Below are positions 1 through 64,000 of a stretch of DNA of 64,000 nt, piece by piece. The notes below the pieces were generated by a model. That model searched no databases. It was not told where the DNA came from and saw only the letters and a list, made by a program, of their open reading frames with translations. The position numbers and the translations under genes are program-made. Source of the DNA: Propionivibrio sp. (GTDB lineage: Bacteria; Pseudomonadota; Gammaproteobacteria; Burkholderiales; Rhodocyclaceae); NCBI GenBank assembly GCA_016705685.1, contig JADJLB010000001.1, positions 1 to 64,000 on the forward strand. The letters are read 5' to 3'. Numbering within the stretch: position 1 is the first letter of the stretch; every line of letters begins with the position of its first letter.

Positions 1-3000
1 TCGCATGCAGGATTGGGTGGAGACCCCGTCGAGGGCGCAGCAGGGAAAGTCGAAGGCTACTCTCCACGACAGCGGCAGGAAGTTCAAGCCGACGTCTTTG
101 CGGGAGAATTTCTCTGCCCGTCCGACTGGACACGTGAGCAATATGTTCTCCATGGACGACATCCGGCCCAAATCGCAAACGACCTCAAGCTGCCTGTCGG
201 ATTGGTATTGAACCAAGTCATTCGCGCTTTGCTCTTGCCCCCGCTCAGGGAGCCCACGGAGCAGGACCCGGGCGCAAAGATCGCGCTTGATCCCAGCCAA
301 CAAACCGCGGCGACATGGGACGCTGGGGCTTTGCTGGTTGTCGCTGGCCCTGGAACAGGCAAGACCCGTACCCTTGTGCACAGGGTCAAACACTGCCTTG
401 CGTCGGGAGTAGCCCCCGCTGCCATTCTTGCCTTGACCTTCTCCAACAAGGCGGCGGAAGAGATGCATGAACGCCTGTCCGCAATGGATGCAAGAGCATC
501 CTTGGAGATGTGGGTCGGAACATTCCATTCCTTCGGGTTAGAACTCATCACACGCTGGCCTTCGGGTATTGGGCGCTCACCGCAGGTAAAAATTATCGAT
601 GATGCGGGTGCGCTGGCACTTCTCGAAGCCAATTTGGAGAAACTATCCCTATATCATTTTCAAAATCTGTATGAACCAGCCTACGATCTCACGCATGTTC
701 TTCGAGCGATTTCCCGGTGCAAGGATGAGCTGATTTCACCTGAGGTGTATCGCAGGGAAGCGGATGCGGCCCATGCAGCCGCGCAGGCTTCAGGAGATGA
801 AGATGCCATTGCAGCCGCCGAAAAGACATTGGAAATCGCTCACGTCTATCGAGTCTATGAGGAAGCGCTTAAAGATGCAGATGCCGTTGACTTTGGCGAC
901 CTCGTATTACTGGCAATCAAACTCATCGAATCCAACAATGACGTTCAAGCTTACATCTCACAATTCAAGGCCATTCACGTAGACGAGTATCAGGACGTTA
1001 ACCTTGCGAGCGCACGGATGTTGCAGGCTATCCACAAGCAAGGAGCGGTGCCATGGGTTGTGGCAGATCAGCGCCAATCAATTTACCGCTTTCGGGCGCG
1101 GATCCATCAATGTGACTCGATTCCCAGATGAGTTTGGCGGAAAGTCTCATTCCCTCTCCACGAACTACCGCTCCCGCGCTCCAATCGTCCGCGCCTTCGA
1201 GACCTTCTCGTCTTCGATGGGCAATGGCTCCATGCGTGGCGCTTGGGGGGCATTTCGCGATGATGGCGGCGCCGTAACAATGGCGGTTGCGCCGACGATT
1301 TCGGCGGAGGCGGAATATATCGCAAGTCAGATTGAACGGTTTCGCGAACTCGGCATTCCATAGTGATCAGGTTATCCTCGCAAGAACGCACCTGACGCTT
1401 GCGCGAATCACGGGGGCACTGGAGCATCTCAACATTCCCTTGCTTTTCTTGGGTGACCTTTTCGAGCGCAAAGAAATCAGGGATTTGCTTTCCCTCGTCG
1501 CCCTTGACAGTGAGTACGGGAATGTCGGTTTGACCCGGATTGCCGCACTCCCGGAATATGAAGTCGCCCGAGATGACGCCATCAAATGCCGCCATTGGGC
1601 CGAAGCATCCAAAGTCTCAATCATTGAGGCCCTTGGGCGCGTGGCCGAGATTCCAGGCATAAGCGCGGAAGGGCGGGTTGGCCTTGCTCGCCTTGGCAAT
1701 CAACTCAAAGGATTGGAGCAGGCGCCACCCTGGGTTTACTTGACGACGTGGTTGTTTGAAAGAAGTTCGTACCTCAGGCCGCTTCTGGAGACCAATGATG
1801 CGGCCTCGCATCAGAAGCTGATCGCAATCTATCAACTGTTAAAAGTGTGCGGCGAGCAATATACCGCCGGGGCGCACGATCGAAAGCAGTTCCTTGCGCG
1901 CATCCGGCGCCTGGAGGCGCTCAATCAAGATGGTATGTATCGTGCTGTTTCATCGGAAGCATCCGATATTGACGCTGTTCGCGTTCTGACGATTCATGGC
2001 AGCAAAGGCCTCGAATTCGGGCTGCACATTTTGCCCGCACTTGCTACCCGCTATATGCCGACGACTAGCAATGGGTTCGTTGCCCGCCGCCCGAGAGCTT
2101 GACGCAACTCTTGTCCCTCCCCTGGTGATCATGACGCGGAAGAGGAGTGCGTGTTTATCGTAGGATTGTGACGGGCGCGGGACTATCTTTCGCTGAGCCG
2201 CGCAGAGCGCTACACCACGCAAAGCGCGAGCGCCTCAAAATTTCTTGACATCATTCGTCTGCCGAGCGTCAGGTTTAACGGCTCAGGAAAGACCTTCTCG
2301 CCTCCTTTGGTGGAAATTCCCCAGGCGCGACGAGATACTTATCCTGAACGTGAATTGAAGATGCACATGGATTGCCCGGCACGGTATCGCCACGAAGTCG
2401 TTGAAGGGTTGCGCGGGGGGCGGGACGACACACCGTATGTGCAGTTTCACCGTTGCGTTTACAGAACTGTTGGCTGGCTGGAAAGCGAACGGCAGGCGGG
2501 ACGGAATGCGGACCTCACGGCGGGGCTAGAGCGACTTCAGGCGGAGTGGGCGGAGCGGGGGCCAGTGGGCCACGGCTTCGAAGCGTATTACCGGGGCGCT
2601 GCTGAAGGAATGGTACGCGCGATGGCGGCGGCGATCGCGGGGGAAGTAGGAACATATGATCGTCAGGAATGGAAAGTCACGCTGGGAACGTCTTCCGTTT
2701 CCGTTACCCCTGATCGGGTCTTGATTTCACCGGAAGGTATTGTGCGCGTGCAGCGAAACCGCACTGGAAAGAAGACGAAATCGGAACACGATCAGCCTCT
2801 TTACGCCCTGATGCGGCTAGGCGCCCAGCAGCGTTATCCGGGCAAACAAATCAGCGTGGAAACGTTCTATCTGGCATCCGGGGATGTCGTGGTCGTTCCA
2901 CCCGGAAACGAGGACAGACAACTTAAGAAGTACACCGATGCAATCGCAGCAATTGAAATCGGTGAATTTCCTACGAAACCTGAACAGCGGAAGTGCCCGA

Positions 3001-3032
3001 ACTGCACCTTTTACTTTAGCTGCGGGAGCTGA
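1..3032 (+). pseudogene. Decayed ImmA/IrrE-UvrD helicase-nuclease fusion, 5' end outside window
   Basis: The reading frame is open from base 1, so the gene starts upstream. Its first visible residues (QADVFAGEFLCP) resemble the C-terminal helix of ImmA/IrrE metallopeptidases. An SF1 UvrD/PcrA-type helicase follows: motif I GPGTGKT near base 350, motif II VDEYQD near 980, motif III VVADQRQSIYRFR near 1065, motif V TIHGSKGLEF near 1990 and motif VI near 2160. The last part (2307-3032) resembles AddB/Cas4-type nucleases, with an early Cys (DCPARYRH) and a closing CPNCTFYFSC iron-sulfur signature. The chain is broken several times. Frame shifts occur near 1100, near 1360 and between 2090 and 2150. 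An in-frame TGA at 2169-2171 sits in motif VI, where threonine is expected (VALTRAR). It was probably a DNA-processing or defence enzyme and is now inactive. Independent sequencing errors are possible but unlikely, because the adjoining genes are intact. Confidence 0.8.
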
Positions 3033-3052
3033 GAACAGTCGTCCCCGCTTTT

Positions 3053-3082
3053 TTGACGGTCGCATCGCTTACTAGATATAGG
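3053..3082 (+). promoter_or_regulatory. Candidate sigma70 promoter of the ubiquitin-like operon
   Basis: TTGACG at 3053-3058 matches the -35 consensus at five of six bases. TATAGG at 3077-3082 lies 18 bp downstream. The site falls in the 84-bp gap between the broken helicase gene and the ubiquitin-like gene, so the operon would not depend on read-through. Confidence 0.45.
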
Positions 3083-3109
3083 CCCAAATGGGGGCCTCCT
3101 CATAGGAGT
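3080..3109 (+). promoter_or_regulatory. Leader hairpins around the ribosome binding site of the ubiquitin-like gene
   Basis: AGGCCC (3080-3085) and GGGCCT (3092-3097) can pair across a 6-nt loop. Just downstream TCCT (3097-3100) can pair with AGGA (3104-3107), part of the GGAG ribosome binding site for the ATG at 3117. The two hairpins share base 3097 and would compete, so translation might be tuned. This is inferred from base pairing only. Confidence 0.25.
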
Positions 3110-3116
3110 AAGCGAT

Positions 3117-3602
3117 ATGACCACCAACATCTTCATCCAATCACACGACCGCCCGGGGATCATTGAAGCGGCCCTGAAAGATGCTGCGACTCTCGGCGAT
3201 CTGCACGACGCTCTGGTTGCAGCGGGTGTGGCGATCGACGCCGATACCTTCATCTTCATCGATGAAGCGGAGGAACCCCTCCACGGCGAGCGCCACCACG
3301 CCCTTCCCGGCATCAAGCGTGGTACGCGCATCTACGTCACGCGCTGCAAGCGCATCAAGGCAATCGTGCGCTTCCTTGACAAGACGGAAGAACAGGAATT
3401 CCCGCCCGGCACCCGCGTCCGCGCGGTGAAAGCCCAGGCTGTGCACGCCTTCCACATTACGCCGAAGGACGCCGCCGACCACGTGCTGCAACTCTGCGGT
3501 TCCACGGAGCGCCCGACCAGCGATACTCCGCTGCACCAACTGGCCAAGGGTGACTGCGCCGTCTGCTTCGACCTGGTTCCAGAAAAGCGTGTCGAGGGCT
3601 AA
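3117..3602 (+). CDS. Tandem ubiquitin-like protein (BilA-like, ISG15-like)
   Basis: This 161-residue protein reads as two beta-grasp domains. The first covers about residues 3-76 (starting NIFIQS and ending [10 protein letters not shown]). The second covers about 79-157 (starting IKAIVRFLD and ending DCAVCFDLV). The chain ends KRVEG, so the last residue is a glycine that an E1 could adenylate without processing. Two ubiquitin folds in one short protein, followed by E2, JAMM peptidase and E1 genes, is the layout of BilA in Bil antiphage operons, where the modifier is attached to phage structural proteins. The ATG follows a GGAG ribosome binding site 8 nt upstream. The domain and operon role are well supported; the exact family (BilA versus another multi-ubiquitin family) was not tested by search. 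Confidence 0.78.
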
Positions 3603-3604
3603 TC

Positions 3605-4090
3605 GTGACCACTACACCTTCTCCTGCTCAACTGCTTCTCGAACAGGACCTTGCGGCGGCGGACATCCGCTGCGGCGAGGTTGAAGGGCGGTGGCGCCTT
3701 GTGGCTCTTCAATGGCCACACGTCGTCTTCGCCATTTCGGCACCGCCGCGCCCGAACGCGCCACTGGAGTTTGGCTTGCGCTTCGAGTGCACCGGCTACC
3801 GGCAAAACCCGGTGACGGGTCAGCCGTGGAACCTGGACGCAAATGGCCCTTTGCCGATGGCGAAATGGCCGACGGGACCGAGGGTTGTCCCGTCAATCTT
3901 CCGCCCGGACTGGAAAGAGGGGCATTGCCTATACCTGCCTTGCGACCGTATGTCGATCGAAGGGCACCCCAACTGGATCAATGAACACCCCTCGCGCCTC
4001 TGGCAACCAGATCGCGGGCTCATCTGCTATCTGGAGCAAATTCATGAACTTTTCAATCAAAGCGACTATGCGGGGGTGGTGGGCGCCTGA
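3605..4090 (+). CDS. E2-like ubiquitin-conjugating enzyme (BilB-like)
   Basis: This 161-residue protein starts at a GTG two bases after the ubiquitin-like gene's stop, with GAGGG in the upstream gene's last codons as ribosome binding site. It has the look of prokaryotic E2-fold proteins: a central strand-rich stretch ([21 protein letters not shown]), then a conserved-looking block [10 protein letters not shown] at residues 106-115, then a Trp/His-rich tail. Cys113 or Cys108 is the candidate thioester cysteine; the sequence alone does not decide. It would take the activated ubiquitin-like protein from the E1 encoded downstream and pass it to targets. Identification depends partly on context, since prokaryotic E2 sequences diverge strongly. 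Confidence 0.7.
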
Positions 4091-4565
4091 GCACCGGCTT
4101 ACCTGCCCCGCCGTCCTCTGGCATCAAATCGTTTCAGAACTTCACCGGCGCGGCGAACACCGGCATGAGGCCGGAGCGTTCTTGCTCGGTGTTGAAAAAA
4201 ACGGGCTAAGCGAGGTGAAATCCGCCATCTATTACGATGACCTGGATGCCAATGCCTATTCGACCGGCGTGTGCGTCTTGCATGGGGATGCATTTTCCGA
4301 ACTGTGGGCGCGGTGCCGCGCGGAGTGCTTGACCGTCGTTGCCGATGTCCATACCCACCCGGATACCGGCTTCCAGAGTCACGCCGACAAAACCAATCCA
4401 ATGGTCGCGCGCGCCGGTCATATCGCCATCATCGTGCCTGATTTCGCGCGCTGGCCAATTAGGGAAAGCCGCATGGGCGTCTATGAATATCAGGGGCAAC
4501 ACAAATGGATCAACAGGAGCCCTGACCGCGCGCGGAACTTCTTCTACACCGGATTCTGGAGTTAG
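4068..4565 (+). CDS. JAMM/Mov34 isopeptidase (BilD-like deubiquitinase)
   Basis: This 165-residue zinc peptidase would remove or process the ubiquitin-like protein. The JAMM residues are visible: Glu34 in HEAGAFLLG, then [17 protein letters not shown] with His95, His97, Ser104 and Asp107. The ATG at 4068 (MRGWWAPEH) is chosen because it is in frame and overlaps the E2 stop by 23 bp, which implies translational coupling. Longer frame extensions upstream only cover the E2 gene. The protein has no other domain, like stand-alone DUBs of Bil operons. The E1 gene follows after two bases. Confidence 0.82.
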
Positions 4566-4567
4566 AC

Positions 4568-5938
4568 ATGGAAGACATCATTGATCACACCAAACTGCAT
4601 CGCGGCGCCAAATTCTTCATGGACAGTGGGCGCTCCGCGACCTATGAGGAGGCGATGTCTTTGCTCGGGAAGTTCGGACTGACCATTGTGGTGGGTGCAG
4701 ATATTGCAAGCTCCGTGGCATGCCAGACGGCATTGCTTTCCCTCATCAATGTCGCACGCAGGACGTTTCTCGCCGGGATCGACGTAATTGGGCTCCCCGA
4801 TTGCGCCAGCAAAACACCGCTGACGTCCCGTGATCACCTGATTGAGGCCGTCATTGAACTAGGCGGCAACGTTGCCACGGAAGCGCGCCCGGAATGGCCG
4901 ACGGCGCTGATCGGGAACGCAGTCGCATCTCCACGTGGGCTGCCTGCTTGGAAGTTGACATGGGACGGATGGCGCGGCGGCGTTGTACCTGCGGACAGCG
5001 GCGAACATCTTGCGGATGATGAAGCTATACCGCTCGCGCCGATCCTCGCCGCTGCCGCTTGCGCCGCCGAGGCCTTCGCTGTTCACGCGGGTGATCACGC
5101 TACGGTCGGGCATAGGGACGCAGGGCTCTCGCTGTGGCGTCCGGGCGCGAATTGGTTGAATCCGGACGAAAGCGAACCCGCGCTCGTATACCTGCCTAGC
5201 CGCCTTTGGCTGATCGGTCTTGGCAATCTTGGTCAAGCTTTTTCATGGTTGCTGGCTTGCCTGCCGTATGAAATGCCGCGCGAAGTCCATCTGGTACTGC
5301 AAGACTATGATCGCATCGCCCAATCCAATGACAGCACTTCAATGCTGTCCTGTATTACCGACATCGGAAAGATGAAAAGCCGGGTCGTGTCGGACTGGCT
5401 AGAAGCGCGAGGGTTTACCACTTACCTAGAGGAACGCCGCTTCGGCCCCTGGACGCGTCGTACCAAGGATGAACCAGGGCTGGCCCTTTGCGGCGTGGAC
5501 AACGCAAACGCCCGCGCAGTGCTGGATCAAGCGGGATTTGACCTAATTGTGGAGGTGGGGTTGGGAGGAGGACCTCAGGCTTTCCGAAACATGTCTATCC
5601 ACACTTTTCCGGCCTCCCGCACGCCGGCGCAAATTTGGGGCGGACAGGTCGCACAAGCCGATGAGAACTTCGAAGCACAGCCTGCCTATCAAGCGTTGAA
5701 GCAGGCGGGAATGGACGGGTGTGGGCTCACGCAACTTGCCTCCCGGACCGTTGGCGTTCCGTTCGTCGGGCTTATCGCGGCATGCCTGACCATCGCCGAA
5801 GTGCTACGTCGCCTACATGGTGGGGCAGCCCTAGAATTTCTCTCGATGTCGGCATCCACTTTGGATGATATTGAGAGCGGGACGCTACCTGCACTGCCAT
5901 ACGCACACGGGTATGTTGATGCTAAGAAATTACGCTGA
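4568..5938 (+). CDS. E1-like ubiquitin-activating enzyme, ThiF fold (BilC-like)
   Basis: This 456-residue protein would adenylate the C-terminal glycine of the ubiquitin-like protein and form the E1 thioester. The active Rossmann adenylation domain covers about residues 207-430, with nucleotide loop GLGNLG at 217-222, acidic QDYDRI at 245-250 and KMKSR at 268-272. The motif DGCGLTQLASR places the candidate catalytic Cys at 385. The first 190 residues also look like a Rossmann domain (LTIVVGADIASSVA near 38-51) without the nucleotide loop. They may be an inactive adenylation half, as in two-domain E1s; this is inference. It is the last gene of the four-gene operon. There is no CxxC zinc pair of the ThiF/MoeB type. 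Confidence 0.82.
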   Translation: MEDIIDHTKLHRGAKFFMDSGRSATYEEAMSLLGKFGLTIVVGADIASSVACQTALLSLINVARRTFLAGIDVIGLPDCASKTPLTSRDHLIEAVIELGGNVATEARPEWPTALIGNAVASPRGLPAWKLTWDGWRGGVVPADSGEHLADDEAIPLAPILAAAACAAEAFAVHAGDHATVGHRDAGLSLWRPGANWLNPDESEPALVYLPSRLWLIGLGNLGQAFSWLLACLPYEMPREVHLVLQDYDRIAQSNDSTSMLSCITDIGKMKSRVVSDWLEARGFTTYLEERRFGPWTRRTKDEPGLALCGVDNANARAVLDQAGFDLIVEVGLGGGPQAFRNMSIHTFPASRTPAQIWGGQVAQADENFEAQPAYQALKQAGMDGCGLTQLASRTVGVPFVGLIAACLTIAEVLRRLHGGAALEFLSMSASTLDDIESGTLPALPYAHGYVDAKKLR

Positions 5939-6338
5939 AGGGCGGGTGTGACAAAATTTGGCGGCCCCGGCCGAGGCTTGGGTCGGTGCGCGGCCCGACA
6001 CATCGCGTACCGCAAGGCGGGCTGCAGTTTTGTGTCTGCCAGCGGTTAAACGGCAAGACTGCCGTTCGACCTACCTCGCTGACCAACGTCCGGTAATGGA
6101 TGAATTACCGACGCACTGGCACCAGACAGCCAAAGACGGCTTAGGCCGAGTTGTGTGAATTGACCCTACGGCAGCTCACGGAGTGCTGCAGCCATCCCAA
6201 CGACAGCAAACCCCCTGGGGCGAACTTCCGCTTCTGGCCGAACTGAGACCGCTGGATGAGTATCACGCCAACATCCCGCACTGCACAGGCGCAAATCAAC
6301 ACCAATTGCGGTAGCCAGCTTAGCGTCGACTGCCGCCC
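5939..6338. other. Intergenic region with hairpins, no gene
   Basis: This region separates the convergent E1 and enoyl-CoA hydratase genes. AACGGCA (6049-6055) pairs with TGCCGTT (6060-6066) across 4 nt. CGGTAAT (6091-6097) pairs with ATTACCG (6104-6110) across 6 nt. Neither is followed by a T run, so they may be factor-independent stops of weak form or remnants of repeats. The short open frames here lack homology cues. Confidence 0.4.
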
Positions 6339-7145
6339 CTAGCGGCCTTTCCACTCGGCCTTGCGCTTGCCGACAAAAGCGTCGATGCCCTCGGCCGCAT
6401 CCTCGCTCATCATATTGCAGGCCATCACTTCGGACGCGTACTGGTAGGCCGCGTCGAGCCCCATTTCGAGCTGCTTGTAGAACATCTGCTTGCCCATGCC
6501 GATGGCCAGCGACGACTTGGCGAGAATCGACTGAGCGATTTTATCGACCTCGGCATCGAGTGCATCGGCGGGAACGACCCGGTTGACCAGCCCCTGTTGC
6601 AGGGCCGTCGGTGCATCGATGAAGTCGCCGGTCAGCAACATTTCCAGCGCCTGCTTGCGGCCGAGATTGCGCGAAAGCGCGACCCCCGGGGTTGAGCAGA
6701 ACAGCCCAACATTGATGCCTGAAGTGGCGAAGCGCGCGACATCGGCCGCAACGGCCAGATCACATGTCGAGACCAGCTGGCATCCGGCCGCTGTGGCGAT
6801 GCCATGCACGCGGGCGATCACCGGCTGCGGCATTTGGGTGATCGTCATCATCATCTTCCCGCATTGCTTGAACAATGCCTGCATGAACGCTTTGGCGGGG
6901 TTGGCGCGCATTTCCTTGAGGTCGTGCCCGGCGCAGAATGCCTTGCCGGCACCGGCAATCACTACAACACGTACCGCCGGATCAGCAGCGATTGCATCCA
7001 ACTCGGTTTGCAGCGCAGCGATCATTCCTGTCGACAACGCGTTGAACTGATTCGGCCGATTGAGTGTCAGCGTCGCAATGCCTGGGCGATTGTCCCCGGA
7101 GTCACTGCGCAGGACGTAAGGCTCCTGAATCGTCTCGGTATTCAT
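6339..7145 (-). CDS. Enoyl-CoA hydratase/isomerase family protein
   Basis: This 268-residue crotonase-fold protein is predicted to act on acyl-CoA thioesters in the cytoplasm. The family signature is visible: IATLTLNRPNQFNAL near residues 23-37, the oxyanion-hole segment AGAGKAFCAGHDLKEM near 64-79 and GIATAAGCQLVSTCDLAVAA near 115-134. The length is typical. It resembles the ECHDC3-like group, but the substrate cannot be fixed from sequence. The ATG is preceded by two AGGAG motifs. It lies 27 bp downstream of the large penicillin-binding gene on the same strand, so co-transcription is possible without a clear functional link. A beta-oxidation role is only inferred. Confidence 0.88.
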   Translation of the reverse strand: MNTETIQEPYVLRSDSGDNRPGIATLTLNRPNQFNALSTGMIAALQTELDAIAADPAVRVVVIAGAGKAFCAGHDLKEMRANPAKAFMQALFKQCGKMMMTITQMPQPVIARVHGIATAAGCQLVSTCDLAVAADVARFATSGINVGLFCSTPGVALSRNLGRKQALEMLLTGDFIDAPTALQQGLVNRVVPADALDAEVDKIAQSILAKSSLAIGMGKQMFYKQLEMGLDAAYQYASEVMACNMMSEDAAEGIDAFVGKRKAEWKGR

Positions 7146-7172
7146 CTCCTGCTCTCCTGTTGGACTACGCGA

Positions 7173-10100
7173 TCAACCGCCAGTCTTGGTCATCCCGACG
7201 GAATGCGTTACCGGTGGTGTTGGCTCGCCCTTCGCCGACTCCACCATGCGCTGGGGTGTCTCGCTGCAACGCCCCGGATCGGCTTCTTTGCCACTGACCA
7301 ATGGCAGCAATGCCGGCCGCAACTCCTTGAGTATCTGTACGGGCAGTGCTGAAGTAAAGTCATAACCAGCGGCTTTGGCCCCCGGCACAAAAGCGGTCAC
7401 CACGCCGTAGAAGCGCTCGCCAATGTAGAAGGCGAACGTCGCTGCGCGGTTCATGACGCGCGAACTCTTGACCGTCCCGTCCGCGCCGATCACCTGGAAG
7501 CGATGATCACCGGTGCCCGTTTTGCCGCCAATCGGAATCGGCTTGTCCTCGGCGTCGCGGTAGGCGCCTTTGACGCGCCGGGCCGTACCGCTATCGACCA
7601 CGCGCAACAGGGCTCGCCGCGCCACCTGGGTAATTTCAGCCGGCAGCACCCGCTCTCCGGGTTCGAATCGACGCTCCAGCACGGTTTCGTAGGGCGTTGC
7701 AGCAGCAAAATGCAATTGATCGATGCGCACTGTCGGGCGGCGTATGCCGTCATTGACAACGATGCCCATCAGTTCGGCAAGCGCCGCCGGGCGATCGGCC
7801 GAACTGCCGATCGAAGTCGCCAGCGAAGGCACCAGATGCTCGAAGGGGTAACCCAGCCGACGCCATTCAGCGGCGATGCGTTCGAACGCAGTAACCTCGA
7901 CGATGATATCGATGCGCACCTGCTGGGCATGCTTGAAACGGCTGGCGAACAACCAGCGCGATGCCTCGCGGCGCTCGGCAACGCTGGCGGCGACGACGGC
8001 GTGCAACCCGGCATCCGGGTGCGTGTGCAGGTGACGAACCAGCCACAGTTCGAGCGGATGGATATGCGCCAGATACCCCTGGTCGGACAGGTTGTAGTTG
8101 CGCACGGCATGGTTGTTGAAAAGCCGGCGCAGGCCGGCGTCGGTACCGGCCCGATCGCCCAGGCGCTGACGCATGAAAGCCTGGAACGCGTCGAAATCGC
8201 TTTCCGGCTGCACGCCCAGAAACACCGCCGCCAAAGGCGATGGACGCGCGGGAACCGAATCGGCCAGCACATCGAGGCGTTCGGCCGGCGCGACATCGCG
8301 GTACTTGTGCCAGAAGGTGCGCAGGTAGCCGATGCCTTCACGTTCGGCAAAGCGGTTGAGGAACGTCTCGCGCGCTTCCTTGCCCCCATTGTCGTCGCTC
8401 TCGCGCAGCGCGCGTGCCGGAGCATCCTCTGCCTCATACGCGTAGTAATGCACAACGTCGTGCATGATCCGGACAAAGACCAGATTGACCGACTGCTCCA
8501 AAGCCTCGGCCACGCTCGGATTCTTGCCGTCATCCTCGTGCTTGAAATTGGAAAACCGGTGTACGCCGCCGCCGGTAAAGAACGTCTCTTGCGGGCTGGC
8601 CGAATAGTGCCGCTCCATGGCCGCTTCGAGCATGGCCGTCAGGCTGCGGTCTTCGCTGCTGCGCAAATAGGAAAGCGCCCAGATGCTCAGCCTGTCGCTA
8701 GGCTTGGTGGCGATGCCGGCCAGGGCTTTGGCGTCCAGGTCGACATAGCGACGGTGCAGGTCGGCTATGATATTCAGGTACGAAATCAAGGTGCGGAACT
8801 TGGCGCTCGACCCCAGATCGAGTTTGGTTCCGGCATTGATGTCGAGCGGCTGGTTCAGGTTGTCCGCCTGGACGCGCAGCACGTTGCCAAGCGGCGCCTT
8901 TTCGTAAAGGGTAAAGCTGTAGTTGACGCCCGCCGGGTCGCCACGGTCCAACATGCGATGCTCCTTGAAACCGGCGCAACGCAGGTAGTCCGCTTTGGCC
9001 AGACGGCCAAGATAAGCCGTGACCTTGGATTGCGCGGCGGCGTCCAGCGTCGTTCGCGCTTTGAGGTCGAAGCGGTCCAGGGCATACAGATCCTCGAAAC
9101 CGAGGAGGTCGCCAAGCGTCCCTCGGACATCGTTGACCGCCTTGCGCTCGACGAAGGATACGGCTTCACCCGCACGCACCCGCCGGGCCGGCACCAGCCG
9201 GGTGTGCAGGGCCGCATCGCGCAAATCTTCAGGAATACCTCGGTCGCTGCTCAGCAAGCGCAGGTAACTGTCGGTCAGGCTATCGAGGCGTTCCGTCGAC
9301 TCCAGCAGCAAGCCGGATGGGCGGCGCTGCGCGACGATCAGCGACAGCACCTCCCTGAACACCTGAGCCCGCGCGGCCAGATCGGCGTGCGGGTCGGACA
9401 GCAAGCGATTGGCGGTGTCGAAGTCGCGGCCGTACCACGCCCACAGGCCGTCGCCCAACCCATTGACCTCGCCGTAGCCAGCCAGCCCGGCGAGCGGCAC
9501 CGAGTTGAGATAGTCAAGGACGATGCGTTGTCGTGCGGGCAGCGTATCTTCGCCTTGCTGATACGCGCGCAGGGAGGCCGAAAGCATCTGTCGCAACTTG
9601 TCGTCGGCACCGCGCGTGCGACCGCCGGGAGAATGACGGAATTTTTCGATCTGGGTAGCCAGCGTACTGCCGCCCGCCCGCCCGCCTTCGAGGTCGAGGG
9701 CGCGCAACGTCTGGCCCACCGCCACGCGGCTCAATCGCCCCCAATCTACGGCCGGGTTGCGTGACGGGTGATCGGTATCGAGCAGATCGCGATTTTCGAT
9801 ATAGAGCAGCGCGTCAACCAGCACGGGCGGAATCGCCTCGAACGAAGCGTACTGACGCTCCGGATATCGGCTGTCGTAGATCGGCGTTCCGTTGCGGTCA
9901 AGCAAGGTCAGCCCGGCCTGCGATTTTTCGCGGTAGATCGGATAATAGCCGCGCCGGGTGATGTTGCGAAATCCGTCGGACTGCCGAGCCTGCGCGGTAA
10001 TTTCAAAACCGGCAGCAACGAGACGCGGCAGCATGTCCTTCATCTGGGTATAACCGAGACGCGTGCTGTAGGGGCCGAACTGGGGCAGCCAGAGATCGGC

Positions 10101-10304
10101 GCTGGGGCCATCCTGAGTTTCCCAGCTAATGCCTCGCGCATATCCGGAGAAGAAATGCGCCTGCAACGAGGAGTCGCGGGCTTCGAGCCAGACGACCGTT
10201 GCCGTGACAGCGACGACGACGAGTGCTGCCGTTCTCCAGAAAATGATGCGCCGCTTCCGTTTTCTTCTGATCTTAGTGCTCGTGAGGAAGCTTTCGCCTT
10301 CCAT
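7173..10304 (-). CDS. Bifunctional penicillin-binding protein (glycosyltransferase 51 and transpeptidase)
   Basis: This 1043-residue protein would polymerise and cross-link peptidoglycan at the outer face of the inner membrane. A basic N-terminus precedes one membrane helix (about residues 21-40). The glycosyltransferase part shows IENRDLL near 169-175 (catalytic Glu170), GGSTLATQIEKF at 211-222 and DYLNSVPLAGLAGYGEVNG near 264-282. The transpeptidase part has SxxK as SSAK at 499-502, a QSVN motif in the middle and KTGT at 928-931. All catalytic motifs therefore seem present. It is longer than PBP1A/1B, and the EDRRF-type motif has become ENRDL, so it is a divergent class A enzyme, perhaps for specialised growth. 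Confidence 0.85.
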   Translation of the reverse strand: MEGESFLTSTKIRRKRKRRIIFWRTAALVVVAVTATVVWLEARDSSLQAHFFSGYARGISWETQDGPSADLWLPQFGPYSTRLGYTQMKDMLPRLVAAGFEITAQARQSDGFRNITRRGYYPIYREKSQAGLTLLDRNGTPIYDSRYPERQYASFEAIPPVLVDALLYIENRDLLDTDHPSRNPAVDWGRLSRVAVGQTLRALDLEGGRAGGSTLATQIEKFRHSPGGRTRGADDKLRQMLSASLRAYQQGEDTLPARQRIVLDYLNSVPLAGLAGYGEVNGLGDGLWAWYGRDFDTANRLLSDPHADLAARAQVFREVLSLIVAQRRPSGLLLESTERLDSLTDSYLRLLSSDRGIPEDLRDAALHTRLVPARRVRAGEAVSFVERKAVNDVRGTLGDLLGFEDLYALDRFDLKARTTLDAAAQSKVTAYLGRLAKADYLRCAGFKEHRMLDRGDPAGVNYSFTLYEKAPLGNVLRVQADNLNQPLDINAGTKLDLGSSAKFRTLISYLNIIADLHRRYVDLDAKALAGIATKPSDRLSIWALSYLRSSEDRSLTAMLEAAMERHYSASPQETFFTGGGVHRFSNFKHEDDGKNPSVAEALEQSVNLVFVRIMHDVVHYYAYEAEDAPARALRESDDNGGKEARETFLNRFAEREGIGYLRTFWHKYRDVAPAERLDVLADSVPARPSPLAAVFLGVQPESDFDAFQAFMRQRLGDRAGTDAGLRRLFNNHAVRNYNLSDQGYLAHIHPLELWLVRHLHTHPDAGLHAVVAASVAERREASRWLFASRFKHAQQVRIDIIVEVTAFERIAAEWRRLGYPFEHLVPSLATSIGSSADRPAALAELMGIVVNDGIRRPTVRIDQLHFAAATPYETVLERRFEPGERVLPAEITQVARRALLRVVDSGTARRVKGAYRDAEDKPIPIGGKTGTGDHRFQVIGADGTVKSSRVMNRAATFAFYIGERFYGVVTAFVPGAKAAGYDFTSALPVQILKELRPALLPLVSGKEADPGRCSETPQRMVESAKGEPTPPVTHSVGMTKTGG

Positions 10305-10445
10305 TCTTTCTTCCCAATACTAATAACATTCAACTCGCCTTGCCGCTCAAGCCGCCTACCAAACACATCCGATACGCAGCCGCTATTATCACCGAATGCG
10401 CGACGCGTGTTATACCCGTTGTTGCTTAAATCGCAACCGAGCCGG

Positions 10446-11231
10446 TCATTTTTTCCTCTTGCCTTCCCTCCGCCCCCAGCGACGTTTTTTGGCCTGCTGG
10501 AGCATCCCTTGCGCCGTTTTATCGAGATCGACGGCATGCACTGCTTCGAGAATGCGCAGGCGCTCGGCCAGTTCGTTTAAACCGGGCGGGAAGGTATTGC
10601 CCTTCTGGGCAAACACGATCTTGTTATCGCCGTCTTCGGCATCGACGACAAGGCATTTCCCGGCAAAGGAATCGCCGATTCTGCCGATGTAACTGCCGTA
10701 ACCGGTATCGTCGGCACACAGATTGACCACGAGAACGCCGCCGACATTCAGCTTGTCGAAACAGTCGTCGTAAAAGGCGGTACTGCACAGCCTCGCCGGT
10801 TGTCCGTCAGGCTCGAACCCATCGATCAGCAACACATCGGCCGGCGCGTTGTCGTCGCGCATGTAGTCGGCGCCATCGCCGCAGAGGATGCGGAATCGGG
10901 GGCCATCCGGCGGAATTTTGAATTTATCGCGCAAGGCGATGACTTCGGCGGAGAGCTCGATGGCAATGAAGTCGCAGTCAGGCAACTTGCGCCAGCAGTA
11001 CTTGGCCAGCGAGCCCCCGCCGAGGCCGACCATCACGATGCGTTGCGGTTTCGGCTGCAGCAGCAAAAAGCCCATCATCGTCCGCGTGTAATCCAACACC
11101 AACCGTTCGGGCTCGGCCTTGAGCATACGGCTCTGGATGGTCGGAAGATTGAAGTGCAGCGTCAGTTCGCCGTCGTCTTCGTGAATCAGCGAATTTCCGC
11201 TCCGGGCGGTGGGCGAGTCTCGATCGAGCAT
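10446..11231 (-). CDS. Spermidine-synthase-like SAM-dependent methyltransferase fold protein
   Basis: This 261-residue protein has a Rossmann core with the SAM-type loop IVMVGLGGGSLAKYC near residues 65-79, followed by CDFIAIELSAEVIAL and RILCGDGADYM. It belongs to the spermidine synthase/polyamine aminopropyltransferase-like superfamily. These proteins often lack proven polyamine activity when found alone, so the reaction is left open. The start at 11231 (MLDRDSPTA) is preferred: the longer frame begins inside the upstream YceI gene and adds 30 unlikely residues. The gap to YceI is 16 bp, suggesting one transcript. The C-terminus is strongly basic (KKRRWGRREGKRKK). Confidence 0.75.
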   Translation of the reverse strand: MLDRDSPTARSGNSLIHEDDGELTLHFNLPTIQSRMLKAEPERLVLDYTRTMMGFLLLQPKPQRIVMVGLGGGSLAKYCWRKLPDCDFIAIELSAEVIALRDKFKIPPDGPRFRILCGDGADYMRDDNAPADVLLIDGFEPDGQPARLCSTAFYDDCFDKLNVGGVLVVNLCADDTGYGSYIGRIGDSFAGKCLVVDAEDGDNKIVFAQKGNTFPPGLNELAERLRILEAVHAVDLDKTAQGMLQQAKKRRWGRREGKRKK

Positions 11232-11247
11232 GGTCCTGTCGCCGGCT

Positions 11248-11988
11248 TCATGCCTTTCGGGCCACGAGGCGCATGCGCACACGTAGGGTGTTGGCCACCT
11301 GCACGGCGCCGCCCAGGCCACTCAGGGGTGTGATGCCGAAATCCGACTGATTGACCGAAAACAACGCCGTGACGACCAGTTGTTCCCCATTGCGCTCAAT
11401 GGCGGTCGGCACGGTCATTTCACGTTCGACTCCATGCAATTTGATGCGTACCGCGATATCCGGCCCCCAGTCCGGGCCGTCCAGGGCCAGCGACTCGATT
11501 TCGATATTCGGATACCTGGCTGCGTCGAGCACCTTCTCGCCCAGCATATTTCTTGTGGTGCCGGCAATCGCTTCCGCGTCGGGCAACTTGGCGAACTCTT
11601 CGCCCTCCTCAAGCCTCGAACTCTCGTCATCAACTCTGAAATCGGCAACAGGCAACACCAGCGAAAAACTGGATTGGCGTATGGCCTGAGCCAGATGGAT
11701 TTCACCCTGGATATTGTTCGCCTGAACCACATGACTGTGCCCGAGCCGGGCCAGGGTGCCGGCACGAAATACCAGAAAGCGCAGTTCGGACAGGTCGGGA
11801 CGAATTACATAACGGACTGTTTGAGCCGCTGGCAATTGCGCTGGACGAACCGACGGTGCCGGTAACGCCATGCTGCCATCGCTCGTGGTCGTCTGGCAGG
11901 CGCCCAGGATGAGCAGCAGGCTCAGGCCCGCGACCATAATTCCCCGACGGCTACAGAAGATGGGCCACGGCCACTGGCGATCGAACAC
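11248..11988 (-). CDS. YceI-family lipoprotein
   Basis: This 246-residue lipoprotein is predicted to be periplasmic. The lipobox LILGAC follows a hydrophobic stretch (MVAGLSLLLILGAC). The mature part has YceI features: YVIRPDLSELRFLVFRAGTLARLGHSH, GEIHLAQAIRQSSFSLVLPVADFRVDD and a C-terminal FGITPLSGLGGAVQVANTL. The family binds isoprenoid or amphiphilic ligands in a lipocalin-like barrel. A GTG start is chosen at 11986-11988 because a strong AAGGGAGG ribosome binding site lies 4 nt before it. The ATG seven codons upstream would put that site inside the gene. It precedes the methyltransferase gene in a probable operon. Confidence 0.8.
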   Translation of the reverse strand: MFDRQWPWPIFCSRRGIMVAGLSLLLILGACQTTTSDGSMALPAPSVRPAQLPAAQTVRYVIRPDLSELRFLVFRAGTLARLGHSHVVQANNIQGEIHLAQAIRQSSFSLVLPVADFRVDDESSRLEEGEEFAKLPDAEAIAGTTRNMLGEKVLDAARYPNIEIESLALDGPDWGPDIAVRIKLHGVEREMTVPTAIERNGEQLVVTALFSVNQSDFGITPLSGLGGAVQVANTLRVRMRLVARKA

Positions 11989-12169
11989 AATTCCTCCCTT
12001 TGACCCCATTGTCAGCGTGGCGCGCGAAATTCCGACTTGCGCCCTGCACAAACCCGGATCGCAGCGCCTTCGCCTGAACTCTACACGCATCATTGCCAAC
12101 GGGTGCGATAAAATGACACGCATGCCTGTGACATCCTGAGCCCTGAATTAGCGCATTGGAGCACTACAT

Positions 12170-13087
12170 ATGGACGCCCTGAAACCAAACCCGATACACC
12201 ACCCAGCAGACGAACGTTTCGGACGCCCCCATGCCGGCTGGCGGCTGCGTCTGTACACCATCATTTTCGAAGCCGACACCCGCGCTGGACGAGTATTCGA
12301 TCTGACGCTGCTGTCCATGATCATGACCAGCGTCGCGGTCGTCATGCTCGACAGCATCGAATCGATCAGCACCCGCTGGGGCGATCTGTTCACCATCCTC
12401 GAATGGTTTTTTACCGCCGTTTTCACCCTCGAATACATTCTGCGGCTACTGTGCGTCCGTCATCCTGAACGCTATGCCCGCAGCGTGCTCGGCGTGATCG
12501 ACCTGCTTTCCATCCTGCCGACCTACCTCGCCTTATTCTTTCCGTCACTGCAAACCTTGATCAATGTGCGCGTACTGCGCATGCTGCGCATCTTCCGGAT
12601 CCTCAAACTGGGCGCCTACGTCACCGAATTTGGCGAACTGAGCAACGCCATCCGCGCCACACACCGAAAAATTGCCGTATTTCTGTCCTTCGTCCTGATA
12701 GTCGTCGTTGTCATGGGAACCCTGATGTACGTGGTCGAAGGGCCGGACAACGGCTTTACCAGCGTTCCGGTTTCGATCTACTGGGCGATCACAACGCTGA
12801 CCACGGTCGGCTTCGGCGACATTACCCCGAAGACCGATCTCGGACGCCTGATCTCCTCGGCCATGATGTTGATGGGCTGGGGCACGCTGGCCGTGCCCAC
12901 CGGCATCGTCAGCGCGGAATTCGCGGCACGACGCATGCATACGGAAGTCACCACGCGCACCTGCCACGAATGCCTGACCGAAGGGCACCCTGCGCAAGCC
13001 AAGTTCTGCAGCGACTGCGGCGCCTTGTTGCCGCGATATCATATCGACGCTGGCGACCGCAAAACCACAGATCAGGAGAAGAACTGA
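12170..13087 (+). CDS. Voltage-gated-type potassium channel with zinc-ribbon tail
   Basis: This 305-residue six-helix channel has a voltage-sensor-like S4 (RVLRMLRIFRILK, residues 134-146) and the selectivity filter TVGFGD at 212-217 inside TTLTTVGFGDITP. This is the Kv/KvAP-type architecture, with one subunit of a tetramer. After S6 the cytoplasmic tail (about 264-300) has two CxxC pairs (CHEC and CSDC), which looks like a zinc ribbon. A tail of this type on a potassium channel is uncommon and may sense metal or redox state; that is inference. The gene stands alone, divergent from the YceI-methyltransferase pair. Confidence 0.9.
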   Translation: MDALKPNPIHHPADERFGRPHAGWRLRLYTIIFEADTRAGRVFDLTLLSMIMTSVAVVMLDSIESISTRWGDLFTILEWFFTAVFTLEYILRLLCVRHPERYARSVLGVIDLLSILPTYLALFFPSLQTLINVRVLRMLRIFRILKLGAYVTEFGELSNAIRATHRKIAVFLSFVLIVVVVMGTLMYVVEGPDNGFTSVPVSIYWAITTLTTVGFGDITPKTDLGRLISSAMMLMGWGTLAVPTGIVSAEFAARRMHTEVTTRTCHECLTEGHPAQAKFCSDCGALLPRYHIDAGDRKTTDQEKN

Positions 13088-13158
13088 AGCCTACCGGCAA
13101 CGAACGCTACAACTATCGCGGGTGACCGAGTTTTTCGACGGCGTCCAACGTGGATCGG

Positions 13159-13575
13159 CTAGACCGTTGGATTGGGCGGCATTTCGGGAAATGTAGTGGC
13201 CGAAGGCGGAATGTAATCCCAGGGGGCCGCCCTGCTGACAAAGATATCGACCTGCGGATGATACTGAGACGAGTCGTCGAGGGTGCCGGCACGAACGGCA
13301 ATCAGACCGGGCATGGCTTCCGGCTTGCCAAACAACTGGGAACCGCACTGCGGGCAAAAACCGCGCCTTGCCTTCTTGCCGCTTCCGCCAGCAATTTCGA
13401 AATACTTCACTTCCCCTTGTATCGATATAGCATCTTCCGGAACAAAGAACGTCGGCGCATAAGCGCTACCGGACGCCCTCTGGCAATCCTTGCAGTGGCA
13501 GTTACCCGAAATCACCGGCTCAGCCGAACATTGATATTTGACTGCCCCGCAGAGGCATTGGCCTGTAAGTTTCAT
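13159..13575 (-). CDS. GFA/CENP-V family zinc protein
   Basis: This 138-residue protein belongs to the GFA (glutathione-dependent formaldehyde-activating) family. Zinc ligands are visible in the order CLCG near residues 8-11, CHCKDC near 26-31 and CPQCGS near 74-79. The family name is historical and most members have no proven formaldehyde activity; a role in thiol or aldehyde handling is possible. The length is normal. It lies 60 bp downstream of a VOC-family gene on the same strand, and the two may form a small detoxification operon (inferred). Confidence 0.88.
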   Translation of the reverse strand: MKLTGQCLCGAVKYQCSAEPVISGNCHCKDCQRASGSAYAPTFFVPEDAISIQGEVKYFEIAGGSGKKARRGFCPQCGSQLFGKPEAMPGLIAVRAGTLDDSSQYHPQVDIFVSRAAPWDYIPPSATTFPEMPPNPTV

Positions 13576-13635
13576 AACGTTCTCCTCAAATCAAAAATGA
13601 CCAAGCTGGGCAGCGAGTTGGAGCGTAAATACGCT

Positions 13636-14016
13636 TCAACTCGCAAAGTTGAGTTCCACGCCATTGTTGGCCGGATCCCTGAAAAAGAGCTGAATCTGAC
13701 CCGTTTGTGGAACGCGGGCCACCTTGAACTGAATGCCATGTTCGGCCAGCCTACGCTCAAACGCCATGCGATCACTGCAATTGAACGCCGCGTGGTCGAA
13801 AGTGGTTGCTGCTTCCGTTGATCGTGTTTCGCCCGGCGTGGATTCCGTAAGGTGCAAGACGTCCCGTTCGCCGACGTAGAGCCAGTAGCCTGCGCTCGCA
13901 AATGGCGGCCGATAGCCGACCGCAAGGCCAACGACTTCACAGTAGAAGAGGCGCAGCTTCTCCATCAGCTCGCGGGAAGATCGTAGGTTGTAGTGGCTGA
14001 AACCAAGCGTGGGCAT
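13636..14016 (-). CDS. VOC (glyoxalase/dioxygenase) superfamily protein
   Basis: This 126-residue protein has the paired beta-alpha-beta-beta-beta modules of the vicinal-oxygen-chelate fold. Likely metal ligands are the His in LGFSHYNL near residue 8, the His in TFDHAAF and the Glu in NNGVELNF near the end. The class contains glyoxalases, fosfomycin-resistance enzymes and ring-cleavage dioxygenases. The substrate is unknown. It precedes the GFA gene, 60 bp apart. Confidence 0.8.
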   Translation of the reverse strand: MPTLGFSHYNLRSSRELMEKLRLFYCEVVGLAVGYRPPFASAGYWLYVGERDVLHLTESTPGETRSTEAATTFDHAAFNCSDRMAFERRLAEHGIQFKVARVPQTGQIQLFFRDPANNGVELNFAS

Positions 14017-14268
14017 GAGGTCGATTAACCGAGCGGTCGAAGGAAGGTTTTCACAAACGCATTCTGCGGCGACCCGGCCGGGCTCACAAGAGCATCACAA
14101 GATGCGCAACGAGGTTGTGGAAGTAGCACTTTCACCAGCGCACCTTGCTGCGGACTGAACAAATCAGCAAGGCTCCAGTCTGTGGTCCTTCTGGCGTGCA
14201 ATTCATGGTTCACTGCAAGCCCATGGACACGTGCATGCACTTGATTGCTGTCGACAGCCTTTTCATGC

Positions 14269-14303
14269 TTGTCGTTATTAACGCATAGCGTTACTATTCG
14301 CAC
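14269..14303 (+). promoter_or_regulatory. higBA promoter and palindromic operator
   Basis: TTGTCG (14269-14274) and TACTAT (14292-14297) form a -35/-10 pair with 17-bp spacing. The perfect inverted repeat TAACGC-ATA-GCGTTA (14279-14293) fills the spacer and touches the -10 box, where a HigA dimer could block RNA polymerase. The toxin ATG starts 7 bases after the -10 box, so the transcript may be leaderless. Confidence 0.6.
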
Positions 14304-14585
14304 ATGCCGATCAAGAGCTTCAAATGCAAAGACACTCATGCGCTTTTTCTCGGTCAGCGGGTGCGTCGCTGGGTCAACATTGAGCGGCCAGCCCTGCGAA
14401 AGCTTGAGCAACTGGATTGGTCGATGGTTCTTGAAGATTTGCGTGTTCCCCCTGGCAACCAACTGGAAGCACTGAAGGGAAATCGCAGGGGGCAATACAG
14501 CATCCGCATCAATGAGCAATGGCGCGTGTGTTTTGTTTGGACTGCGGAAGGCCCGAAAAACGTGGAGATCGTCGATTACCACTGA
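14304..14585 (+). CDS. higB: HigB-type toxin (RelE/ParE superfamily)
   Basis: This 93-residue protein is typical of HigB toxins, ribosome-dependent mRNA endonucleases. The family features are a basic N-terminal half, LEALKGNRRGQYSIRINEQWRVCFVW near residues 55-80 and the ending VEIVDYH. The antitoxin gene lies 12 bp downstream, in the toxin-first order usual for higBA. Base composition is lower in GC than the neighbours, consistent with transfer. No mutation of the core residues is seen. Confidence 0.9.
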   Translation: MPIKSFKCKDTHALFLGQRVRRWVNIERPALRKLEQLDWSMVLEDLRVPPGNQLEALKGNRRGQYSIRINEQWRVCFVWTAEGPKNVEIVDYH

Positions 14586-14597
14586 AGGAGTATTGAC

Positions 14598-14897
14598 ATG
14601 CGTACCGTTCCCCCTGTTTCTCCCGGCGAAATGCTTTATGAAGAATTCCTGAAGCCGCTTGGCTTGACAAAATACCGCCTGGCCAAGGATATCGGCGTCC
14701 CTCCACAACGCATCGGAGATATCGTCGCAGGCAAACGAGCCATTACTGCCGACACCGATCTGAGACTGTGCCGGTACTTTGGGCTAAGCGATGGATGGTG
14801 GCTGCGCGGGCAGGCCAACTACGACACCGCGATCGCGCGTGAAAACATGGGTGACATCCTTTTACGCATACGCCGATGTCAATCGCTGGTTGCCTAG
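14598..14897 (+). CDS. higA: HigA-type antitoxin (XRE-family HTH)
   Basis: This 99-residue protein has an XRE helix-turn-helix (LTKYRLAKDIGVPPQRIGDIVAGKR, about residues 23-47) in the HigA family context PPVSPGEMLYEEFLKPLGL. It would neutralise HigB and bind the palindrome upstream of higB. The ribosome binding site GGAG lies 9 nt before the ATG. The C-terminus (RIRRCQSLVA) is slightly unusual but the length is normal. Confidence 0.9.
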   Translation: MRTVPPVSPGEMLYEEFLKPLGLTKYRLAKDIGVPPQRIGDIVAGKRAITADTDLRLCRYFGLSDGWWLRGQANYDTAIARENMGDILLRIRRCQSLVA

Positions 14898-14969
14898 CAG
14901 CCTGTCGGACTAGCCCCAGTCGGCTGCAAAAAACGGGCCGCATGGCAACCAACTGAAATTCCCCTTGCG

Positions 14970-15863
14970 TCATTTTCCAACATTCAGAAAGGGAATTGGA
15001 GCGCCGGCATAGATTGCCGTCGGCAACGCACCGTTCCATTTCTCCGCTTTGGTTTTTTCGACCTCGATACGCCGTAGTTCAAGCACGTCCTTGTTCTGCG
15101 CGAGGGCGGCATTCTGAACGCGCAGTGCCTCGGCCTGCGCTTTGGCAATAGTGAGATTGGCATAGGCTTCCCCGTCGGCTTGCGCTTTCCTGGCGTTTGC
15201 TTCCGCCTCAGCAATTGCAACCTTTTGCTTTTGCTCGGCCTCAACCGTCTTCAGTCTGTTTTCAGCGGCAAGGCGAAGTTGTTCCTGCGTTACCTTGTCA
15301 TTGATGGCGTGCATGTAGGAGTCGGAAAATGCGAAGTTCCGCATGTCGATATTGATTACTTGAGCGCCATAGAGCGACAATTTGTCGCGTAATGCCGAGT
15401 TGATATCGCTTGATACTTTGGCGCGCAGCGCGATCAAATCGGGCGCCGTGTATTTCGCCGTCACGGCCTTGAAAATTTCCTGCGTCGCGGTCTGAACATA
15501 GGAAGACAGATTGCCGTCGTGCGAGTATTTTTCGAAAACCTCCGAGACCCGATCCGTGGCGATGCTATACCGAACAGTCATGCTCACCTTCACCGGTTGC
15601 GTGTCACTGGTGCTGCCTTCAGCGTTCTCTATATCGGCCTTCTCAGCCCGAATGCTAAAGTTGGACAGCTTTTGCCATGGCGGCAATACGGCCAGACCCT
15701 CTCCTTCAATGCCGACAATCTTTCCAAATTGCGTGACGACACCTCGGCTTCCTGTGGGCACGGAGTAGAACGGCCACAAAACGACAAGCAGAATCAACGC
15801 GACGATACCAATGCCAATGCGATTTAGTGGGAATCTCGAAATCATCATCTCAGGTAGCTGCAT
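14970..15863 (-). CDS. SPFH/band-7 (prohibitin-like) membrane protein
   Basis: This 297-residue protein has one N-terminal membrane helix (about residues 16-32), then an SPFH domain (SVPTGSRGVVTQFGKIVG onward) and a coiled-coil region rich in Ala, Glu and Lys (about 195-265). It would form oligomeric rings at the inner membrane, like prohibitin or HflC/HflK, and influence protease access or membrane domains. No protease or HflK partner gene is adjacent. The gene is convergent with higBA. Confidence 0.88.
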   Translation of the reverse strand: MQLPEMMISRFPLNRIGIGIVALILLVVLWPFYSVPTGSRGVVTQFGKIVGIEGEGLAVLPPWQKLSNFSIRAEKADIENAEGSTSDTQPVKVSMTVRYSIATDRVSEVFEKYSHDGNLSSYVQTATQEIFKAVTAKYTAPDLIALRAKVSSDINSALRDKLSLYGAQVINIDMRNFAFSDSYMHAINDKVTQEQLRLAAENRLKTVEAEQKQKVAIAEAEANARKAQADGEAYANLTIAKAQAEALRVQNAALAQNKDVLELRRIEVEKTKAEKWNGALPTAIYAGAPIPFLNVGK

Positions 15864-15961
15864 ATTCCATTCCTTTCACTATCGGCAAAATTAGACATCC
15901 TCATGTGTCCACCTATTTAGGTCAAGACCACTGATCCGGCGGCGTCGCTCCGTAAGAAAGC

Positions 15962-16585
15962 CTATGGTTTCTCGCGGGCGCCATGCTCTTCCAGGTAGAT
16001 CATCATCGCTTCATCCCTGGCCTCGATGGCCGCCAACAGGGGCGTGTTGGCCCCCGGGCGACAGTTCACATTTACACCCGCCTCGACCAACAGATGCGCG
16101 ATCTTGGTCTGACCCGACTCGATCGCCATAACCAGCGCGGTCTCGCCACCTACGGCAGTACCCTTCACGTCGAGAATGGCTTGGACGATCTGCGGGTCCG
16201 GATGCAGCATCGCCACCAAGAGCGGCGCCATGGTGCCAACGGCATGAGCGCGCGCGCCCGTGCCCGAGCCCTCGGTCGCACCCCACGCCGCATCCGGATT
16301 CGCGCCGGCCTTCAGCAAGGCCCGGATGATCTCCACTTGCTCGGGGTGACCCGTCCTAAACATCTGCAGGGCCATGCTCCAGGCCGAGCGGGAATGGCCC
16401 TTGTGCTCAATCATCTTGTTGGGGTCGGCGCCGGAGGAGAGCAACTCCTGCACTCTGGCGACGTCGCGCAGCTCTGTCGCCGCGACGAGCGCGCGTTCGG
16501 GGTCGCCGCCCTGGGGTGGGGTCTCGATGCGTGAACAGCCGAGCACGAGCGTTATGAAAACAAAGCCGATTACCAGTCGGCTCAT
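15962..16585 (-). CDS. Ankyrin-repeat lipoprotein
   Basis: This 207-residue protein starts MSRLVIGFVFITLVLGCS, a lipoprotein signal with Cys17 as the likely lipid site. Ankyrin repeats follow: VQELLSSGADPNK, IIRALLKAGANPDAA and IAHLLVEAGVNVNC. The ATG overlaps the TGA of the upstream ankyrin gene by four bases (ATGA, 16582-16585), so the two are translationally coupled. It may bind a protein partner at the cell envelope; the ligand is unknown. Confidence 0.8.
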   Translation of the reverse strand: MSRLVIGFVFITLVLGCSRIETPPQGGDPERALVAATELRDVARVQELLSSGADPNKMIEHKGHSRSAWSMALQMFRTGHPEQVEIIRALLKAGANPDAAWGATEGSGTGARAHAVGTMAPLLVAMLHPDPQIVQAILDVKGTAVGGETALVMAIESGQTKIAHLLVEAGVNVNCRPGANTPLLAAIEARDEAMMIYLEEHGAREKP

Positions 16586-17037
16586 CGTTGGGGCTCCCGG
16601 GCTCGCAGTGCAACGGCTACCGCATCCAATGCGCGCAATCGCGCGGCGTCGCGCTCCTCTGAACGTGCGGCGTCTACGACTTCGAGGACAGTCTTGCCAT
16701 CGGTACCGCGAACACCCAAATCTGCCCCCTGCTTCAGCAGGTAGCGGACGAGATCGGCATGGCCAAACACCGCCGCCCGGAAAATTGCCGTTTTGCCGTC
16801 GATGGGCGCTGCGGCATCGATCCGACCGCCGGCGGCCAGGGATTGATCCACGCCCGCGAAATCCCCATGACGCGCAGCGCGAAAGAGCCGTTCGTCGGCG
16901 TCGCTGAACTGAAAACGCGGCAAGATCACAAACCACACCAGTATCGCTGGCACGGCAAGTACGAACAGCACTATGTACAGGATTCGTCCGGCCCGGTTCA
17001 GCCCGAGCAACGCGGCCAGCAGAGAGGACACGCTCAT
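16582..17037 (-). CDS. Membrane-anchored ankyrin-repeat protein
   Basis: This 151-residue protein has one hydrophobic helix (about residues 19-40) followed by about two ankyrin repeats (LFRAARHGDFAGVDQSLAAGG, and AIFRAAVFGHADLVRYLLKQG near 80-103). It is the first gene of a two-gene ankyrin operon. Its start lies just after a dispersed repeat (17067-17180). It could form a complex with the lipoprotein; function is unknown. Confidence 0.75.
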   Translation of the reverse strand: MSVSSLLAALLGLNRAGRILYIVLFVLAVPAILVWFVILPRFQFSDADERLFRAARHGDFAGVDQSLAAGGRIDAAAPIDGKTAIFRAAVFGHADLVRYLLKQGADLGVRGTDGKTVLEVVDAARSEERDAARLRALDAVAVALRAREPQR

Positions 17038-17066
17038 GACGATCGAAGTCGTTTAACGACGCTTAA

Positions 17067-17180
17067 GAAAGTGTCTGTTCATCCGCGCATTTTGCGGTGT
17101 ACCGAATGGAATATCAACGGCCGATTGGGTATCACCTTTTCCCTACCGAGCATGACACGCCACAAAGTGATCGACACCAG
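17067..17180 (+). repeat. Dispersed direct repeat, copy 1
   Basis: This stretch aligns over about 110 bp with 19449-19562 in the same orientation. The core GCGCATTTTGCGGTG is shared exactly, followed by ACCGAATGGAATATCAA in both. Each copy lies just upstream of the start of a minus-strand gene. The copies bound a 2.4-kb segment with three genes. Confidence 0.75.
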
Positions 17181-17284
17181 CTCCATTTGCGGGAATTGAC
17201 ACCCGAAACCACAGCGACATATGTGGTGCAGTGATCTTCCGGCCAACTTCGCTGTGGCGCCTCCGCACCCACTGGAACTGGGGG

Positions 17285-17974
17285 CTATTTCAAGACAAAG
17301 CGGCACTCCGCCATGGTGTTGATCAAGGCCTGAAACTCTGCAGTCCGCTCCCGGTTGTCATTGTGAAAGCGTTTCCACTTCCGAGTGACCGAGTCGTAGT
17401 AAAGCGTACTCCCGTCGATGTCGATGGAACGCCCTTTGAGTTCCAGAATGAAGCGCCCGTCGCCATGATGAAGGGTGCCGCTGCGTATCGCGCCTGACTT
17501 CTCCAGATATGAGTTCAGCGTAGCGTCGACCGCATACCTGCCGTCGGCTGGACAGGAAGCGGATGCACCGGCGTGCATCTGGCGCACCCAGGTCGCGATT
17601 TCACGCTCAAAACTGGTCATGCTGATCGACTCCAGTTTGGAGAACAGCAAGAAGGCCAGCACCACGCCGAGCGGCAAAGCGGCGAGTCGGCCGGCCGTGC
17701 GCCACCAACCCGCCAGACGGCGTCCGCGCCGTCGCATGAAGACGAGATCCCCGGCGCGAAACACCAGGCCAGACATGGAGACAAGCAGCACGAGCAAGAG
17801 GGGATGCAGCTCGTAGGGCCAGGCGGTGGCGAGGCCATACGCCGCCCACAGCGTGAGGCCCGTCCAAGCCAGCAGCCATGCGCCACTGAGTCGCCGCGGC
17901 CAAACCAGACGTGCCGATGCATCTGCGGGAAGCTGCGCCGGCTCGGGCGAAGCGGCCGCTGGGCTTATTTCCAT
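17285..17974 (-). CDS. Uncharacterised membrane protein
   Basis: This 229-residue protein has three hydrophobic segments (about residues 32-50, 58-76 and 95-112), interrupted by a basic loop RRRGRRLAGWW. A soluble C-terminal domain of about 115 residues includes the conserved-looking DGSTLYYDSVTRKWKRFHNDN. I do not recognise the family. It overlaps the end of the upstream small exported-protein gene by 10 bp, implying coupled translation. Confidence 0.6.
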   Translation of the reverse strand: MEISPAAASPEPAQLPADASARLVWPRRLSGAWLLAWTGLTLWAAYGLATAWPYELHPLLLVLLVSMSGLVFRAGDLVFMRRRGRRLAGWWRTAGRLAALPLGVVLAFLLFSKLESISMTSFEREIATWVRQMHAGASASCPADGRYAVDATLNSYLEKSGAIRSGTLHHGDGRFILELKGRSIDIDGSTLYYDSVTRKWKRFHNDNRERTAEFQALINTMAECRFVLK

Positions 17975-18345
17975 GTCCCGCGCTCCGTCAGCAAAGCCTG
18001 GCGGCCCGCTCTAACTTCCAGCGTTCCTTGTTCACCGTCAGCGTCTTCCCACACATAGTAAACGTGCTTGCCATTGCGGAAACGGTAGCCCAGAAAGCGA
18101 CAAGGCGTCACGCCATCGGCACAGGGGTGGTGCATCGTCTCGCCGCGCAAGGTGATCGCCGCGCCCGTCTTCTTGTTGACGCCCTTGTAGATCACCCGAT
18201 CGCAAGTCACATAGCCCTCGGGACAGCGTGAAGTGATCTCGACGACGTGATTTTCCGTCTCCAGCGTGAACTTGGGAAAGACTTCCGTCGCCGTCAGGAC
18301 GGCGGCGGGAACACACAATGCGGCGATGCCGAAAATGATTTTCAT
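17965..18345 (-). CDS. Small exported protein of unknown function
   Basis: This 126-residue protein starts with a signal peptide (MKIIFGIAALCVPAAVLTA). The mature part contains three cysteines suggestive of disulfides (TSRCPEGYVTCDR and HHPCADGVTPCRF) and aromatic strands (FLGYRFRNGKHVYYVW). The start at 18345 is chosen over a longer in-frame ATG because it puts the signal peptide at the N-terminus. Coupled to the downstream membrane protein. No function assigned. Confidence 0.6.
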   Translation of the reverse strand: MKIIFGIAALCVPAAVLTATEVFPKFTLETENHVVEITSRCPEGYVTCDRVIYKGVNKKTGAAITLRGETMHHPCADGVTPCRFLGYRFRNGKHVYYVWEDADGEQGTLEVRAGRQALLTERGTWK

Positions 18346-18470
18346 CGGAAAGACCCACAAAACGAAGGAAGAAAATCCGCGCGTATAGTGCCACGAACTG
18401 GTGGCCTCGAATTGAGAGGCCATCTATTGCAGAGCGATTGTGAAAGCCGGTTCTAGAAGCAAAGAGAAGC

Positions 18471-18527
18471 AAAGGGGCCAGGCTCGAACAACTGTGATGT
18501 GGCAATCAATTCGAGCCTGGCCCCTTT
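18471..18527. repeat. REP-like perfect inverted repeat
   Basis: AAAGGGGCCAGGCTCGAA (18471-18488) is repeated as its exact complement at 18510-18527 with 21 nt between, an 18-bp perfect stem. This motif resembles the hairpins found beside REP-associated tyrosine transposases (Y1/RAYT). No transposase gene is visible in the window. It could also terminate transcription. Confidence 0.7.
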
Positions 18528-18594
18528 GGCCTCCGCCGAGACGGAAGCACGCCAGATGCACATTTTGAACGACTTCGTCAGCTGCAAACTACTG

Positions 18595-19416
18595 CTAGCA
18601 GCCACGTTCTCGTTGCACAATTTCCTTCATTTTGCCGAGATCATTTTCGATAGCTGGCCGTAGAGCCTTCCACCCTGTATCGATTCCCTCAATGTACTTG
18701 GGAAGCGATTTGGCGGGAATAACGTCAACCCTGCAACTGGCGCCCCGGCTTGCCGTACTCGCCTGAAGCAATACACCGCGTTCAATTTCCTCGAGCTTGA
18801 GCTCGCCATTGTCGTCGAGATACGACTCAAAGAGCAGCCCATTGAGGACAACGATGGGCAGCGTCACTTGAATCGGGTTGTAACCCTTCAGACCTGTAGC
18901 AACGCTGTATTCGTCCTCCTTCCTATTCAGTCCGATTGATGCACTTATGACTGAATGGACCGCGTTGAACGCAATATCGTTGTTTCCCTGCAGGGAACAC
19001 GTAATTCCGTGACCAATTCGATCCGGCTGCTCAAACAAGTAGTTTCCCTCGAAAACGTGCTTTACTGCCATTTCCAGCAACATAACGTTTCCGTTTTGGG
19101 TCGCCGGAAGTGTGCACATGGCCAGACTCTCGTCGTACGTCTTCGACTTTTTATGTGTAAACATAACCCACGGCTTGTCTATTGAGTGCTTGCATTCAAC
19201 TACATATACAAACTCGACAATTGCTTTGCCGACCTGTGCGAGGTGACGGGCCACAACATCGATTTCGCGCAGTTTCTCCGTAATCGGGTCACTATAGTAT
19301 TGGCTTTGATCCACCACTGAGCAAGTTGCTTGAAACGACTTTGCCACGTGCATTTCAAACGTGAAGCCCTGCTTCGCCATCCACTTTTCGACCTCGGCCT
19401 TCAAAACGTGTACCAA
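18595..19416 (-). CDS. Hypothetical protein with restriction-endonuclease-like features
   Basis: This 273-residue protein is not recognised as a family. A PD-(D/E)xK-like pattern is present in the first third: REIDVVARHL near residues 50-59, then EFVYVVECKHS near 68-78, giving an ID...ExK signature as in Mrr-like nucleases. The region between residues 70 and 270 shows no other motif. The coding sequence is visibly less GC-rich than its neighbours and is flanked by the direct repeat (17067 and 19449 copies), so it is probably acquired. A role as a nuclease effector is inferred only. Confidence 0.55.
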   Translation of the reverse strand: MVHVLKAEVEKWMAKQGFTFEMHVAKSFQATCSVVDQSQYYSDPITEKLREIDVVARHLAQVGKAIVEFVYVVECKHSIDKPWVMFTHKKSKTYDESLAMCTLPATQNGNVMLLEMAVKHVFEGNYLFEQPDRIGHGITCSLQGNNDIAFNAVHSVISASIGLNRKEDEYSVATGLKGYNPIQVTLPIVVLNGLLFESYLDDNGELKLEEIERGVLLQASTASRGASCRVDVIPAKSLPKYIEGIDTGWKALRPAIENDLGKMKEIVQRERGC

Positions 19417-19448
19417 ATCTGTTCCTCTGTGTTCGCTAACGACGTTGT

Positions 19449-19562
19449 AGAAAAAGTCTATTCATCTGCGCATTTTGCGGTGAACCGAATGGAATATCAA
19501 TTATCCAATGGGCATTTCCGTATGGATGCCCGACATGGCCCGCTGCAAAGTCATCGATATCC
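19449..19562 (+). repeat. Dispersed direct repeat, copy 2
   Basis: This copy aligns with 17067-17180 over about 110 bp with scattered mismatches and small gaps. It lies between the start of the nuclease-like gene (19416) and the DUF3999 fragment (ending 19582). Confidence 0.75.
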
Positions 19563-19581
19563 GCCCGCGTTTTCAGCTCGT

Positions 19582-20001
19582 TCAGTTCACTTTGTCCGGC
19601 CCCGCCCTCATCCGCCGGATCAACTTCAGGCTAAGGATCAGGACGCCCCACAGGATGTAGGTCCGTTGGCGCGACGAGAGACCAGCCTGCGTGGCGGCGC
19701 TATTACCGGTGGCAGCACCCTGCCCGGCTTGCGCCTGTTCGAGCTGTGCCAGCTCGCGCTGGGTAAATCCGGGAGCCACTTGGTTGAGCGGCTGGCTGGT
19801 CGGTGTCGCACCGGCGCGACCAAGACTCACGGTGTAAGGCGGTGTGCCGCCGACGAGAAATACCAGCGTCGCCGCCTGCCATGAAAGCCCACAAGTATGA
19901 ATAGGGTCAAACACGATTCGGAGATTATCATGTCCCGGATCTGGTACTGCGAATCGGCGAAGTCTTTCGGCAAGCAATCGAAGCCATTGAGCCGGATTCA
20001 T
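19582..20001 (-). pseudogene. Duplicated 3' fragment of the DUF3999 gene, behind the NLR-like gene
   Basis: Residues 39-139 of this frame match the C-terminus of the intact DUF3999 protein. Shared segments include LSWQAATLVFL, GGTPPYT and ATPTSQPL. The match covers 19582-19887. The copy lacks an internal stretch equivalent to LLLGVAVLGGMAW. The preceding 38 codons are unrelated. Its ATG (19999-20001) overlaps the TGA of the NACHT gene, so a short protein could be made by coupling. It is most simply a displaced gene end left by an insertion. Confidence 0.75.
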
Positions 20002-22550
20002 TTCGATTTCGCGGCCGACTCGCGCGCCACGAAGTACTCAAGCAATGCGCGGTGAATGAACGCGTAGCCGCCGCCGATCCGGCGCAACAGGCGAATCTTG
20101 ACCGCGCTATCCAGATAGCGAATCAGCCGTAGCGGCGTGCGACCCGAAAGCCAAAGAATGCCGCGCAGCGCGTAGTGATTGATGATGTCGATGCCGCCGT
20201 ACCAGAGTGCACCGACCACGGCGAAATAGCTGCCGACGACCCATCCGATAACCAGGCCGGCCAACGCGGCCATGGCGGCGCCGGTAGTCTGCGCCATGCC
20301 TCCCGATACCACCAGCCAGAGGAATCCGCCGGTGACGGCTCCGAGTAGCGCGCCGCCGCGCAGCATGCTGCGCCTGAACAGGCGGATGCCTTCGTTGGGG
20401 CGCACCTGCGTGGCAATGGTATTGGCGCGCCAGCCCATGAACACCGCACCGATCAGACCGTAAAGCAAGGCCGTCGAACCGGCAATGATGATGCTGGTGG
20501 ACGCGGGATACTTCGACATTTCCTCGGTAACCGCAGGGAAAGCCCCGATGGCGGTTGGCACGACGAAAACCGCTGTGGCGATCGCCACGCCGAGCATGAA
20601 TCCCTTGCCGGCCGAGCGCCAGGACCAGGAGCGGATATCGGGTATTCTGATGTCGTGGGCAATGCCGCCGCCTCGACTTCTGAGACCGACGACCAAGGCC
20701 CAGACGATCCCGAAACCGGCACGTTCCCAGGCGTGCCATAGCGCCCAGTTCGACGCAGCAAACAGGGCAAACAGGAACAGCACGAGCGCCAGACTGACGG
20801 GCCACGAGGCTTCTTTTCGCTGCGGCTGAGCTTGTTCGCCAGCGCCATCGGCAGCCATACGGCCCTGCCGGAAAAGATCGATGAGCCCGGCTCCCAGGCC
20901 GAACAAAAGGCCGACCGACACGCTTCTCAAAAGGGCTGTTCCAAACGAGGCCTGTGCCCACGAAACGAGGCCCAGGTAGATGCCTTCGGTCAATCCGAGC
21001 ACCAAACCGACCACGATGCGCGTCAGCAGGAAGTACGCGGCGCGCGCGATGCCGCTGAGCTGGCTTGGCTGCAGCGCGTCAACCTGGAATACATTGCCTC
21101 CCCCTTCGATGATTCTCCTGGCAACCCAGCCGAGCCGGGTCAGCACATCCTGCCTGTGGGATTCTTCGACGCCATCGGCAGCGAGTCGGGCTTCGACGTA
21201 GCGGGCGACCACGGCATCGGCGAGCGAACCTGAACGCGTCTGCTGAATTCCGGATTCCAACGTGTCTTGCGACGTGGCCCGCATCAGGTTGAGCATCAAC
21301 GGCGAGCCGGCGATTTCGGCCATTTCAGGTGCTGCATCGAGGACCTGCTGCAAGCCCCGCATCGGCTGTTCCGATGACGAGAGGATGGCGCCGATCTGCG
21401 CCGTCGAAAGTGCTTCGAGACGGATCGCTGCGTTGACGCGAAGCTTCGTCGTCAGCGTGTGGTATTCCGCGCGGCGGGCGCAGATCGCGATTCCGGGAAC
21501 GCCCACGGAGCCGACAAAGGCGTTGATGCTCTGCACGCAGGCGCTCTGTTCAGCGGGCTCGACCTCGTCGAGCCCGTCGAGCAGCAGGACGATGCGGTGT
21601 TCGCGCAGCCATTTTTCGAACAGATCGCCCGATACGTAGTATTTGCTCCGCGCTTCGAGAACCAGCCACTTCTCCAGCGGCAGCCGGGCAGACCACGAAC
21701 CAAGATGGAACACGACGGGGACCGGTTCGCTGGCAATGCCGCGCGCCTGTTCGATCAGGTATTGCGCAAGCTGAAGCAGCGTGATCGTCTTGCCCGAACC
21801 CGGATCGCCCAGAATCAACAGCAGACGCCCCGAGTCCTCGAAGATGTCCAGGATCGACTGGCCGGCCGCAAGAGCTTGCTGCGCGGGCAAGTCGGGTGCT
21901 GTTCCGTCGCGCCAGTGCTGGTCGACGGCGTCGGGTTCCGGGATCATCGTCAATGCGTAGATGCCGACGCTGTTCGCGACGTTGGCCAGAACGCCGGCAA
22001 CCCAGAACTGTTTACTGCGTTCAAGGAGCGTCGTCAGGTTGCGCTGCTCGGGGGTCTGCGCACTACCCTGAGTAGCGCGTTTCGACGTTGAACGTTCGTA
22101 GCGCTGGATACTGGCGAGCACGCGCGCCGCCAGATCGTCCGGTGTCGTGAAGGTTGAGCGCACGAGCAGCGCATCCATACGCCGCTTGAATTCATCAAGG
22201 CGTGCGGCGGGCTCGCCCTGGTCCCGGAATTCCTCCGGCCACGGAAAGCCGGGGTCAACGAAAAAACAGAAACAGGGTTTGCCCAGGCGCTGCGCCTCGG
22301 AAAATTCCAGCTCGGTGATCGAGACGCCCGCGTCGCCGGGAACGAAGCCGTAGCGCCAGGCATAGATGCCCACGAACAGATCGGCTTCGCTTACTTCTCG
22401 CAGGCAGGCATGCAACGGCTGATCCGGCTGCGCCGCGAAGTGCTCCATCCCGATCGGGCCGAGACCGGCATCGAGCAGGGAGCGCTCAAGCGCTTTGCGA
22501 TGCTGCGTCAGATCCAGCGAGGTGCTCGAAATGAATACGGTCAGAGGCAT
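19998..22550 (-). CDS. NLR-like DUF4062-NACHT-membrane protein
   Basis: This 850-residue protein looks like a STAND-type immune sensor. An N-terminal DUF4062 domain (TIR-like fold) covers about residues 2-100 (VFISSTSLDLTQHRKAL near 5-21). The NACHT NTPase has Walker A GDPGSGKT at 248-255 and Walker B LLLDGLDEVEP at 322-332. A winged-helix/helical region follows. From about 500 to 790 there are several membrane segments, and a last helical piece FIHRALLEYFVARESA closes the chain. NACHT-membrane proteins of this type are candidate antiphage proteins whose output would be at the membrane. It lies 28 bp after the DUF3999 stop. Ligand and output are unknown. Confidence 0.8.
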   Translation of the reverse strand: MPLTVFISSTSLDLTQHRKALERSLLDAGLGPIGMEHFAAQPDQPLHACLREVSEADLFVGIYAWRYGFVPGDAGVSITELEFSEAQRLGKPCFCFFVDPGFPWPEEFRDQGEPAARLDEFKRRMDALLVRSTFTTPDDLAARVLASIQRYERSTSKRATQGSAQTPEQRNLTTLLERSKQFWVAGVLANVANSVGIYALTMIPEPDAVDQHWRDGTAPDLPAQQALAAGQSILDIFEDSGRLLLILGDPGSGKTITLLQLAQYLIEQARGIASEPVPVVFHLGSWSARLPLEKWLVLEARSKYYVSGDLFEKWLREHRIVLLLDGLDEVEPAEQSACVQSINAFVGSVGVPGIAICARRAEYHTLTTKLRVNAAIRLEALSTAQIGAILSSSEQPMRGLQQVLDAAPEMAEIAGSPLMLNLMRATSQDTLESGIQQTRSGSLADAVVARYVEARLAADGVEESHRQDVLTRLGWVARRIIEGGGNVFQVDALQPSQLSGIARAAYFLLTRIVVGLVLGLTEGIYLGLVSWAQASFGTALLRSVSVGLLFGLGAGLIDLFRQGRMAADGAGEQAQPQRKEASWPVSLALVLFLFALFAASNWALWHAWERAGFGIVWALVVGLRSRGGGIAHDIRIPDIRSWSWRSAGKGFMLGVAIATAVFVVPTAIGAFPAVTEEMSKYPASTSIIIAGSTALLYGLIGAVFMGWRANTIATQVRPNEGIRLFRRSMLRGGALLGAVTGGFLWLVVSGGMAQTTGAAMAALAGLVIGWVVGSYFAVVGALWYGGIDIINHYALRGILWLSGRTPLRLIRYLDSAVKIRLLRRIGGGYAFIHRALLEYFVARESAAKSK

Positions 22551-22578
22551 ATGTCCGGTTGACCTTGTTGGTGTTCAT

Positions 22579-22922
22579 TCAGTTCGCCTTGTCCGATCCC
22601 GCCTTCATTTGCCGGATCAGCTTCCACGCCATTCCTCCCAACACGGCAACGCCAAGCAGCAGGACGCCCCACAGGATGTAGGTGCGCTGGCGCGCTGACA
22701 GGCTGGCTTGCACAGCCGCGCTGTCGCCGGTTGCCGCCACCGGGCCGGTCTGCAGGGTGCCGGCATGCGCCTGTTCGAGTTGGGCCAGTTCATGCGGGGT
22801 GAATCCGGGCGCCACCTGACTGAGCGGCTGGCTGGTCGGCGTCGCGTCGCTGCGGCCGAAACTCAAGGTATAGGGCGGCGTACCGCCGGCGAGAAAAACC
22901 AGCGTCGCGGCCTGCCAGGAAA
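22579..22922 (-). repeat. 3' end of DUF3999, duplicated at 19582-19887
   Basis: The last about 340 bp of the intact DUF3999 gene have a diverged second copy 3 kb away in the same orientation. Both copies share the CTGTTCGAG, GAGCGGCTGGCTGGTCGG and CAGGACGCCCCACAGGATGT blocks. The NLR-like gene lies exactly between them. Confidence 0.75.
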
Positions 22923-24084
22923 GGCCCAGTGCGGGCCGGGCCGTCGCTGCGGGATTGAGCGGGCGTATTACCCATTCCGCCTGATGCCGGAGGGCAATGC
23001 TGAGCGCGCCGGAACGGCGGGTCTGGCTATCCTGGGTGATCTGGTAGAAGGTGGCGTGAGTGACCGGCTGAAAAATCCATTCCGTCGACTTCCCGCCGTG
23101 GCGACTGGGTCGCTCGACGTAGTACCCCAGCGCGACCGGGAAAACGATGTTCGGCTCGCTCAGCCTGAGGCTGACCTGTTCGACCGGCAGGGCGATTCCG
23201 GCCGGGTAGATCAGCTCGCCAGCCTGCTGGCCGGCCTGTACGCCGGAGCTTTTTACTGGCTCCGGAGCGATCCACAGTGTCTCGCGCACGGGTTCGCGGC
23301 TGGGCTGGGTGAGCGTTTCCGCGTCGATCGACGAAAATTCGGCCGGCGCTCCGCGACGCCAGATCAAGCGCGCATAGCGAAACGTCTGCGGGCTGAATTC
23401 GAGGCGGTCGTTGGCCAGAGTCTGGCCGCTATCGTTGGTCAGCCAGCTCAGTTCGGCGGCGCCGATGGTGCTCCAGTGTTTGAGATCGCTGCTCGTTTGC
23501 AGCCAGACCTCGGCGTTGTAATTGGTCTGGCCCTTGGGCGCACCGAAGCGCAATGCCTCGATGCGCGCCGGGTTGTTCTCGTCGCCCTTGGCCGCGGCGC
23601 CGAAGTCGAGGACAAGGCTGCTGAGCCTGGCATTCGTGGTGTTTGCGCCGTTTGTGTTGCCTGACGCCTTGCCGGCATGCGCCTGCACCGACATGACGCT
23701 GCCATCGGGACGGGTGCGGATGTCGATATCAACCGCTGTTCCGGTGGCATTGGTCTCGCCATGGGAACGGATCGGAAAGATGCTTGCCGCGATGGATGCG
23801 CGCAAGGGCGGCTTCTCGGGTTGCGGTCGATGCAAGGCGTACGGCTGGGCTACGCCCTTGGCATCGAACACTCGCAGATCGTCGAGATTGGCCGTTCTCG
23901 CTTTCAGATAGACCGCCTGCGGCAATTGAACACCGACCACGCCTTGCTTGCCGCTGACTTGCAGCGGCATGGCGTAAGCATAGTCGCCCGGCGTATCGGA
24001 TTGAACCGGGTTCGCAGCAAACGCCGGAGTGGCAGAACTCAGCGCCAGCAACAAGGAGGGGAGGAATAATTTGGGCATGGGCAT
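22579..24084 (-). CDS. DUF3999 family exported/membrane protein
   Basis: This 501-residue protein starts with a signal peptide (MPMPKLFLPSLLLALSSATPAFA). A long periplasmic part (about residues 25-460) includes FDAKGVAQPYALHRPQ and an FQPVTHATFYQITQD block. One C-terminal membrane helix follows (about 465-490, RQRTYILWGVLLLGVAVLGG). Its start overlaps the DUF2339 stop by one base (TGATG), so the pair is coupled. DUF3999 and DUF2339 genes occur together in many proteobacteria; their joint function is undescribed. The start is at 24084, not at the longer frame into DUF2339. Confidence 0.85.
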   Translation of the reverse strand: MPMPKLFLPSLLLALSSATPAFAANPVQSDTPGDYAYAMPLQVSGKQGVVGVQLPQAVYLKARTANLDDLRVFDAKGVAQPYALHRPQPEKPPLRASIAASIFPIRSHGETNATGTAVDIDIRTRPDGSVMSVQAHAGKASGNTNGANTTNARLSSLVLDFGAAAKGDENNPARIEALRFGAPKGQTNYNAEVWLQTSSDLKHWSTIGAAELSWLTNDSGQTLANDRLEFSPQTFRYARLIWRRGAPAEFSSIDAETLTQPSREPVRETLWIAPEPVKSSGVQAGQQAGELIYPAGIALPVEQVSLRLSEPNIVFPVALGYYVERPSRHGGKSTEWIFQPVTHATFYQITQDSQTRRSGALSIALRHQAEWVIRPLNPAATARPALGLSWQAATLVFLAGGTPPYTLSFGRSDATPTSQPLSQVAPGFTPHELAQLEQAHAGTLQTGPVAATGDSAAVQASLSARQRTYILWGVLLLGVAVLGGMAWKLIRQMKAGSDKAN

Positions 24085-27000
24085 CACTCTGCGACGGTGG
24101 ATTTTTCGCTGGGGAAAGGCGCCAGATAGCCGATGGCCAGCATCAGCACGCCGACGCCGAGAAAGGAGATGATGCGCTCGATGCCACCGACATTGGACAG
24201 GTCGACAAAGAACAGTTTGCCGACGACCAATACTAGCAGCCCAGCGCCGGCCATCCAGGGCAGGCGCTTCACGCGCTTGGCGGCAAAGCGCATCAGCACC
24301 AGCGCCGTGGCGCTCCACACCAGCGACAGCATGGCCTGGACGAATTGCGAGCGGAACAGCACGTCGAACTGATAGGCAATATCGAGGTAATGCGCGGCGG
24401 TGCGCAACAGCATCAGGTTGAACCACAGATAAACGGCGACGGCGGCGACAATGATCGCCCGACGGGGCAGCGCCCGCTCTTCGGGCTGCGCATGGAGGCG
24501 CCAACCGGCGACGGCCAGCATGGCGGCGAAGCCGGTGCTGAGATCCAGCGGATTGAGGAGCGGCAGATAAGGCAGCGGCTCCATCCGGCCGTTCTGGGTG
24601 AGGTTCCAGATCGCCACCAAAACCAGCGCACACAGCGCACCGAGTGGAATCAGCACGTCTCGATACCAGCCGGAAATCGGCGTGGTGGGCCAGCGTTCGT
24701 CGCGGGCTCGGGGAATCAGCAGCGCGACGTAGGCCATCATCGCCCAGGCCGGCAGGTAGCGCGCCCAACTGCCGGAGGCAAACCAGCCTGATTCAGCCAG
24801 CAGGCGCGCTTGCTCGGCGGTATCGACCTGCAGCGCGAGCGTCACCAGATTGTGTCCCAACGGCCAGAGAATCAGCCAGGGACCGACAGTGCGCAGCGCG
24901 TGAACCGCTTGCAGCACCCGGTAATTTCTCGGGTGGCTTTCGGGCTGCAACCACCCGTCATACTTGCCCTCGCGCAGCAGCCATTCGCTTGCCAGCCACA
25001 ACGCCAGCGCCGCCGCCCAGATCGGCCAGAGCGGCAAATAGCGCGACGTATGTTCAAGCTGAAGAAAGATGTGCGCCAGGGTGGTCAGCAAGCCCGGCCA
25101 GACGGCGCACGCCAGCCAGCGCAAGTCAGGCCACTCCAGCCGACTGGCCAGCCGGGCGAACAGGAAAGTTCCCGACGCCAGCAACAGGCCATACACCGGA
25201 TGAATCTTCGGGTAGGCGGTTTCGCTGAAGAGTCCATGGCGGGCAAGCTGTAAGTCGGCCCAGCCGCTCAGGCTGCCGAGTACGAAAACAAACCACCAAA
25301 ATGCGCACCAGGCCAACAGCATGCGCGAAAGTCGACCCGCGTTGCTCTCGGGCTGGCGATAAAAAGCCAGACTGGAAACACTGGCGCCCAGAGCGATCAG
25401 CAGACCGCCGAGAAAACCGCTGTCGAAAAGGTTTTCGTCGTGGGTATGCGGCATCCAAATCCGGTTTGCATCGAGCACCCACAAGAACACGAGGCCGGCC
25501 AGCATTTGCGGCGCCAGAGAGAAATAGCGCGCCGTCCCCCAATCCAGACGACGCGCAACCAGACCGAGAATGCCGGCGACGGCGACTCCGCTCAAGGCGT
25601 ACAGGGTGTGGATGTGCGCACCGCCGCGCAGGTAGATTTCCGACCACGCGCCGGCCAGCAACCACAGCGCCGCGAAGCCCAGAAAAACGGTGGACAGCAG
25701 CGTGAATACCGCTGTCATCCCGTTGGTTTCATCCCCTTCGTCCTCATCCGCTGGTGCGATTTCCCCGCGGAAGTTCACGGCCACGGCGAAACCGGTGCCA
25801 GCCAGCAGCAGGAAGCCGAGCCAGAGGTTGGACTGTGCCGCGAGCTGCGGATTCAGCCCGCTGACCGAAGCGACGTAGGACACCCAGGCGCCGACCTGCA
25901 CCAATACCCCGAATGCCCAGGCCAATTTCTGTTTCTGACGCAAGCCGACCCAGACGATGCCGGCGCCTTCAAGCGCCCAGGCCGCCGCCGTCCAGCGACC
26001 GTCAAGGGCAAACGGAATGGCCAGCGTGCCGAAAACGATGCCCAGCGCGAGGAACGATTCGATGAGCAATTGCAGCGAACTGCCACGCCGCCGCCACAGC
26101 GCCAGCGTCAGGCCGATGTAGAACAGCCCCAGCGCCAGGGCCGAATAGGCCAGGCCGAAAGGCTTGTCGTGCACCAGACCGTACTGAAGGCCGAAGGCCA
26201 ACATCGGCGTGCCGAAGACCAGCGTGCCATCGACATAATGCTTGAGGCGCGGCGCCTGCTGGCTGGCGTACAAGATGGCGATGCCGACGTAGAAGACGAA
26301 GAACAGGATCAGGAAGCCCTGCACCGACGTGTAGTTTTCGGGCTGATAACGCAGCACGCCCCAGGCGGTGCTGATGGCAAAGGTGAACGCAAAGCCCAGC
26401 AGATTGAGCAAGCGCCACGAACGTTTGAGCGCGATGACGACAATGCCGGCATTGAGCAGGGCGTAGTACGAGAACAACCCGACGTGGTTGCCGCTCCCGG
26501 TCGATACCAGAATCGGCGCGGCGAAGCCGCCGACGATGCCGAAGATGGCCAGCCAGAGGGCGTCCTGCAGGACGGCGAGCAGGCAAGTGAAGGCCGTCAG
26601 AACAAACAGCAAGCCGAACGCCAGACCACCCGGTATCAGCCCGTACAGGCGGAAGGCGCCGAAGGTCACCAGCATCAGGATGCCCAAGGCACTGCCCTGG
26701 ACGGGCAGGCTGATCGAAGGCCGCGATTGGCGGATGCGCCAGCCCCAGATCAGCAGGACGATATCGGCGAGCACGATGCCGGCCAGCCGCAGTTCGATCG
26801 GCACGGAAACGCGCGCCGCCGCATATTTGAGCAGAAAGCTGACGCCGAAAAAGAGAATCAGCAATCCCGCCTTGGCCACCAGATTGCCACCAAACAGCCA
26901 GGCCTTGGCTTTACCCAGCCAGGCTGGCGGTTCAGGGGCCTGATAGGGCGTGGCCAGCGCGCCCGGCACGGCCCCATACCCCGGAATGGTGGCCGGGCCG

Positions 27001-27353
27001 GGATCATAGTCTTCGGGTACTGGGCTTTGCGGCGGTTGTTCCACCTCGGCGACAACAGCCAAAGCCGGCTCGGGTGCCGCTTCGGAAACTACCGTCGATT
27101 CGTCGGTCGAGCGCAGCGCCGCGCTTTCCATCGGCCGCGCGGTTGTGCTGGCAAACACCGGGGTGCTTGATTCGTCCGACGCCGTTGCGGGCGCGGCCAA
27201 CGCCTGTTCCTGGAGATACCGCATCTCCTCCCGGAGCTGCTCGACGCTGCGTTCAAGCGCGCTGACCCGGCTGCGAGCGCCGATGACCAGGAGCAAGAGA
27301 ACGATGGGGATGCCAAGAATTATCAGGCCGGCCAGTACGAGCAAGGATTCCAT
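24084..27353 (-). CDS. DUF2339 family large membrane protein
   Basis: This 1089-residue protein has an N-terminal helix, a coiled coil (ALERSVEQLREEMRYLQEQ, about residues 31-50) and a low-complexity Ala/Pro linker to about 140. Some 25 further hydrophobic segments follow, typical of DUF2339. It is probably an inner-membrane protein of unknown function, perhaps in envelope integrity. It is the first gene of the DUF2339-DUF3999 pair; the promoter would lie between 27354 and 27575. Confidence 0.88.
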   Translation of the reverse strand: MESLLVLAGLIILGIPIVLLLLVIGARSRVSALERSVEQLREEMRYLQEQALAAPATASDESSTPVFASTTARPMESAALRSTDESTVVSEAAPEPALAVVAEVEQPPQSPVPEDYDPGPATIPGYGAVPGALATPYQAPEPPAWLGKAKAWLFGGNLVAKAGLLILFFGVSFLLKYAAARVSVPIELRLAGIVLADIVLLIWGWRIRQSRPSISLPVQGSALGILMLVTFGAFRLYGLIPGGLAFGLLFVLTAFTCLLAVLQDALWLAIFGIVGGFAAPILVSTGSGNHVGLFSYYALLNAGIVVIALKRSWRLLNLLGFAFTFAISTAWGVLRYQPENYTSVQGFLILFFVFYVGIAILYASQQAPRLKHYVDGTLVFGTPMLAFGLQYGLVHDKPFGLAYSALALGLFYIGLTLALWRRRGSSLQLLIESFLALGIVFGTLAIPFALDGRWTAAAWALEGAGIVWVGLRQKQKLAWAFGVLVQVGAWVSYVASVSGLNPQLAAQSNLWLGFLLLAGTGFAVAVNFRGEIAPADEDEGDETNGMTAVFTLLSTVFLGFAALWLLAGAWSEIYLRGGAHIHTLYALSGVAVAGILGLVARRLDWGTARYFSLAPQMLAGLVFLWVLDANRIWMPHTHDENLFDSGFLGGLLIALGASVSSLAFYRQPESNAGRLSRMLLAWCAFWWFVFVLGSLSGWADLQLARHGLFSETAYPKIHPVYGLLLASGTFLFARLASRLEWPDLRWLACAVWPGLLTTLAHIFLQLEHTSRYLPLWPIWAAALALWLASEWLLREGKYDGWLQPESHPRNYRVLQAVHALRTVGPWLILWPLGHNLVTLALQVDTAEQARLLAESGWFASGSWARYLPAWAMMAYVALLIPRARDERWPTTPISGWYRDVLIPLGALCALVLVAIWNLTQNGRMEPLPYLPLLNPLDLSTGFAAMLAVAGWRLHAQPEERALPRRAIIVAAVAVYLWFNLMLLRTAAHYLDIAYQFDVLFRSQFVQAMLSLVWSATALVLMRFAAKRVKRLPWMAGAGLLVLVVGKLFFVDLSNVGGIERIISFLGVGVLMLAIGYLAPFPSEKSTVAE

Positions 27354-27457
27354 GCTGGACTATCCAATGAACATTTGATGCGGATTATTACATAAGAATG
27401 AATGGGCGCAGAGAACGCTCGCGGCGCGAACTCAGCGCGCAAAAAGTGTCAAAGCAC

Positions 27458-27475
27458 CTGTCACACGACTGAAAT
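27458..27475 (+). promoter_or_regulatory. Candidate Pho box before ppk2
   Basis: CTGTCAC (27458-27464), the 4-bp spacer ACGA and CTGAAAT (27469-27475) match the arrangement of a PhoB-binding box (CTGTCAT repeats 11 bp apart). It lies about 100 bp upstream of the ppk2 ATG. The second half is imperfect. Confidence 0.35.
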
Positions 27476-27575
27476 ATTCGCTGCCCGCGTTTTGTGAGAT
27501 TATCGATCCCCTCTGGAATACCTCATCCAGCTTTCGACTGACTTTGCCGGCAAACCAACCCGTACTGGACTACCC

Positions 27576-28490
27576 ATGAGCACTGACAACATCCAAGCGC
27601 AACGGATTCACGAGGCCATGCTGGACAGCTTCGACGAAGAACTGGAAATGGAATTCGACGACAACCGCATGAATTCGCTAATCGGCGAACTGGCCAACAC
27701 AGGCAGCGACGAAACTGCGCAGGGCCGGAATTTCTATTTCAAGGAACTGTTCCGTCTGCAAGGCGAACTCGTCAAATTGCAGGACTGGGTGGTGCATAAG
27801 AAACTCAAGGTGGTCGTCCTGTTTGAAGGCCGCGATGCGGCCGGCAAAGGCGGGGTCATCAAGCGCATTACCCAGCGCCTCAATCCCCGGGTTTGCCGGG
27901 TCGCCGCGCTGCCGGCGCCGAGCGAACGCGAACAGAGCCAGTGGTATTTCCAGCGTTATGTTTCCCATTTGCCGGCCGGCGGCGAGATCGTTCTTTTCGA
28001 CCGAAGCTGGTACAACCGCGCCGGCGTGGAAAAAGTCATGGGGTTTTGCAACGACGAGGACTATGAGGAGTTCTTTCGTAGCGTACCGGAGTTCGAGAAG
28101 ATGCTCATCCGCTCCGGCATCGTGCTCATCAAGTACTGGTTTTCGATCACCGACGACGAACAGAATCTGCGTTTTTCGATTCGCATCCACGACCCGTTAA
28201 AACAGTGGAAACTCAGCCCCATGGACATGGAATCGCGCCGTCGCTGGGAGCAGTATACGAAGGCCAAGGAAACGATGCTGGAACGCACGCACATTCCGGA
28301 GGCGCCATGGTGGATCGTCGAGGCGGTGGACAAGAAGAAGGCACGCCTCAATTGCATCCATCATCTACTGAGCCAGATCCCTTACGAAGAAATCGAGCGG
28401 GAACCCGTGGTCCTGCCTGAGCGCGTCCATAACCCGGATTACCTGCGGCATCCCGTGCCCAAGGAAATGATCGTGCCGTCAGTGTACTGA
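27576..28490 (+). CDS. ppk2: Polyphosphate kinase 2 (class II)
   Basis: This 304-residue cytosolic enzyme transfers phosphate between polyphosphate and nucleotides. Walker A is GRDAAGKGG (residues 85-93), with the lid and Walker B region VLFDRSWYNRAGVE at 139-152. The C-terminal signature LDxxD-like region and AEDPLWVVA-like stretch appear as EAPWWIVEAVDKKKARLNC. The length fits single-domain PPK2. The upstream Pho-box-like element suggests phosphate control. Polyphosphate metabolism suits an organism of enhanced-phosphorus-removal type; that is inference. The gene is convergent with the sensor GGDEF-EAL gene, 11 bp apart. Confidence 0.93.
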   Translation: MSTDNIQAQRIHEAMLDSFDEELEMEFDDNRMNSLIGELANTGSDETAQGRNFYFKELFRLQGELVKLQDWVVHKKLKVVVLFEGRDAAGKGGVIKRITQRLNPRVCRVAALPAPSEREQSQWYFQRYVSHLPAGGEIVLFDRSWYNRAGVEKVMGFCNDEDYEEFFRSVPEFEKMLIRSGIVLIKYWFSITDDEQNLRFSIRIHDPLKQWKLSPMDMESRRRWEQYTKAKETMLERTHIPEAPWWIVEAVDKKKARLNCIHHLLSQIPYEEIEREPVVLPERVHNPDYLRHPVPKEMIVPSVY

Positions 28491-28501
28491 ACCAGACACG
28501 C

Positions 28502-31500
28502 TCATTTCCGGCCGATAAATTCCCCGAATTGCTCTATCGGCATCGGGGCGGCGAACAGGTAGCCTTGGCAGTCATGGCAGCCTGAAGCAGCGAGGAATTC
28601 CCGCTGCGCCTCGGTCTCGACCCCCTCGGCGATCACCGACAGCCCCAGGCTTTGCGCCAGCGCGACGATGGTACGCGCTATCGCGGCATCATTCGGATCG
28701 CTGAGCACGTCGCGGACGAAAGTCTGGTCGATCTTCAGTTGGTTCAAGGGCAATCGTTTCAGGTAAGAAAGCGACGAATAGCCGGTGCCGAAGTCATCCA
28801 GCGCGAAGCTCACGCCGCAAGCCCTCAGTGCGTTCATTTTGACGATGATTTCTTCGACGTTGTCGAGCAGTACGCTTTCGGTGAGTTCCAGCTTCAGCTT
28901 CTTCGGATCGGCGCCTGAAATTTCCAGCACGGCCGATACCTGTTCAACGAAATCGGGCTGCCGAAACTGCCGGGCGCTGACATTGACCGCCAGGGTCAAA
29001 TTCTCCGTCAGCGGATCGCGCGACCAAACGGTCAACTGTTGGCAGGCGGTCGTGAGCACCGAGGCGCCCAAGGAAAGAATCAAGCCGGTTTCTTCGGCCA
29101 ACGGGATGAATTCGGCGGGCGAGACCAGTCCGCGTCGAGGATGCTGCCATCTGACCAGCGCTTCCGCACCCGTCACCAAGCCATGGCCATCGACTTGCGG
29201 TTGGTAGTAAAGCAACAACTGGCCAAGCCTCAAACCGTTGCGCAGATCGGCTTCCAGCGCGATGCGCGCAGCGACCGCCGCCTGCATCTGCGGATCGAAG
29301 AAGCGCAGGGTGTTGCGGCCGGCCCCTTTGGCCTGATACATGGCCATGTCGGCGCGCTTCATCAACTCCTCGAAGGTTGTCTCGCGGTCGGCAAGGAGTG
29401 TGATGCCGATGCTGGGCGTGCTGTTGATTTCGTGGCCGTTCAAATCGTACGGCTGGGCAAGTTCGGCGAGGATCTTCTCGCCGATGCCTTCGGCATGTGT
29501 GGCGCCTTCGAATACTTCTCCGCTCAAGTCCTTGAGGACAACAACGAATTCGTCGCCCCCCAGCCGTGCTACGGTATCTCCCTCCCTGACGCATCGCTCA
29601 AGACGTTTGGCGACCTGCTGCAACAGCAGGTCGCCGATGCCGTGGCCGAGGGTGTCGTTGAGAACCTTGAAGTTGTCCAGATCGATGAACAGCACCGCTA
29701 CCTGTTTTCCGATGCGTAGACTCGATGCAATGGCCTGCTGCAGGCGATCAACCAGCAGTCGTCGGTTGGGCAGATGCGTCAGCGTGTCGTAAAACGCCAG
29801 ACGCCGAACTTCTTCCTCGGTCGCTTTACGCGCAGTAATGTCCCGCGCAAAGCCAACTGTGCCGATAACCTCTCCTTCGATCATGACCGGCGATTTGTAG
29901 GTTTCGAACCAGATTCGTTTGTCGCCAACCGCAATTTGCTCTTCGGTACTCGTCGGCCGGCCGCTTTCGAGCACGGCCCGATCATCGGCCCGATAGGCCT
30001 CGGCCAGATCCCAGGGCCAAATATCGAGATCGGTTTTACCCACCAACAGGCCGGCCGAGGCCTGGCCGCAGGCATCGGCAAACGGCTGGTTTACAGCGAG
30101 GAAGCGACTGTTATTGTCCTTGAGCCAGACCAGGAAAGGAAAGTTGTCAAGAAGCGCCCGTTGATATTGCTCGCGTTGGCGCAGCGCCTCCTCGATCCTG
30201 ATCTGCTCGGTGATGTCGCGGGTGACCGAGAGCAGGCATTCGTCGCCACCCACGGGAATGGCGTGTACCGACATCTGCCCGACCAGAACGCTGCCATCCT
30301 TGCGGCGGAAACGAAACCGCATGTTCTCGCAAAAGCCTTCCTGGCCCAGTTTTTCAACCATGCGCCGGCGATCTTCCGGGTCGACCCAGATTCCCAGTTC
30401 CAGTGAACTTCGGCCGATCACTTCGTCGCGCCGCCAACCGGTCATGCGTTCGAAGCCTACATTGGTATCGACGAAACACCCATCGGTAACACGATTGATA
30501 TTGACCGAATCGCAACTGGTTCGAAATGCCACGCGATAGCGTTCCTCGCTTTCACGCACCGCTTGCTCGGCCTGAGTCCGCCGCGTAATGTCGCGGGCAA
30601 CACCCAGCACGCCAATGAGCTGGCCCTTGGTGTCATGCATCGGGGTTTTGGTCGTTTCCACCAGGACGCGCCGACCATCGTCGGCAAAGGTGATCCACTC
30701 TTCATTGCTCGTCGGCTTGCCGGCCGCCTGCGCCTTGCGATCGTGCTCACGAAAAGAATCCGCCTGTTCACGTCCCACGAAATCGTAGTCCGTTTTGCCG
30801 ACGATCTGCGCTTCCTTTGCGCCGTAGAGTCGTTCGAACAGCGGATTGCAAAACAGATAGACGCCCGCTTCGTCCTTGAGCCAGACCAGGTCCGGGATAG
30901 TTTCGAGCAGTACGCGCAGGCGGGTATGTTCGGTTTCCAGTTGCGCCGTGCGTTGACGTACTCTGCGCCGCAAAGCGGCCCCCCAAACCGCCAGTAGAAC
31001 GCCGGTCAGCGCAGCGACCATCAGCGCATACGCCAGGTAGCGCCCATAAGGCAACAGATCCAGCTTGCTGCCCATCCATTTGTCGTGCAGCGCCTGCTGT
31101 TCGTTAGCGGGAATTGAGGCAAAGCCCTCGTTCACCAACGCCAGGGTTGCTTTGTCGCCCTTATGCACGGCGCGATGAAAATTGCCTGAATAGAGCCGGA
31201 ACGCCTTGTTGAAGTCACGTTCGGCATGGTGGCGATAAAGCAGGTAATTGGCAGGCGGCTCGTCCAGGCAAAACACCCGGATCTGCCCGGCAACCGCCGC
31301 CTTCACCAGTGCTTCATAATTGCCGAATTCCTGCAGCGACGTAAGACCAGAATCCTTGAGCTTGCCGATGCAGGCATCGCCGGCCTTGACGCCGACCGAG
31401 AATCCGCGCAAGTCTTCAGGGCCGGTGATGCCGCCGATTCCGGAATGGCTGAAGATCGTCACCGAAATCTGTTCGTAGGGCGACGTGAAATCGAGCGTTT

Positions 31501-31852
31501 TATCGCGCTCAGGGATACGGAATACGGTGTCGATGACATCGGCCTGGCCGGCTCCCATCAACTGTTGCGCCTTTTGCCAATCGGTAGCGACCAGATCGAC
31601 GCGCACCCCGGTCTTGCCCTCCCAGAGCTTCCACAGATCGACCAGATATCCTTTCAGCGCGCCGTCCGAATCGCGGAATACATACGGGGGATAGTTGTCG
31701 TCTATCGTCACCGTCAGCACGCTTCTGCCAACGGCAAGGCTGGCCTCGTGTTCCGTGGCCGAACAGGGCAAGGCCACGGCGACGAGCAATAAGACCAGGC
31801 GGGTGACGTATCTCACCCAGGGTCGACTCCTGCCGCTCCGACGGTTGCTCAT
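28502..31852 (-). CDS. Membrane sensor with periplasmic binding domain, PAS, GGDEF and EAL domains
   Basis: This 1116-residue regulator of cyclic di-GMP has a signal anchor (about residues 14-30) and an SBP-bac-3-like sensor domain (about 45-265, with TVTIDDNYPPYVF at 48-60). A membrane helix follows (about 270-297), then PAS domains near 310-430, 435-555 and 560-680. GGDEF comes next (LGGDEF near 790, inside VARLGGDEFVVVL). EAL closes the chain (GAEALVRW). Both catalytic signatures are intact, so it may make and degrade the messenger. The binding domain suggests an amino-acid-like ligand, not identified. Confidence 0.92.
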   Translation of the reverse strand: MSNRRSGRSRPWVRYVTRLVLLLVAVALPCSATEHEASLAVGRSVLTVTIDDNYPPYVFRDSDGALKGYLVDLWKLWEGKTGVRVDLVATDWQKAQQLMGAGQADVIDTVFRIPERDKTLDFTSPYEQISVTIFSHSGIGGITGPEDLRGFSVGVKAGDACIGKLKDSGLTSLQEFGNYEALVKAAVAGQIRVFCLDEPPANYLLYRHHAERDFNKAFRLYSGNFHRAVHKGDKATLALVNEGFASIPANEQQALHDKWMGSKLDLLPYGRYLAYALMVAALTGVLLAVWGAALRRRVRQRTAQLETEHTRLRVLLETIPDLVWLKDEAGVYLFCNPLFERLYGAKEAQIVGKTDYDFVGREQADSFREHDRKAQAAGKPTSNEEWITFADDGRRVLVETTKTPMHDTKGQLIGVLGVARDITRRTQAEQAVRESEERYRVAFRTSCDSVNINRVTDGCFVDTNVGFERMTGWRRDEVIGRSSLELGIWVDPEDRRRMVEKLGQEGFCENMRFRFRRKDGSVLVGQMSVHAIPVGGDECLLSVTRDITEQIRIEEALRQREQYQRALLDNFPFLVWLKDNNSRFLAVNQPFADACGQASAGLLVGKTDLDIWPWDLAEAYRADDRAVLESGRPTSTEEQIAVGDKRIWFETYKSPVMIEGEVIGTVGFARDITARKATEEEVRRLAFYDTLTHLPNRRLLVDRLQQAIASSLRIGKQVAVLFIDLDNFKVLNDTLGHGIGDLLLQQVAKRLERCVREGDTVARLGGDEFVVVLKDLSGEVFEGATHAEGIGEKILAELAQPYDLNGHEINSTPSIGITLLADRETTFEELMKRADMAMYQAKGAGRNTLRFFDPQMQAAVAARIALEADLRNGLRLGQLLLYYQPQVDGHGLVTGAEALVRWQHPRRGLVSPAEFIPLAEETGLILSLGASVLTTACQQLTVWSRDPLTENLTLAVNVSARQFRQPDFVEQVSAVLEISGADPKKLKLELTESVLLDNVEEIIVKMNALRACGVSFALDDFGTGYSSLSYLKRLPLNQLKIDQTFVRDVLSDPNDAAIARTIVALAQSLGLSVIAEGVETEAQREFLAASGCHDCQGYLFAAPMPIEQFGEFIGRK

Positions 31853-32012
31853 CTGCTGCCCCCCAAAGGCTGACTTGCTCTGCCTCGGGTGGATTATGGT
31901 CTGGAACTACAACGGCATCAAGCCGGCAACGATTTGCCGGGCGATACGAAGCAGACAGGCAAGCGACAGGGAAGGGACCGAGCAAGCGAAATTAAGCGGC
32001 TGTTCGGCAAAA

Positions 32013-32609
32013 TCACATGAACAGGGTTACGTCGGCTTTCTGTGCAACCGGGAGAAAGGTCGCCGCGCCAGCATAGTCCAGGCCGGGAATGAAGTCGTCG
32101 TGGCAGAAGCCGAACAGGTCGACCGTCATCTGGCAGGCCGTGAACTTGACTCCGGCTTCCTGCGCCATGCCGCGCAGCGCTTCGATGGTGGCGACGCCGT
32201 TGTTCTTGATGGTTTGTTGCATCAACAGCGTAGCCACCGTCTCGAAACCTGGAACGCCCGCCTGGATCAGGTTGGGGATGTTCCAGTTGATGCGCTTGAA
32301 CCAGTCCGGTCCAAACGGCATCTTCATCGGCATGCCGGGGTTGCCGAGCGGACTGACCTTGAGGTCGGAAACATCGCGCTTTAGCAGATTCAAGCCGTAG
32401 AAGGTGAAGAAAATCGCCACCTCCCAACCCAAGGCGGCGGCTGTGGATCCGAGAATGAAGGGCGGATAGGCCCAGTCCAGCGTGCCGCGGGAGGCGATGA
32501 TCGCCAGCGTCGGGGTTTTCGATGCTTCACGCTGACGCAGCGCCTCCTCGATCTTTTGTGGCAGCAGTTCCTCGAGCCGGCGGTTGACGACTTCTTCGAT
32601 ATCCGTCAT
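32013..32609 (-). CDS. DsrE/DsrF-like family protein
   Basis: This 198-residue protein begins with a charged helix (VNRRLEELLPQKIEEAL) and then shows a DsrE-like fold: TLAIIASRGTLDWAYPPFILGSTAAALGWEVAIFFTFYGLNLL near residues 34-76 and a C-terminal VKFTACQMTVDLFGF with cysteines. Proteins of this group are annotated as peroxiredoxin-like or sulfur-relay proteins. Cys158 (ACQM) is a candidate sulfur carrier. The neighbour is glgB on the same strand, 35 bp upstream, without a clear link. Confidence 0.8.
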   Translation of the reverse strand: MTDIEEVVNRRLEELLPQKIEEALRQREASKTPTLAIIASRGTLDWAYPPFILGSTAAALGWEVAIFFTFYGLNLLKRDVSDLKVSPLGNPGMPMKMPFGPDWFKRINWNIPNLIQAGVPGFETVATLLMQQTIKNNGVATIEALRGMAQEAGVKFTACQMTVDLFGFCHDDFIPGLDYAGAATFLPVAQKADVTLFM

Positions 32610-32644
32610 TTCAGCAACGGCATCGCTGTTGGCCGCTCATCGAT

Positions 32645-34837
32645 CTAGTGTTGCCCCTCGTAGGCCAAGACGATTCCCGACAAGGGAGGCAGCGTCAGCA
32701 AGAGCGAATGCGCGCGGTTCATCCATGACCAGTCGTCGGTATGAAGCGGTTCGCTGCCATTGCCTACGTTGCTTCCACCATACAGTTCCGAATCGGAGTT
32801 GAACACTTCGCGATAACGGCCGGGTGAGGGAACGCCGATCCGGTAATTGTGCCGCGGCACGGGCGTGAGATTGAGCACTACTACCATCCATTCGTTGTCG
32901 CGCCCCTTGCGCAGGTAGCTGATGACCGACTGCTGCGCGTCGTGGCAATCGATCCACTCAAAGCCATTCCAGTCGAATTCGTTGAGGTATAGCGCCGGCC
33001 TGGATTGGTAGAGATGGTTCAGATCGCGCACCATGCGTAGCATGCCCTGATGCAGGGGATATTCGAGCACATACCAGTCGAGCACTCCGCAGCTGTCCCA
33101 CTCCTTCCCCTGGGCAAACTCGGTGCCCATGAACAGGAGCTTCTTGCCGGGATGCGTGAACTGGTAGGTGTAGAGCGTGCGCAGGTTGGCATGCCTTTGC
33201 CATTCGTCCCCGGGCATCTTGTGCAGCATGGACTGCTTGCCGTGTACCACTTCATCGTGCGAGAACGGCAGCATGAAGTTCTCGGTGAAGCAATACAGCA
33301 TGCTGAATGTAAGTATGCCATGGTTATACTGGCGGTAGATCGGCTCAAGGGCCATGTAATCCAGGGTATCGTTCATCCAGCCCATGTTCCACTTGATGTC
33401 GAAACCCAGGCCGCCGACATAGGTCGGACGGCTGACTTGCGGCCACGAGGTGGACTCCTCGGCGATCATCAGGACGCCGGGGCACTGCTCATGCACCGCA
33501 ATATTGAGTTCGCGCAGGAAGTCGATGGCGGCAAGATTTTCACGCCCGCCATACTGGTTGGGAATCCACTCGCCTTCTTTGCGCGAATAGTCGAGATAGA
33601 GCATCGAGGCCACGGCGTCCACGCGCAGGCCGTCAATGTGCATGTCTTCCAGCCAGTAGACCGCGCTCGACAGGAGGAAACTCTTGACCTCGTTGCGACT
33701 GAAATTGAAGATCAGCGTAGACCAGTCCTTGTGCTCGCCAAGGCGCGGGTCGGCATGCTCGTATAGCGGCGTACCGTCGAAGCTGGCCAGTCCGTGTTCG
33801 TCCTTGGGGAAGTGCGCGGGTACCCAGTCGAGCAGCACACTGATGCCGTTCCGGTGGCAGTAGTCGACAAAGTAGCGGAAATCGTCGGGATTGCCGAAAC
33901 GACTGGTCGGAGCAAAATAGCCCGTGGTCTGGTAACCCCAGGAGGGATCGTAGGGGTGCTCGGTAATCGGCATCAGTTCGATATGCGTGAAGCCCATGTA
34001 CTTCACGTATTCCACCAAGCGGTGTGCCGCCTCGCGATAGTTGAGGAACTCGCCTTCCTGGCCGCGTTGCCAGGAACCCAGATGGACTTCGTAAACCGAC
34101 ATGGGCAGATGCTGCCAGTCGCGGCTACGTCGCTGTTCCATCCAGTCGCCGTCGCCCCAGCCGTATAGGCCCAGGGCGGGAACGATGGTGCCGGTGCGCG
34201 GGCGGTATTCGTGCTGCTGGCCGTAAGGATCGGCTTTTTGCAGAACCTGTCCGCTGTGCCGATTGCGGATTTCGTATTTGTAGATATGGCCCGGGTCGAG
34301 GTCGGGGATGAACAGTTCCCAGACGCCGCTACCGCCGCGCACCCGCATCTGGTGGCGACGCCCGTCCCAATTGTTGAAGTCGCCGATGACACTGGCGCGT
34401 TCGGCGTTCGGTGCCCAAATGGCAAACAGCACGCCACCGACGCCGTCCACCTCGTGCTCGCGGGCGCCGAGGAAATTGTGTGCATGACGATGGCGTCCTT
34501 CGCTGAAAAGGTACAGATCGAGATCGCCGATTTGTGGCAGGAAGGTATAAGGATCTCGTGAGATATGCTCGCGATTGTGGTCATCGCGCCAGATCAGGCT
34601 GTAGTGCGCCGGCAACCCTTTATCGTCGCCGCGCCACTCGAAATGGTCGCTGTCCGGAAAGCGGGTCATCGGCATGCCGCCCTCGGCAATCCGCACTTCG
34701 GCAGCAAAGGGGATGAACGCACGGACAATGACTTCTTTGCCATCGGGATGGCGTCCAAGGACGGCGAAGGGATCGTGATGACGCGCTTCGCTGATACGTT
34801 GCCGTTCCGAATCGAGGTGGCTCTGGTTCATGGTCAA
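32645..34837 (-). CDS. glgB: 1,4-alpha-glucan branching enzyme
   Basis: This 730-residue enzyme makes alpha-1,6 branches in glycogen. The family blocks are present in order: N-terminal carbohydrate-binding region, [43 protein letters not shown] (catalytic Asp), [11 protein letters not shown] (catalytic Glu) and [10 protein letters not shown]. The full length agrees with GlgB. No other glycogen gene is near. The 1-4 glucan phosphorylase or synthase must lie elsewhere. Confidence 0.96.
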
Positions 34838-35266
34838 TCTCCAAGAAGTCGTGGTTGAAGGCGGGAAAACATGTTTTGTCCGCTAATATGCCATAAGAGT
34901 AACTAGCGGTGAATAAATTGCGAGACAGGGCCATCTGCGGCCATGGCGATCCCTGGGTCGGTCATTGAGTCGATACAAAACGAATTTGGTGCCGTTCGCG
35001 ACACCACGCGATGCGCTGGATTTGAAGCCCGGCTGCTTCGGCAAGAACTGTTGGCAGTGACCATTCATATTGTTGTCGACGCCGAACTCCCACGAAGGCA
35101 GTCTCAGTTCAATTTCACCACTGCTGCAGTGGCCTGCGCTTCGCCATTACCCACTTTCGGCCTATGGGCGTCATTGTAGCACCCCATTCGAAACGACGCT
35201 GCGCGACGGCGCCAAAAATACCGTCGCACGCGCTCACCCGTTCCGGGCTGACGCGACAAACACGCG
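34838..35266. other. Intergenic region, no gene recognised
   Basis: These 429 bp separate glgB (minus) and the TusA-like gene (minus). They hold the glgB promoter region. Open frames up to 78 codons lack any recognisable motif. No hairpin with a T run was seen. Confidence 0.4.
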
Positions 35267-35494
35267 CTATTTGCGTTTGATGAAAAACCCGTATTCCTTG
35301 TTGTTTTCAGTGCTCGCCAGCAGCTCATTGCCGGTCTGCCTGGCAAAGGCGGCAAAATCCTTGACCGACCCCGGATCGGTGGACATCACGTGCAGCACCT
35401 GGCCCGACTGGAGTTCGGCCAGCGCTTTCTTCGAGCGCAATATGGGCAGAGGGCAACCGAGGCCGCGGGCATCTACTTCCTTGTCGAAATGCAT
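35267..35494 (-). CDS. TusA-family sulfurtransferase-like protein
   Basis: This 75-residue protein carries the TusA motif with the catalytic-type Cys in ARGLGCPLPILRSKKAL (residues 8-24) and the family DPGSVKDFAAFARQTGN block. It would carry persulfide sulfur. The start at 35494 is set by the AGGA ribosome binding site 6-7 nt upstream; the longer frame would add 14 residues without support. Confidence 0.9.
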   Translation of the reverse strand: MHFDKEVDARGLGCPLPILRSKKALAELQSGQVLHVMSTDPGSVKDFAAFARQTGNELLASTENNKEYGFFIKRK

Positions 35495-35661
35495 GTCTTT
35501 TCCTTTCTGAGGGATCGATACCGCCTGGGCAGGCAAGTTGCTTCAGCGAGCTGAGAATATACACAAAGCCCGTTAACCTCAACACGAAGGCAATACAGGC
35601 ACCGAGAGAGTATTCTGGGCAATCCGCGGAACCGACCGAAAGCACACGCCTCTTACGTCCC

Positions 35662-36315
35662 ATGCTCGACATCGAAAACCTCAGCCGTCAATTCAATGGG
35701 CGCAGCGTTCTGCGCGACGTCTCGCTGCGCCTGCTGCCGGGCGAGTACGTCGCCATCGTCGGCGAATCCGGCGTCGGCAAATCGACGCTGCTCAACCTCA
35801 TCGCCGGGCTGGACCGCCCCGACAGCGGCCATCTGGCGCTGGACGGCAAGCGCTACGACGGCTTTGACGACGATGCGCTGACCCGCCTGCGCCGGGACAA
35901 GCTGGGCTTCGTCTTTCAGGCGTTTCACGTGCTGCCGCAGCTCAATGTCCTCCAGAACGTGGAGCTGCCCCTGTGGCTGCAGGGCAAGCAAGGCGCAGCA
36001 GCCACAGGGCCGGCGCAGCAGCTTCTCGATGCCGTGGGCCTGGGCGATCGAGGGGCCAGTTGGCCGCGCGAGCTCTCCGGCGGCGAAATGCAAAGGGTGG
36101 CGATCGCCCGTGCGCTGGTTCATCGCCCGCGTCTGGTGCTGGCCGACGAGCCGACCGGCAATCTTGACCCGTTCAACGGCGCCAAAGTCCTCGCCCTGCT
36201 CGCCGGGCGCATCCGCGAAGCCGGCGCCATCGGAATTCTGGTCACCCACTCGCTGGAAGCCGCGGCCACCGCAGACCGCGTCCTGCACCTGAACTCAGAT
36301 GGACTGCATACATGA
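35662..36315 (+). CDS. ABC transporter ATP-binding protein (LolD/MacB type)
   Basis: This 217-residue ATPase has Walker A GESGVGKST (residues 34-42), signature LSGGE (138-142) and Walker B LVLADEP (158-164). It belongs to the MacB/LolD subfamily of mechanotransmission transporters. The permease gene overlaps its stop by four bases, so they are coupled. With the AttH/CrtC-like gene it forms an AttEFGH-like locus for exporting or extracting an envelope lipid or small product. Confidence 0.92.
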   Translation: MLDIENLSRQFNGRSVLRDVSLRLLPGEYVAIVGESGVGKSTLLNLIAGLDRPDSGHLALDGKRYDGFDDDALTRLRRDKLGFVFQAFHVLPQLNVLQNVELPLWLQGKQGAAATGPAQQLLDAVGLGDRGASWPRELSGGEMQRVAIARALVHRPRLVLADEPTGNLDPFNGAKVLALLAGRIREAGAIGILVTHSLEAAATADRVLHLNSDGLHT

Positions 36316-38816
36316 GGCTGGCGCCAGTATTTCTCGGCTCATTGTCGCGGCGCCGCCTATCAACCCTGTTTTCCTTGGTGGCGGTCATTCTCGGCGTCGC
36401 GCTCGGAATGGCCGTGCAGGCCGTACACGAGGCCGCGCTCAACGAATTCGGCCGCGGTTTGCGCGCCCTGGCCGGCGACGCCGACCTCCAGGTGATCGGA
36501 CCACGCGGTGGATTTGACGAGAATCTGTATGCGCTTCTGGCCGCACGCCCCGAAGTGGCTTTTGCCAGCCCCGTCGTCGAGGTACAGGCGAAGATTGCGG
36601 GCCGCGAGGAGAGCCTGCAACTGCTGGGGCTGGATATCTTCTCGCTGGCTCGCGTCACGCCGGCCTTGTTGCCGCAAAGCATGGGATCAGCCGCAACGGA
36701 GCGCCTGGCTACCCTCTCTGAGGACACCCTTTTCCTCAGCACGTCCGCGCAGGCGGCCTTGGGGACAAAAGCGGATGACCCGCTCCGGCTGCAAGCGGGC
36801 ACTCACATCCTGAATTTGCGGGTGGCCGGCGACCTGCCCGGCGTGGCGGAAAACCAGCGTATTGCGGTGATGGACATTGCCGTCGTGCAGGACCGCTTCG
36901 GCCTGCTCGGGCGGCTCACGCGCATCGACCTGCGCCTCAATTCGAAGGTGTCGCCCGACGCGGCGCGCGCCAGTCTACAGCCCCTGCTACCCGCCGGCGT
37001 TCTCATCGAAACGCCACGGGCGGCCGAAACCCAGGCCGCCAACCTGTCTCGCGCCTACCGGGTCAATCTGACGCTGCTAGCCGCCATGGCACTCTTGACC
37101 GGGGGCTTTCTTGTTTTCTCGGCCCAGGCCCTTTCGGTCGTCCGGCGGCGTACCGAGTTTGCCTTCCTGCGCGCCATCGGACTTGATCGCCGCACGCTAT
37201 TTTCCTGGTTACTGGCTGAAGGTGCGGTCGTGGGTCTGGCGGGCGGCCTTGTCGGCGTGGCGCTCGGTCACGGCCTGGCCTGGGTGATGCTCTCCTTCCT
37301 CGGGGGCGATCTGGGCGCCGGCTACTTTGCCGGTCTGCAGCCACAACTGCTGTTCCAACCTGCAGCGATGGTCACTTACCTGGCGCTCGGCGTGCTGGCC
37401 GGCGTCGCCGGCGCCTGGCTGCCGGCGCGCGAAGCCGCAACAGTATCGCCGGCCCAGGCCTTGAAGACCGGTGGCGACTCGGCTCTGCCGGGCGGGCGGG
37501 GGTATCCGGGCGCCGGCACGGCCCTGCTCGCGGCCAGTCTGGCCGCGTGCTGGATTCCTCCGCTGCGGGGTCTCCCGGTGGGTGGCTATGTGGCGGTGCT
37601 GTTCCTGCTGGCGGGTAGCGTGATGATCCTGCCGGCAGTCGCTGCCGGGATCACCAGGCAATTGCCGAACTGCGGCTCGGTCCCTTTCCGTCTTGCCGCC
37701 GCACGGCTGGAAGCATCACCGGGACACGCCGTGGTGGCCGCCGCCGGAGTGCTGACCAGCGTCGCGCTGGCGGCGGCGATGTCGATCATGGTCGCTTCCT
37801 TCCGCGATTCGGTAGATCAGTGGCTGCATCAGCTCCTGCCCGCCGACCTCTATCTGCGAACGGGCACGGCGCAGACGGGCGGCTTTCTCGACGAAGCCCT
37901 GCAAGGCCGGATAAGCGCCGTATCCGGCATCAGTCGCGTGAATTTCACCCGTCACGGCAATGTGCGCCTGGCCGCAGGGCGCGCACCGGTCGCCTTGATC
38001 GCCCGGCCGCTGTCGCCGGACGGCCGCGAGCTACCCGTGGTCGGCGCCAGACGCTCCGGCGACAGCGGCGTTGACCCCGCCGTGTGGATTTCCGAGGCCG
38101 TGCAGGACATCTATGGCTGGCGGCCCGGGCAACGGGTCGAACTCCCACTGGCCGGCCGACGGGTGCGCCTGCAGGTGGCCGGCGTCTGGCGTGACTATGC
38201 GCGCCAGACTGGCGCGCTGATGATCGACCTGGCCGATTACCGCCGCCTGAGCGGCGATCGCCTGGCCAATGAAGCCGCCATCTGGCTGGCTCCCGGCGCA
38301 GCACCCGCCCAGGTGGCCGCTGCCCTCACCGCGACCGGCCGCCCCGGAACGCTGGCCATCGCCTACCCAGGGGAAATCCGTGCCATCAGCCTGCGCATTT
38401 TCGATCGCACCTTCGCCGTCACGTATCTGCTTGAGGCCGTCGCGGTGATCATCGGCCTGGCCGGCGTGGCCGCCAGTTTCGCGGCACTGGCCGTGGCCCG
38501 GCGACGCGAGTTCGGCATGCTCCGCCATCTGGGCCTGACCCGTCGCCAGATCGGCTGGATGCTGGCGCAGGAGGGCGCGTTGTCTGCCGGGATGGGGGTG
38601 CTCGGCGGATTGCTGGCGGGCACCGCCATCGGTTTGGTGCTGATCGAGGTGGTGAATCGGCAGAGCTTTCACTGGAGCATGGATCTGCATATTCCCTGGG
38701 GCTCGCTGACCCTGTTTGCTGGCGCCCTGATCGCTCTGGCGGCGCTTGCCGCGGTACTCGCCGGTCGCCAGGCCATGCGCCAGGAGGCGATTTTCGCGGT
38801 GCGCGAGGATTGGTGA
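36312..38816 (+). CDS. ABC transporter permease with FtsX-like domains (MacB family)
   Basis: This 834-residue integral membrane protein has an N-terminal helix (about residues 13-35), a large periplasmic domain and FtsX-type helix bundles near residues 250-390 and 690-830. It has the long two-module form of attF/attG-type permeases, in which two FtsX halves are fused. The ATPase encoded upstream powers it. Its stop overlaps the next ATG (TGATG). Substrate unknown. Confidence 0.88.
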   Translation: MRLAPVFLGSLSRRRLSTLFSLVAVILGVALGMAVQAVHEAALNEFGRGLRALAGDADLQVIGPRGGFDENLYALLAARPEVAFASPVVEVQAKIAGREESLQLLGLDIFSLARVTPALLPQSMGSAATERLATLSEDTLFLSTSAQAALGTKADDPLRLQAGTHILNLRVAGDLPGVAENQRIAVMDIAVVQDRFGLLGRLTRIDLRLNSKVSPDAARASLQPLLPAGVLIETPRAAETQAANLSRAYRVNLTLLAAMALLTGGFLVFSAQALSVVRRRTEFAFLRAIGLDRRTLFSWLLAEGAVVGLAGGLVGVALGHGLAWVMLSFLGGDLGAGYFAGLQPQLLFQPAAMVTYLALGVLAGVAGAWLPAREAATVSPAQALKTGGDSALPGGRGYPGAGTALLAASLAACWIPPLRGLPVGGYVAVLFLLAGSVMILPAVAAGITRQLPNCGSVPFRLAAARLEASPGHAVVAAAGVLTSVALAAAMSIMVASFRDSVDQWLHQLLPADLYLRTGTAQTGGFLDEALQGRISAVSGISRVNFTRHGNVRLAAGRAPVALIARPLSPDGRELPVVGARRSGDSGVDPAVWISEAVQDIYGWRPGQRVELPLAGRRVRLQVAGVWRDYARQTGALMIDLADYRRLSGDRLANEAAIWLAPGAAPAQVAAALTATGRPGTLAIAYPGEIRAISLRIFDRTFAVTYLLEAVAVIIGLAGVAASFAALAVARRREFGMLRHLGLTRRQIGWMLAQEGALSAGMGVLGGLLAGTAIGLVLIEVVNRQSFHWSMDLHIPWGSLTLFAGALIALAALAAVLAGRQAMRQEAIFAVREDW

Positions 38817-39904
38817 TGGATCGCCGCAGTTTTCTGCTGGCGCTGACCAGTCTGCCCGCCTGGCGCGCCGAAGCAGAACACGCGGTTGCCGAAGCCGTTG
38901 AATTTCCGGCGGTGCTTCCCGGCCGAAAGCTGGTTTTCCCCGCCGATCATGGCGCTCACCCGGACTTTCGCACCGAGTGGTGGTACGCCACCGGCTGGCT
39001 GAGTTTGGCGGACGGCAGCCCGCTGGGGTTTCAGTGCACTTTCTTTCGCGTGCGCACTGGAATCGGTGAAGACAACCCGAGCGCCTTCGCTCCCCGCCAG
39101 TTGGTCCTCGCCCATGCCGCCATCGCCGACCCGCGCCTCGGCCGCCTGCGCCACGAGCAGCGCGTCGGACGTGCGGGCTTTGGGCGCGCCGGATTTGCCA
39201 CCGGGCAGACCAGCGTCTGGATCGCCGACTGGCGGCTTGGTCAGCACGAAGACCGGTATCAGGCAGAAGTTCGCGGCGAGGATTTTGCCTATGCGCTGTC
39301 GCTGGTGCCGGATGGCCCGCCTCTGCGGAACGGCACCGGCGGTTTCAGCGCCAAATCGCCGGACGCTCGCCACGCGAGCTACTACTACAGTCGCCCGCAA
39401 CTCAAGGCGAGCGGCCAGGTAACCCTTGACGGCCGACAGCAGCAAGCGAGCGGCCTGGCCTGGCTGGACCACGAATGGTCGAGCGAATTGCTGCCGCCTT
39501 TGGCGCAAGGCTGGGACTGGATCGGCATCAATCTGGCCGACGGCAGCGCGCTGATGGCCTTCCAGCTGCGCACTGGGGACGGCGCGGCGCTGTGGTCCGC
39601 CGCCACCTTGCGCCTGGAGGGAAAAAATCCGCAGACCTTGCCTCCGGAAGCCGTCGCCTTCACCCCCCTGCGACACTGGCGATCGGCGCGCACCGGCATC
39701 AGCTACCCCGTCGAATGGCGCGTGCGCATTGGCGCGCGACGGTTCCATCTAGTGCCGCTCTTGGACGATCAGGAGCTCGACAGCCGCCGCTCTACCGGCA
39801 CCGTCTATTGGGAAGGTGCCGTGCGGGTCGTCGAGGACGATCGGGAGATTGGCCGCGGTTATCTGGAAATGACAGGCTACGGGGAGAGGATCAGGTTGGG
39901 TTGA
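38816..39904 (+). CDS. CrtC/AttH-type lipocalin-like hydrolase
   Basis: This 362-residue protein starts with a Tat-like signal (MDRRSFLLALTSLPAW). The AttH/CrtC family features are TEWWYATGWL near residues 46-55, FFRVRTG near 72-78, ASYYYSRPQL and LDHEWSSELL near 217-226. CrtC members hydrate carotenoids; AttH members are transport partners of unknown activity. Its coupling to the ABC genes favours the second. The start at 38816 is preferred because a TGATG overlap is present. Confidence 0.85.
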   Translation: MDRRSFLLALTSLPAWRAEAEHAVAEAVEFPAVLPGRKLVFPADHGAHPDFRTEWWYATGWLSLADGSPLGFQCTFFRVRTGIGEDNPSAFAPRQLVLAHAAIADPRLGRLRHEQRVGRAGFGRAGFATGQTSVWIADWRLGQHEDRYQAEVRGEDFAYALSLVPDGPPLRNGTGGFSAKSPDARHASYYYSRPQLKASGQVTLDGRQQQASGLAWLDHEWSSELLPPLAQGWDWIGINLADGSALMAFQLRTGDGAALWSAATLRLEGKNPQTLPPEAVAFTPLRHWRSARTGISYPVEWRVRIGARRFHLVPLLDDQELDSRRSTGTVYWEGAVRVVEDDREIGRGYLEMTGYGERIRLG

Positions 39905-40021
39905 ATCTCCACCGGTTGAAGCGAAATCGGATTTGACGAGCAATGCACGACTCACAGATACTCTGGGCATGAAGTGGTTATCTCTTTCGGTCATCCCGGC
40001 ATCAAGCAGAGTCAGCAATTC

Positions 40022-40933
40022 ATGAACACCAGTGATAATCGAGACCAGGAGCAATGCCCGGAGCCCGTCCAGGATCCGACCGTCGACAAGTTCGGCGAGG
40101 CCCTGAACGCCACTCGCTTCCGCATGCTCGAGGATATCGCCCGCGAACTGGCCGGCGAAGTGATCTTCCCCACCTACTTCGACGCGGCCTTGCGTTTGCG
40201 CAAGGAGTTGCAGAATCCCGATTTGCCGACGGCGCGCATCGCCAAGATTGTCGGCATCGAACCGCTGATCGCCGCCAAGCTGATGCAACTGGCCAATTCC
40301 GCCTTCTACAGCCCCGACGGCTCGCAAGCCAAGGACCTGCGCGCCGCCATCAGCCGGCTGGGCGTCGATCTGGTACGCACCACCGCCCTGGCTATCGCCA
40401 TGACCCAGCTCCTGCATTCCAAGGACATGGCCGTCTTCAGCGAACTTGCCCATGCGCTGTGGGGACATTCGATACGGACCGCAGTGGCCGCCCGCATCCT
40501 GGCGCGTAGCTATACCCGGATCAATCCGGACGAGGCGCTGCTGGCCGGCCTGGTACACGATCTGGGCGCCTTCTACATGCTTTACCGCGCGGTCCATTAT
40601 CCTGAGCTGCTGCTTCGCCCGGATACCGTCAAGTACATCATCATGCGCTGGCATGAAGGCATCGGCGTCACGCTGCTCAATGCCCTGGGCATGCCCGAGG
40701 AAATCGTCAACGCCACCATCGACCACGACCAGCCCCGGCCCGCGCCGACGACCATACGGACCCTGGCCGACATCGTTTATGTGGGCAATGTCATTTCGGG
40801 GACGCATTTCGACTGGTCGCAGCAGGACACCGACCCGGACGCCGGTGAAATTGACACCGTCCGCCAGCACTTTGCCGCCCTGCAGCCGGAAATCGACGCC
40901 GATACCCGGGAAATGCTGGCCGTATTTTCCTGA
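40022..40933 (+). CDS. HDOD-domain protein, paralogue 1
   Basis: This 303-residue regulator carries an HDOD domain over most of its length (FPTYFDAALRLRKELQNPDLPTARIAKIV near residues 47-75, and LLAGLVHDLGAFYMLYRAV with the HD pair). HDOD proteins lack the full metal-dependent phosphodiesterase set and usually signal through partners. The sequence is nearly the same as the protein at 46480-47367, so one duplicate arose recently. The ATG at 40022 (MNTSDN) is preferred over one 48 bp upstream. It is followed by the thioredoxin-like gene. Confidence 0.85.
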   Translation: MNTSDNRDQEQCPEPVQDPTVDKFGEALNATRFRMLEDIARELAGEVIFPTYFDAALRLRKELQNPDLPTARIAKIVGIEPLIAAKLMQLANSAFYSPDGSQAKDLRAAISRLGVDLVRTTALAIAMTQLLHSKDMAVFSELAHALWGHSIRTAVAARILARSYTRINPDEALLAGLVHDLGAFYMLYRAVHYPELLLRPDTVKYIIMRWHEGIGVTLLNALGMPEEIVNATIDHDQPRPAPTTIRTLADIVYVGNVISGTHFDWSQQDTDPDAGEIDTVRQHFAALQPEIDADTREMLAVFS

Positions 40934-40968
40934 ACCTGAAGGCATCGTGCCGCTTACCCGGAGATACC

Positions 40969-41640
40969 ATGGCCCTGCACTTCGGCCCTGTAGAAGTTGA
41001 ACCGACCCGCGCCGAGATCGACGCCTTGCAGGAACCCGTCGTCATCGAGTTCGGCACATCCTGGTGCGGCCACTGCCTGGCCGCCCAGCCGCTAATTTCC
41101 TCGGCCCTTGGCGATCGCCCGCGAACGCGCCGGATCAAGGTTGAAGACGGTCCGGGACGCCGCCTGGGACGTTCATTCGGCGTGAAACTCTGGCCGACGC
41201 TGGTATTCATGCGCCAAGGCAAGGAAGTCGCTCGCCTGGTCCGGCCCACCGAGCGAAGCGCCATCGATCAGGCCCTCGCCCAGATTGACGACGATTCGGC
41301 GGGGGGCGGGGCCAGTGATATTTCCATAACCCGCGACAAACGGCGGACAACCGAAAAGAAGGAGCGCCAAGCGAGAGAGGGGGAGAGGGGGGAGGGGGGC
41401 AAAGGGGGGGGGGGGGGGGGAGGAGGGGAGAGGGGGGGGAGGGAGGGAGAAGCCAAAAAAAAAGGAGGAGGAAAAAAGGAGGAAGAGGAGAGAGGCGGAA
41501 AAAGAAAAGAAAAAACCGCCAATCAAAAAAACCCACACAAGAGGCAAGAACAGCACAGGAAAAAAAGCGGACGACACAAACAAGCCCACAACCAACAAGA
41601 CGACGCAATAACGCCAGCAAAAAACCAGCAGACCACGTGA
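40969..41640 (+). CDS. Thioredoxin-like protein, 3' end replaced by anomalous insert
   Basis: The first about 110 residues form a thioredoxin fold with the active-site motif TSWCGHC (residues 29-35) and the cis-Pro region LWPTLVFM near 73-80. After AIDQALAQIDDDSA the reading runs into low-complexity, T-poor DNA and encodes an implausible tail. If the 359 bp between the 14-bp repeats are removed, the frame reads IDDDSADCRN and stops at 41673-41675. That gives a normal 115-residue protein whose stop overlaps the convergent ovoA stop. The 223-residue form is therefore probably not real. Confidence 0.7.
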   Translation: MALHFGPVEVEPTRAEIDALQEPVVIEFGTSWCGHCLAAQPLISSALGDRPRTRRIKVEDGPGRRLGRSFGVKLWPTLVFMRQGKEVARLVRPTERSAIDQALAQIDDDSAGGGASDISITRDKRRTTEKKERQAREGERGEGGKGGGGGGGGERGGREGEAKKKGGGKKEEEERGGKRKEKTANQKNPHKRQEQHRKKSGRHKQAHNQQDDAITPAKNQQTT

Positions 41641-41656
41641 CCATTGACGACGATTC
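41284..41656. other. Anomalous purine-rich, T-poor insert flanked by 14-bp direct repeats
   Basis: ATTGACGACGATTC occurs at 41284-41297 and again at 41643-41656, exactly 359 bp apart. Between about 41345 and 41640 there are only a handful of T residues, and a run of 16 G occurs near 41403-41420. The composition is unlike anything else in the window. An assembly or sequencing artefact is the best explanation. Confidence 0.75.
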
Positions 41657-41671
41657 TGCAGATTGCCGGAA

Positions 41672-43822
41672 CTAGTTACGCTCCCAGATGCTCACTTCGG
41701 AGAGCGTGTGCTGGAATTTCCGCTTGGTTTCGCGAATGACGAATGGAACGGAGACGGGGCCGCGCAGCAGGCGGAAATGCTCGCCGAGAATCGTTGTCAG
41801 ACCATCGAATGTGTTCAAGGTCTCGCCGTCTTTTTTGAATCCGCCGATCCATGCTTCCCGTTTGGTGTGCTCCGGCAACCAGGTATAGGGTGAAGCAATC
41901 AACAGCAGGCCTCCGGAATTGAGCCGCTGATGCACTGTTTCGAGAAACTGCTTCGGGTTGTACAGGCGATCGATCAGATTGGCGGCGACGATCAGGTCGT
42001 ACCCGGCAAACACGGGCTTGAGGTTGCAGGCGTCGCCCTGGAAAAATTCGACTTTCCGGGCGACCTGATCAAGCCCTAATTCAGCGAGGCTGCGCTCCTT
42101 GAAAACCACTAGTTCGCCTTCCTCGACCAGCGTATAACGCAGCCTGCCCTGCTCGGCCAGCCGGGTACCCAGGCCGATGAAACGGGCCGAAAAATCAATG
42201 CCGGTAACCTGCGCGAAATGCCGTGCCAGTTCAAAGCTGGTGCGACCCGTGGCACAACCCAGGTCGAGGGCTTTGACGGCCGGTTTGTCACCCATCGCCG
42301 CAATCGCCAGCTGAGCCAATGCCCGCGGGAAATTTGGCACGTCGAAATACTCGTCACCGTAGTGGAATTCGGCGTATTCGGAAACCAGCCGATCCGTTTC
42401 GTATTGGGACGCTTGTGCTGTCGCCGGCACGCTCGACACCACGTAACGGAAGCCGGCGTGCTGAAAGAAATGACGACGGAAAGCATAGCGCGACGCAGGG
42501 AGCGCTTCGTTGCCGCAGGAGATCCACGATCCACCCTTGATGATGTTGTGTCGCCCGTCATAGGTCGGTGTTGTGAAGTCGTCATAAACCGCGTGCACTT
42601 CAAAACCATCGAAGGGATAGATCGGTGTCTCGGTCCACTGCCAGACATTGCCAATGACATCGAACAGCGGGCCGTGTGCAAACTCTGTGACCGGACACGA
42701 GGACGCGTAATGATCGAGCTGGAGGTTGGCCGGAATAGTGTTTCTTGAACTGCGCTCCTCGGCACCGCAGGCCAGGGCATCGATGCCGGCAAATGCGCGC
42801 AATGCCTGCCATTCGTCCTCGGTCGGCAGGCGCACCGGAGCGTCGCTGACGCGCGCCTTCCAGTTACAGAATGCCTTGGCCTCGTGGTAATTAACTTCGA
42901 CGGGCCAGTCCCAGGGCATCGGCACTTCTTCGAGCATCAGGCGCAAGCGCCATGGCCCACCCTCCCTGATCCAGAATGCGGGATGTTCGGCCTTGGTAAA
43001 TCTTAGCCAACCTGCGCCTTCGTCCGGCCAGAGCGATTCGTCAGCATAAGCGCCGGCCTCGACGAATTCCAGAAACTCCCGATTGGAAACCAGATAGCGA
43101 CTGGCCTGAAATTCGGCGGTCGCCGCTTCGTGACGACCAAACTCGTTGTCCCAGCCGTAATAGGTGCAAGCCAACGGGCCATCGATGTCGCCAGAGTTCC
43201 TGCCGACGCGGAGTTGTGCCGCCGGAATGTCCACCAAATCGTTCTTCGGTGCTATACCGGTGGCGCGACAAGGCGGCCAGGCAGGATGCGCTGTCACATA
43301 CTTCAATCGGTGCTGACGAATCAGCACCGAAGAAGTTTCCAGATGAATGCGCTCATGTTCGATTCCCATCAGGATGATCCACCACGGATGCTCCCAAGCG
43401 ATCGGCAACGATAGCGGCTGGGTGCGTATCAGTTGGCCGACCGTTTCGCGCACCGCAACGCGATAGGCCTTGACCTCACCTACGCTGGGCCAGTCGTAAC
43501 GCGCCTCGTTGAGATCGTCCCAACTCATCTCATCGACGCCGACGGCAAACATCGATTCGAATCTCGGATTGATGCGCTGATCGACCAAGCCGGCCAGGAG
43601 TAGCTTGTTGACGAAAAAGGTGGCGGTATGCCCGAGGTAGAAAATCAGCGGATGGCGTAAGGCGATGGGCTTTTCATAATAGGCTTCATCGCAGCTCAAC
43701 ACCTCGAACAACTGCTCGTAGCGATCGAACGTGGCGTGAAAGTAGTCGAGTATCTCGACTCGCTTCTTCTCGGCATCGGTCCCTGACAGGACGGGCGTTC
43801 GGGGGAAGACAGGGATGGTCAT
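41672..43822 (-). CDS. ovoA: OvoA, 5-histidylcysteine sulfoxide synthase with methyltransferase domain
   Basis: This 716-residue enzyme makes ovothiol by coupling histidine and cysteine through iron-dependent C-S bond formation and then N-methylation. The DinB-like N-terminal domain carries the iron ligands (LGHTATFF with His65, and IEHERIH with His156 and His160). The FGE-sulfatase-like domain (about residues 215-475) contains WPVEVNYHEAKAFCNWKA and GNVWQWTETPIYPFDGFEVHAVY. The C-terminal SAM methyltransferase contains ALDLGCATGRTSFELARH. The three-domain order is diagnostic for OvoA as opposed to EgtB. Ovothiol protects from peroxide. Confidence 0.93.
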   Translation of the reverse strand: MTIPVFPRTPVLSGTDAEKKRVEILDYFHATFDRYEQLFEVLSCDEAYYEKPIALRHPLIFYLGHTATFFVNKLLLAGLVDQRINPRFESMFAVGVDEMSWDDLNEARYDWPSVGEVKAYRVAVRETVGQLIRTQPLSLPIAWEHPWWIILMGIEHERIHLETSSVLIRQHRLKYVTAHPAWPPCRATGIAPKNDLVDIPAAQLRVGRNSGDIDGPLACTYYGWDNEFGRHEAATAEFQASRYLVSNREFLEFVEAGAYADESLWPDEGAGWLRFTKAEHPAFWIREGGPWRLRLMLEEVPMPWDWPVEVNYHEAKAFCNWKARVSDAPVRLPTEDEWQALRAFAGIDALACGAEERSSRNTIPANLQLDHYASSCPVTEFAHGPLFDVIGNVWQWTETPIYPFDGFEVHAVYDDFTTPTYDGRHNIIKGGSWISCGNEALPASRYAFRRHFFQHAGFRYVVSSVPATAQASQYETDRLVSEYAEFHYGDEYFDVPNFPRALAQLAIAAMGDKPAVKALDLGCATGRTSFELARHFAQVTGIDFSARFIGLGTRLAEQGRLRYTLVEEGELVVFKERSLAELGLDQVARKVEFFQGDACNLKPVFAGYDLIVAANLIDRLYNPKQFLETVHQRLNSGGLLLIASPYTWLPEHTKREAWIGGFKKDGETLNTFDGLTTILGEHFRLLRGPVSVPFVIRETKRKFQHTLSEVSIWERN

Positions 43823-44030
43823 ACGGAATCTGGCTTTCGGCAGGCGTTGGCGAACTTGTTGGTTGTCGGCCTATTCTAAACGCGTGTCGATTGAGGTGCA
43901 GCAATCAAGGTGATCGCCATTGATGCCTGATACGCAATTCAGAATTGTTGTTTTTCGGAAAATGACCGTTTTGCGCGCTGTAAACACCAGCGGGCTTTAT
44001 ACTTCCGGCCATTAACCCCTGGAGATCGAG

Positions 44031-45128
44031 ATGGCTGCATCCCCCGATACCGTCAGCATGGCGGTATATTGTGACTTCGAAAACGTTGCGCTTGGCGTGC
44101 GCGATGCCAATTACGAAAAATTCGACATCAAACCGGTGCTCGAACGCCTGTTGCTCAAAGGCAGCATCGTACTCAAGAAGGCCTATTGCGACTGGGATCG
44201 CTACAAGAGCTTCAAGGCGACGATGCACGAAGCCAATTTCGAGCTGATCGAAATTCCGCATGTCCGCCAGTCGGGCAAAAATTCCGCCGACATCCGCATG
44301 GTCGTCGATGCGCTGGACCTGTGCTACACAAAGTCGCACGTCAACTGCTTCGTGATCATCAGCGGCGACTCGGATTTCTCGCCGCTGGTTTCCAAGCTGC
44401 GCGAGAACGCCAAGTACGTGATTGGGGTTGGCGTCAAGCAATCGACGTCCGACCTGTTGATCGCCAACTGCGACGAATTCATCTTCTACGACGATCTGGT
44501 CCGTGAAATCCAGCGTTCGGCGGCGCGCCGCGACCCGAAAGCGGTGCAACTCGCCGCCAAGCGCACCCCTGAAGAAAACGAGAAGCGCAAGCAGGAAATC
44601 GAAGCGCGAAAGAGCGAAGCCGTCGAGCTGGCGGTGGCGACGTTCGACGCACTGGTTTCAGAACGTGGCGACGGCGGCAAGATCTGGGCGTCGATGCTCA
44701 AGGAAGCGATCAAGCGCCGCAAACCCGATTTCAACGAGAGTTACTACGGCTTCCGCGCTTTCGGAAATCTGCTCGAAGAAGCACAGTCGCGCGGTCTGCT
44801 TGAACTGGGGCGCGACGAGAAATCCGGAGCCTTTGTGTCCCGCAGCAGCGCCCCGGCGCCACGTGGCGAACCGGTGACGGCACCAGTGGCCGAGGAGCCG
44901 AGCGAGACTCCCGCGCCCAAGCGCAGGGGGCGTGGCGGACGCAGGAGCCTGCCGAAGGAAGCCACGCCGGAGCCAGCGCAAGACGAAACGCCTGCTCCGG
45001 AAGCATCGGCAAGCACGGAAATCCAAAAAGACATGACGGAAGAAATTCCGGCCAAAAAGCCAGCCGCTCGCAGTCGGCGCGCACGCCAGCCCAAGGCAGT
45101 CGCGGACAACGACGTGCCAGCCGAATGA
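44031..45128 (+). CDS. NYN-domain (LabA-like) protein with LOTUS-like domain
   Basis: This 365-residue protein has an NYN/PIN-type nuclease fold in its first about 160 residues, with acidic sites CDFEN (near 14), SADIRMVVDALDL (near 85-97) and SGDSDFSPL (near 110). A coiled, charged linker follows, then an OST-HTH/LOTUS-like block (about 205-275, KIWASMLKEAIKRRKPDFNESYYGFRAFGNLL) that often binds RNA. The last 90 residues are Pro/Glu/Arg-rich and low-complexity. Probable RNA-processing role. Confidence 0.85.
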   Translation: MAASPDTVSMAVYCDFENVALGVRDANYEKFDIKPVLERLLLKGSIVLKKAYCDWDRYKSFKATMHEANFELIEIPHVRQSGKNSADIRMVVDALDLCYTKSHVNCFVIISGDSDFSPLVSKLRENAKYVIGVGVKQSTSDLLIANCDEFIFYDDLVREIQRSAARRDPKAVQLAAKRTPEENEKRKQEIEARKSEAVELAVATFDALVSERGDGGKIWASMLKEAIKRRKPDFNESYYGFRAFGNLLEEAQSRGLLELGRDEKSGAFVSRSSAPAPRGEPVTAPVAEEPSETPAPKRRGRGGRRSLPKEATPEPAQDETPAPEASASTEIQKDMTEEIPAKKPAARSRRARQPKAVADNDVPAE

Positions 45129-45194
45129 GCGCGGAGCAAAAGACTTTCGATCAGGACCGGCGAAAATCGGGTGCTGCATTGTTTTGCCGCTCAC

Positions 45195-46313
45195 ATGCGT
45201 ATTGAATCCATTCGGCAGCGCCTGCGCGCACTCGGCGCCAAACCATGCCACGAGGACCGCGTGCTCCGTGCCTGGCTGCAGGCGCGCGCGCTGGACAGCG
45301 GCACGCGCCGTCAGAAGCCCGAAAATTTTCTTCCGTTGACGGTTCGCAACGCACTTCCCGAATTGACAAATGAATTAGCGGCGCTGGCCCGCCTGCGTTC
45401 GGAACACCCCGGCAGCGACGGCTCTTCGCGCCTGCTGGTCGAATTGGCCGATGGGCTGACAGTGGAATGCGTGCTGTTGCCGCGCGATGGGCTGTGCGTT
45501 TCAACCCAGATCGGTTGTGCCGTCGGCTGCGTCTTTTGCATGACCGGCCGTGACGGCTTGCAGCGTCAGCTTGGCAGCGCCGAGATGGTCGCCCAGGTGG
45601 TGCTGGCCCGCCACCGCCGAGCCGTCCGGAAGGTCGTCTTCATGGGCATGGGCGAGCCGGCGCACAACCTCGATAACGTGCTCGAAGCCGTAGAACTGCT
45701 CGGCACGTCAGCCGGGATCGGCCACAAGAATCTCGTCTTCTCGACAGTCGGCGACCGCCGCGTATTCCAGGCTTTTGAACGGCTGTCACCGGCAATGGTG
45801 AAGCCGGCGCTGGCGATTTCCCTGCACTCGACAAACCCCGATCTGCGAGCGCAACTGCTGCCGCGGGCGCCACGCATTGACCCGGCCAAGCTCGTCGAGC
45901 TGGGCGAACGGTACGCGCGATCGACGGGCTATCCGGTCCAGTACCAGTGGACCCTGCTGGAAGGCATCAATGACAGCGCCATCGAAATGGAGAAGCTTGT
46001 CAAACTTCTTGCCGGCAAACATGCGATGATGAACTTCATTCCCTACAACCCGGTCGATGGCCTTGACTTCAAGCGCCCATCGCACGCGCATGCCTTGGCG
46101 CTGGCCGGGACGCTTCATCGGCATGGCATCGTCGCCTGCCTGCGCGATTCTGCCGGTCAGGATATCGACGGCGCTTGCGGCCAGTTGCGCGCACGCAATG
46201 GCGTCCTGGGATCAGCACATGCCTCCGCATCACCTTCGTGTTCGGGCCATACGTCTGGCCCGGCTCGGGTGCTCAAGCCAATGGCCAGGTCAGGGCCAAA
46301 TTCCAACGCGTGA
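45195..46313 (+). CDS. RlmN/Cfr-family radical SAM RNA methyltransferase
   Basis: This 372-residue protein has the radical SAM cluster CAVGCVFC (Cys108, Cys112 and Cys115) and the C-terminal catalytic cysteine in DIDGACGQL, so the RlmN chemistry set is complete. It is a second RlmN-like type, shorter at the N-terminus. Its target base is not known; 23S or tRNA adenine methylation is likely. The start at 45195 (MRIESIRQRL) is preferred over one 24 bp upstream. The C-terminal 35 residues after the catalytic segment are unusual and not clearly conserved. Confidence 0.88.
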   Translation: MRIESIRQRLRALGAKPCHEDRVLRAWLQARALDSGTRRQKPENFLPLTVRNALPELTNELAALARLRSEHPGSDGSSRLLVELADGLTVECVLLPRDGLCVSTQIGCAVGCVFCMTGRDGLQRQLGSAEMVAQVVLARHRRAVRKVVFMGMGEPAHNLDNVLEAVELLGTSAGIGHKNLVFSTVGDRRVFQAFERLSPAMVKPALAISLHSTNPDLRAQLLPRAPRIDPAKLVELGERYARSTGYPVQYQWTLLEGINDSAIEMEKLVKLLAGKHAMMNFIPYNPVDGLDFKRPSHAHALALAGTLHRHGIVACLRDSAGQDIDGACGQLRARNGVLGSAHASASPSCSGHTSGPARVLKPMARSGPNSNA

Positions 46314-46479
46314 AAAGTTTGAGTTTTTCCGCATTCGGCGAAAATGTTAAGATCGCCCCTCCAGGAATAAGCCACAGGCGGCAAGCAGCGCCACGAATGC
46401 GAAAAGCCACCGCCCGACCCGCCCCACGAGAGACATCAACCCTCTCCAGTTTAGGATCAGGAAGAACCGTCTGAACGTT

Positions 46480-47367
46480 ATGGAAACCAGTCAGGAAGAA
46501 CACAGTCAACCCGTAGCCAACAAGAATGGCGAAGATCTCAAAGCAGACCGCTTTCGGATGCTTGAGGATATCGCCCGCGAACTGGCTGGCGAAGTGATTT
46601 TCCCCACCTATTTCGACGCGGCGTTGCGCCTGCGCAAAGACCTGCAGAACCCGGATCTGCCGACGGCGCGCATCGCCAAGATCGTCAGCATCGAACCACT
46701 GGTCGCCGCCAAGCTGATGCAACTGGCCGGTTCCGCCCTATACAGCCCAGACGGCTCGCCAGCCAAGGATCTGAGCGCCGCGATCAGCCGCCTGGGTGTC
46801 GACCTGGTACGCACTACCGCCCTGGCCATCGCCATGAATCAGCTCCTGCGCTCCCGAGACATGGCGATCTTCAACGACCTGACGCGCGCGCTCTGGGACC
46901 ATTCGATCCGAACCGCAGCAGCGGCCCGCATCCTGGCGCGCACCTATACCCGGATCAATCCGGACGAGGCGCTGCTGGCCGGCCTGGTACACGACCTCGG
47001 GGCCTTTTACATGCTTTACCGCGCGGTCCAGTACCCCGAGCTTCGGGTCCGCCCGGACAGTATCAAGTACCTTATCATTCAATGGCACGAAGGCATCGGC
47101 GTCACGCTGCTCGATGCCCTGGGCATGCCCGAGGAAATCGTCAACGCCACCATCGACCACGACCAGCCGCGCGCCGCACCGACAACCGTACGGACCCTGA
47201 CGGATATCGTCTATGTCGGCAATCTGATCGCCGGCGCGCATTTCGAATGGTCGCACCAGGACTTCGACCCGGACGCCGGCGAGGTGGGCGTCGTTCGCCA
47301 GAACTTCAGCGCTCTGCTGCCGGAAATCGATGCCGATACACGGGAAATGCTGGCGGTATTTTCCTGA
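46480..47367 (+). CDS. HDOD-domain protein, paralogue 2
   Basis: This 295-residue HDOD regulator is highly similar to the protein at 40022-40933 from MLEDIARELAGEV to the common end REMLAVFS, with an unrelated first 25 residues. The putative HD pair and hydrophobic core are the same. The two genes lie in the same orientation 6.5 kb apart with unrelated genes between. Different N-termini suggest different partners. Confidence 0.85.
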   Translation: METSQEEHSQPVANKNGEDLKADRFRMLEDIARELAGEVIFPTYFDAALRLRKDLQNPDLPTARIAKIVSIEPLVAAKLMQLAGSALYSPDGSPAKDLSAAISRLGVDLVRTTALAIAMNQLLRSRDMAIFNDLTRALWDHSIRTAAAARILARTYTRINPDEALLAGLVHDLGAFYMLYRAVQYPELRVRPDSIKYLIIQWHEGIGVTLLDALGMPEEIVNATIDHDQPRAAPTTVRTLTDIVYVGNLIAGAHFEWSHQDFDPDAGEVGVVRQNFSALLPEIDADTREMLAVFS

Positions 47368-47537
47368 GCGGCGCGGACCGATCGGTTCAATCCGTGGCAA
47401 CACCATTTCCCACTCAGCGTTGTCCGCCGGCAGCTTGTTAAACCGACCTGATAACTACTCGTCAGCTGATAACCAAAGCATTCCTGCTGCAAGCAATCAT
47501 CACCGGCACAAGAAACGTTACGCCGACTGGTCCGCAA

Positions 47538-48386
47538 TCAATTCCAGTCGCTGCCGCCGGACGAATCATCCCATGACGACGAATCCGCTATTCCAAAATC
47601 GGAACCGCCCATATCATCGAAGCTTGGTTCCTGCCGCAAGAGTCCCAGGTCGTTGGTCGTTGATGGTTGCGCATGCTGCGCATTACTATCCATGAAGTGA
47701 TGCATCAAGGCTTCTCCCGCTACCACGCCAGCACCTACCGCAGCACCGGTCGCCAAACCGCTCATGACTCGCGAACCCAGTCCGGGTTGTGCGCCCGCAG
47801 ACCCCATGCTTCCCATGCCGTAGGGCTGCGTCGGCGCACCATATGCGGGAGGGACATTGCCGGCCGGGTACCCGGAGGGAGAAACCCCGACCGGTGCTTG
47901 AGTCGCGCTTCGCCGTGCCATGAAGCGTACAGCGAAAATAATGAAGGCAATCATGCCGACCCCGACAAACAGCATTCCCCAGGGCATCGAATTGCCATGA
48001 ACAGGCTGCGGCGCTGTCGTTTGAGCCAATGATCCTTGAATGGGCCGATTGCCTTGGGTGTTGCCCAGGAGCGCCTTCAGATTCTGCACCGCCTGCGGTT
48101 TGGCAAATGGCAATCCCGGGGCAAGGCGTTCGGCTGTCGCCAACTCGGCTTCGGCTCTCTGCAGTTGGCCCTGTCTGACCAGCAACTCGGCTTCGACGTA
48201 ATGCGCCTTGCCACTATTCGGGTGTGCATTCAACACCTCGCGCATCATTGTCTGTGCTTCATCCAGTTTTCCCGCTTCAGCCGCCTGATATATCTGATGT
48301 AGACTCGGCTCAGCGGCAAGCGCCAAACCGCTTGAAAGTCCAGTCGTAAGCAGCAAGATCAAACCGAAAAAAAGATTCTTGTTCAT
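47538..48386 (-). CDS. TPR-containing membrane protein with Ser/Gly/Asp-rich tail
   Basis: This 282-residue protein has a signal peptide (MNKNLFFGLILLLTTGLSSGLALA), two TPR-like units (about residues 28-90), one membrane helix (about 134-152) and a Gly/Pro-rich linker. It ends in a Ser/Asp-rich acidic tail (SSSWDDSSGGSDWN). The ending resembles the low-complexity tails of DUF1269/TPM-type surface proteins. No enzyme function is visible. Confidence 0.75.
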   Translation of the reverse strand: MNKNLFFGLILLLTTGLSSGLALAAEPSLHQIYQAAEAGKLDEAQTMMREVLNAHPNSGKAHYVEAELLVRQGQLQRAEAELATAERLAPGLPFAKPQAVQNLKALLGNTQGNRPIQGSLAQTTAPQPVHGNSMPWGMLFVGVGMIAFIIFAVRFMARRSATQAPVGVSPSGYPAGNVPPAYGAPTQPYGMGSMGSAGAQPGLGSRVMSGLATGAAVGAGVVAGEALMHHFMDSNAQHAQPSTTNDLGLLRQEPSFDDMGGSDFGIADSSSWDDSSGGSDWN

Positions 48387-48680
48387 GGATCGAATTCCTT
48401 TCGTTCAGCACAAAGTTCGGGGCAAACCCAAGGCACTACCATGCTTTCGCGTTAGCACCGTCCCATCGACTGGCGCTAACATGGGGGCTGGCAGGTTTAA
48501 GATCAAGCTGCGTCTTGCAACAGTGCGTATCGAAGTGTGACCGAAGCGTAGCGATTGCCCTGGGGGTTTGACTTTGACTGACAACGGTTTCATTGAAAGC
48601 TGCCTTCAGGATGAAAGAATGACCCGCACGCCACCTTGCACCGGTCCACTGCGCGCAATAGGCGTAGATCGCCTAAGCCC

Positions 48681-49367
48681 ATGACAGACATATTCTTGCA
48701 CGCCAGTCGATCGATACTGGTCCGCTTGATCATGGCGCGTCCGCGTTTGTGCATCAGCGCACTGGTTGGTTTGGCGACGGTCTTGGTCTTGCCGTCGTTC
48801 ATCGGGCTACATGCCATTACACGCTTGATCATCGGCTGGAACGGCGGAGCGTGTCTTTATCTGTTGCTCGCGGGTCGAATGATGTTCTGGTCATCGCATG
48901 AACGAATGCGTACCCGTGCACTCCAGGAGAATGTTGGCCGGTATATCATCCTGGCCCTGGTCGTTACCGTGGCCCTCGTGAGTCTGGCGGCCATTGTCGC
49001 TCAACTTTCCGTGGCCAAGGACATGCAGGGTACGCCGCGCTTCGCTCATATGGCGCTGGCGGCACTGACTGTCCTGTCCTCCTGGGCTTTTACTCAAGTG
49101 ATGTTTGCACTGCACTACGCGCATGATTACTACGCCGAGGAGATCCGCGGGCGGCCCGGTGGATTGGATTTTCCCGGGGGTCATGCTCCCGATTACGGGG
49201 ATTTTCTATATTTTTCGTGTGTCATCGGCACGTCAGGGCAGACAGCCGATGTCAGCATAACCAGCCGAACGATGCGTCGTACCGGACTGGTGCATTGTGT
49301 CCTGGCATTCTTCTTCAATACGACGCTGGTGGCATTGACGATCAACATCGCTTCCGGCTTGCTGTGA
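48681..49367 (+). CDS. DUF1345 family membrane protein
   Basis: This 228-residue protein has about six membrane segments and the family ending [20 protein letters not shown] followed by [22 protein letters not shown]1345 proteins are uncharacterised inner-membrane proteins. The ATG at 48681 ([11 protein letters not shown]) is chosen over an upstream in-frame ATG, which would add 15 basic residues. Confidence 0.88.
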
Positions 49368-49577
49368 CGCCCGGACGGTATTCAGGGCCGAAGCGCTCGC
49401 CAACACAACTCCTTACAATTTCCCGCCGAAAGTTACATTTCACGGGCAAATTGTGCGTCACGTCCGTGCTCTAATTTCCCTGCCGCCAACCTGAGCCGAT
49501 CGGCCGGTCGCGCATCGGTTTCTTGGCGGCCGCGGCGAGAGATCGCGAACGAGAGAAGCGTGCGAACGGAATATTTC

Positions 49578-51185
49578 ATGACTGAACGATGCAGCATCCG
49601 TCGAAGTCTGGCCATGCTCGTGGCGATCGCAGCCGCTGCGCAACCGCTTGTTGCGACCGGGCTCGAAATCAACCGTCTTATGGACGAACCCACCGCGCGC
49701 GCGATGGTCAGCCGCTTCGGTTATGGGGCCACGCCTTCGGCCCTGTCTGCGGCGATGTCGCAGACGCCGGGCCAGTACCTGACGCACGCCATCCGCGACC
49801 CTTCACGTTTGCCGCCAAGCGTAACCGACCAGATTGCCGCGCTTCCCGTTTCCGAACCATTGGACGTCGTGTGGACACGCCTGGGGCCCGGTGGAACGGG
49901 CCGCGACCGCGCGCTGGACGATGAGGCGCGTAAAGCGTTGCAAAGGGAAGAAAACCAATTCGCCAGCGCAGCGATCCAGGCGCGCCTGCTGACCATGGCC
50001 AACGGCGACAACCCCGGCCACGAAGCGCTGCTCTCGTTCTGGCTCAATCACTTTTCGATATTCGCGCCCAAGAATTTCGACAAGCTGCTCGCATGGGACT
50101 ACGTACGCTCGATCGAGCAGGCCATGCCATCCGACTCGTTCGAGGCGCTGCTTCGCGCCAGCTTTTTTCATCCGGCGATGCAGGTCTACCTGGACAATGC
50201 CCAATCCACGGCGACCACTTCGATCGCTGCAGAAAAAGCCGCCGAGCGCGGCAAACGTCTTGGCATCAACGAGAACCTCGCCCGTGAACTGCTTGAACTG
50301 CATACCCTCGGCGTCAACGCCGGCTATGCGCAGAACGACGTTCAGGAGCTGGCACGCATCATCACCGGCGCCGGCGTCTATTCACCACGCATGAACGACG
50401 CGGGGCTGGCCCGCGCCGGCGCCCTACGTCGCGGACTTTTCCTGTTCGACCCGCGTCGCCACGACTATGGCGCTAAACTGTTTCTCGGCGAACGCTTTCC
50501 GGCCGGCCAGGGAATCAGCGAGATTGACCGGGCCATCCACCTGCTGGCCACCCACCCGGCAACCGCCAAACGCATTGCCGAAAAACTGGCGCAACGTTTT
50601 CTGGCTGACCAACCGCCGACGCAAGTCGTTGAAGCCATGACTGCGGGCTTTCTCCGATCGGGCGGAAAGATTTCCGCGACGCTGTTACCGCTGTTGGAAT
50701 CCACGGCTTTTGCCACTTCATTGACACAACCGACCAAATTCAAGGAACCGCTGGATTACATTTTGTCGGTGGCACGCGCCGTTTGTGGCGACACGCCGAT
50801 AAACAACCGTCTGATTCTTGCGGCAACAGCCCTCGACATGGGCGAGGCCCCCATGATGCATGGCACACCCGACGGCTATGGCAGCCGCGAAACAGACTGG
50901 CTGTCACCGGCGGCCATGACCAAGCGCGTGCGTCTGGCCATGGGCATCGCCTCGGAACGCGTGCCCCTCGCGCGGTCGGATGACCATCGCATCGGCCGGC
51001 TTCGCGCCTTCGACGATTCGTCGAAGGTCAATCTGCTGCGCGGCGAACCCTGCACGGTCGACTTCCCGACTGTGGATCGAATGGTCGGACCCGTTTCCTC
51101 TGAAACAAAGACGGCTGCGGCCGCCCTGCTCCTGCGCGAACGGGCAGGCTTGCTGCTGGCCAGCCCGGAATTCATGAGGCGATGA
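49578..51185 (+). CDS. DUF1800 domain secreted protein
   Basis: This 535-residue protein has a signal peptide (residues 1-27, MTERCSIRRSLAMLVAIAAA) and the DUF1800 blocks RFGYGATPSALSAAM, LLSFWLNHFSIFAPKNF and ELLELHTLGVNAGYAQNDVQELARIITG. The role of DUF1800 is unknown; it is always near a DUF1501 gene. The stop overlaps the downstream ATG by four bases (ATGA), so the proteins are made together. The ATG at 49578 is preferred over the GTG at 49560. Confidence 0.9.
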   Translation: MTERCSIRRSLAMLVAIAAAAQPLVATGLEINRLMDEPTARAMVSRFGYGATPSALSAAMSQTPGQYLTHAIRDPSRLPPSVTDQIAALPVSEPLDVVWTRLGPGGTGRDRALDDEARKALQREENQFASAAIQARLLTMANGDNPGHEALLSFWLNHFSIFAPKNFDKLLAWDYVRSIEQAMPSDSFEALLRASFFHPAMQVYLDNAQSTATTSIAAEKAAERGKRLGINENLARELLELHTLGVNAGYAQNDVQELARIITGAGVYSPRMNDAGLARAGALRRGLFLFDPRRHDYGAKLFLGERFPAGQGISEIDRAIHLLATHPATAKRIAEKLAQRFLADQPPTQVVEAMTAGFLRSGGKISATLLPLLESTAFATSLTQPTKFKEPLDYILSVARAVCGDTPINNRLILAATALDMGEAPMMHGTPDGYGSRETDWLSPAAMTKRVRLAMGIASERVPLARSDDHRIGRLRAFDDSSKVNLLRGEPCTVDFPTVDRMVGPVSSETKTAAAALLLRERAGLLLASPEFMRR

Positions 51186-52360
51186 ATATGCCGAGTCGCC
51201 GCCGATTTCTGCAATGGAGCGCAAGCGGGCTGGCCGTGCATGCATTCAATGCGTTCGCCATCGAGCGTGCCCCCCAAGCGCCGGGCAGGCTGATCGTCGT
51301 ATTCCTGCGTGGGGGATTCGATGGCCTGTTTGCCTTGTCGCCGGTTTCCGACCCGCGTCTTTCCGAACTGCGGCCGTCACTGAGCAAGACCGTTCTCAGC
51401 CAGGGAACCGCCCTGGGCTCGACCGGCTTTTCCGCGCATCCGTCGGCCAAAGCCTTGGCCGACCTGTTCGCCTCCCGGGAACTCGCGTTTTCGCCCTGTG
51501 CCGGCACGACCGATACGAGTCGCAGCCATTTTCAGGCGCAGGATCTGTTCGAACTGGGCAGCGGCGCCACGCATGGGGAATCGGGCTTCATGGCCCGCGC
51601 AGCACAAGCCTTGTCTGCGAATTCGAACGCCATCAGCTTTACGCGGGAAGTCCCGCTGTGCTTTCAGGGCGGCGTGCGCCCGCCGGAAATCGCTCCCCTT
51701 TCGGGCAGCGGCCTCAAGCTCCCTGAGGGGCGATTGCTGGAAGCCATCCGCTGGGCCCATCGTGGCCAGCGCACCGGCGATGCGCTCGACCAAGCGATCG
51801 CCACCGAAGAACAGATTCAAAGTGCGATGGGAATGGAACCGCAGGCCGCGCGGGGCGCTCCCGGAGCGAATGGCCTGGGCAGGACGGCCGGGACGATGGG
51901 ACGTATCCTGCGCGGCAACCCACGACTGGCGCTAGCCTTTCTGGACGCGGGGGGTGTCGATACGCACGCCAACGAAGAAGGCGCGCTGAGGCGCGTGATG
52001 GCTTCGATCGGCGAAGGGCTGGTCGAATTGAAGACCTCCCTCGGCGACACGGAGTGGCGGCGCACCCGCGTGGTTATGATGAGCGAATTTGGCCGCACGG
52101 TGCGCGAGAACGGCACTTCGGGCACGGATCATGGACACGGCGGCCTGTTCCTGCTGGCCGGCGGCGCGATCGCCGGGGGGCGCATGATCGGCGACTTCCG
52201 CGGACTCGGCGATCATGCGTTGAACGACGATCGGGATCTGCCCGTGCTGGCGGATTGGCGTGCACTGTTGGCCGCCTGTCTGCGTGACGCATGCGGCATT
52301 CCGGATTCCGCGCTGAACGCGATATTCCCTGGCCGGTCGCAGCAGAACTTCGCGCTCTGA
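51182..52360 (+). CDS. DUF1501 domain secreted protein
   Basis: This 392-residue protein starts with a twin-arginine signal (SRRRFLQWSASGLAV) and carries DUF1501 features: LIVVFLRGGFDGL near residues 38-50, RSHFQAQDLFELG and VMMSEFGRTVRENGTSGTDHGHGGLFLLAGG near 297-327. DUF1501 is related to sulfatase/alkaline-phosphatase-like folds. It forms a pair with the DUF1800 gene and is likely Tat-exported. Confidence 0.9.
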   Translation: MNMPSRRRFLQWSASGLAVHAFNAFAIERAPQAPGRLIVVFLRGGFDGLFALSPVSDPRLSELRPSLSKTVLSQGTALGSTGFSAHPSAKALADLFASRELAFSPCAGTTDTSRSHFQAQDLFELGSGATHGESGFMARAAQALSANSNAISFTREVPLCFQGGVRPPEIAPLSGSGLKLPEGRLLEAIRWAHRGQRTGDALDQAIATEEQIQSAMGMEPQAARGAPGANGLGRTAGTMGRILRGNPRLALAFLDAGGVDTHANEEGALRRVMASIGEGLVELKTSLGDTEWRRTRVVMMSEFGRTVRENGTSGTDHGHGGLFLLAGGAIAGGRMIGDFRGLGDHALNDDRDLPVLADWRALLAACLRDACGIPDSALNAIFPGRSQQNFAL

Positions 52361-52411
52361 AGTCACGTTCCAGTGGCTTCCGGTGTGAGTTCAACCACCG
52401 AACTTTCTATT

Positions 52412-53629
52412 TCAGGCCTTGACCGGCCTGACGCAACTCGCCGCCAGTTTGACACGGCTACGCGCTTCGTCGATGGTGTCTGCGGTGGCGACGGCCACGC
52501 CCATGCGTCGTTTGACAAAGCTTTCCGGCTTGCCGAAAAGCCGCAGGTCGGACTCGGGCACGGCCAGCGCTTCAGCCACCCCTTCGAAGGCGATGCCCGG
52601 CTCGGCCATGCCGCCGTAGATCACCGCGGATGCGCCCGGCCGACGCAGGCGGGTATCCACCGGCAGCCCCAGAATGGCGCGCGCATGCAGTTCGAACTCG
52701 GAGAGGCGCTGCGTGGCGAGTGTCACCAGTCCGGTGTCGTGAGGTCGCGGGCTGACCTCGGAAAACCAGACGTCGTTACCTCTCACGAATAGCTCGACAC
52801 CAAAAATGCCACGCCCGCCCAAGGCATCCGTGACACGACGCGCGATATCGCGTGACCGTTGCAGCGCCAATGGCGACATGGGCTGCGGCTGCCAGGACTC
52901 GACGTAATCGCCATTGACCTGAACGTGACCAACCGGCTCGCAAAAGAAGGTTTCCACTGCTCCGGAGGCACCGAGCGCACGCACGGTTAACTGGGTTATC
53001 TCGTAGTCGAAAGGCACAAACGATTCGACGATGACCCGCGTTTCCTTGACGCGCCCGGCCTGTAGCGCATAGTCCCACGCCGGCTGGACGTCTTGTGCCC
53101 CGCGCAGGAACGACTGCCCCTTGCCGGACGAGGACATCACCGGCTTTACAAAGCATGGATAGCCTATGCCGGCGTCAATGGCCGTTTGCAATTCGCTCAG
53201 CGAGTCGGCAAAGGCGTACGCCGAGGTAGGTAGCCCCAGCTCGTCGGCAGCGAGGCGGCGAATTCCTTCCCGGTTCATGGTGAGCTGGGCGGCGCGCGCG
53301 GTTGGAATCACCTCGGCGAGCCCGTCCCTCTCGATCTCAAGCAACATGGAAGTCGCTATGGCTTCAATCTCCGGCACGACGAGATGCGGCCTTTCGGTTT
53401 CGATGAGCGCCCTCAGCGCAACCGCATCGGTCATGGCGATGACATGCGAGCGATGGGCAACCTGCATGCCCGGTGCATCGGCATAGCGGTCGACCGCGAC
53501 AACCTCGACCCCGAGTCGCTGGAGTGCAATGATGACCTCCTTGCCGAGCTCGCCCGCTCCCAGCAGCATGACCTTGGTGGCGGAGGGACTTAGCGGCGTG
53601 CCAATGCGCGCGAGATGAGATAGAGCCAT
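52412..53629 (-). CDS. purT: Formate-dependent phosphoribosylglycinamide formyltransferase
   Basis: This 405-residue ATP-grasp enzyme adds formate to glycinamide ribonucleotide in purine synthesis. Family features are [31 protein letters not shown] near residues 19-49, [16 protein letters not shown] and [17 protein letters not shown] near 280-296. The length is typical. It lies alone, convergent with DUF1501. Confidence 0.96.
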
Positions 53630-54207
53630 GATGTCTTGTCCAAACTTTTCGTGCGGAAGACTCGGATTGTAAGGGGTAACGTGCGCCCATCGCTTGACGG
53701 GCGACAGGGCTTCTTCGCAATTGCCCGCTGGAGCGCGTTACCCCCGGACCACGTGCAGCGGCAGACTTGCATGCTGCGCTCGTACTGCCCGCCGACGCCG
53801 CGCGCTCACCGGAGCAATGGCCGGAAGAAATCCGGGGCTCAAAACGGCAGGGCAAATACATGGACACCGGCGAGGCGATGGCAGCGTTCGGGAAGGCTGC
53901 CCGGACTGCAGGCTGCCGATGGATTTGCGCTAGGGCCCGTTCGCAATCAAGCCAGCCAAGCGGAAGCACCCGCGAGGTCGATGACGGCAGGAAAGATTTG
54001 AAAAGCCTGTGGCAACCCGTGGCGATACGTCTGAAGCGCTTGAGGCGCGCGAAGAAGCGCCCGATCAAGTCGCGACGACGATTGGGATGCCGGTCGAACT
54101 CGTGCGATGCACTGATCTGGCGGGAAGCGGCCTGCCGCCTGAGACTTTCCCCCGCGATTGGACTGGGGTACGATCATGCGCGTTCATGGGTTGTTCAGGG
54201 AGACCGT
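53630..54207. other. Intergenic region, no gene recognised
   Basis: These 578 bp separate purT (minus) and the LuxR-type gene (plus). The frame open across 53767-54207 continues into the LuxR gene but has no family match, and a good ribosome binding site (AGGGAGA) precedes 54208. Promoters of both genes must lie here; no clear box was picked out. Confidence 0.4.
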
Positions 54208-55305
54208 ATGGACCGGTTCGATCGCATCATCGACTGTCTCTACGACGGCGTGGCGGATGCGCAGGCGTGGCATGCAGCGTTGACCGAATTGCGCGACGCC
54301 ACGCGTGCCCATCATGCCATTTTGATGGCGAGGCGCACCACCCCGTCCGCGGATGACTTCTGCGCCGCGAGCGGAGTGGCGCCCGATCACCTGGACAACT
54401 TTGTTCGGGCTGCGACCTCGGGGCCGGCCGACTGGCTGAAGGTCTTGCCTTGCGGAAACGCACTCGACTTTCAGGCCGTCATCCCCCGCCAGGAATTCGT
54501 GCGCACGGATTTTTTCAACGATGCGATTCGCCCGATGCATGGCTATCGGGCCATCGTTTCGATTCCGGTGCGCGACGAGGCTGCCGACAGCTTTCTCGCG
54601 CTTTGCCGCCCGGAACACGCGGTGGATTTCGATACGGAGCAGACCGCCCTGGTTAACCGCCTCGTTCCGCATGTCACACGCGCCCTGCGGGCGAAGCTGC
54701 GCATGGATCGTGCCGCCATGATCACCTCGTGCGCGTTCGGGCTGATCGACGAGATGGATGCGGGCGTCGCGGTCGTCGATGGCGGTCTCCGCCCGGCCGT
54801 CGTCAACCAAGCCTTGCAAGGCATCTTGGATTCACAAGACGGGCTGCACCTGCACGGTGATCGCCTGGTCGCGCACGCGCCGACAGACCACGCGAGGCTG
54901 GAGTCCGCCATCAGAAAGGCGCTCGCCGATGACGTGCGCGCGCCAGGGCAATATGCGCTCACGCTGCGCAGGCGGGCATTGCTTCCACCTTGGGTGGCCG
55001 TCGTGCGACGGCTGCCAAGCCGACCCGGCGACAAGGCGTTGGCGGCGCTGATCGTCGAGGATACCGCGCGTCGGCCAGCACATCTGGAGGCGTTTTTGGC
55101 TGAAGTGTTCGAACTCACGCCGCGAGAGGCCGCGCTCGCCGCTCATCTCGCTTATGGCCGAGACCTCGATGCCGCTGCGGCGGCCATGGGGATTGGCCTG
55201 GGTACGGTCCGCAACCACCTCAAAGCAATCTTTGCCAAGACCGTAACGCGAAGGCAGGGTGAGCTTGTCAGTCTGCTGCTGCGGGTCGCTCGGCTCAGCC
55301 GCTGA
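54208..55305 (+). CDS. LuxR-type transcriptional regulator
   Basis: This 365-residue regulator has a C-terminal LuxR/GerE helix-turn-helix (FELTPREAALAAHLAYG near residues 301-317, then GIGLGTVRNHLKAIFAKT near 331-348). The first 200 residues form an alpha/beta sensor-like domain without recognised ligand. AGGGAGA lies 7 nt before the ATG. The next gene is a PEP-CTERM protein 236 bp downstream, a possible target. Confidence 0.88.
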   Translation: MDRFDRIIDCLYDGVADAQAWHAALTELRDATRAHHAILMARRTTPSADDFCAASGVAPDHLDNFVRAATSGPADWLKVLPCGNALDFQAVIPRQEFVRTDFFNDAIRPMHGYRAIVSIPVRDEAADSFLALCRPEHAVDFDTEQTALVNRLVPHVTRALRAKLRMDRAAMITSCAFGLIDEMDAGVAVVDGGLRPAVVNQALQGILDSQDGLHLHGDRLVAHAPTDHARLESAIRKALADDVRAPGQYALTLRRRALLPPWVAVVRRLPSRPGDKALAALIVEDTARRPAHLEAFLAEVFELTPREAALAAHLAYGRDLDAAAAAMGIGLGTVRNHLKAIFAKTVTRRQGELVSLLLRVARLSR

Positions 55306-55541
55306 CCGTCCCATTCGGGACAGTCGCCCGAATTTACGTTCAGGCGCGACTAAAATCGCGAATTCCTTTTCAAACAAAGTATTACGGTAGTGGCATGCGT
55401 TTTGCTCACCCTCTGCGGGTGCCGTGGAGAAATGAGCGGCGTGGGTGCGGCAAGGTCACAACCAGAACACGAGGCCTTGGCGGATCGGATCGGCATTTCG
55501 AACAACGGGCGAGACACGAGTCACTTTTGGGAGGGAATGAC

Positions 55542-56420
55542 ATGCGTAAGAATCTGTTTATCTTGTTGCTGGCGATGGGTACGGCGGCCCTGTCGCCGGC
55601 GCACGCCGGTACGTGGGCGCAGGCCGATGCGTACAGCCCAAGAGAAGGCTGGGCCTACGGTGCCGATACGGCGACATATCCGGCACTGGCCGGCGAGCCG
55701 GCGGTGTGGGCGCTGGGCGACCTGGACAAGGTCGGCACTGGGGGCGGCGAAGCCCACTCGGGTGTCCCCGGCCCGTGCACCTATTGCTGGTCGGCGGAAA
55801 CGATGGCGCAGGCATTCGCCGCAGTGAATGCGAGCAGCGGCTGGTTGAAGGCCGGCGCCGTGGCGCGTTACAGCGGCGGCGCGGACGCCATGGCTCAGTT
55901 CACCGACACCTTGAATTTCGGGGCCGGCTCAGTGCACTGGGACCTGAACCTCGACACGTTCCGCCACCAGGGTGTTGAAGGCGGCGGGGAGTTGACGTTC
56001 GAGATGGCCTGGCTCACCGGCGACGCGGATTTCCCCTTTGAAACCTTCCTCAGTCTGCTCGTCACCAGCGACGGTTTCTGGCAACTCAACGCATTCGACG
56101 ACTTTTCGACAGGAGCAGATTTCACCGGCATGCACGTGGAGCATGACATGTTCGCACTCTTCCCCTACTCGCGCGATCTGGTGGTGACGCTGCGCACCCG
56201 GGCGGACTGCACCAATTCGTTCGTCGAGACGGATTGCAGCGCGGAAATGGATGCCACGCACTCGGCGTACCTCGGCCTGACCGGCGACTTCAGCTCGTCC
56301 AACGGCTACGACTATCTCGGATTGTCGGCGCCGAGCTCGGTCCCCGAACCGACGACCTTGATGCTCAGCCTGCTGGGGCTGGCTGCGCTGGCTAGGCGCC
56401 GCGGCCGCGCCGACCGATAG
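55542..56420 (+). CDS. PEP-CTERM sorting-signal protein
   Basis: This 292-residue exported protein has a signal peptide (MRKNLFILLLAMGTAALSPAHA), an unfamiliar beta-rich middle and a C-terminal PEP-CTERM: VPEPTTLMLSLLGLAALARR with following basic residues, cut by exosortase. Cys pairs (CTYC and CTNSFVETDC) may form disulfides. The ribosome binding site GGGAGGG precedes the ATG at 55542; longer upstream frames lack one. The protein is probably attached to or released at the cell surface in an exopolysaccharide context. Confidence 0.92.
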   Translation: MRKNLFILLLAMGTAALSPAHAGTWAQADAYSPREGWAYGADTATYPALAGEPAVWALGDLDKVGTGGGEAHSGVPGPCTYCWSAETMAQAFAAVNASSGWLKAGAVARYSGGADAMAQFTDTLNFGAGSVHWDLNLDTFRHQGVEGGGELTFEMAWLTGDADFPFETFLSLLVTSDGFWQLNAFDDFSTGADFTGMHVEHDMFALFPYSRDLVVTLRTRADCTNSFVETDCSAEMDATHSAYLGLTGDFSSSNGYDYLGLSAPSSVPEPTTLMLSLLGLAALARRRGRADR

Positions 56421-56429
56421 ATTCAGGAC

Positions 56430-56464
56430 GCTGGGCCAAGGTCGGTCGGCTTGCCCAGCCTTTT
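56430..56464 (+). terminator. Rho-independent terminator after the PEP-CTERM gene
   Basis: GCTGGGC (56430-56436) pairs with GCCCAGC (56453-56459); AAG and CTT extend the stem past one bulged C. CTTTT follows the stem. It lies nine bases after the stop at 56420. Confidence 0.65.
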
Positions 56465-56550
56465 GAACCGCCTGGCGCAGACCATTCAGTCTTGAGCGAC
56501 TCCGACCTGAGCGTACAAGCTCGGTTGTGTCTCGCAGCACATGGAAGTCT

Positions 56551-59500
56551 CTACATGCTCCGCCGGTACTGCCCGCCGACTTCGTAGAGCGCGGTGGTGA
56601 TCTGGCCGAGCGAGCAGACGCGAACGGCATCGATCAGCACGGCAAAGACGTTGCCGTTGTCGATGACGGTTTGCTTGAGCCGGTCGAGCATCGCGCCAGA
56701 GGCCCCGGCATTGCGCTCGTGAAAGTCGCGCAGGCGGGTGATCTGCGACTGCTTCTCCTCTTCGGTCGAACGCGCCATTTCGATCTCGATCTGCGCGTCG
56801 CCCTTCGGGTTGCGGAAGGTGTTGACGCCGATGATCGGGTACGAGCCGTCGTGCTTCTTGCTCTCGTAGTAGAGTGATTCTTCCTGAATCTTGCTGCGCT
56901 GATAGCCGCTTTCCATGGCGCCGAGCACGCCGCCGCGCGAAGCGATGGCTTCGAATTCCTTGAGCACCGCTTCTTCGACCAGATCGGTCAGCTCGTCGAT
57001 GATGAACGATCCCTGGTTTGGATTCTCGTTCATCGCCAGACCCCACTCGCGGTTGATCACCAGCTGGATGGCCATGGCGCGGCGCACGCTCTCCTCGGTC
57101 GGCGTGGTAATCGCTTCGTCATAAGCGTTGGTATGCAGCGAGTTGCAATTGTCATAGATGGCGATCAGCGCCTGCAGCGTCGTGCGGATGTCGTTGAAGG
57201 CCATTTCCTGCGCGTGCAGCGAGCGCCCCGAGGTCTGGATGTGGTACTTGAGCTTCTGGCTGCGCTCGTTGGCGCCGTACTTGTTCTTCATCGCCACCGC
57301 CCAGATGCGGCGGGCGACGCGGCCGATCACCGAGTATTCCGGGTCCATGCCGTTGGAGAAGAAGAACGACAGGTTGGGTGCGAAGTCGTCGATCTGCATG
57401 CCGCGCGCGAGATACGCTTCGACGTAAGTAAAGCCGTTGGCCAAGGTGAAGGCCAGTTGCGAAACCGGATTGGCGCCGGCTTCGGCGATGTGGTAACCGG
57501 AGATCGACACCGAGTAGAAGTTGCCGATGTCGTGATGAACGAAGTATTCCTGAATGTCGCCCATCATCTTCAGCGCAAATTCGGTCGAGAAAATGCACGT
57601 GTTCTGGCCCTGGTCTTCCTTCAGGATGTCGGCCTGCACCGTGCCGCGCATCGACGCGAATACCCACTCGCGGATCTTCTGCGCTTCGTCTTCGGTCGGC
57701 TCGCGGCCATTGTCCAGCTTGAACTTGTCGATCTGCTGATCGATCGCGGTGTTGAAATAGAACGCCAGAATGATCGGCGCCGGTCCGTTGATCGTGAGCG
57801 AAACCGAGGTGGTCGGCGCGCACAGATCGAAGCCGTCGAACAACACCTTCATGTCGTCGAGCGTGGCGATCGAAACGCCCGAGTTGCCGACCTTGCCGTA
57901 GATGTCCGGCCGCTCGTCGGGGTCGCAGCCGTACAGCGTCACCGAGTCGAATGCCGTCGACAGGCGCTTGGCCGGCATGCCCTCGGAGACGCGCTTGAAG
58001 CGGCGATTGGTGCGGAAGGCGTCACCCTCGCCGGCAAACATGCGCGTCGGGTCTTCGTTCTCGCGCTTGAACGCAAAGACGCCGGCGGTGAAGGGGAACG
58101 ATCCCGGAACGTTTTCCTTCATCAGGAAGCGCAGCACTTCGCCTTCGTCGGCATACGTCGGCAGCGCGACCTTGCGGATTCGCGAGCCGGAAAGCGAAGT
58201 GTGGGTCAGCCTGGTGCGGATCTCCTTGTCGCGGATCTTCACGACGTATTCGTCCTGCGCGTAGAGTTCGTCGGTCTTCGGCCACATTTCAAGCAGCTTC
58301 TTCGCCCGCGGATCGAGCTGGCCGTCTTTCAACGCAATCAGTTCATCGAAATCGGCGGCCGACTTGCCGCAATCCTCGAACAAAGCTTTGGCTGTGCGCA
58401 GCGATTGCCGCTCGCGGGCGATCGTCGCCTGCTGCGCCGTGTGCGCGTGATAGACGCGCACCGCCTCGGCGACCTCGGCCAGATAGCGCGTGCGCTGTGC
58501 CGGAACGATGGCGCGCTGGTCCGACGAATGCCGGACCGAAACGACGGGCAACTTGCCCGGCTTTGCCTTCAGGCCGAACGACTGCAATTTCGGCAGCAGC
58601 GCCTGGTACAGCGCCGTCACGCCGTCGTCATTGAAGCGCGCGGCCATGGTGCCGAAAACCGGCATTTCCGCAACGGCGGTGCCGAAGGCTTCGTGGTTGC
58701 GCTGGTACTGCTTGCGCACATCGCGCAGCGCATCGTCGGCGCCCTTGCGGTCGAATTTGTTGATCGCCACGAAATCGGCGAAGTCGAGCATGTCGATCTT
58801 TTCCAGTTGGGACGCGGCGCCGAACTCCGGCGTCATGACGTACAGCGAGACGTCGACCAGCGGCACGATGGCGGCGTTGCCCTGACCGATGCCGGAGGTT
58901 TCGACGATGACGAAATCGAATCCGGCCAGCTTGCACGCGGCGATCACTTCGGGCAATGCCGACGAGATTTCGGAGCCGGTGTCACGCGTCGCTAGCGAGC
59001 GCATGTAGATGTTCGGATGCTCGATGGCGTTCATGCGGATGCGGTCACCCAGCAAGGCGCCGCCGGTACGCTTGCGCGACGGATCAATCGAAACGATGGC
59101 CAGCTTGATGCTGTCGTCCTGATCGAGCCGGAAGCGGCGCACCAGCTCGTCGGTCAGCGAGGACTTGCCGGCGCCGCCGGTGCCGGTAATGCCGAGCGTC
59201 GGAATTTTGAGTCCCGCCGCTGCTTCGAGGATTTGCTGGCGCAGCGATTCATCATAGGCGCCGTTCTCCAGCGCGGTGATGATGCGCGCCAAACTGCGGC
59301 GGTTGCCGCTCTTCAAGGCGCCCAGCACCACCTCGGAATCTTGCGGCGCCAGCATCGTGAGGTCGGTGTCGGACTGTGCCACGAGGTCGTTGATCATCCC
59401 TTGCAGGCCCATCGACTGGCCGTCTTCCGGCGCGTAAAGGCGGGTCACGCCGTAGTCGTGCAGTTCCTTGATCTCGGAGGGCACGATCACGCCGCCACCA

Positions 59501-59817
59501 CCGCCAAAAACCTTGATGTTCTCGCCGCCGCCGGCCCGTAACAGGTCGATCATGTATTTGAAAAACTCGAGGTGGCCGCCCTGGTACGAGGTGATGGCGA
59601 TGCCCTGAACGTCTTCCTGCAGCGCCGCGTTGACGATCTCCTGTACCGAGCGGTTGTGCCCCAGGTGGATCACTTCGGCGCCGGTAGCCTGCAGGATGCG
59701 GCGCATGATGTTGATCGACGCGTCGTGACCGTCAAAGAGCGCGGCAGCGCTGACGAACCGCACCTTATGTTTGGGTTTGTAAGGGACAAGTAGCTTGGCA
59801 ACGGAAAGGTCGGTCAT
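56551..59817 (-). CDS. icmF: Fused isobutyryl-CoA mutase (IcmF)
   Basis: This 1088-residue B12 enzyme isomerises isobutyryl-CoA and butyryl-CoA. The order is B12-binding domain (residues 18-145, [11 protein letters not shown] with His31), G-protein chaperone domain (Walker A GTGGAGKS at 212-219), then the mutase TIM barrel. The length matches IcmF; a standard methylmalonyl-CoA mutase is smaller and split. The AraC-type gene upstream is divergent (gap 150 bp) and may control it. Confidence 0.93.
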
Positions 59818-59967
59818 GAGGATATGGCTCCACGAGAATCAAAATACATGCAGGTGTACTCATCATAGGAAGCCGGAACCAATAAAGCCATTGCCCGCAG
59901 TGCCTTCAATCATGTAAATTCTGCCAAAGTGGAATATCCCGCAAATACACGGCTCTAGGCCTATCCA

Positions 59968-61077
59968 ATGACTAATCCTGATAAATCTGCCAAGGACTCT
60001 TTCAGGGTAGCCGGTGAGATCGTTGGCGCTGCTGGCGATCAACCCGGCGGGCAGCGCCCGCGGGCTACGGTCGCCATCGGCTTTGTCACTGGCATGCTAT
60101 CCGGTTTGCTGGACAAGGGAATCGACAGCGCACCCTTGCTGGAAGCCACCGGCATTGCCGCAACAGTTCTCGAAGATCCAGCAGCGCGTGTACCGGTCGA
60201 TCGTTACGCCGCGCTTTACACCTTACTCAATCACCAGCTCGACGATGAAGCGTTTGGATTGTTCCCTACGCCGATGCGCTGCGGCAGCTACGAGTTTCTC
60301 TGTCGCAGCGTCATCACGGCGCCGACCCTGGCCGATGCGCTGGAACGCAGTTCGCGCTTCCTACGCCTGGTCCTCCCAGACTTGGCCGTGTCGCTTGGGC
60401 GCGATCATGGCGAAGCGCGGCTGCGCATCGTCGAAACCCGCCCACTGGACATTGGACGCGTCTTCGCCTTCGAATGGCTGTTGCGTTTGCTGCATGGTCT
60501 GAGTTCTTGGCTGGTGGGCATCCGCATCGTGCTCGACGCGGTCGCCTTCCCCTACCCGCGCCCTGCACACGCCGACGACTACGCGCTGATCTACACGGCA
60601 AATTCGACATTTGCGGATGACGCTAGCGGTGGGGCACTGATCGCCACCTTTGCCGCCAACCTGCTCGACCTGCCAATTCGCCGCGATGAAGCGGCATTGA
60701 AGTCGTTTCTCGTCGGTGCGCCGGGCAAGCTGACTTTGCTTTATCGACGCGACCGGGAAATGGTGCTGCGCGTACGCAACTGTCTGCGCGACGCCTTGCC
60801 GGAAGCCAAGCCGCTCGCCGAAGTTGCCGGGGAACTTCATCTTTCGCCGCGCACCCTGCATCGCCGGCTTGAAGACGAAGGATCGAGTTTTCAAGCGATC
60901 AAGGACAGCCTCCGTCGCGACCTGGCGATCGACCGGCTGGATAAGACGCAGCAACCGCTCGCGCGTATCGCCGCCGATCTTGGCTTCGCCGATCCTTCGG
61001 CGTTTTACCGGGCTTTTGTGAGCTGGACCGGGATGGCGCCGGCGCACTACCGAAAGCGCTTGCGACGCATGGTGTAA
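59968..61077 (+). CDS. AraC-family transcriptional regulator
   Basis: This 369-residue regulator has an arabinose-binding-type N-terminal domain of the group that includes OruR/ArgR-like regulators, and an AraC HTH (LHLSPRTLHRRLEDEGSSFQAIK, then ADLGFADPSAFYRAFVSWTGMAPAHYRKRL) at the C-terminus. The likely target is the divergent icmF gene, inferred from position. Confidence 0.9.
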   Translation: MTNPDKSAKDSFRVAGEIVGAAGDQPGGQRPRATVAIGFVTGMLSGLLDKGIDSAPLLEATGIAATVLEDPAARVPVDRYAALYTLLNHQLDDEAFGLFPTPMRCGSYEFLCRSVITAPTLADALERSSRFLRLVLPDLAVSLGRDHGEARLRIVETRPLDIGRVFAFEWLLRLLHGLSSWLVGIRIVLDAVAFPYPRPAHADDYALIYTANSTFADDASGGALIATFAANLLDLPIRRDEAALKSFLVGAPGKLTLLYRRDREMVLRVRNCLRDALPEAKPLAEVAGELHLSPRTLHRRLEDEGSSFQAIKDSLRRDLAIDRLDKTQQPLARIAADLGFADPSAFYRAFVSWTGMAPAHYRKRLRRMV

Positions 61078-61085
61078 CCCGCTGC

Positions 61086-61130
61086 TATAAAAAGCACGCA
61101 GCCCTCGACGCGTTTTAGCGTGGAGGGCTG
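61086..61130 (-). terminator. rRNA operon terminator
   Basis: CAGCCCTC (61099-61106) pairs with GAGGGCTG (61123-61130), extended inward by ACGC/GCGT. On the minus strand the stem is followed by GCTTTTTATAG. It ends the rRNA operon just after 5S. Confidence 0.85.
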
Positions 61131-61146
61131 GGTGGGGGGATGGGGA

Positions 61147-61261
61147 GCCTGGCGGTGACCTACTTTCGCACACGTAGTATGCACTATCATCGGCGCGACT
61201 TCGTTTCACGGTCCTGTTCGAGATGGGAAGGGGTGGGTCCAAAGTGCTATGGCCGCCAAGC
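61147..61261 (-). rRNA. rrf: 5S rRNA
   Basis: The minus strand reads as bacterial 5S, containing CCCATCTCGAACAGGACCGTG and the terminal stem GCTTGGCGG/CCGCCAGGC. It lies about 110 bp after 23S. Ends are approximate. Confidence 0.95.
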
Positions 61262-61709
61262 ATAACCGGGATCACGGCGTGCTGTTGGGCACGTCGTGCA
61301 AAATGGGAAGAAGGGGTTTTACAGCATTTGGTTGTGATTTGCATTAAGCACAGAGTTGCTGCTTAAGGTTATAGGATCAAGCCACACGGGCAATTAGTAT
61401 CAGTTAGCTTAACGCATTGCTGCGCTTCCACACCTGACCTATCAACGTTGTGGTCTTCAACGACCCTTCAGGGGGATCGAGTCCCCGGGGAAATCTTATC
61501 TTAAGGCGAGTTTCACGCTTAGATGCTTTCAGCGTTTATCTCTTCCGAACTTAGCTACCCGGCGATACGACTGGCGTCATAACCGGTACACCAGAGGTTC
61601 GTCCACTCCGGTCCTCTCGTACTAGGAGCAGGTCCCTTCAAATTTCCAGCGCCCACGGCAGATAGGGACCAAACTGTCTCACGACGTTTTAAACCCAGCT
61701 CACGTACCA

Positions 61710-61742
<33 letters not shown>

Positions 61743-61747
61743 GGCTA

Positions 61748-61787
<40 letters not shown>

Positions 61788-61816
61788 ACCGCCGTCGATA
61801 TGAACTCTTGGGCGGT

Positions 61817-61919
<103 letters not shown>

Positions 61920-62007
61920 GGGTCTCGCAGTCAAGCACGCTTATGCCATTGCACTAATAGCACGATGTCCGACCGTACCTAGCGTACCTTCGTACTCCTC
62001 CGTTACA

Positions 62008-62039
<32 letters not shown>

Positions 62040-62194
62040 TACCATGCACGGTCCCAGACCCGGATTCACGGGCCATGGTTAGAACCTCAAACAAACCAGG
62101 GTGGTATTTCAAGGTTGGCTCCACGCGAACTAGCGTCCACGCTTCAAAGCCTCCCACCTATCCTACACAGACCGGTTCAAAGTCCAATGCAAAG

Positions 62195-62229
<35 letters not shown>

Positions 62230-62299
62230 CGCGGGGAGATTGCATCTTCACAAACATTTCAACTTCGCTGAGTCTCAGGAGGAGACAGTGTGGCCATCG

Positions 62300-62393
<94 letters not shown>

Positions 62394-62417
62394 CAAGAGC
62401 TTGCACCCCATCACTTA

Positions 62418-62452
<35 letters not shown>

Positions 62453-63083
62453 GTCCACTTTCGTGTTTGCAGAGTGCTGTGTTTTTATTAAACAGTCGCA
62501 GCCACCATTTCACTGCAACCCTTTCGGCCTTCGCCCGCGAGGGGCTACAACCTACCAGGGCGCACCTTCTCCCGAAGTTACGGTGCTAATTTGCCGAGTT
62601 CCTTCTCCTGAGTTCTCTCAAGCGCCTTAGAATTCTCATCCTGCCCACCTGTGTCGGTTTGCGGTACGGTCTCTTCATAACTGAAGCTTAGAGGCTTTTC
62701 TTGGAAGCAGGGTATCAATCACTTCGCGGTACAAGACCACTCGTTATCACGCCTCATCTTAGCCCAGCGGATTTGCCTACCGGGCACGACTACACGCTTG
62801 AACCGGGACATCCAACACCCGGCTGACCTAACCTTCTCCGTCCCCCCATCGCATTACAAAGAGGTACTGGACTATTAACCAGTTTCCCATCGACTACGCA
62901 TTTCTGCCTCGCCTTAGGGGCCGACTCACCCTGCGCCGATGAACGTTGCGCAGGAAACCTTGGGCTTTCGGCGAGGGCGCTTTTCACGCCCTTTATCGCT
63001 ACTCATGTCAGCATTCGCACTTCTGATACCTCCAGCATCCGTTACCAGACACCTTCAACGGCCTACAGAACGCTCTCCTACCA

Positions 63084-63550
63084 TCAGAGGACAGAAGACA
63101 GAGGACAGAGGACAGATTAAAACCCGTCCTCTCGTCACTTCTCTTCTGTTATTTCCAGCTCTTGGCCAAGCCGTTTAACATTCTGGCGATCTCCTGGTAT
63201 TCGTCTCGCCAGGATTGCCATTGGGCTTGGTTTATATAGCCTAGATCAAAACAGTAGCGTATCCACACCCGCATCTCGTCGGCAGAACCGATCGAGATCT
63301 GAATGAACCGCTTGAATTCGGCCGTGGATCGACTTTGTTTGCCAAAGCCTTCCGCCAGATTCGCACAGATGGATTTGCTCGCTCGCCGAATTTGATCGGC
63401 GAGCCCGTATTGCTCTTTTTGCGGAAATTCAAGACTGATGCGATGGACGTCCAAAGAAATACGATACGCCCGCTTGAATACCTCTAGGTCTTCAAACGTA
63501 GCAATCGGTTTGCCTTTTCTGTCATCTGTCATCTGTCTTCTGTCCTCTGA
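63084..63550 (-). other. 23S rRNA intervening sequence (helix-45-like site)
   Basis: A 467-bp insert interrupts the 23S gene. Its arms are inverted repeats at 63084-63115 and 63519-63550, pairing at 30 of 32 bases, and made of 7-bp units (AGAGGAC/CTGTCAT type). The surrounding rRNA (GGTAGGAGAGCGTTCTGTAG on one side, GATGTAACGGGG on the other) places it at helix 45. RNase III normally removes such inserts and leaves 23S in two fragments. Confidence 0.9.
63149..63532 (-). CDS. 23S rRNA intervening-sequence protein, S23/four-helix bundle
   Basis: This 127-residue protein of the S23 four-helix bundle family is read within the 23S insert. Family signs are FEDLEVFKRAYRISLDVHRI near residues 13-32, YGLADQIRRASKSICANLAEGFGKQS near 42-67 and FKRFIQISIGSADEMRVWI. 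The start at 63532 is the first ATG wholly inside the insert; a longer frame reaches 63568 in rRNA flank. These proteins are common in 23S inserts and resemble the Avd protein of diversity-generating elements. No function is proved. Confidence 0.9.
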   Translation of the reverse strand: MTDDRKGKPIATFEDLEVFKRAYRISLDVHRISLEFPQKEQYGLADQIRRASKSICANLAEGFGKQSRSTAEFKRFIQISIGSADEMRVWIRYCFDLGYINQAQWQSWRDEYQEIARMLNGLAKSWK

Positions 63551-63606
63551 TCCGCGATTTCGGTGCATAGTTTGAGCCCCGTTACATCTTCCGCGCAGGA
63601 CGACTC

Positions 63607-63671
<65 letters not shown>

Positions 63672-64000
63672 AGCCTTCCCACCTCGTTTCCCACTTAACT
63701 ATGGCTTGGGGACCTTAATCGGCGGTCTGGGTTGTTTCCCTCTTGACACCGGACGTTAGCACCCGATGTCTGTCTCCCACGCTCGCACTCTTCGGTATTC
63801 GGAGTTTGCAATGGTTTGGTAAGTCGCGATGACCCCCTAGCCATAACAGTGCTCTACCCCCGAAGGTGATACGTGAGGCACTACCTAAATAGTTTTCGGA
63901 GAGAACCAGCTATTTCCAAGTTTGTTTAGTCTTTCACCCCTATCCACAGCTCATCCCCTAATTTTTCAACATTAGTGGGTTCGGACCTCCAGTGCGTGTT

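Follow-up and report, generated by a model that had tools for sequence, protein, structure and literature searches.

The closest described counterpart of the locus analysed here is the bacterial ISG15-like (Bil) operon of Collimonas sp. OK412 (Millman 2022; Hor, Wolf and Sorek 2024, via PMC11364771, PMC12948488 and PMC13373217). It is a tested and protective anti-phage system (PMC11364771), whose ubiquitin-like protein (Ubl) is joined to the central tail fibre of the phage (PMC11364771, PMC12948488). The genes of a Bil system follow the order Ubl, E2, JAMM isopeptidase, E1. Structures of BilABCD, covering the E1-E2-Ubl complex and BilC (8tyx, 8tyy, 8tyz and 8tz0), were reportedly obtained by Chambers in 2024, and their source organism is presumably Ensifer aridi.

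The window, i.e. the whole stretch of 64,000 nucleotides that was analysed, carries the four genes of such a system, adjacent and in this order, all on the forward strand between positions 3117 and 5938 and without internal stops. The first gene, bilA (3117..3602), encodes a two-domain ubiquitin-like protein of 161 aa ending in Gly161 (PADLOC BilA, 2.9e-51); bilB (3605..4090, GTG start) encodes an E2-like protein of 161 aa with Cys113 (PADLOC BilB, 9e-63; Pfam DUF7665, 3.7e-63); bilC (4044..4565, probable ATG at 4044, alternative at 4068) encodes a JAMM isopeptidase (PADLOC BilC, 9.5e-66); and bilD (4568..5938) encodes an E1-like enzyme of 456 aa with Cys385 (PADLOC BilD, 4.4e-174). The four models were each matched over nearly their whole length, with E-values far beyond chance. 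A four-gene Bil-type operon, as had been proposed in the first-pass annotation, is thus present; family models and alignments bear out its identity, as do structure models and a tree. Among 398 genomes scanned with the PADLOC BilD model, 179 gave a match, of which only four, that of the window included, reached 1e-117 or better, the remaining matches (1.6e-14 and weaker) being probably generic ThiF/MoeB proteins. Relatives of BilD in the genome contigs were recovered by an alignment-based scan, while a single-sequence scan found none. A quick tree joins BilD of the window and its Collimonas sp. OK412 counterpart as sister sequences (SH-aLRT 96, 64-65% identity), and the locus is very probably a complete BilABCD operon orthologous to the Collimonas anti-phage system.

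Residues were counted over aligned relatives, with the window included and a duplicate locus (L098) left out. The C-terminal Gly161 of BilA is kept in 74 of 74 sequences, and BilD retains Cys385, the three GxGxxG glycines of its GLGNLG motif (G217, G219 and G222), D246, K270 and D311 in 78 of 78 each, as well as R290 in 73 of 78, so the residues first picked out in these two proteins are confirmed. The two candidate cysteines of BilB fared differently: Cys113, most likely the thioester site, is present in 78/85 proteins, and Cys108 in 44/85. The E2 of a solved Bil system has a Cys-Glu-His-His motif (PMC11354881), which the family of the window shares only in part, with H121 in 85/85, E119 in 34/85 and H128 in 40/85. 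All five JAMM residues of BilC are invariant (78/78 each), although the numbering given earlier (E34/H95/H97/S104/D107) fits a start at 4068 and becomes E42/H103/H105/S112/D115 from position 4044. Since eight of the ten relatives with a printed BilC start begin at an aligned upstream methionine, the start is most likely the ATG at 4044, giving a protein of 173 aa, and the overlap of bilB and bilC has to be corrected from 23 to 47 bp.

Structure models agree with these assignments. The AF2 model of BilA (pLDDT 93.4) matched linear di-ubiquitin (6.5e-9) and ISG15 (1.0e-7) in Foldseek with TM-scores of about 0.4, which are low because the two domains are differently set, and the BilA family profile found linear di-ubiquitin in the PDB (3u30, 1.8e-4). 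For the BilB model (pLDDT 94.0) the top three Foldseek matches were 8tz0_C, 8tz0_D and 8tyz_C, chains of 134-146 residues from the bacterial E1-E2-Ubl complex (E-values of 2.0e-4 to 8.5e-4, TM-scores of 0.51-0.58). The ubiquitin and E2 folds, on which the first-pass annotation had staked its reading, were both recovered. BilC matched 8tyx, 'DUB(BilC) E33A Mutant', over about 130 aligned residues (1.5e-8). Single-sequence searches of the PDB gave no match for BilA and BilD and only chance matches to a cytochrome for BilB, and the BilB family profile found nothing there. The BilD profile retrieved ThiF and eukaryotic E1s (1.8e-4 and weaker), and the solved Bil Ubl, E2 and E1 chains were not reached by the family profiles at the thresholds used.

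Judged from its sequence, bilABCD of the window is probably a working conjugation cassette and may fairly be inferred to be a working defence system, given the tested sister operon of Collimonas sp. OK412 and the retention of the catalytic residues. By analogy with the relatives, BilD would adenylate Gly161 of BilA and then carry BilA on Cys385. BilB would accept it from there, with Cys113 as the most likely site, and attach it to lysine side chains of a structural protein of the phage, possibly the central tail fibre as in Collimonas. Tagged phage progeny would be tailless or non-infective. BilC would cut the conjugates and recycle BilA; trimming should be unneeded, as BilA already ends in its own glycine.

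The operon had also been described as intact, which is true of bilABCD and not of the larger ancestral locus, since the gene immediately upstream, a regular partner of such operons, is broken here. This UvrD-type helicase gene (1..3032, forward strand) has lost its 5' end to the contig start, base 1 of the window being base 1 of the contig (C1), and lies in pieces at 13-1131, 1004-1363, 1287-2102 and 2307-3032, with two frame changes and two in-frame stops (internal TGA codons). Its separate reading frames matched UvrD-helicase (2.4e-57), UvrD_C (1.9e-10) and PDDEXK_1 (5.6e-10) in Pfam; of the M78 domain, only the end part was seen, below the cut-off (0.013). Pieces scored 508, 256 and 186 bits against the helicase profile. 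In relatives, the helicase is the third gene of a cassette, following a sigma-like helix-turn-helix (HTH) protein and a protein of about 210 aa, and this cassette precedes bilABCD in 68 of 79 Bil loci. The family profile of the ~210-aa partner gave a best E-value of 0.23 over the assembly of the window, against 4e-35 and 1e-36 in two control genomes. The profile of the cassette HTH protein scored 42 and 35 bits on other contigs of the genome, against only 48.5 for a genuine cassette HTH protein of a control genome, and single-sequence searches of the genome for these two cassette genes, a weak test, came back empty. No tRNA integration site was found within the 64-kb window.

The breaks might be assembly errors at a contig end, where such errors concentrate, and the true locus might hold a whole cassette, its further upstream genes falling beyond the contig. 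We regard this as unlikely, if still to be reckoned with: 36 stop-to-stop frames of at least 250 codons, overlapping by at most a fifth, cover 52,584 of the 64,000 bases, which speaks against general noise in the window, and the four defects, two shifts of frame and two in-frame stops, sit within a single 3-kb gene, with none in the next 2.8 kb. Alternatively, the whole locus might be a relict that decays helicase first, bilABCD being unbroken merely because the decay is recent. The helicase has about four breaks besides its truncation at the contig end, its ~210-aa partner was not found in the assembly, and its pieces share 61%, 43% and 51% identity with the Rhizobium phaseoli protein, near the 54% of BilD, which makes the break look recent. 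Such a relict is nevertheless rather improbable, since bilABCD is unbroken with its catalytic residues kept and since Collimonas also lacks most of the cassette, yet its operon protects (PMC11364771). The reading preferred here is that of a functional operon deprived of its neighbour. In the ancestral locus the three-gene cassette would have stood before the operon, probably switching it on; since the helicase is in pieces and no ~210-aa gene was found in the assembly, transcription of the operon probably starts from a leader of its own, where the hairpin over the start codon would keep expression low. With the adjoining cassette in decay, the operon itself could be next to go.

The intact helicases of relatives combine an N-terminal ImmA/IrrE (M78) protease, a UvrD motor and a C-terminal PD-(D/E)XK-like domain with a conserved cysteine. 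The protease motif HExxH is present in 90 of 94 helicases, and the four without it (L075, L091, L093 and L136) all start no more than 140 bases from a contig end; the window lacks this region, which falls beyond the start of the contig. The idea of a functional nuclease domain was dismissed, as an acid stood at the (D/E)xK site in none of 53 parsed helicases, in a parse by a loose pattern that caught some wrong stretches and left 41 of the 94 unparsed. The identification of the helicase as the Gabija protein GajB was also rejected, the PADLOC GajB models matching its motor part only. Among 19 cassette HTH proteins, nine matched Sigma70_r4_2 and four Sigma70_r4; PADLOC capH had no match in the two that were scanned (L032 and L037). 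A literature search that did not cover the two 2024 Bil papers found no account of the cassette.

It might be argued that the cassette is an independent defence system merely clustered with Ubl operons in defence islands, as UvrD-like motors are known in defence systems, the GajB models do match the motor and many of the loci are plasmid-borne. The association appears too regular for this to carry much probability. The same three genes precede multiubiquitin operons as well, and a helicase-profile search of samples not chosen for Ubl genes, with a profile itself built from helicases of Ubl loci, showed a Ubl operon directly 3' in 13 of the 13 other genomes that carry the cassette. Helicases scoring above 900 bits have bilA or multiubiquitin within 700 bases in 90 of 94 cases; of the other four, three are convergent to Bil and one has IS66 genes behind it and a multiubiquitin match at a distance of 6.4 kb. 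In the helicase tree, at least four changes between the Bil and multiubiquitin labels fall on well-supported branches, and a promoter-like motif is common to both Ubl classes. That BilA is joined to a host protein, such as a DNA repair protein or the helicase itself, with phage inhibition secondary, would fit a DNA helicase regularly adjoining two Ubl classes, but is quite improbable given that the Collimonas target described in PMC11364771 is a phage tail fibre and that the Collimonas locus lacks a complete helicase. As a regular companion of the operon, the helicase may help to control it.

A candidate promoter had been placed directly before the operon. A scan of positions 2800-6400 found no promoter of the sigma-70 type (0 against 1.2 expected in shuffles), and a terminator scan gave no more than chance; what stands is a putative promoter-like element of another type in the gap between helicase and bilA (3043..3073, forward strand). 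It occupies the place where relatives carry a two-block motif (TTCCG, spacer, CGAYT), departs from the TTCCG pattern and, on visual comparison, comes closest to that of Collimonas. The motif occurs before the HTH gene in 31 of 68 Bil cassettes (5.5 in shuffles) and in 2 of 18 multiubiquitin cassettes (1.1 in shuffles), the latter having it in the gap before the Ubl gene in 16 of 18 cases (0.2 in shuffles). The bilA leader, moreover, forms a predicted RNA hairpin (3064..3116, forward strand; minimum free energy -26.6 kcal/mol, z -4.02) with an outer stem of 3064-3073 with 3107-3116 and an inner stem of 3080-3085 with 3092-3097, spanning the last bases of the AGGAG (3104-3108) together with the spacer before the bilA AUG. 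A z below -2 was found for 29 of 32 leaders of the clade of the window, against 10 of 165 control starts, and for 17 of 53 leaders outside this clade, where the hairpin is weaker. The outer stem covaries, with two of five covariation measures within reach of shuffles. The only Rfam match lies on the other strand, with an E-value of 0.91.

A dedicated switch is suggested by the promoter-like motif together with the covarying hairpin over the start of bilA. More tentatively, and with more doubt than conviction, we propose that one such switch governs at least two classes of Ubl operon and that the Collimonas and window lineages have lost it. Its parts would be a factor resembling sigma-70 region 4, the ~210-aa partner and the ImmA/IrrE protease-UvrD motor with its probably dead nuclease domain. 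On meeting damaged or foreign DNA, the motor would unleash the protease, and the freed factor would fire the two-block promoters that precede bilA and the factor's own operon. In the clade of the window, the -10-like block would double as the 5' arm of the hairpin that would hold expression down at the bilA start codon. Transcripts running on from the helicase gene could then not be translated, whereas those started at the bilA promoter, lacking the 5' arm, would be. Gene e of phage T4 is under a similar hairpin control, which distinguishes read-through RNA from RNA of its own promoter. The conserved cassette, the shared motif and the start-codon hairpin together offer a concrete, testable answer to how infection is sensed by bacterial Ubl systems, which, if true, would cover two Ubl classes. 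The neighbourhood is therefore of more weight than the operon itself.

Compared with known systems, the window shares its parts and folds with the solved BilABCD, but is distant in sequence, differs in E2 motif spacing and has a BilA that terminates at its own glycine. The multiubiquitin (PF14452) - ThiF/DUF6791 E1 - DUF6527 operons also lie behind the three-gene cassette, with another Ubl, another E1 N-terminus and no BilB-type E2; they are like class 6e of Iyer 2006 (PMC1779556). DUF6527 is missing in two of these loci (L145 and L181). CapH-CapP consists of an HTH protein and an ImmA/IrrE protease, the former being cleaved in response to DNA damage. The cassette of the relatives likewise pairs an HTH protein with an M78 protease beside an immune operon, and stand-alone versions of this pair adjoin several Bil lineages, while CapK-CapS regulators adjoin five Bil operons (PMC13373217). 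Unlike both, the cassette has its protease fused to a UvrD motor and an HTH protein resembling sigma-70 region 4. The closest likeness is to Collimonas sp. OK412, which has the same four genes in the same order, a similar leader and a truncated upstream helicase, of which only a C-terminal fragment is left (6037-7458 of L059), whereas the window keeps more of it, in pieces. The Collimonas operon has been tested with phage and that of the window is known from its sequence; the latter thus adds a close relative to a Bil system whose phage target has been described, and the tested operon, in turn, appears to come from a locus without most of the cassette and hence, we suggest, without its ancestral control.

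The four coupled genes read as a Bil operon in the first-pass annotation proved to be real, tightly coupled open frames on the plus strand, and their products matched PADLOC BilA to BilD over nearly the whole of each model: the Ubl gene bilA (3117-3602, 2.9e-51), the E2 gene bilB (3605-4090, 9e-63; Pfam DUF7665, 3.7e-63), the JAMM isopeptidase gene bilC (4044, or 4068, to 4565, 9.5e-66; Pfam Prok-JAB, 1.3e-6) and the E1 gene bilD (4568-5938, 4.4e-174), for which the Pfam ThiF match was weak and below threshold. The window, which forms the first 64 kb of contig 1, comes from a genome of 3.46 Mb in 17 contigs (97.35% complete) that encodes one copy of BilD. The host is probably a betaproteobacterium, given that 1601 bases at the 16S gene matched Burkholderia multivorans records of the plasmid collection with no more than 90.6% identity over 94% of their length. 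The region downstream of bilD (5939-6338) lacks a convincing gene, and beyond it lie genes on the opposite strand, which we take to encode an enoyl-CoA hydratase-like (6339-7145) and a penicillin-binding protein-like (7173-10304) product. No tRNA genes were found in the 64-kb window.

The first-pass annotation was to be given up if the 161-residue BilA lacked a ubiquitin fold or BilB an E2 fold; both folds were found, so the operon survives this test. The AlphaFold2 models of BilA and BilB (mean pLDDT 93.4 and 94.0; alignments of 60 and 57 rows) were compared with solved structures by Foldseek. BilA matched linear di-ubiquitin best (6.5e-9), as well as ISG15 (1.0e-7), with TM-scores of just about 0.4 because its two domains sit at other angles, and its family profile found linear di-ubiquitin in the PDB by sequence alone (E 1.8e-4). 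The top three matches of BilB were chains from the structure of a bacterial E1-E2-Ubl complex, at E 2.0e-4 to 8.5e-4 and TM 0.51-0.58; UBC12 and further eukaryotic E2s followed with weaker E-values. The residues singled out from the window sequence also recur in the family, as counted in proteins covering at least 80% of the profile, with plasmid loci added for BilB and the duplicate locus L098 omitted: Gly161 of BilA (74/74, being the last residue in 61, the window's included), each of the five JAMM residues of BilC (78/78), Cys385 of BilD (78/78) and Cys113 of BilB (78/85), beside which His121 of BilB is kept in 85/85. Judging by sequence, the E2 of the seven loci without Cys113 (L043, L044, L045, L047, L048, L091 and L092) may be inactive or work otherwise; the BilB of L043 has no Cys anywhere.

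The window operon is regarded, with high confidence, as a new Bil member. The best relative of its BilD in the named genome collection belongs to Collimonas sp. OK412 (65%), and the two are grouped in the BilD tree (SH-aLRT 96). According to PMC11364771 and PMC12948488, the Collimonas system attaches its Ubl to the central tail fibre of the phage, yielding particles that are tailless or non-functional; by orthology, the window operon would use the same tail-fibre mechanism.

Upstream of bilA, a broken UvrD-type helicase gene (1-3032, plus strand) is spread in pieces over three frames and interrupted by two in-frame TGA codons. Frame breaks are not general in the window, since 36 stop-to-stop frames of at least 250 codons sum to 52,584 of its 64,000 bases; the helicase breaks sit at the contig end, so errors are possible there. 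In two intact relatives scanned, the protein begins with an ImmA/IrrE (M78) protease domain, continues with a UvrD motor and ends in a PD-(D/E)XK-like domain. Among 94 helicases scoring above 900 bits, HExxH was found in 90 (the remaining four start less than 140 bases from a contig end) and a C-terminal CxxCx5C in all 94, while the nuclease-site acid was kept in none of the 53 parsed.

On plasmids and chromosomes alike, the helicase is preceded by genes of an HTH protein of about 260 aa and a partner of about 210 aa, forming a three-gene cassette. The HTH family is loose (mean column identity 28%; Sigma70_r4_2 matched in 9/19), and the partner family drew no useful match in Pfam, with a weak one to a telomere-protein motif in 1/20 members. 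The Bil loci (98, with L098 dropped) are not independent, several being near-copies; 79 of them include 5.5 kb or more of sequence before bilA, and 68 of these carry all three cassette genes there, the helicase being split in two frames in L077 and L090. The HTH and partner genes without the helicase were found in two of the 79 (L038 and L092), and also upstream of Bil in L133, which indicates that the cassette genes can separate. The Collimonas locus has a helicase fragment alone. The cassette is broken both there and in the window, so bilABCD is evidently able to persist without it. The partner gene was not found in the window genome with the family profile (best E 0.23; controls 4e-35 and 1e-36). 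With the HTH profile, two candidate open frames on other contigs scored 42 and 35 bits (the genuine HTH protein of the control genome G1098 reaching only 48.5), with no partner-gene match beside them. The cassette was absent upstream of bilA in the other eight loci, in two of which (L084 and L086) it is convergent and downstream; the Bil operons of Fulvimarina (two contigs) and Jiella (L083, L084, L086) are almost identical, and each has the cassette inverted in this way. Very similar protease-helicases accompany Bil in L062, L066, L072, L078 and L079, whose hosts span Rhodospirillaceae, Paracoccaceae, Pleomorphomonadaceae and Caulobacteraceae, making recent horizontal transfer of this locus likely.

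The cassette is not confined to Bil. Among eight plasmid helicases chosen as absent from the Bil list, seven have a multiubiquitin-E1 operon directly 3' (with DUF6527 in 6/7); in the eighth, from Pseudomonas koreensis (L140), IS66 genes come next, with a multiubiquitin match 6.4 kb further along. To reduce bias, three samples (398 genomes from the phylum, 399 from the order and 385 from a different class) were searched with the helicase profile only, whose rows all come from Ubl loci (shared genomes left in, two candidates scored per genome, matches in the latter two samples listed at E ≤ 1e-250). Among the matches listed, 13 distinct genomes besides the window's have a full-length helicase, and in 13/13 a Ubl operon lies directly 3' of it: 11 multiubiquitin (10 with DUF6527) and two Bil. 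In the phylum sample full-length helicases scored at least 1237 bits, the next best, the window's own pieces aside, being 351. The 94 helicases are followed by bilA in 72 cases (most of them found via Bil) and by multiubiquitin in 18, with three convergent and one IS case, and the Bil/multiubiquitin label switches at least four times across well-supported branches of the helicase tree. The protease-helicase cassette is thus very probably functionally tied to Ubl operons. Ubl operons without it probably exist, as relatives of the multiubiquitin E1 turned up in 114 plasmid records at E ≤ 1e-10, compared with 93 records for the helicase at E ≤ 1e-60.

The cassette might regulate these operons. 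A promoter-like motif, TTCCGNTT, occurs in 38/75 helicase-bilA gaps (1.4 in dinucleotide shuffles), 2/350 downstream windows and 2/345 windows within the helicase. Its two-block form (TTCCG, spacer, CGAYT) was found in 34/72 Bil gaps, 16/18 multiubiquitin gaps and 20/470 random windows of the same loci. It also precedes the HTH gene in 31/68 Bil cassettes (shuffles 5.5; same-length random windows 89/470), and both this gene and bilA in 28/68. Such paired copies agree at 14.7 of 19 positions, versus 12.9 across loci (0/5000 permutations), as expected if a linked factor reads both. Against such a factor, in multiubiquitin cassettes the form precedes the HTH gene at chance frequency (2/18 versus 1.1 in shuffles), and the copy in the window itself departs from the pattern.

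The bilA leader of the window contains a hairpin directly 5' of the AUG (stem 3064-3073 with 3107-3116, z -4.02). Leaders of its clade (L059-L090 and L032) have a mean z of -3.00 (29/32 below -2), compared with -1.61 (17/53) for the remaining Bil leaders and -0.08 (10/165) for control starts of the same loci. RNAalifold on a plain MAFFT alignment (n=24, several rows near-copies) recovered the outer stem, with two-sided changes kept in 6/7 pairs. Paired cells (84.5% versus 75.3% in shuffles) and the covariation score (0.567 versus 0.380) were reached by 0/500 shuffles each; double-change pairs (120/500) and further pair types (172/500) were unremarkable. When the stem partner is slid, every measure falls or stays equal. 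A DNA operator would be the alternative, and the U-G pairs in 27/168 stem cells favour RNA. Rfam has no such family at the bilA leader.

No description of the cassette was found in the open-licence literature, and the text of PMC1779556 mentions no helicase or UvrD. As a related protease, PprI (IrrE), senses DNA damage via single-stranded DNA, according to the title of PMC10904395, a DNA-damage trigger would fit by analogy. PMC13373217 describes five Bil operons that are accompanied by a different pair of regulators, CapK-CapS. An HTH/M78-type gene lies near the six other Bil loci lacking the cassette upstream (L044, L045, L047, L049, L050 and L125). Of the three Bil loci that the genome sample added without a helicase, L183 and L184 have such a gene and L182 has none by this search. 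In L044, L045, L047, L049 and L050 this gene is annotated or matched as HTH and M78, resembling CapH-CapP.
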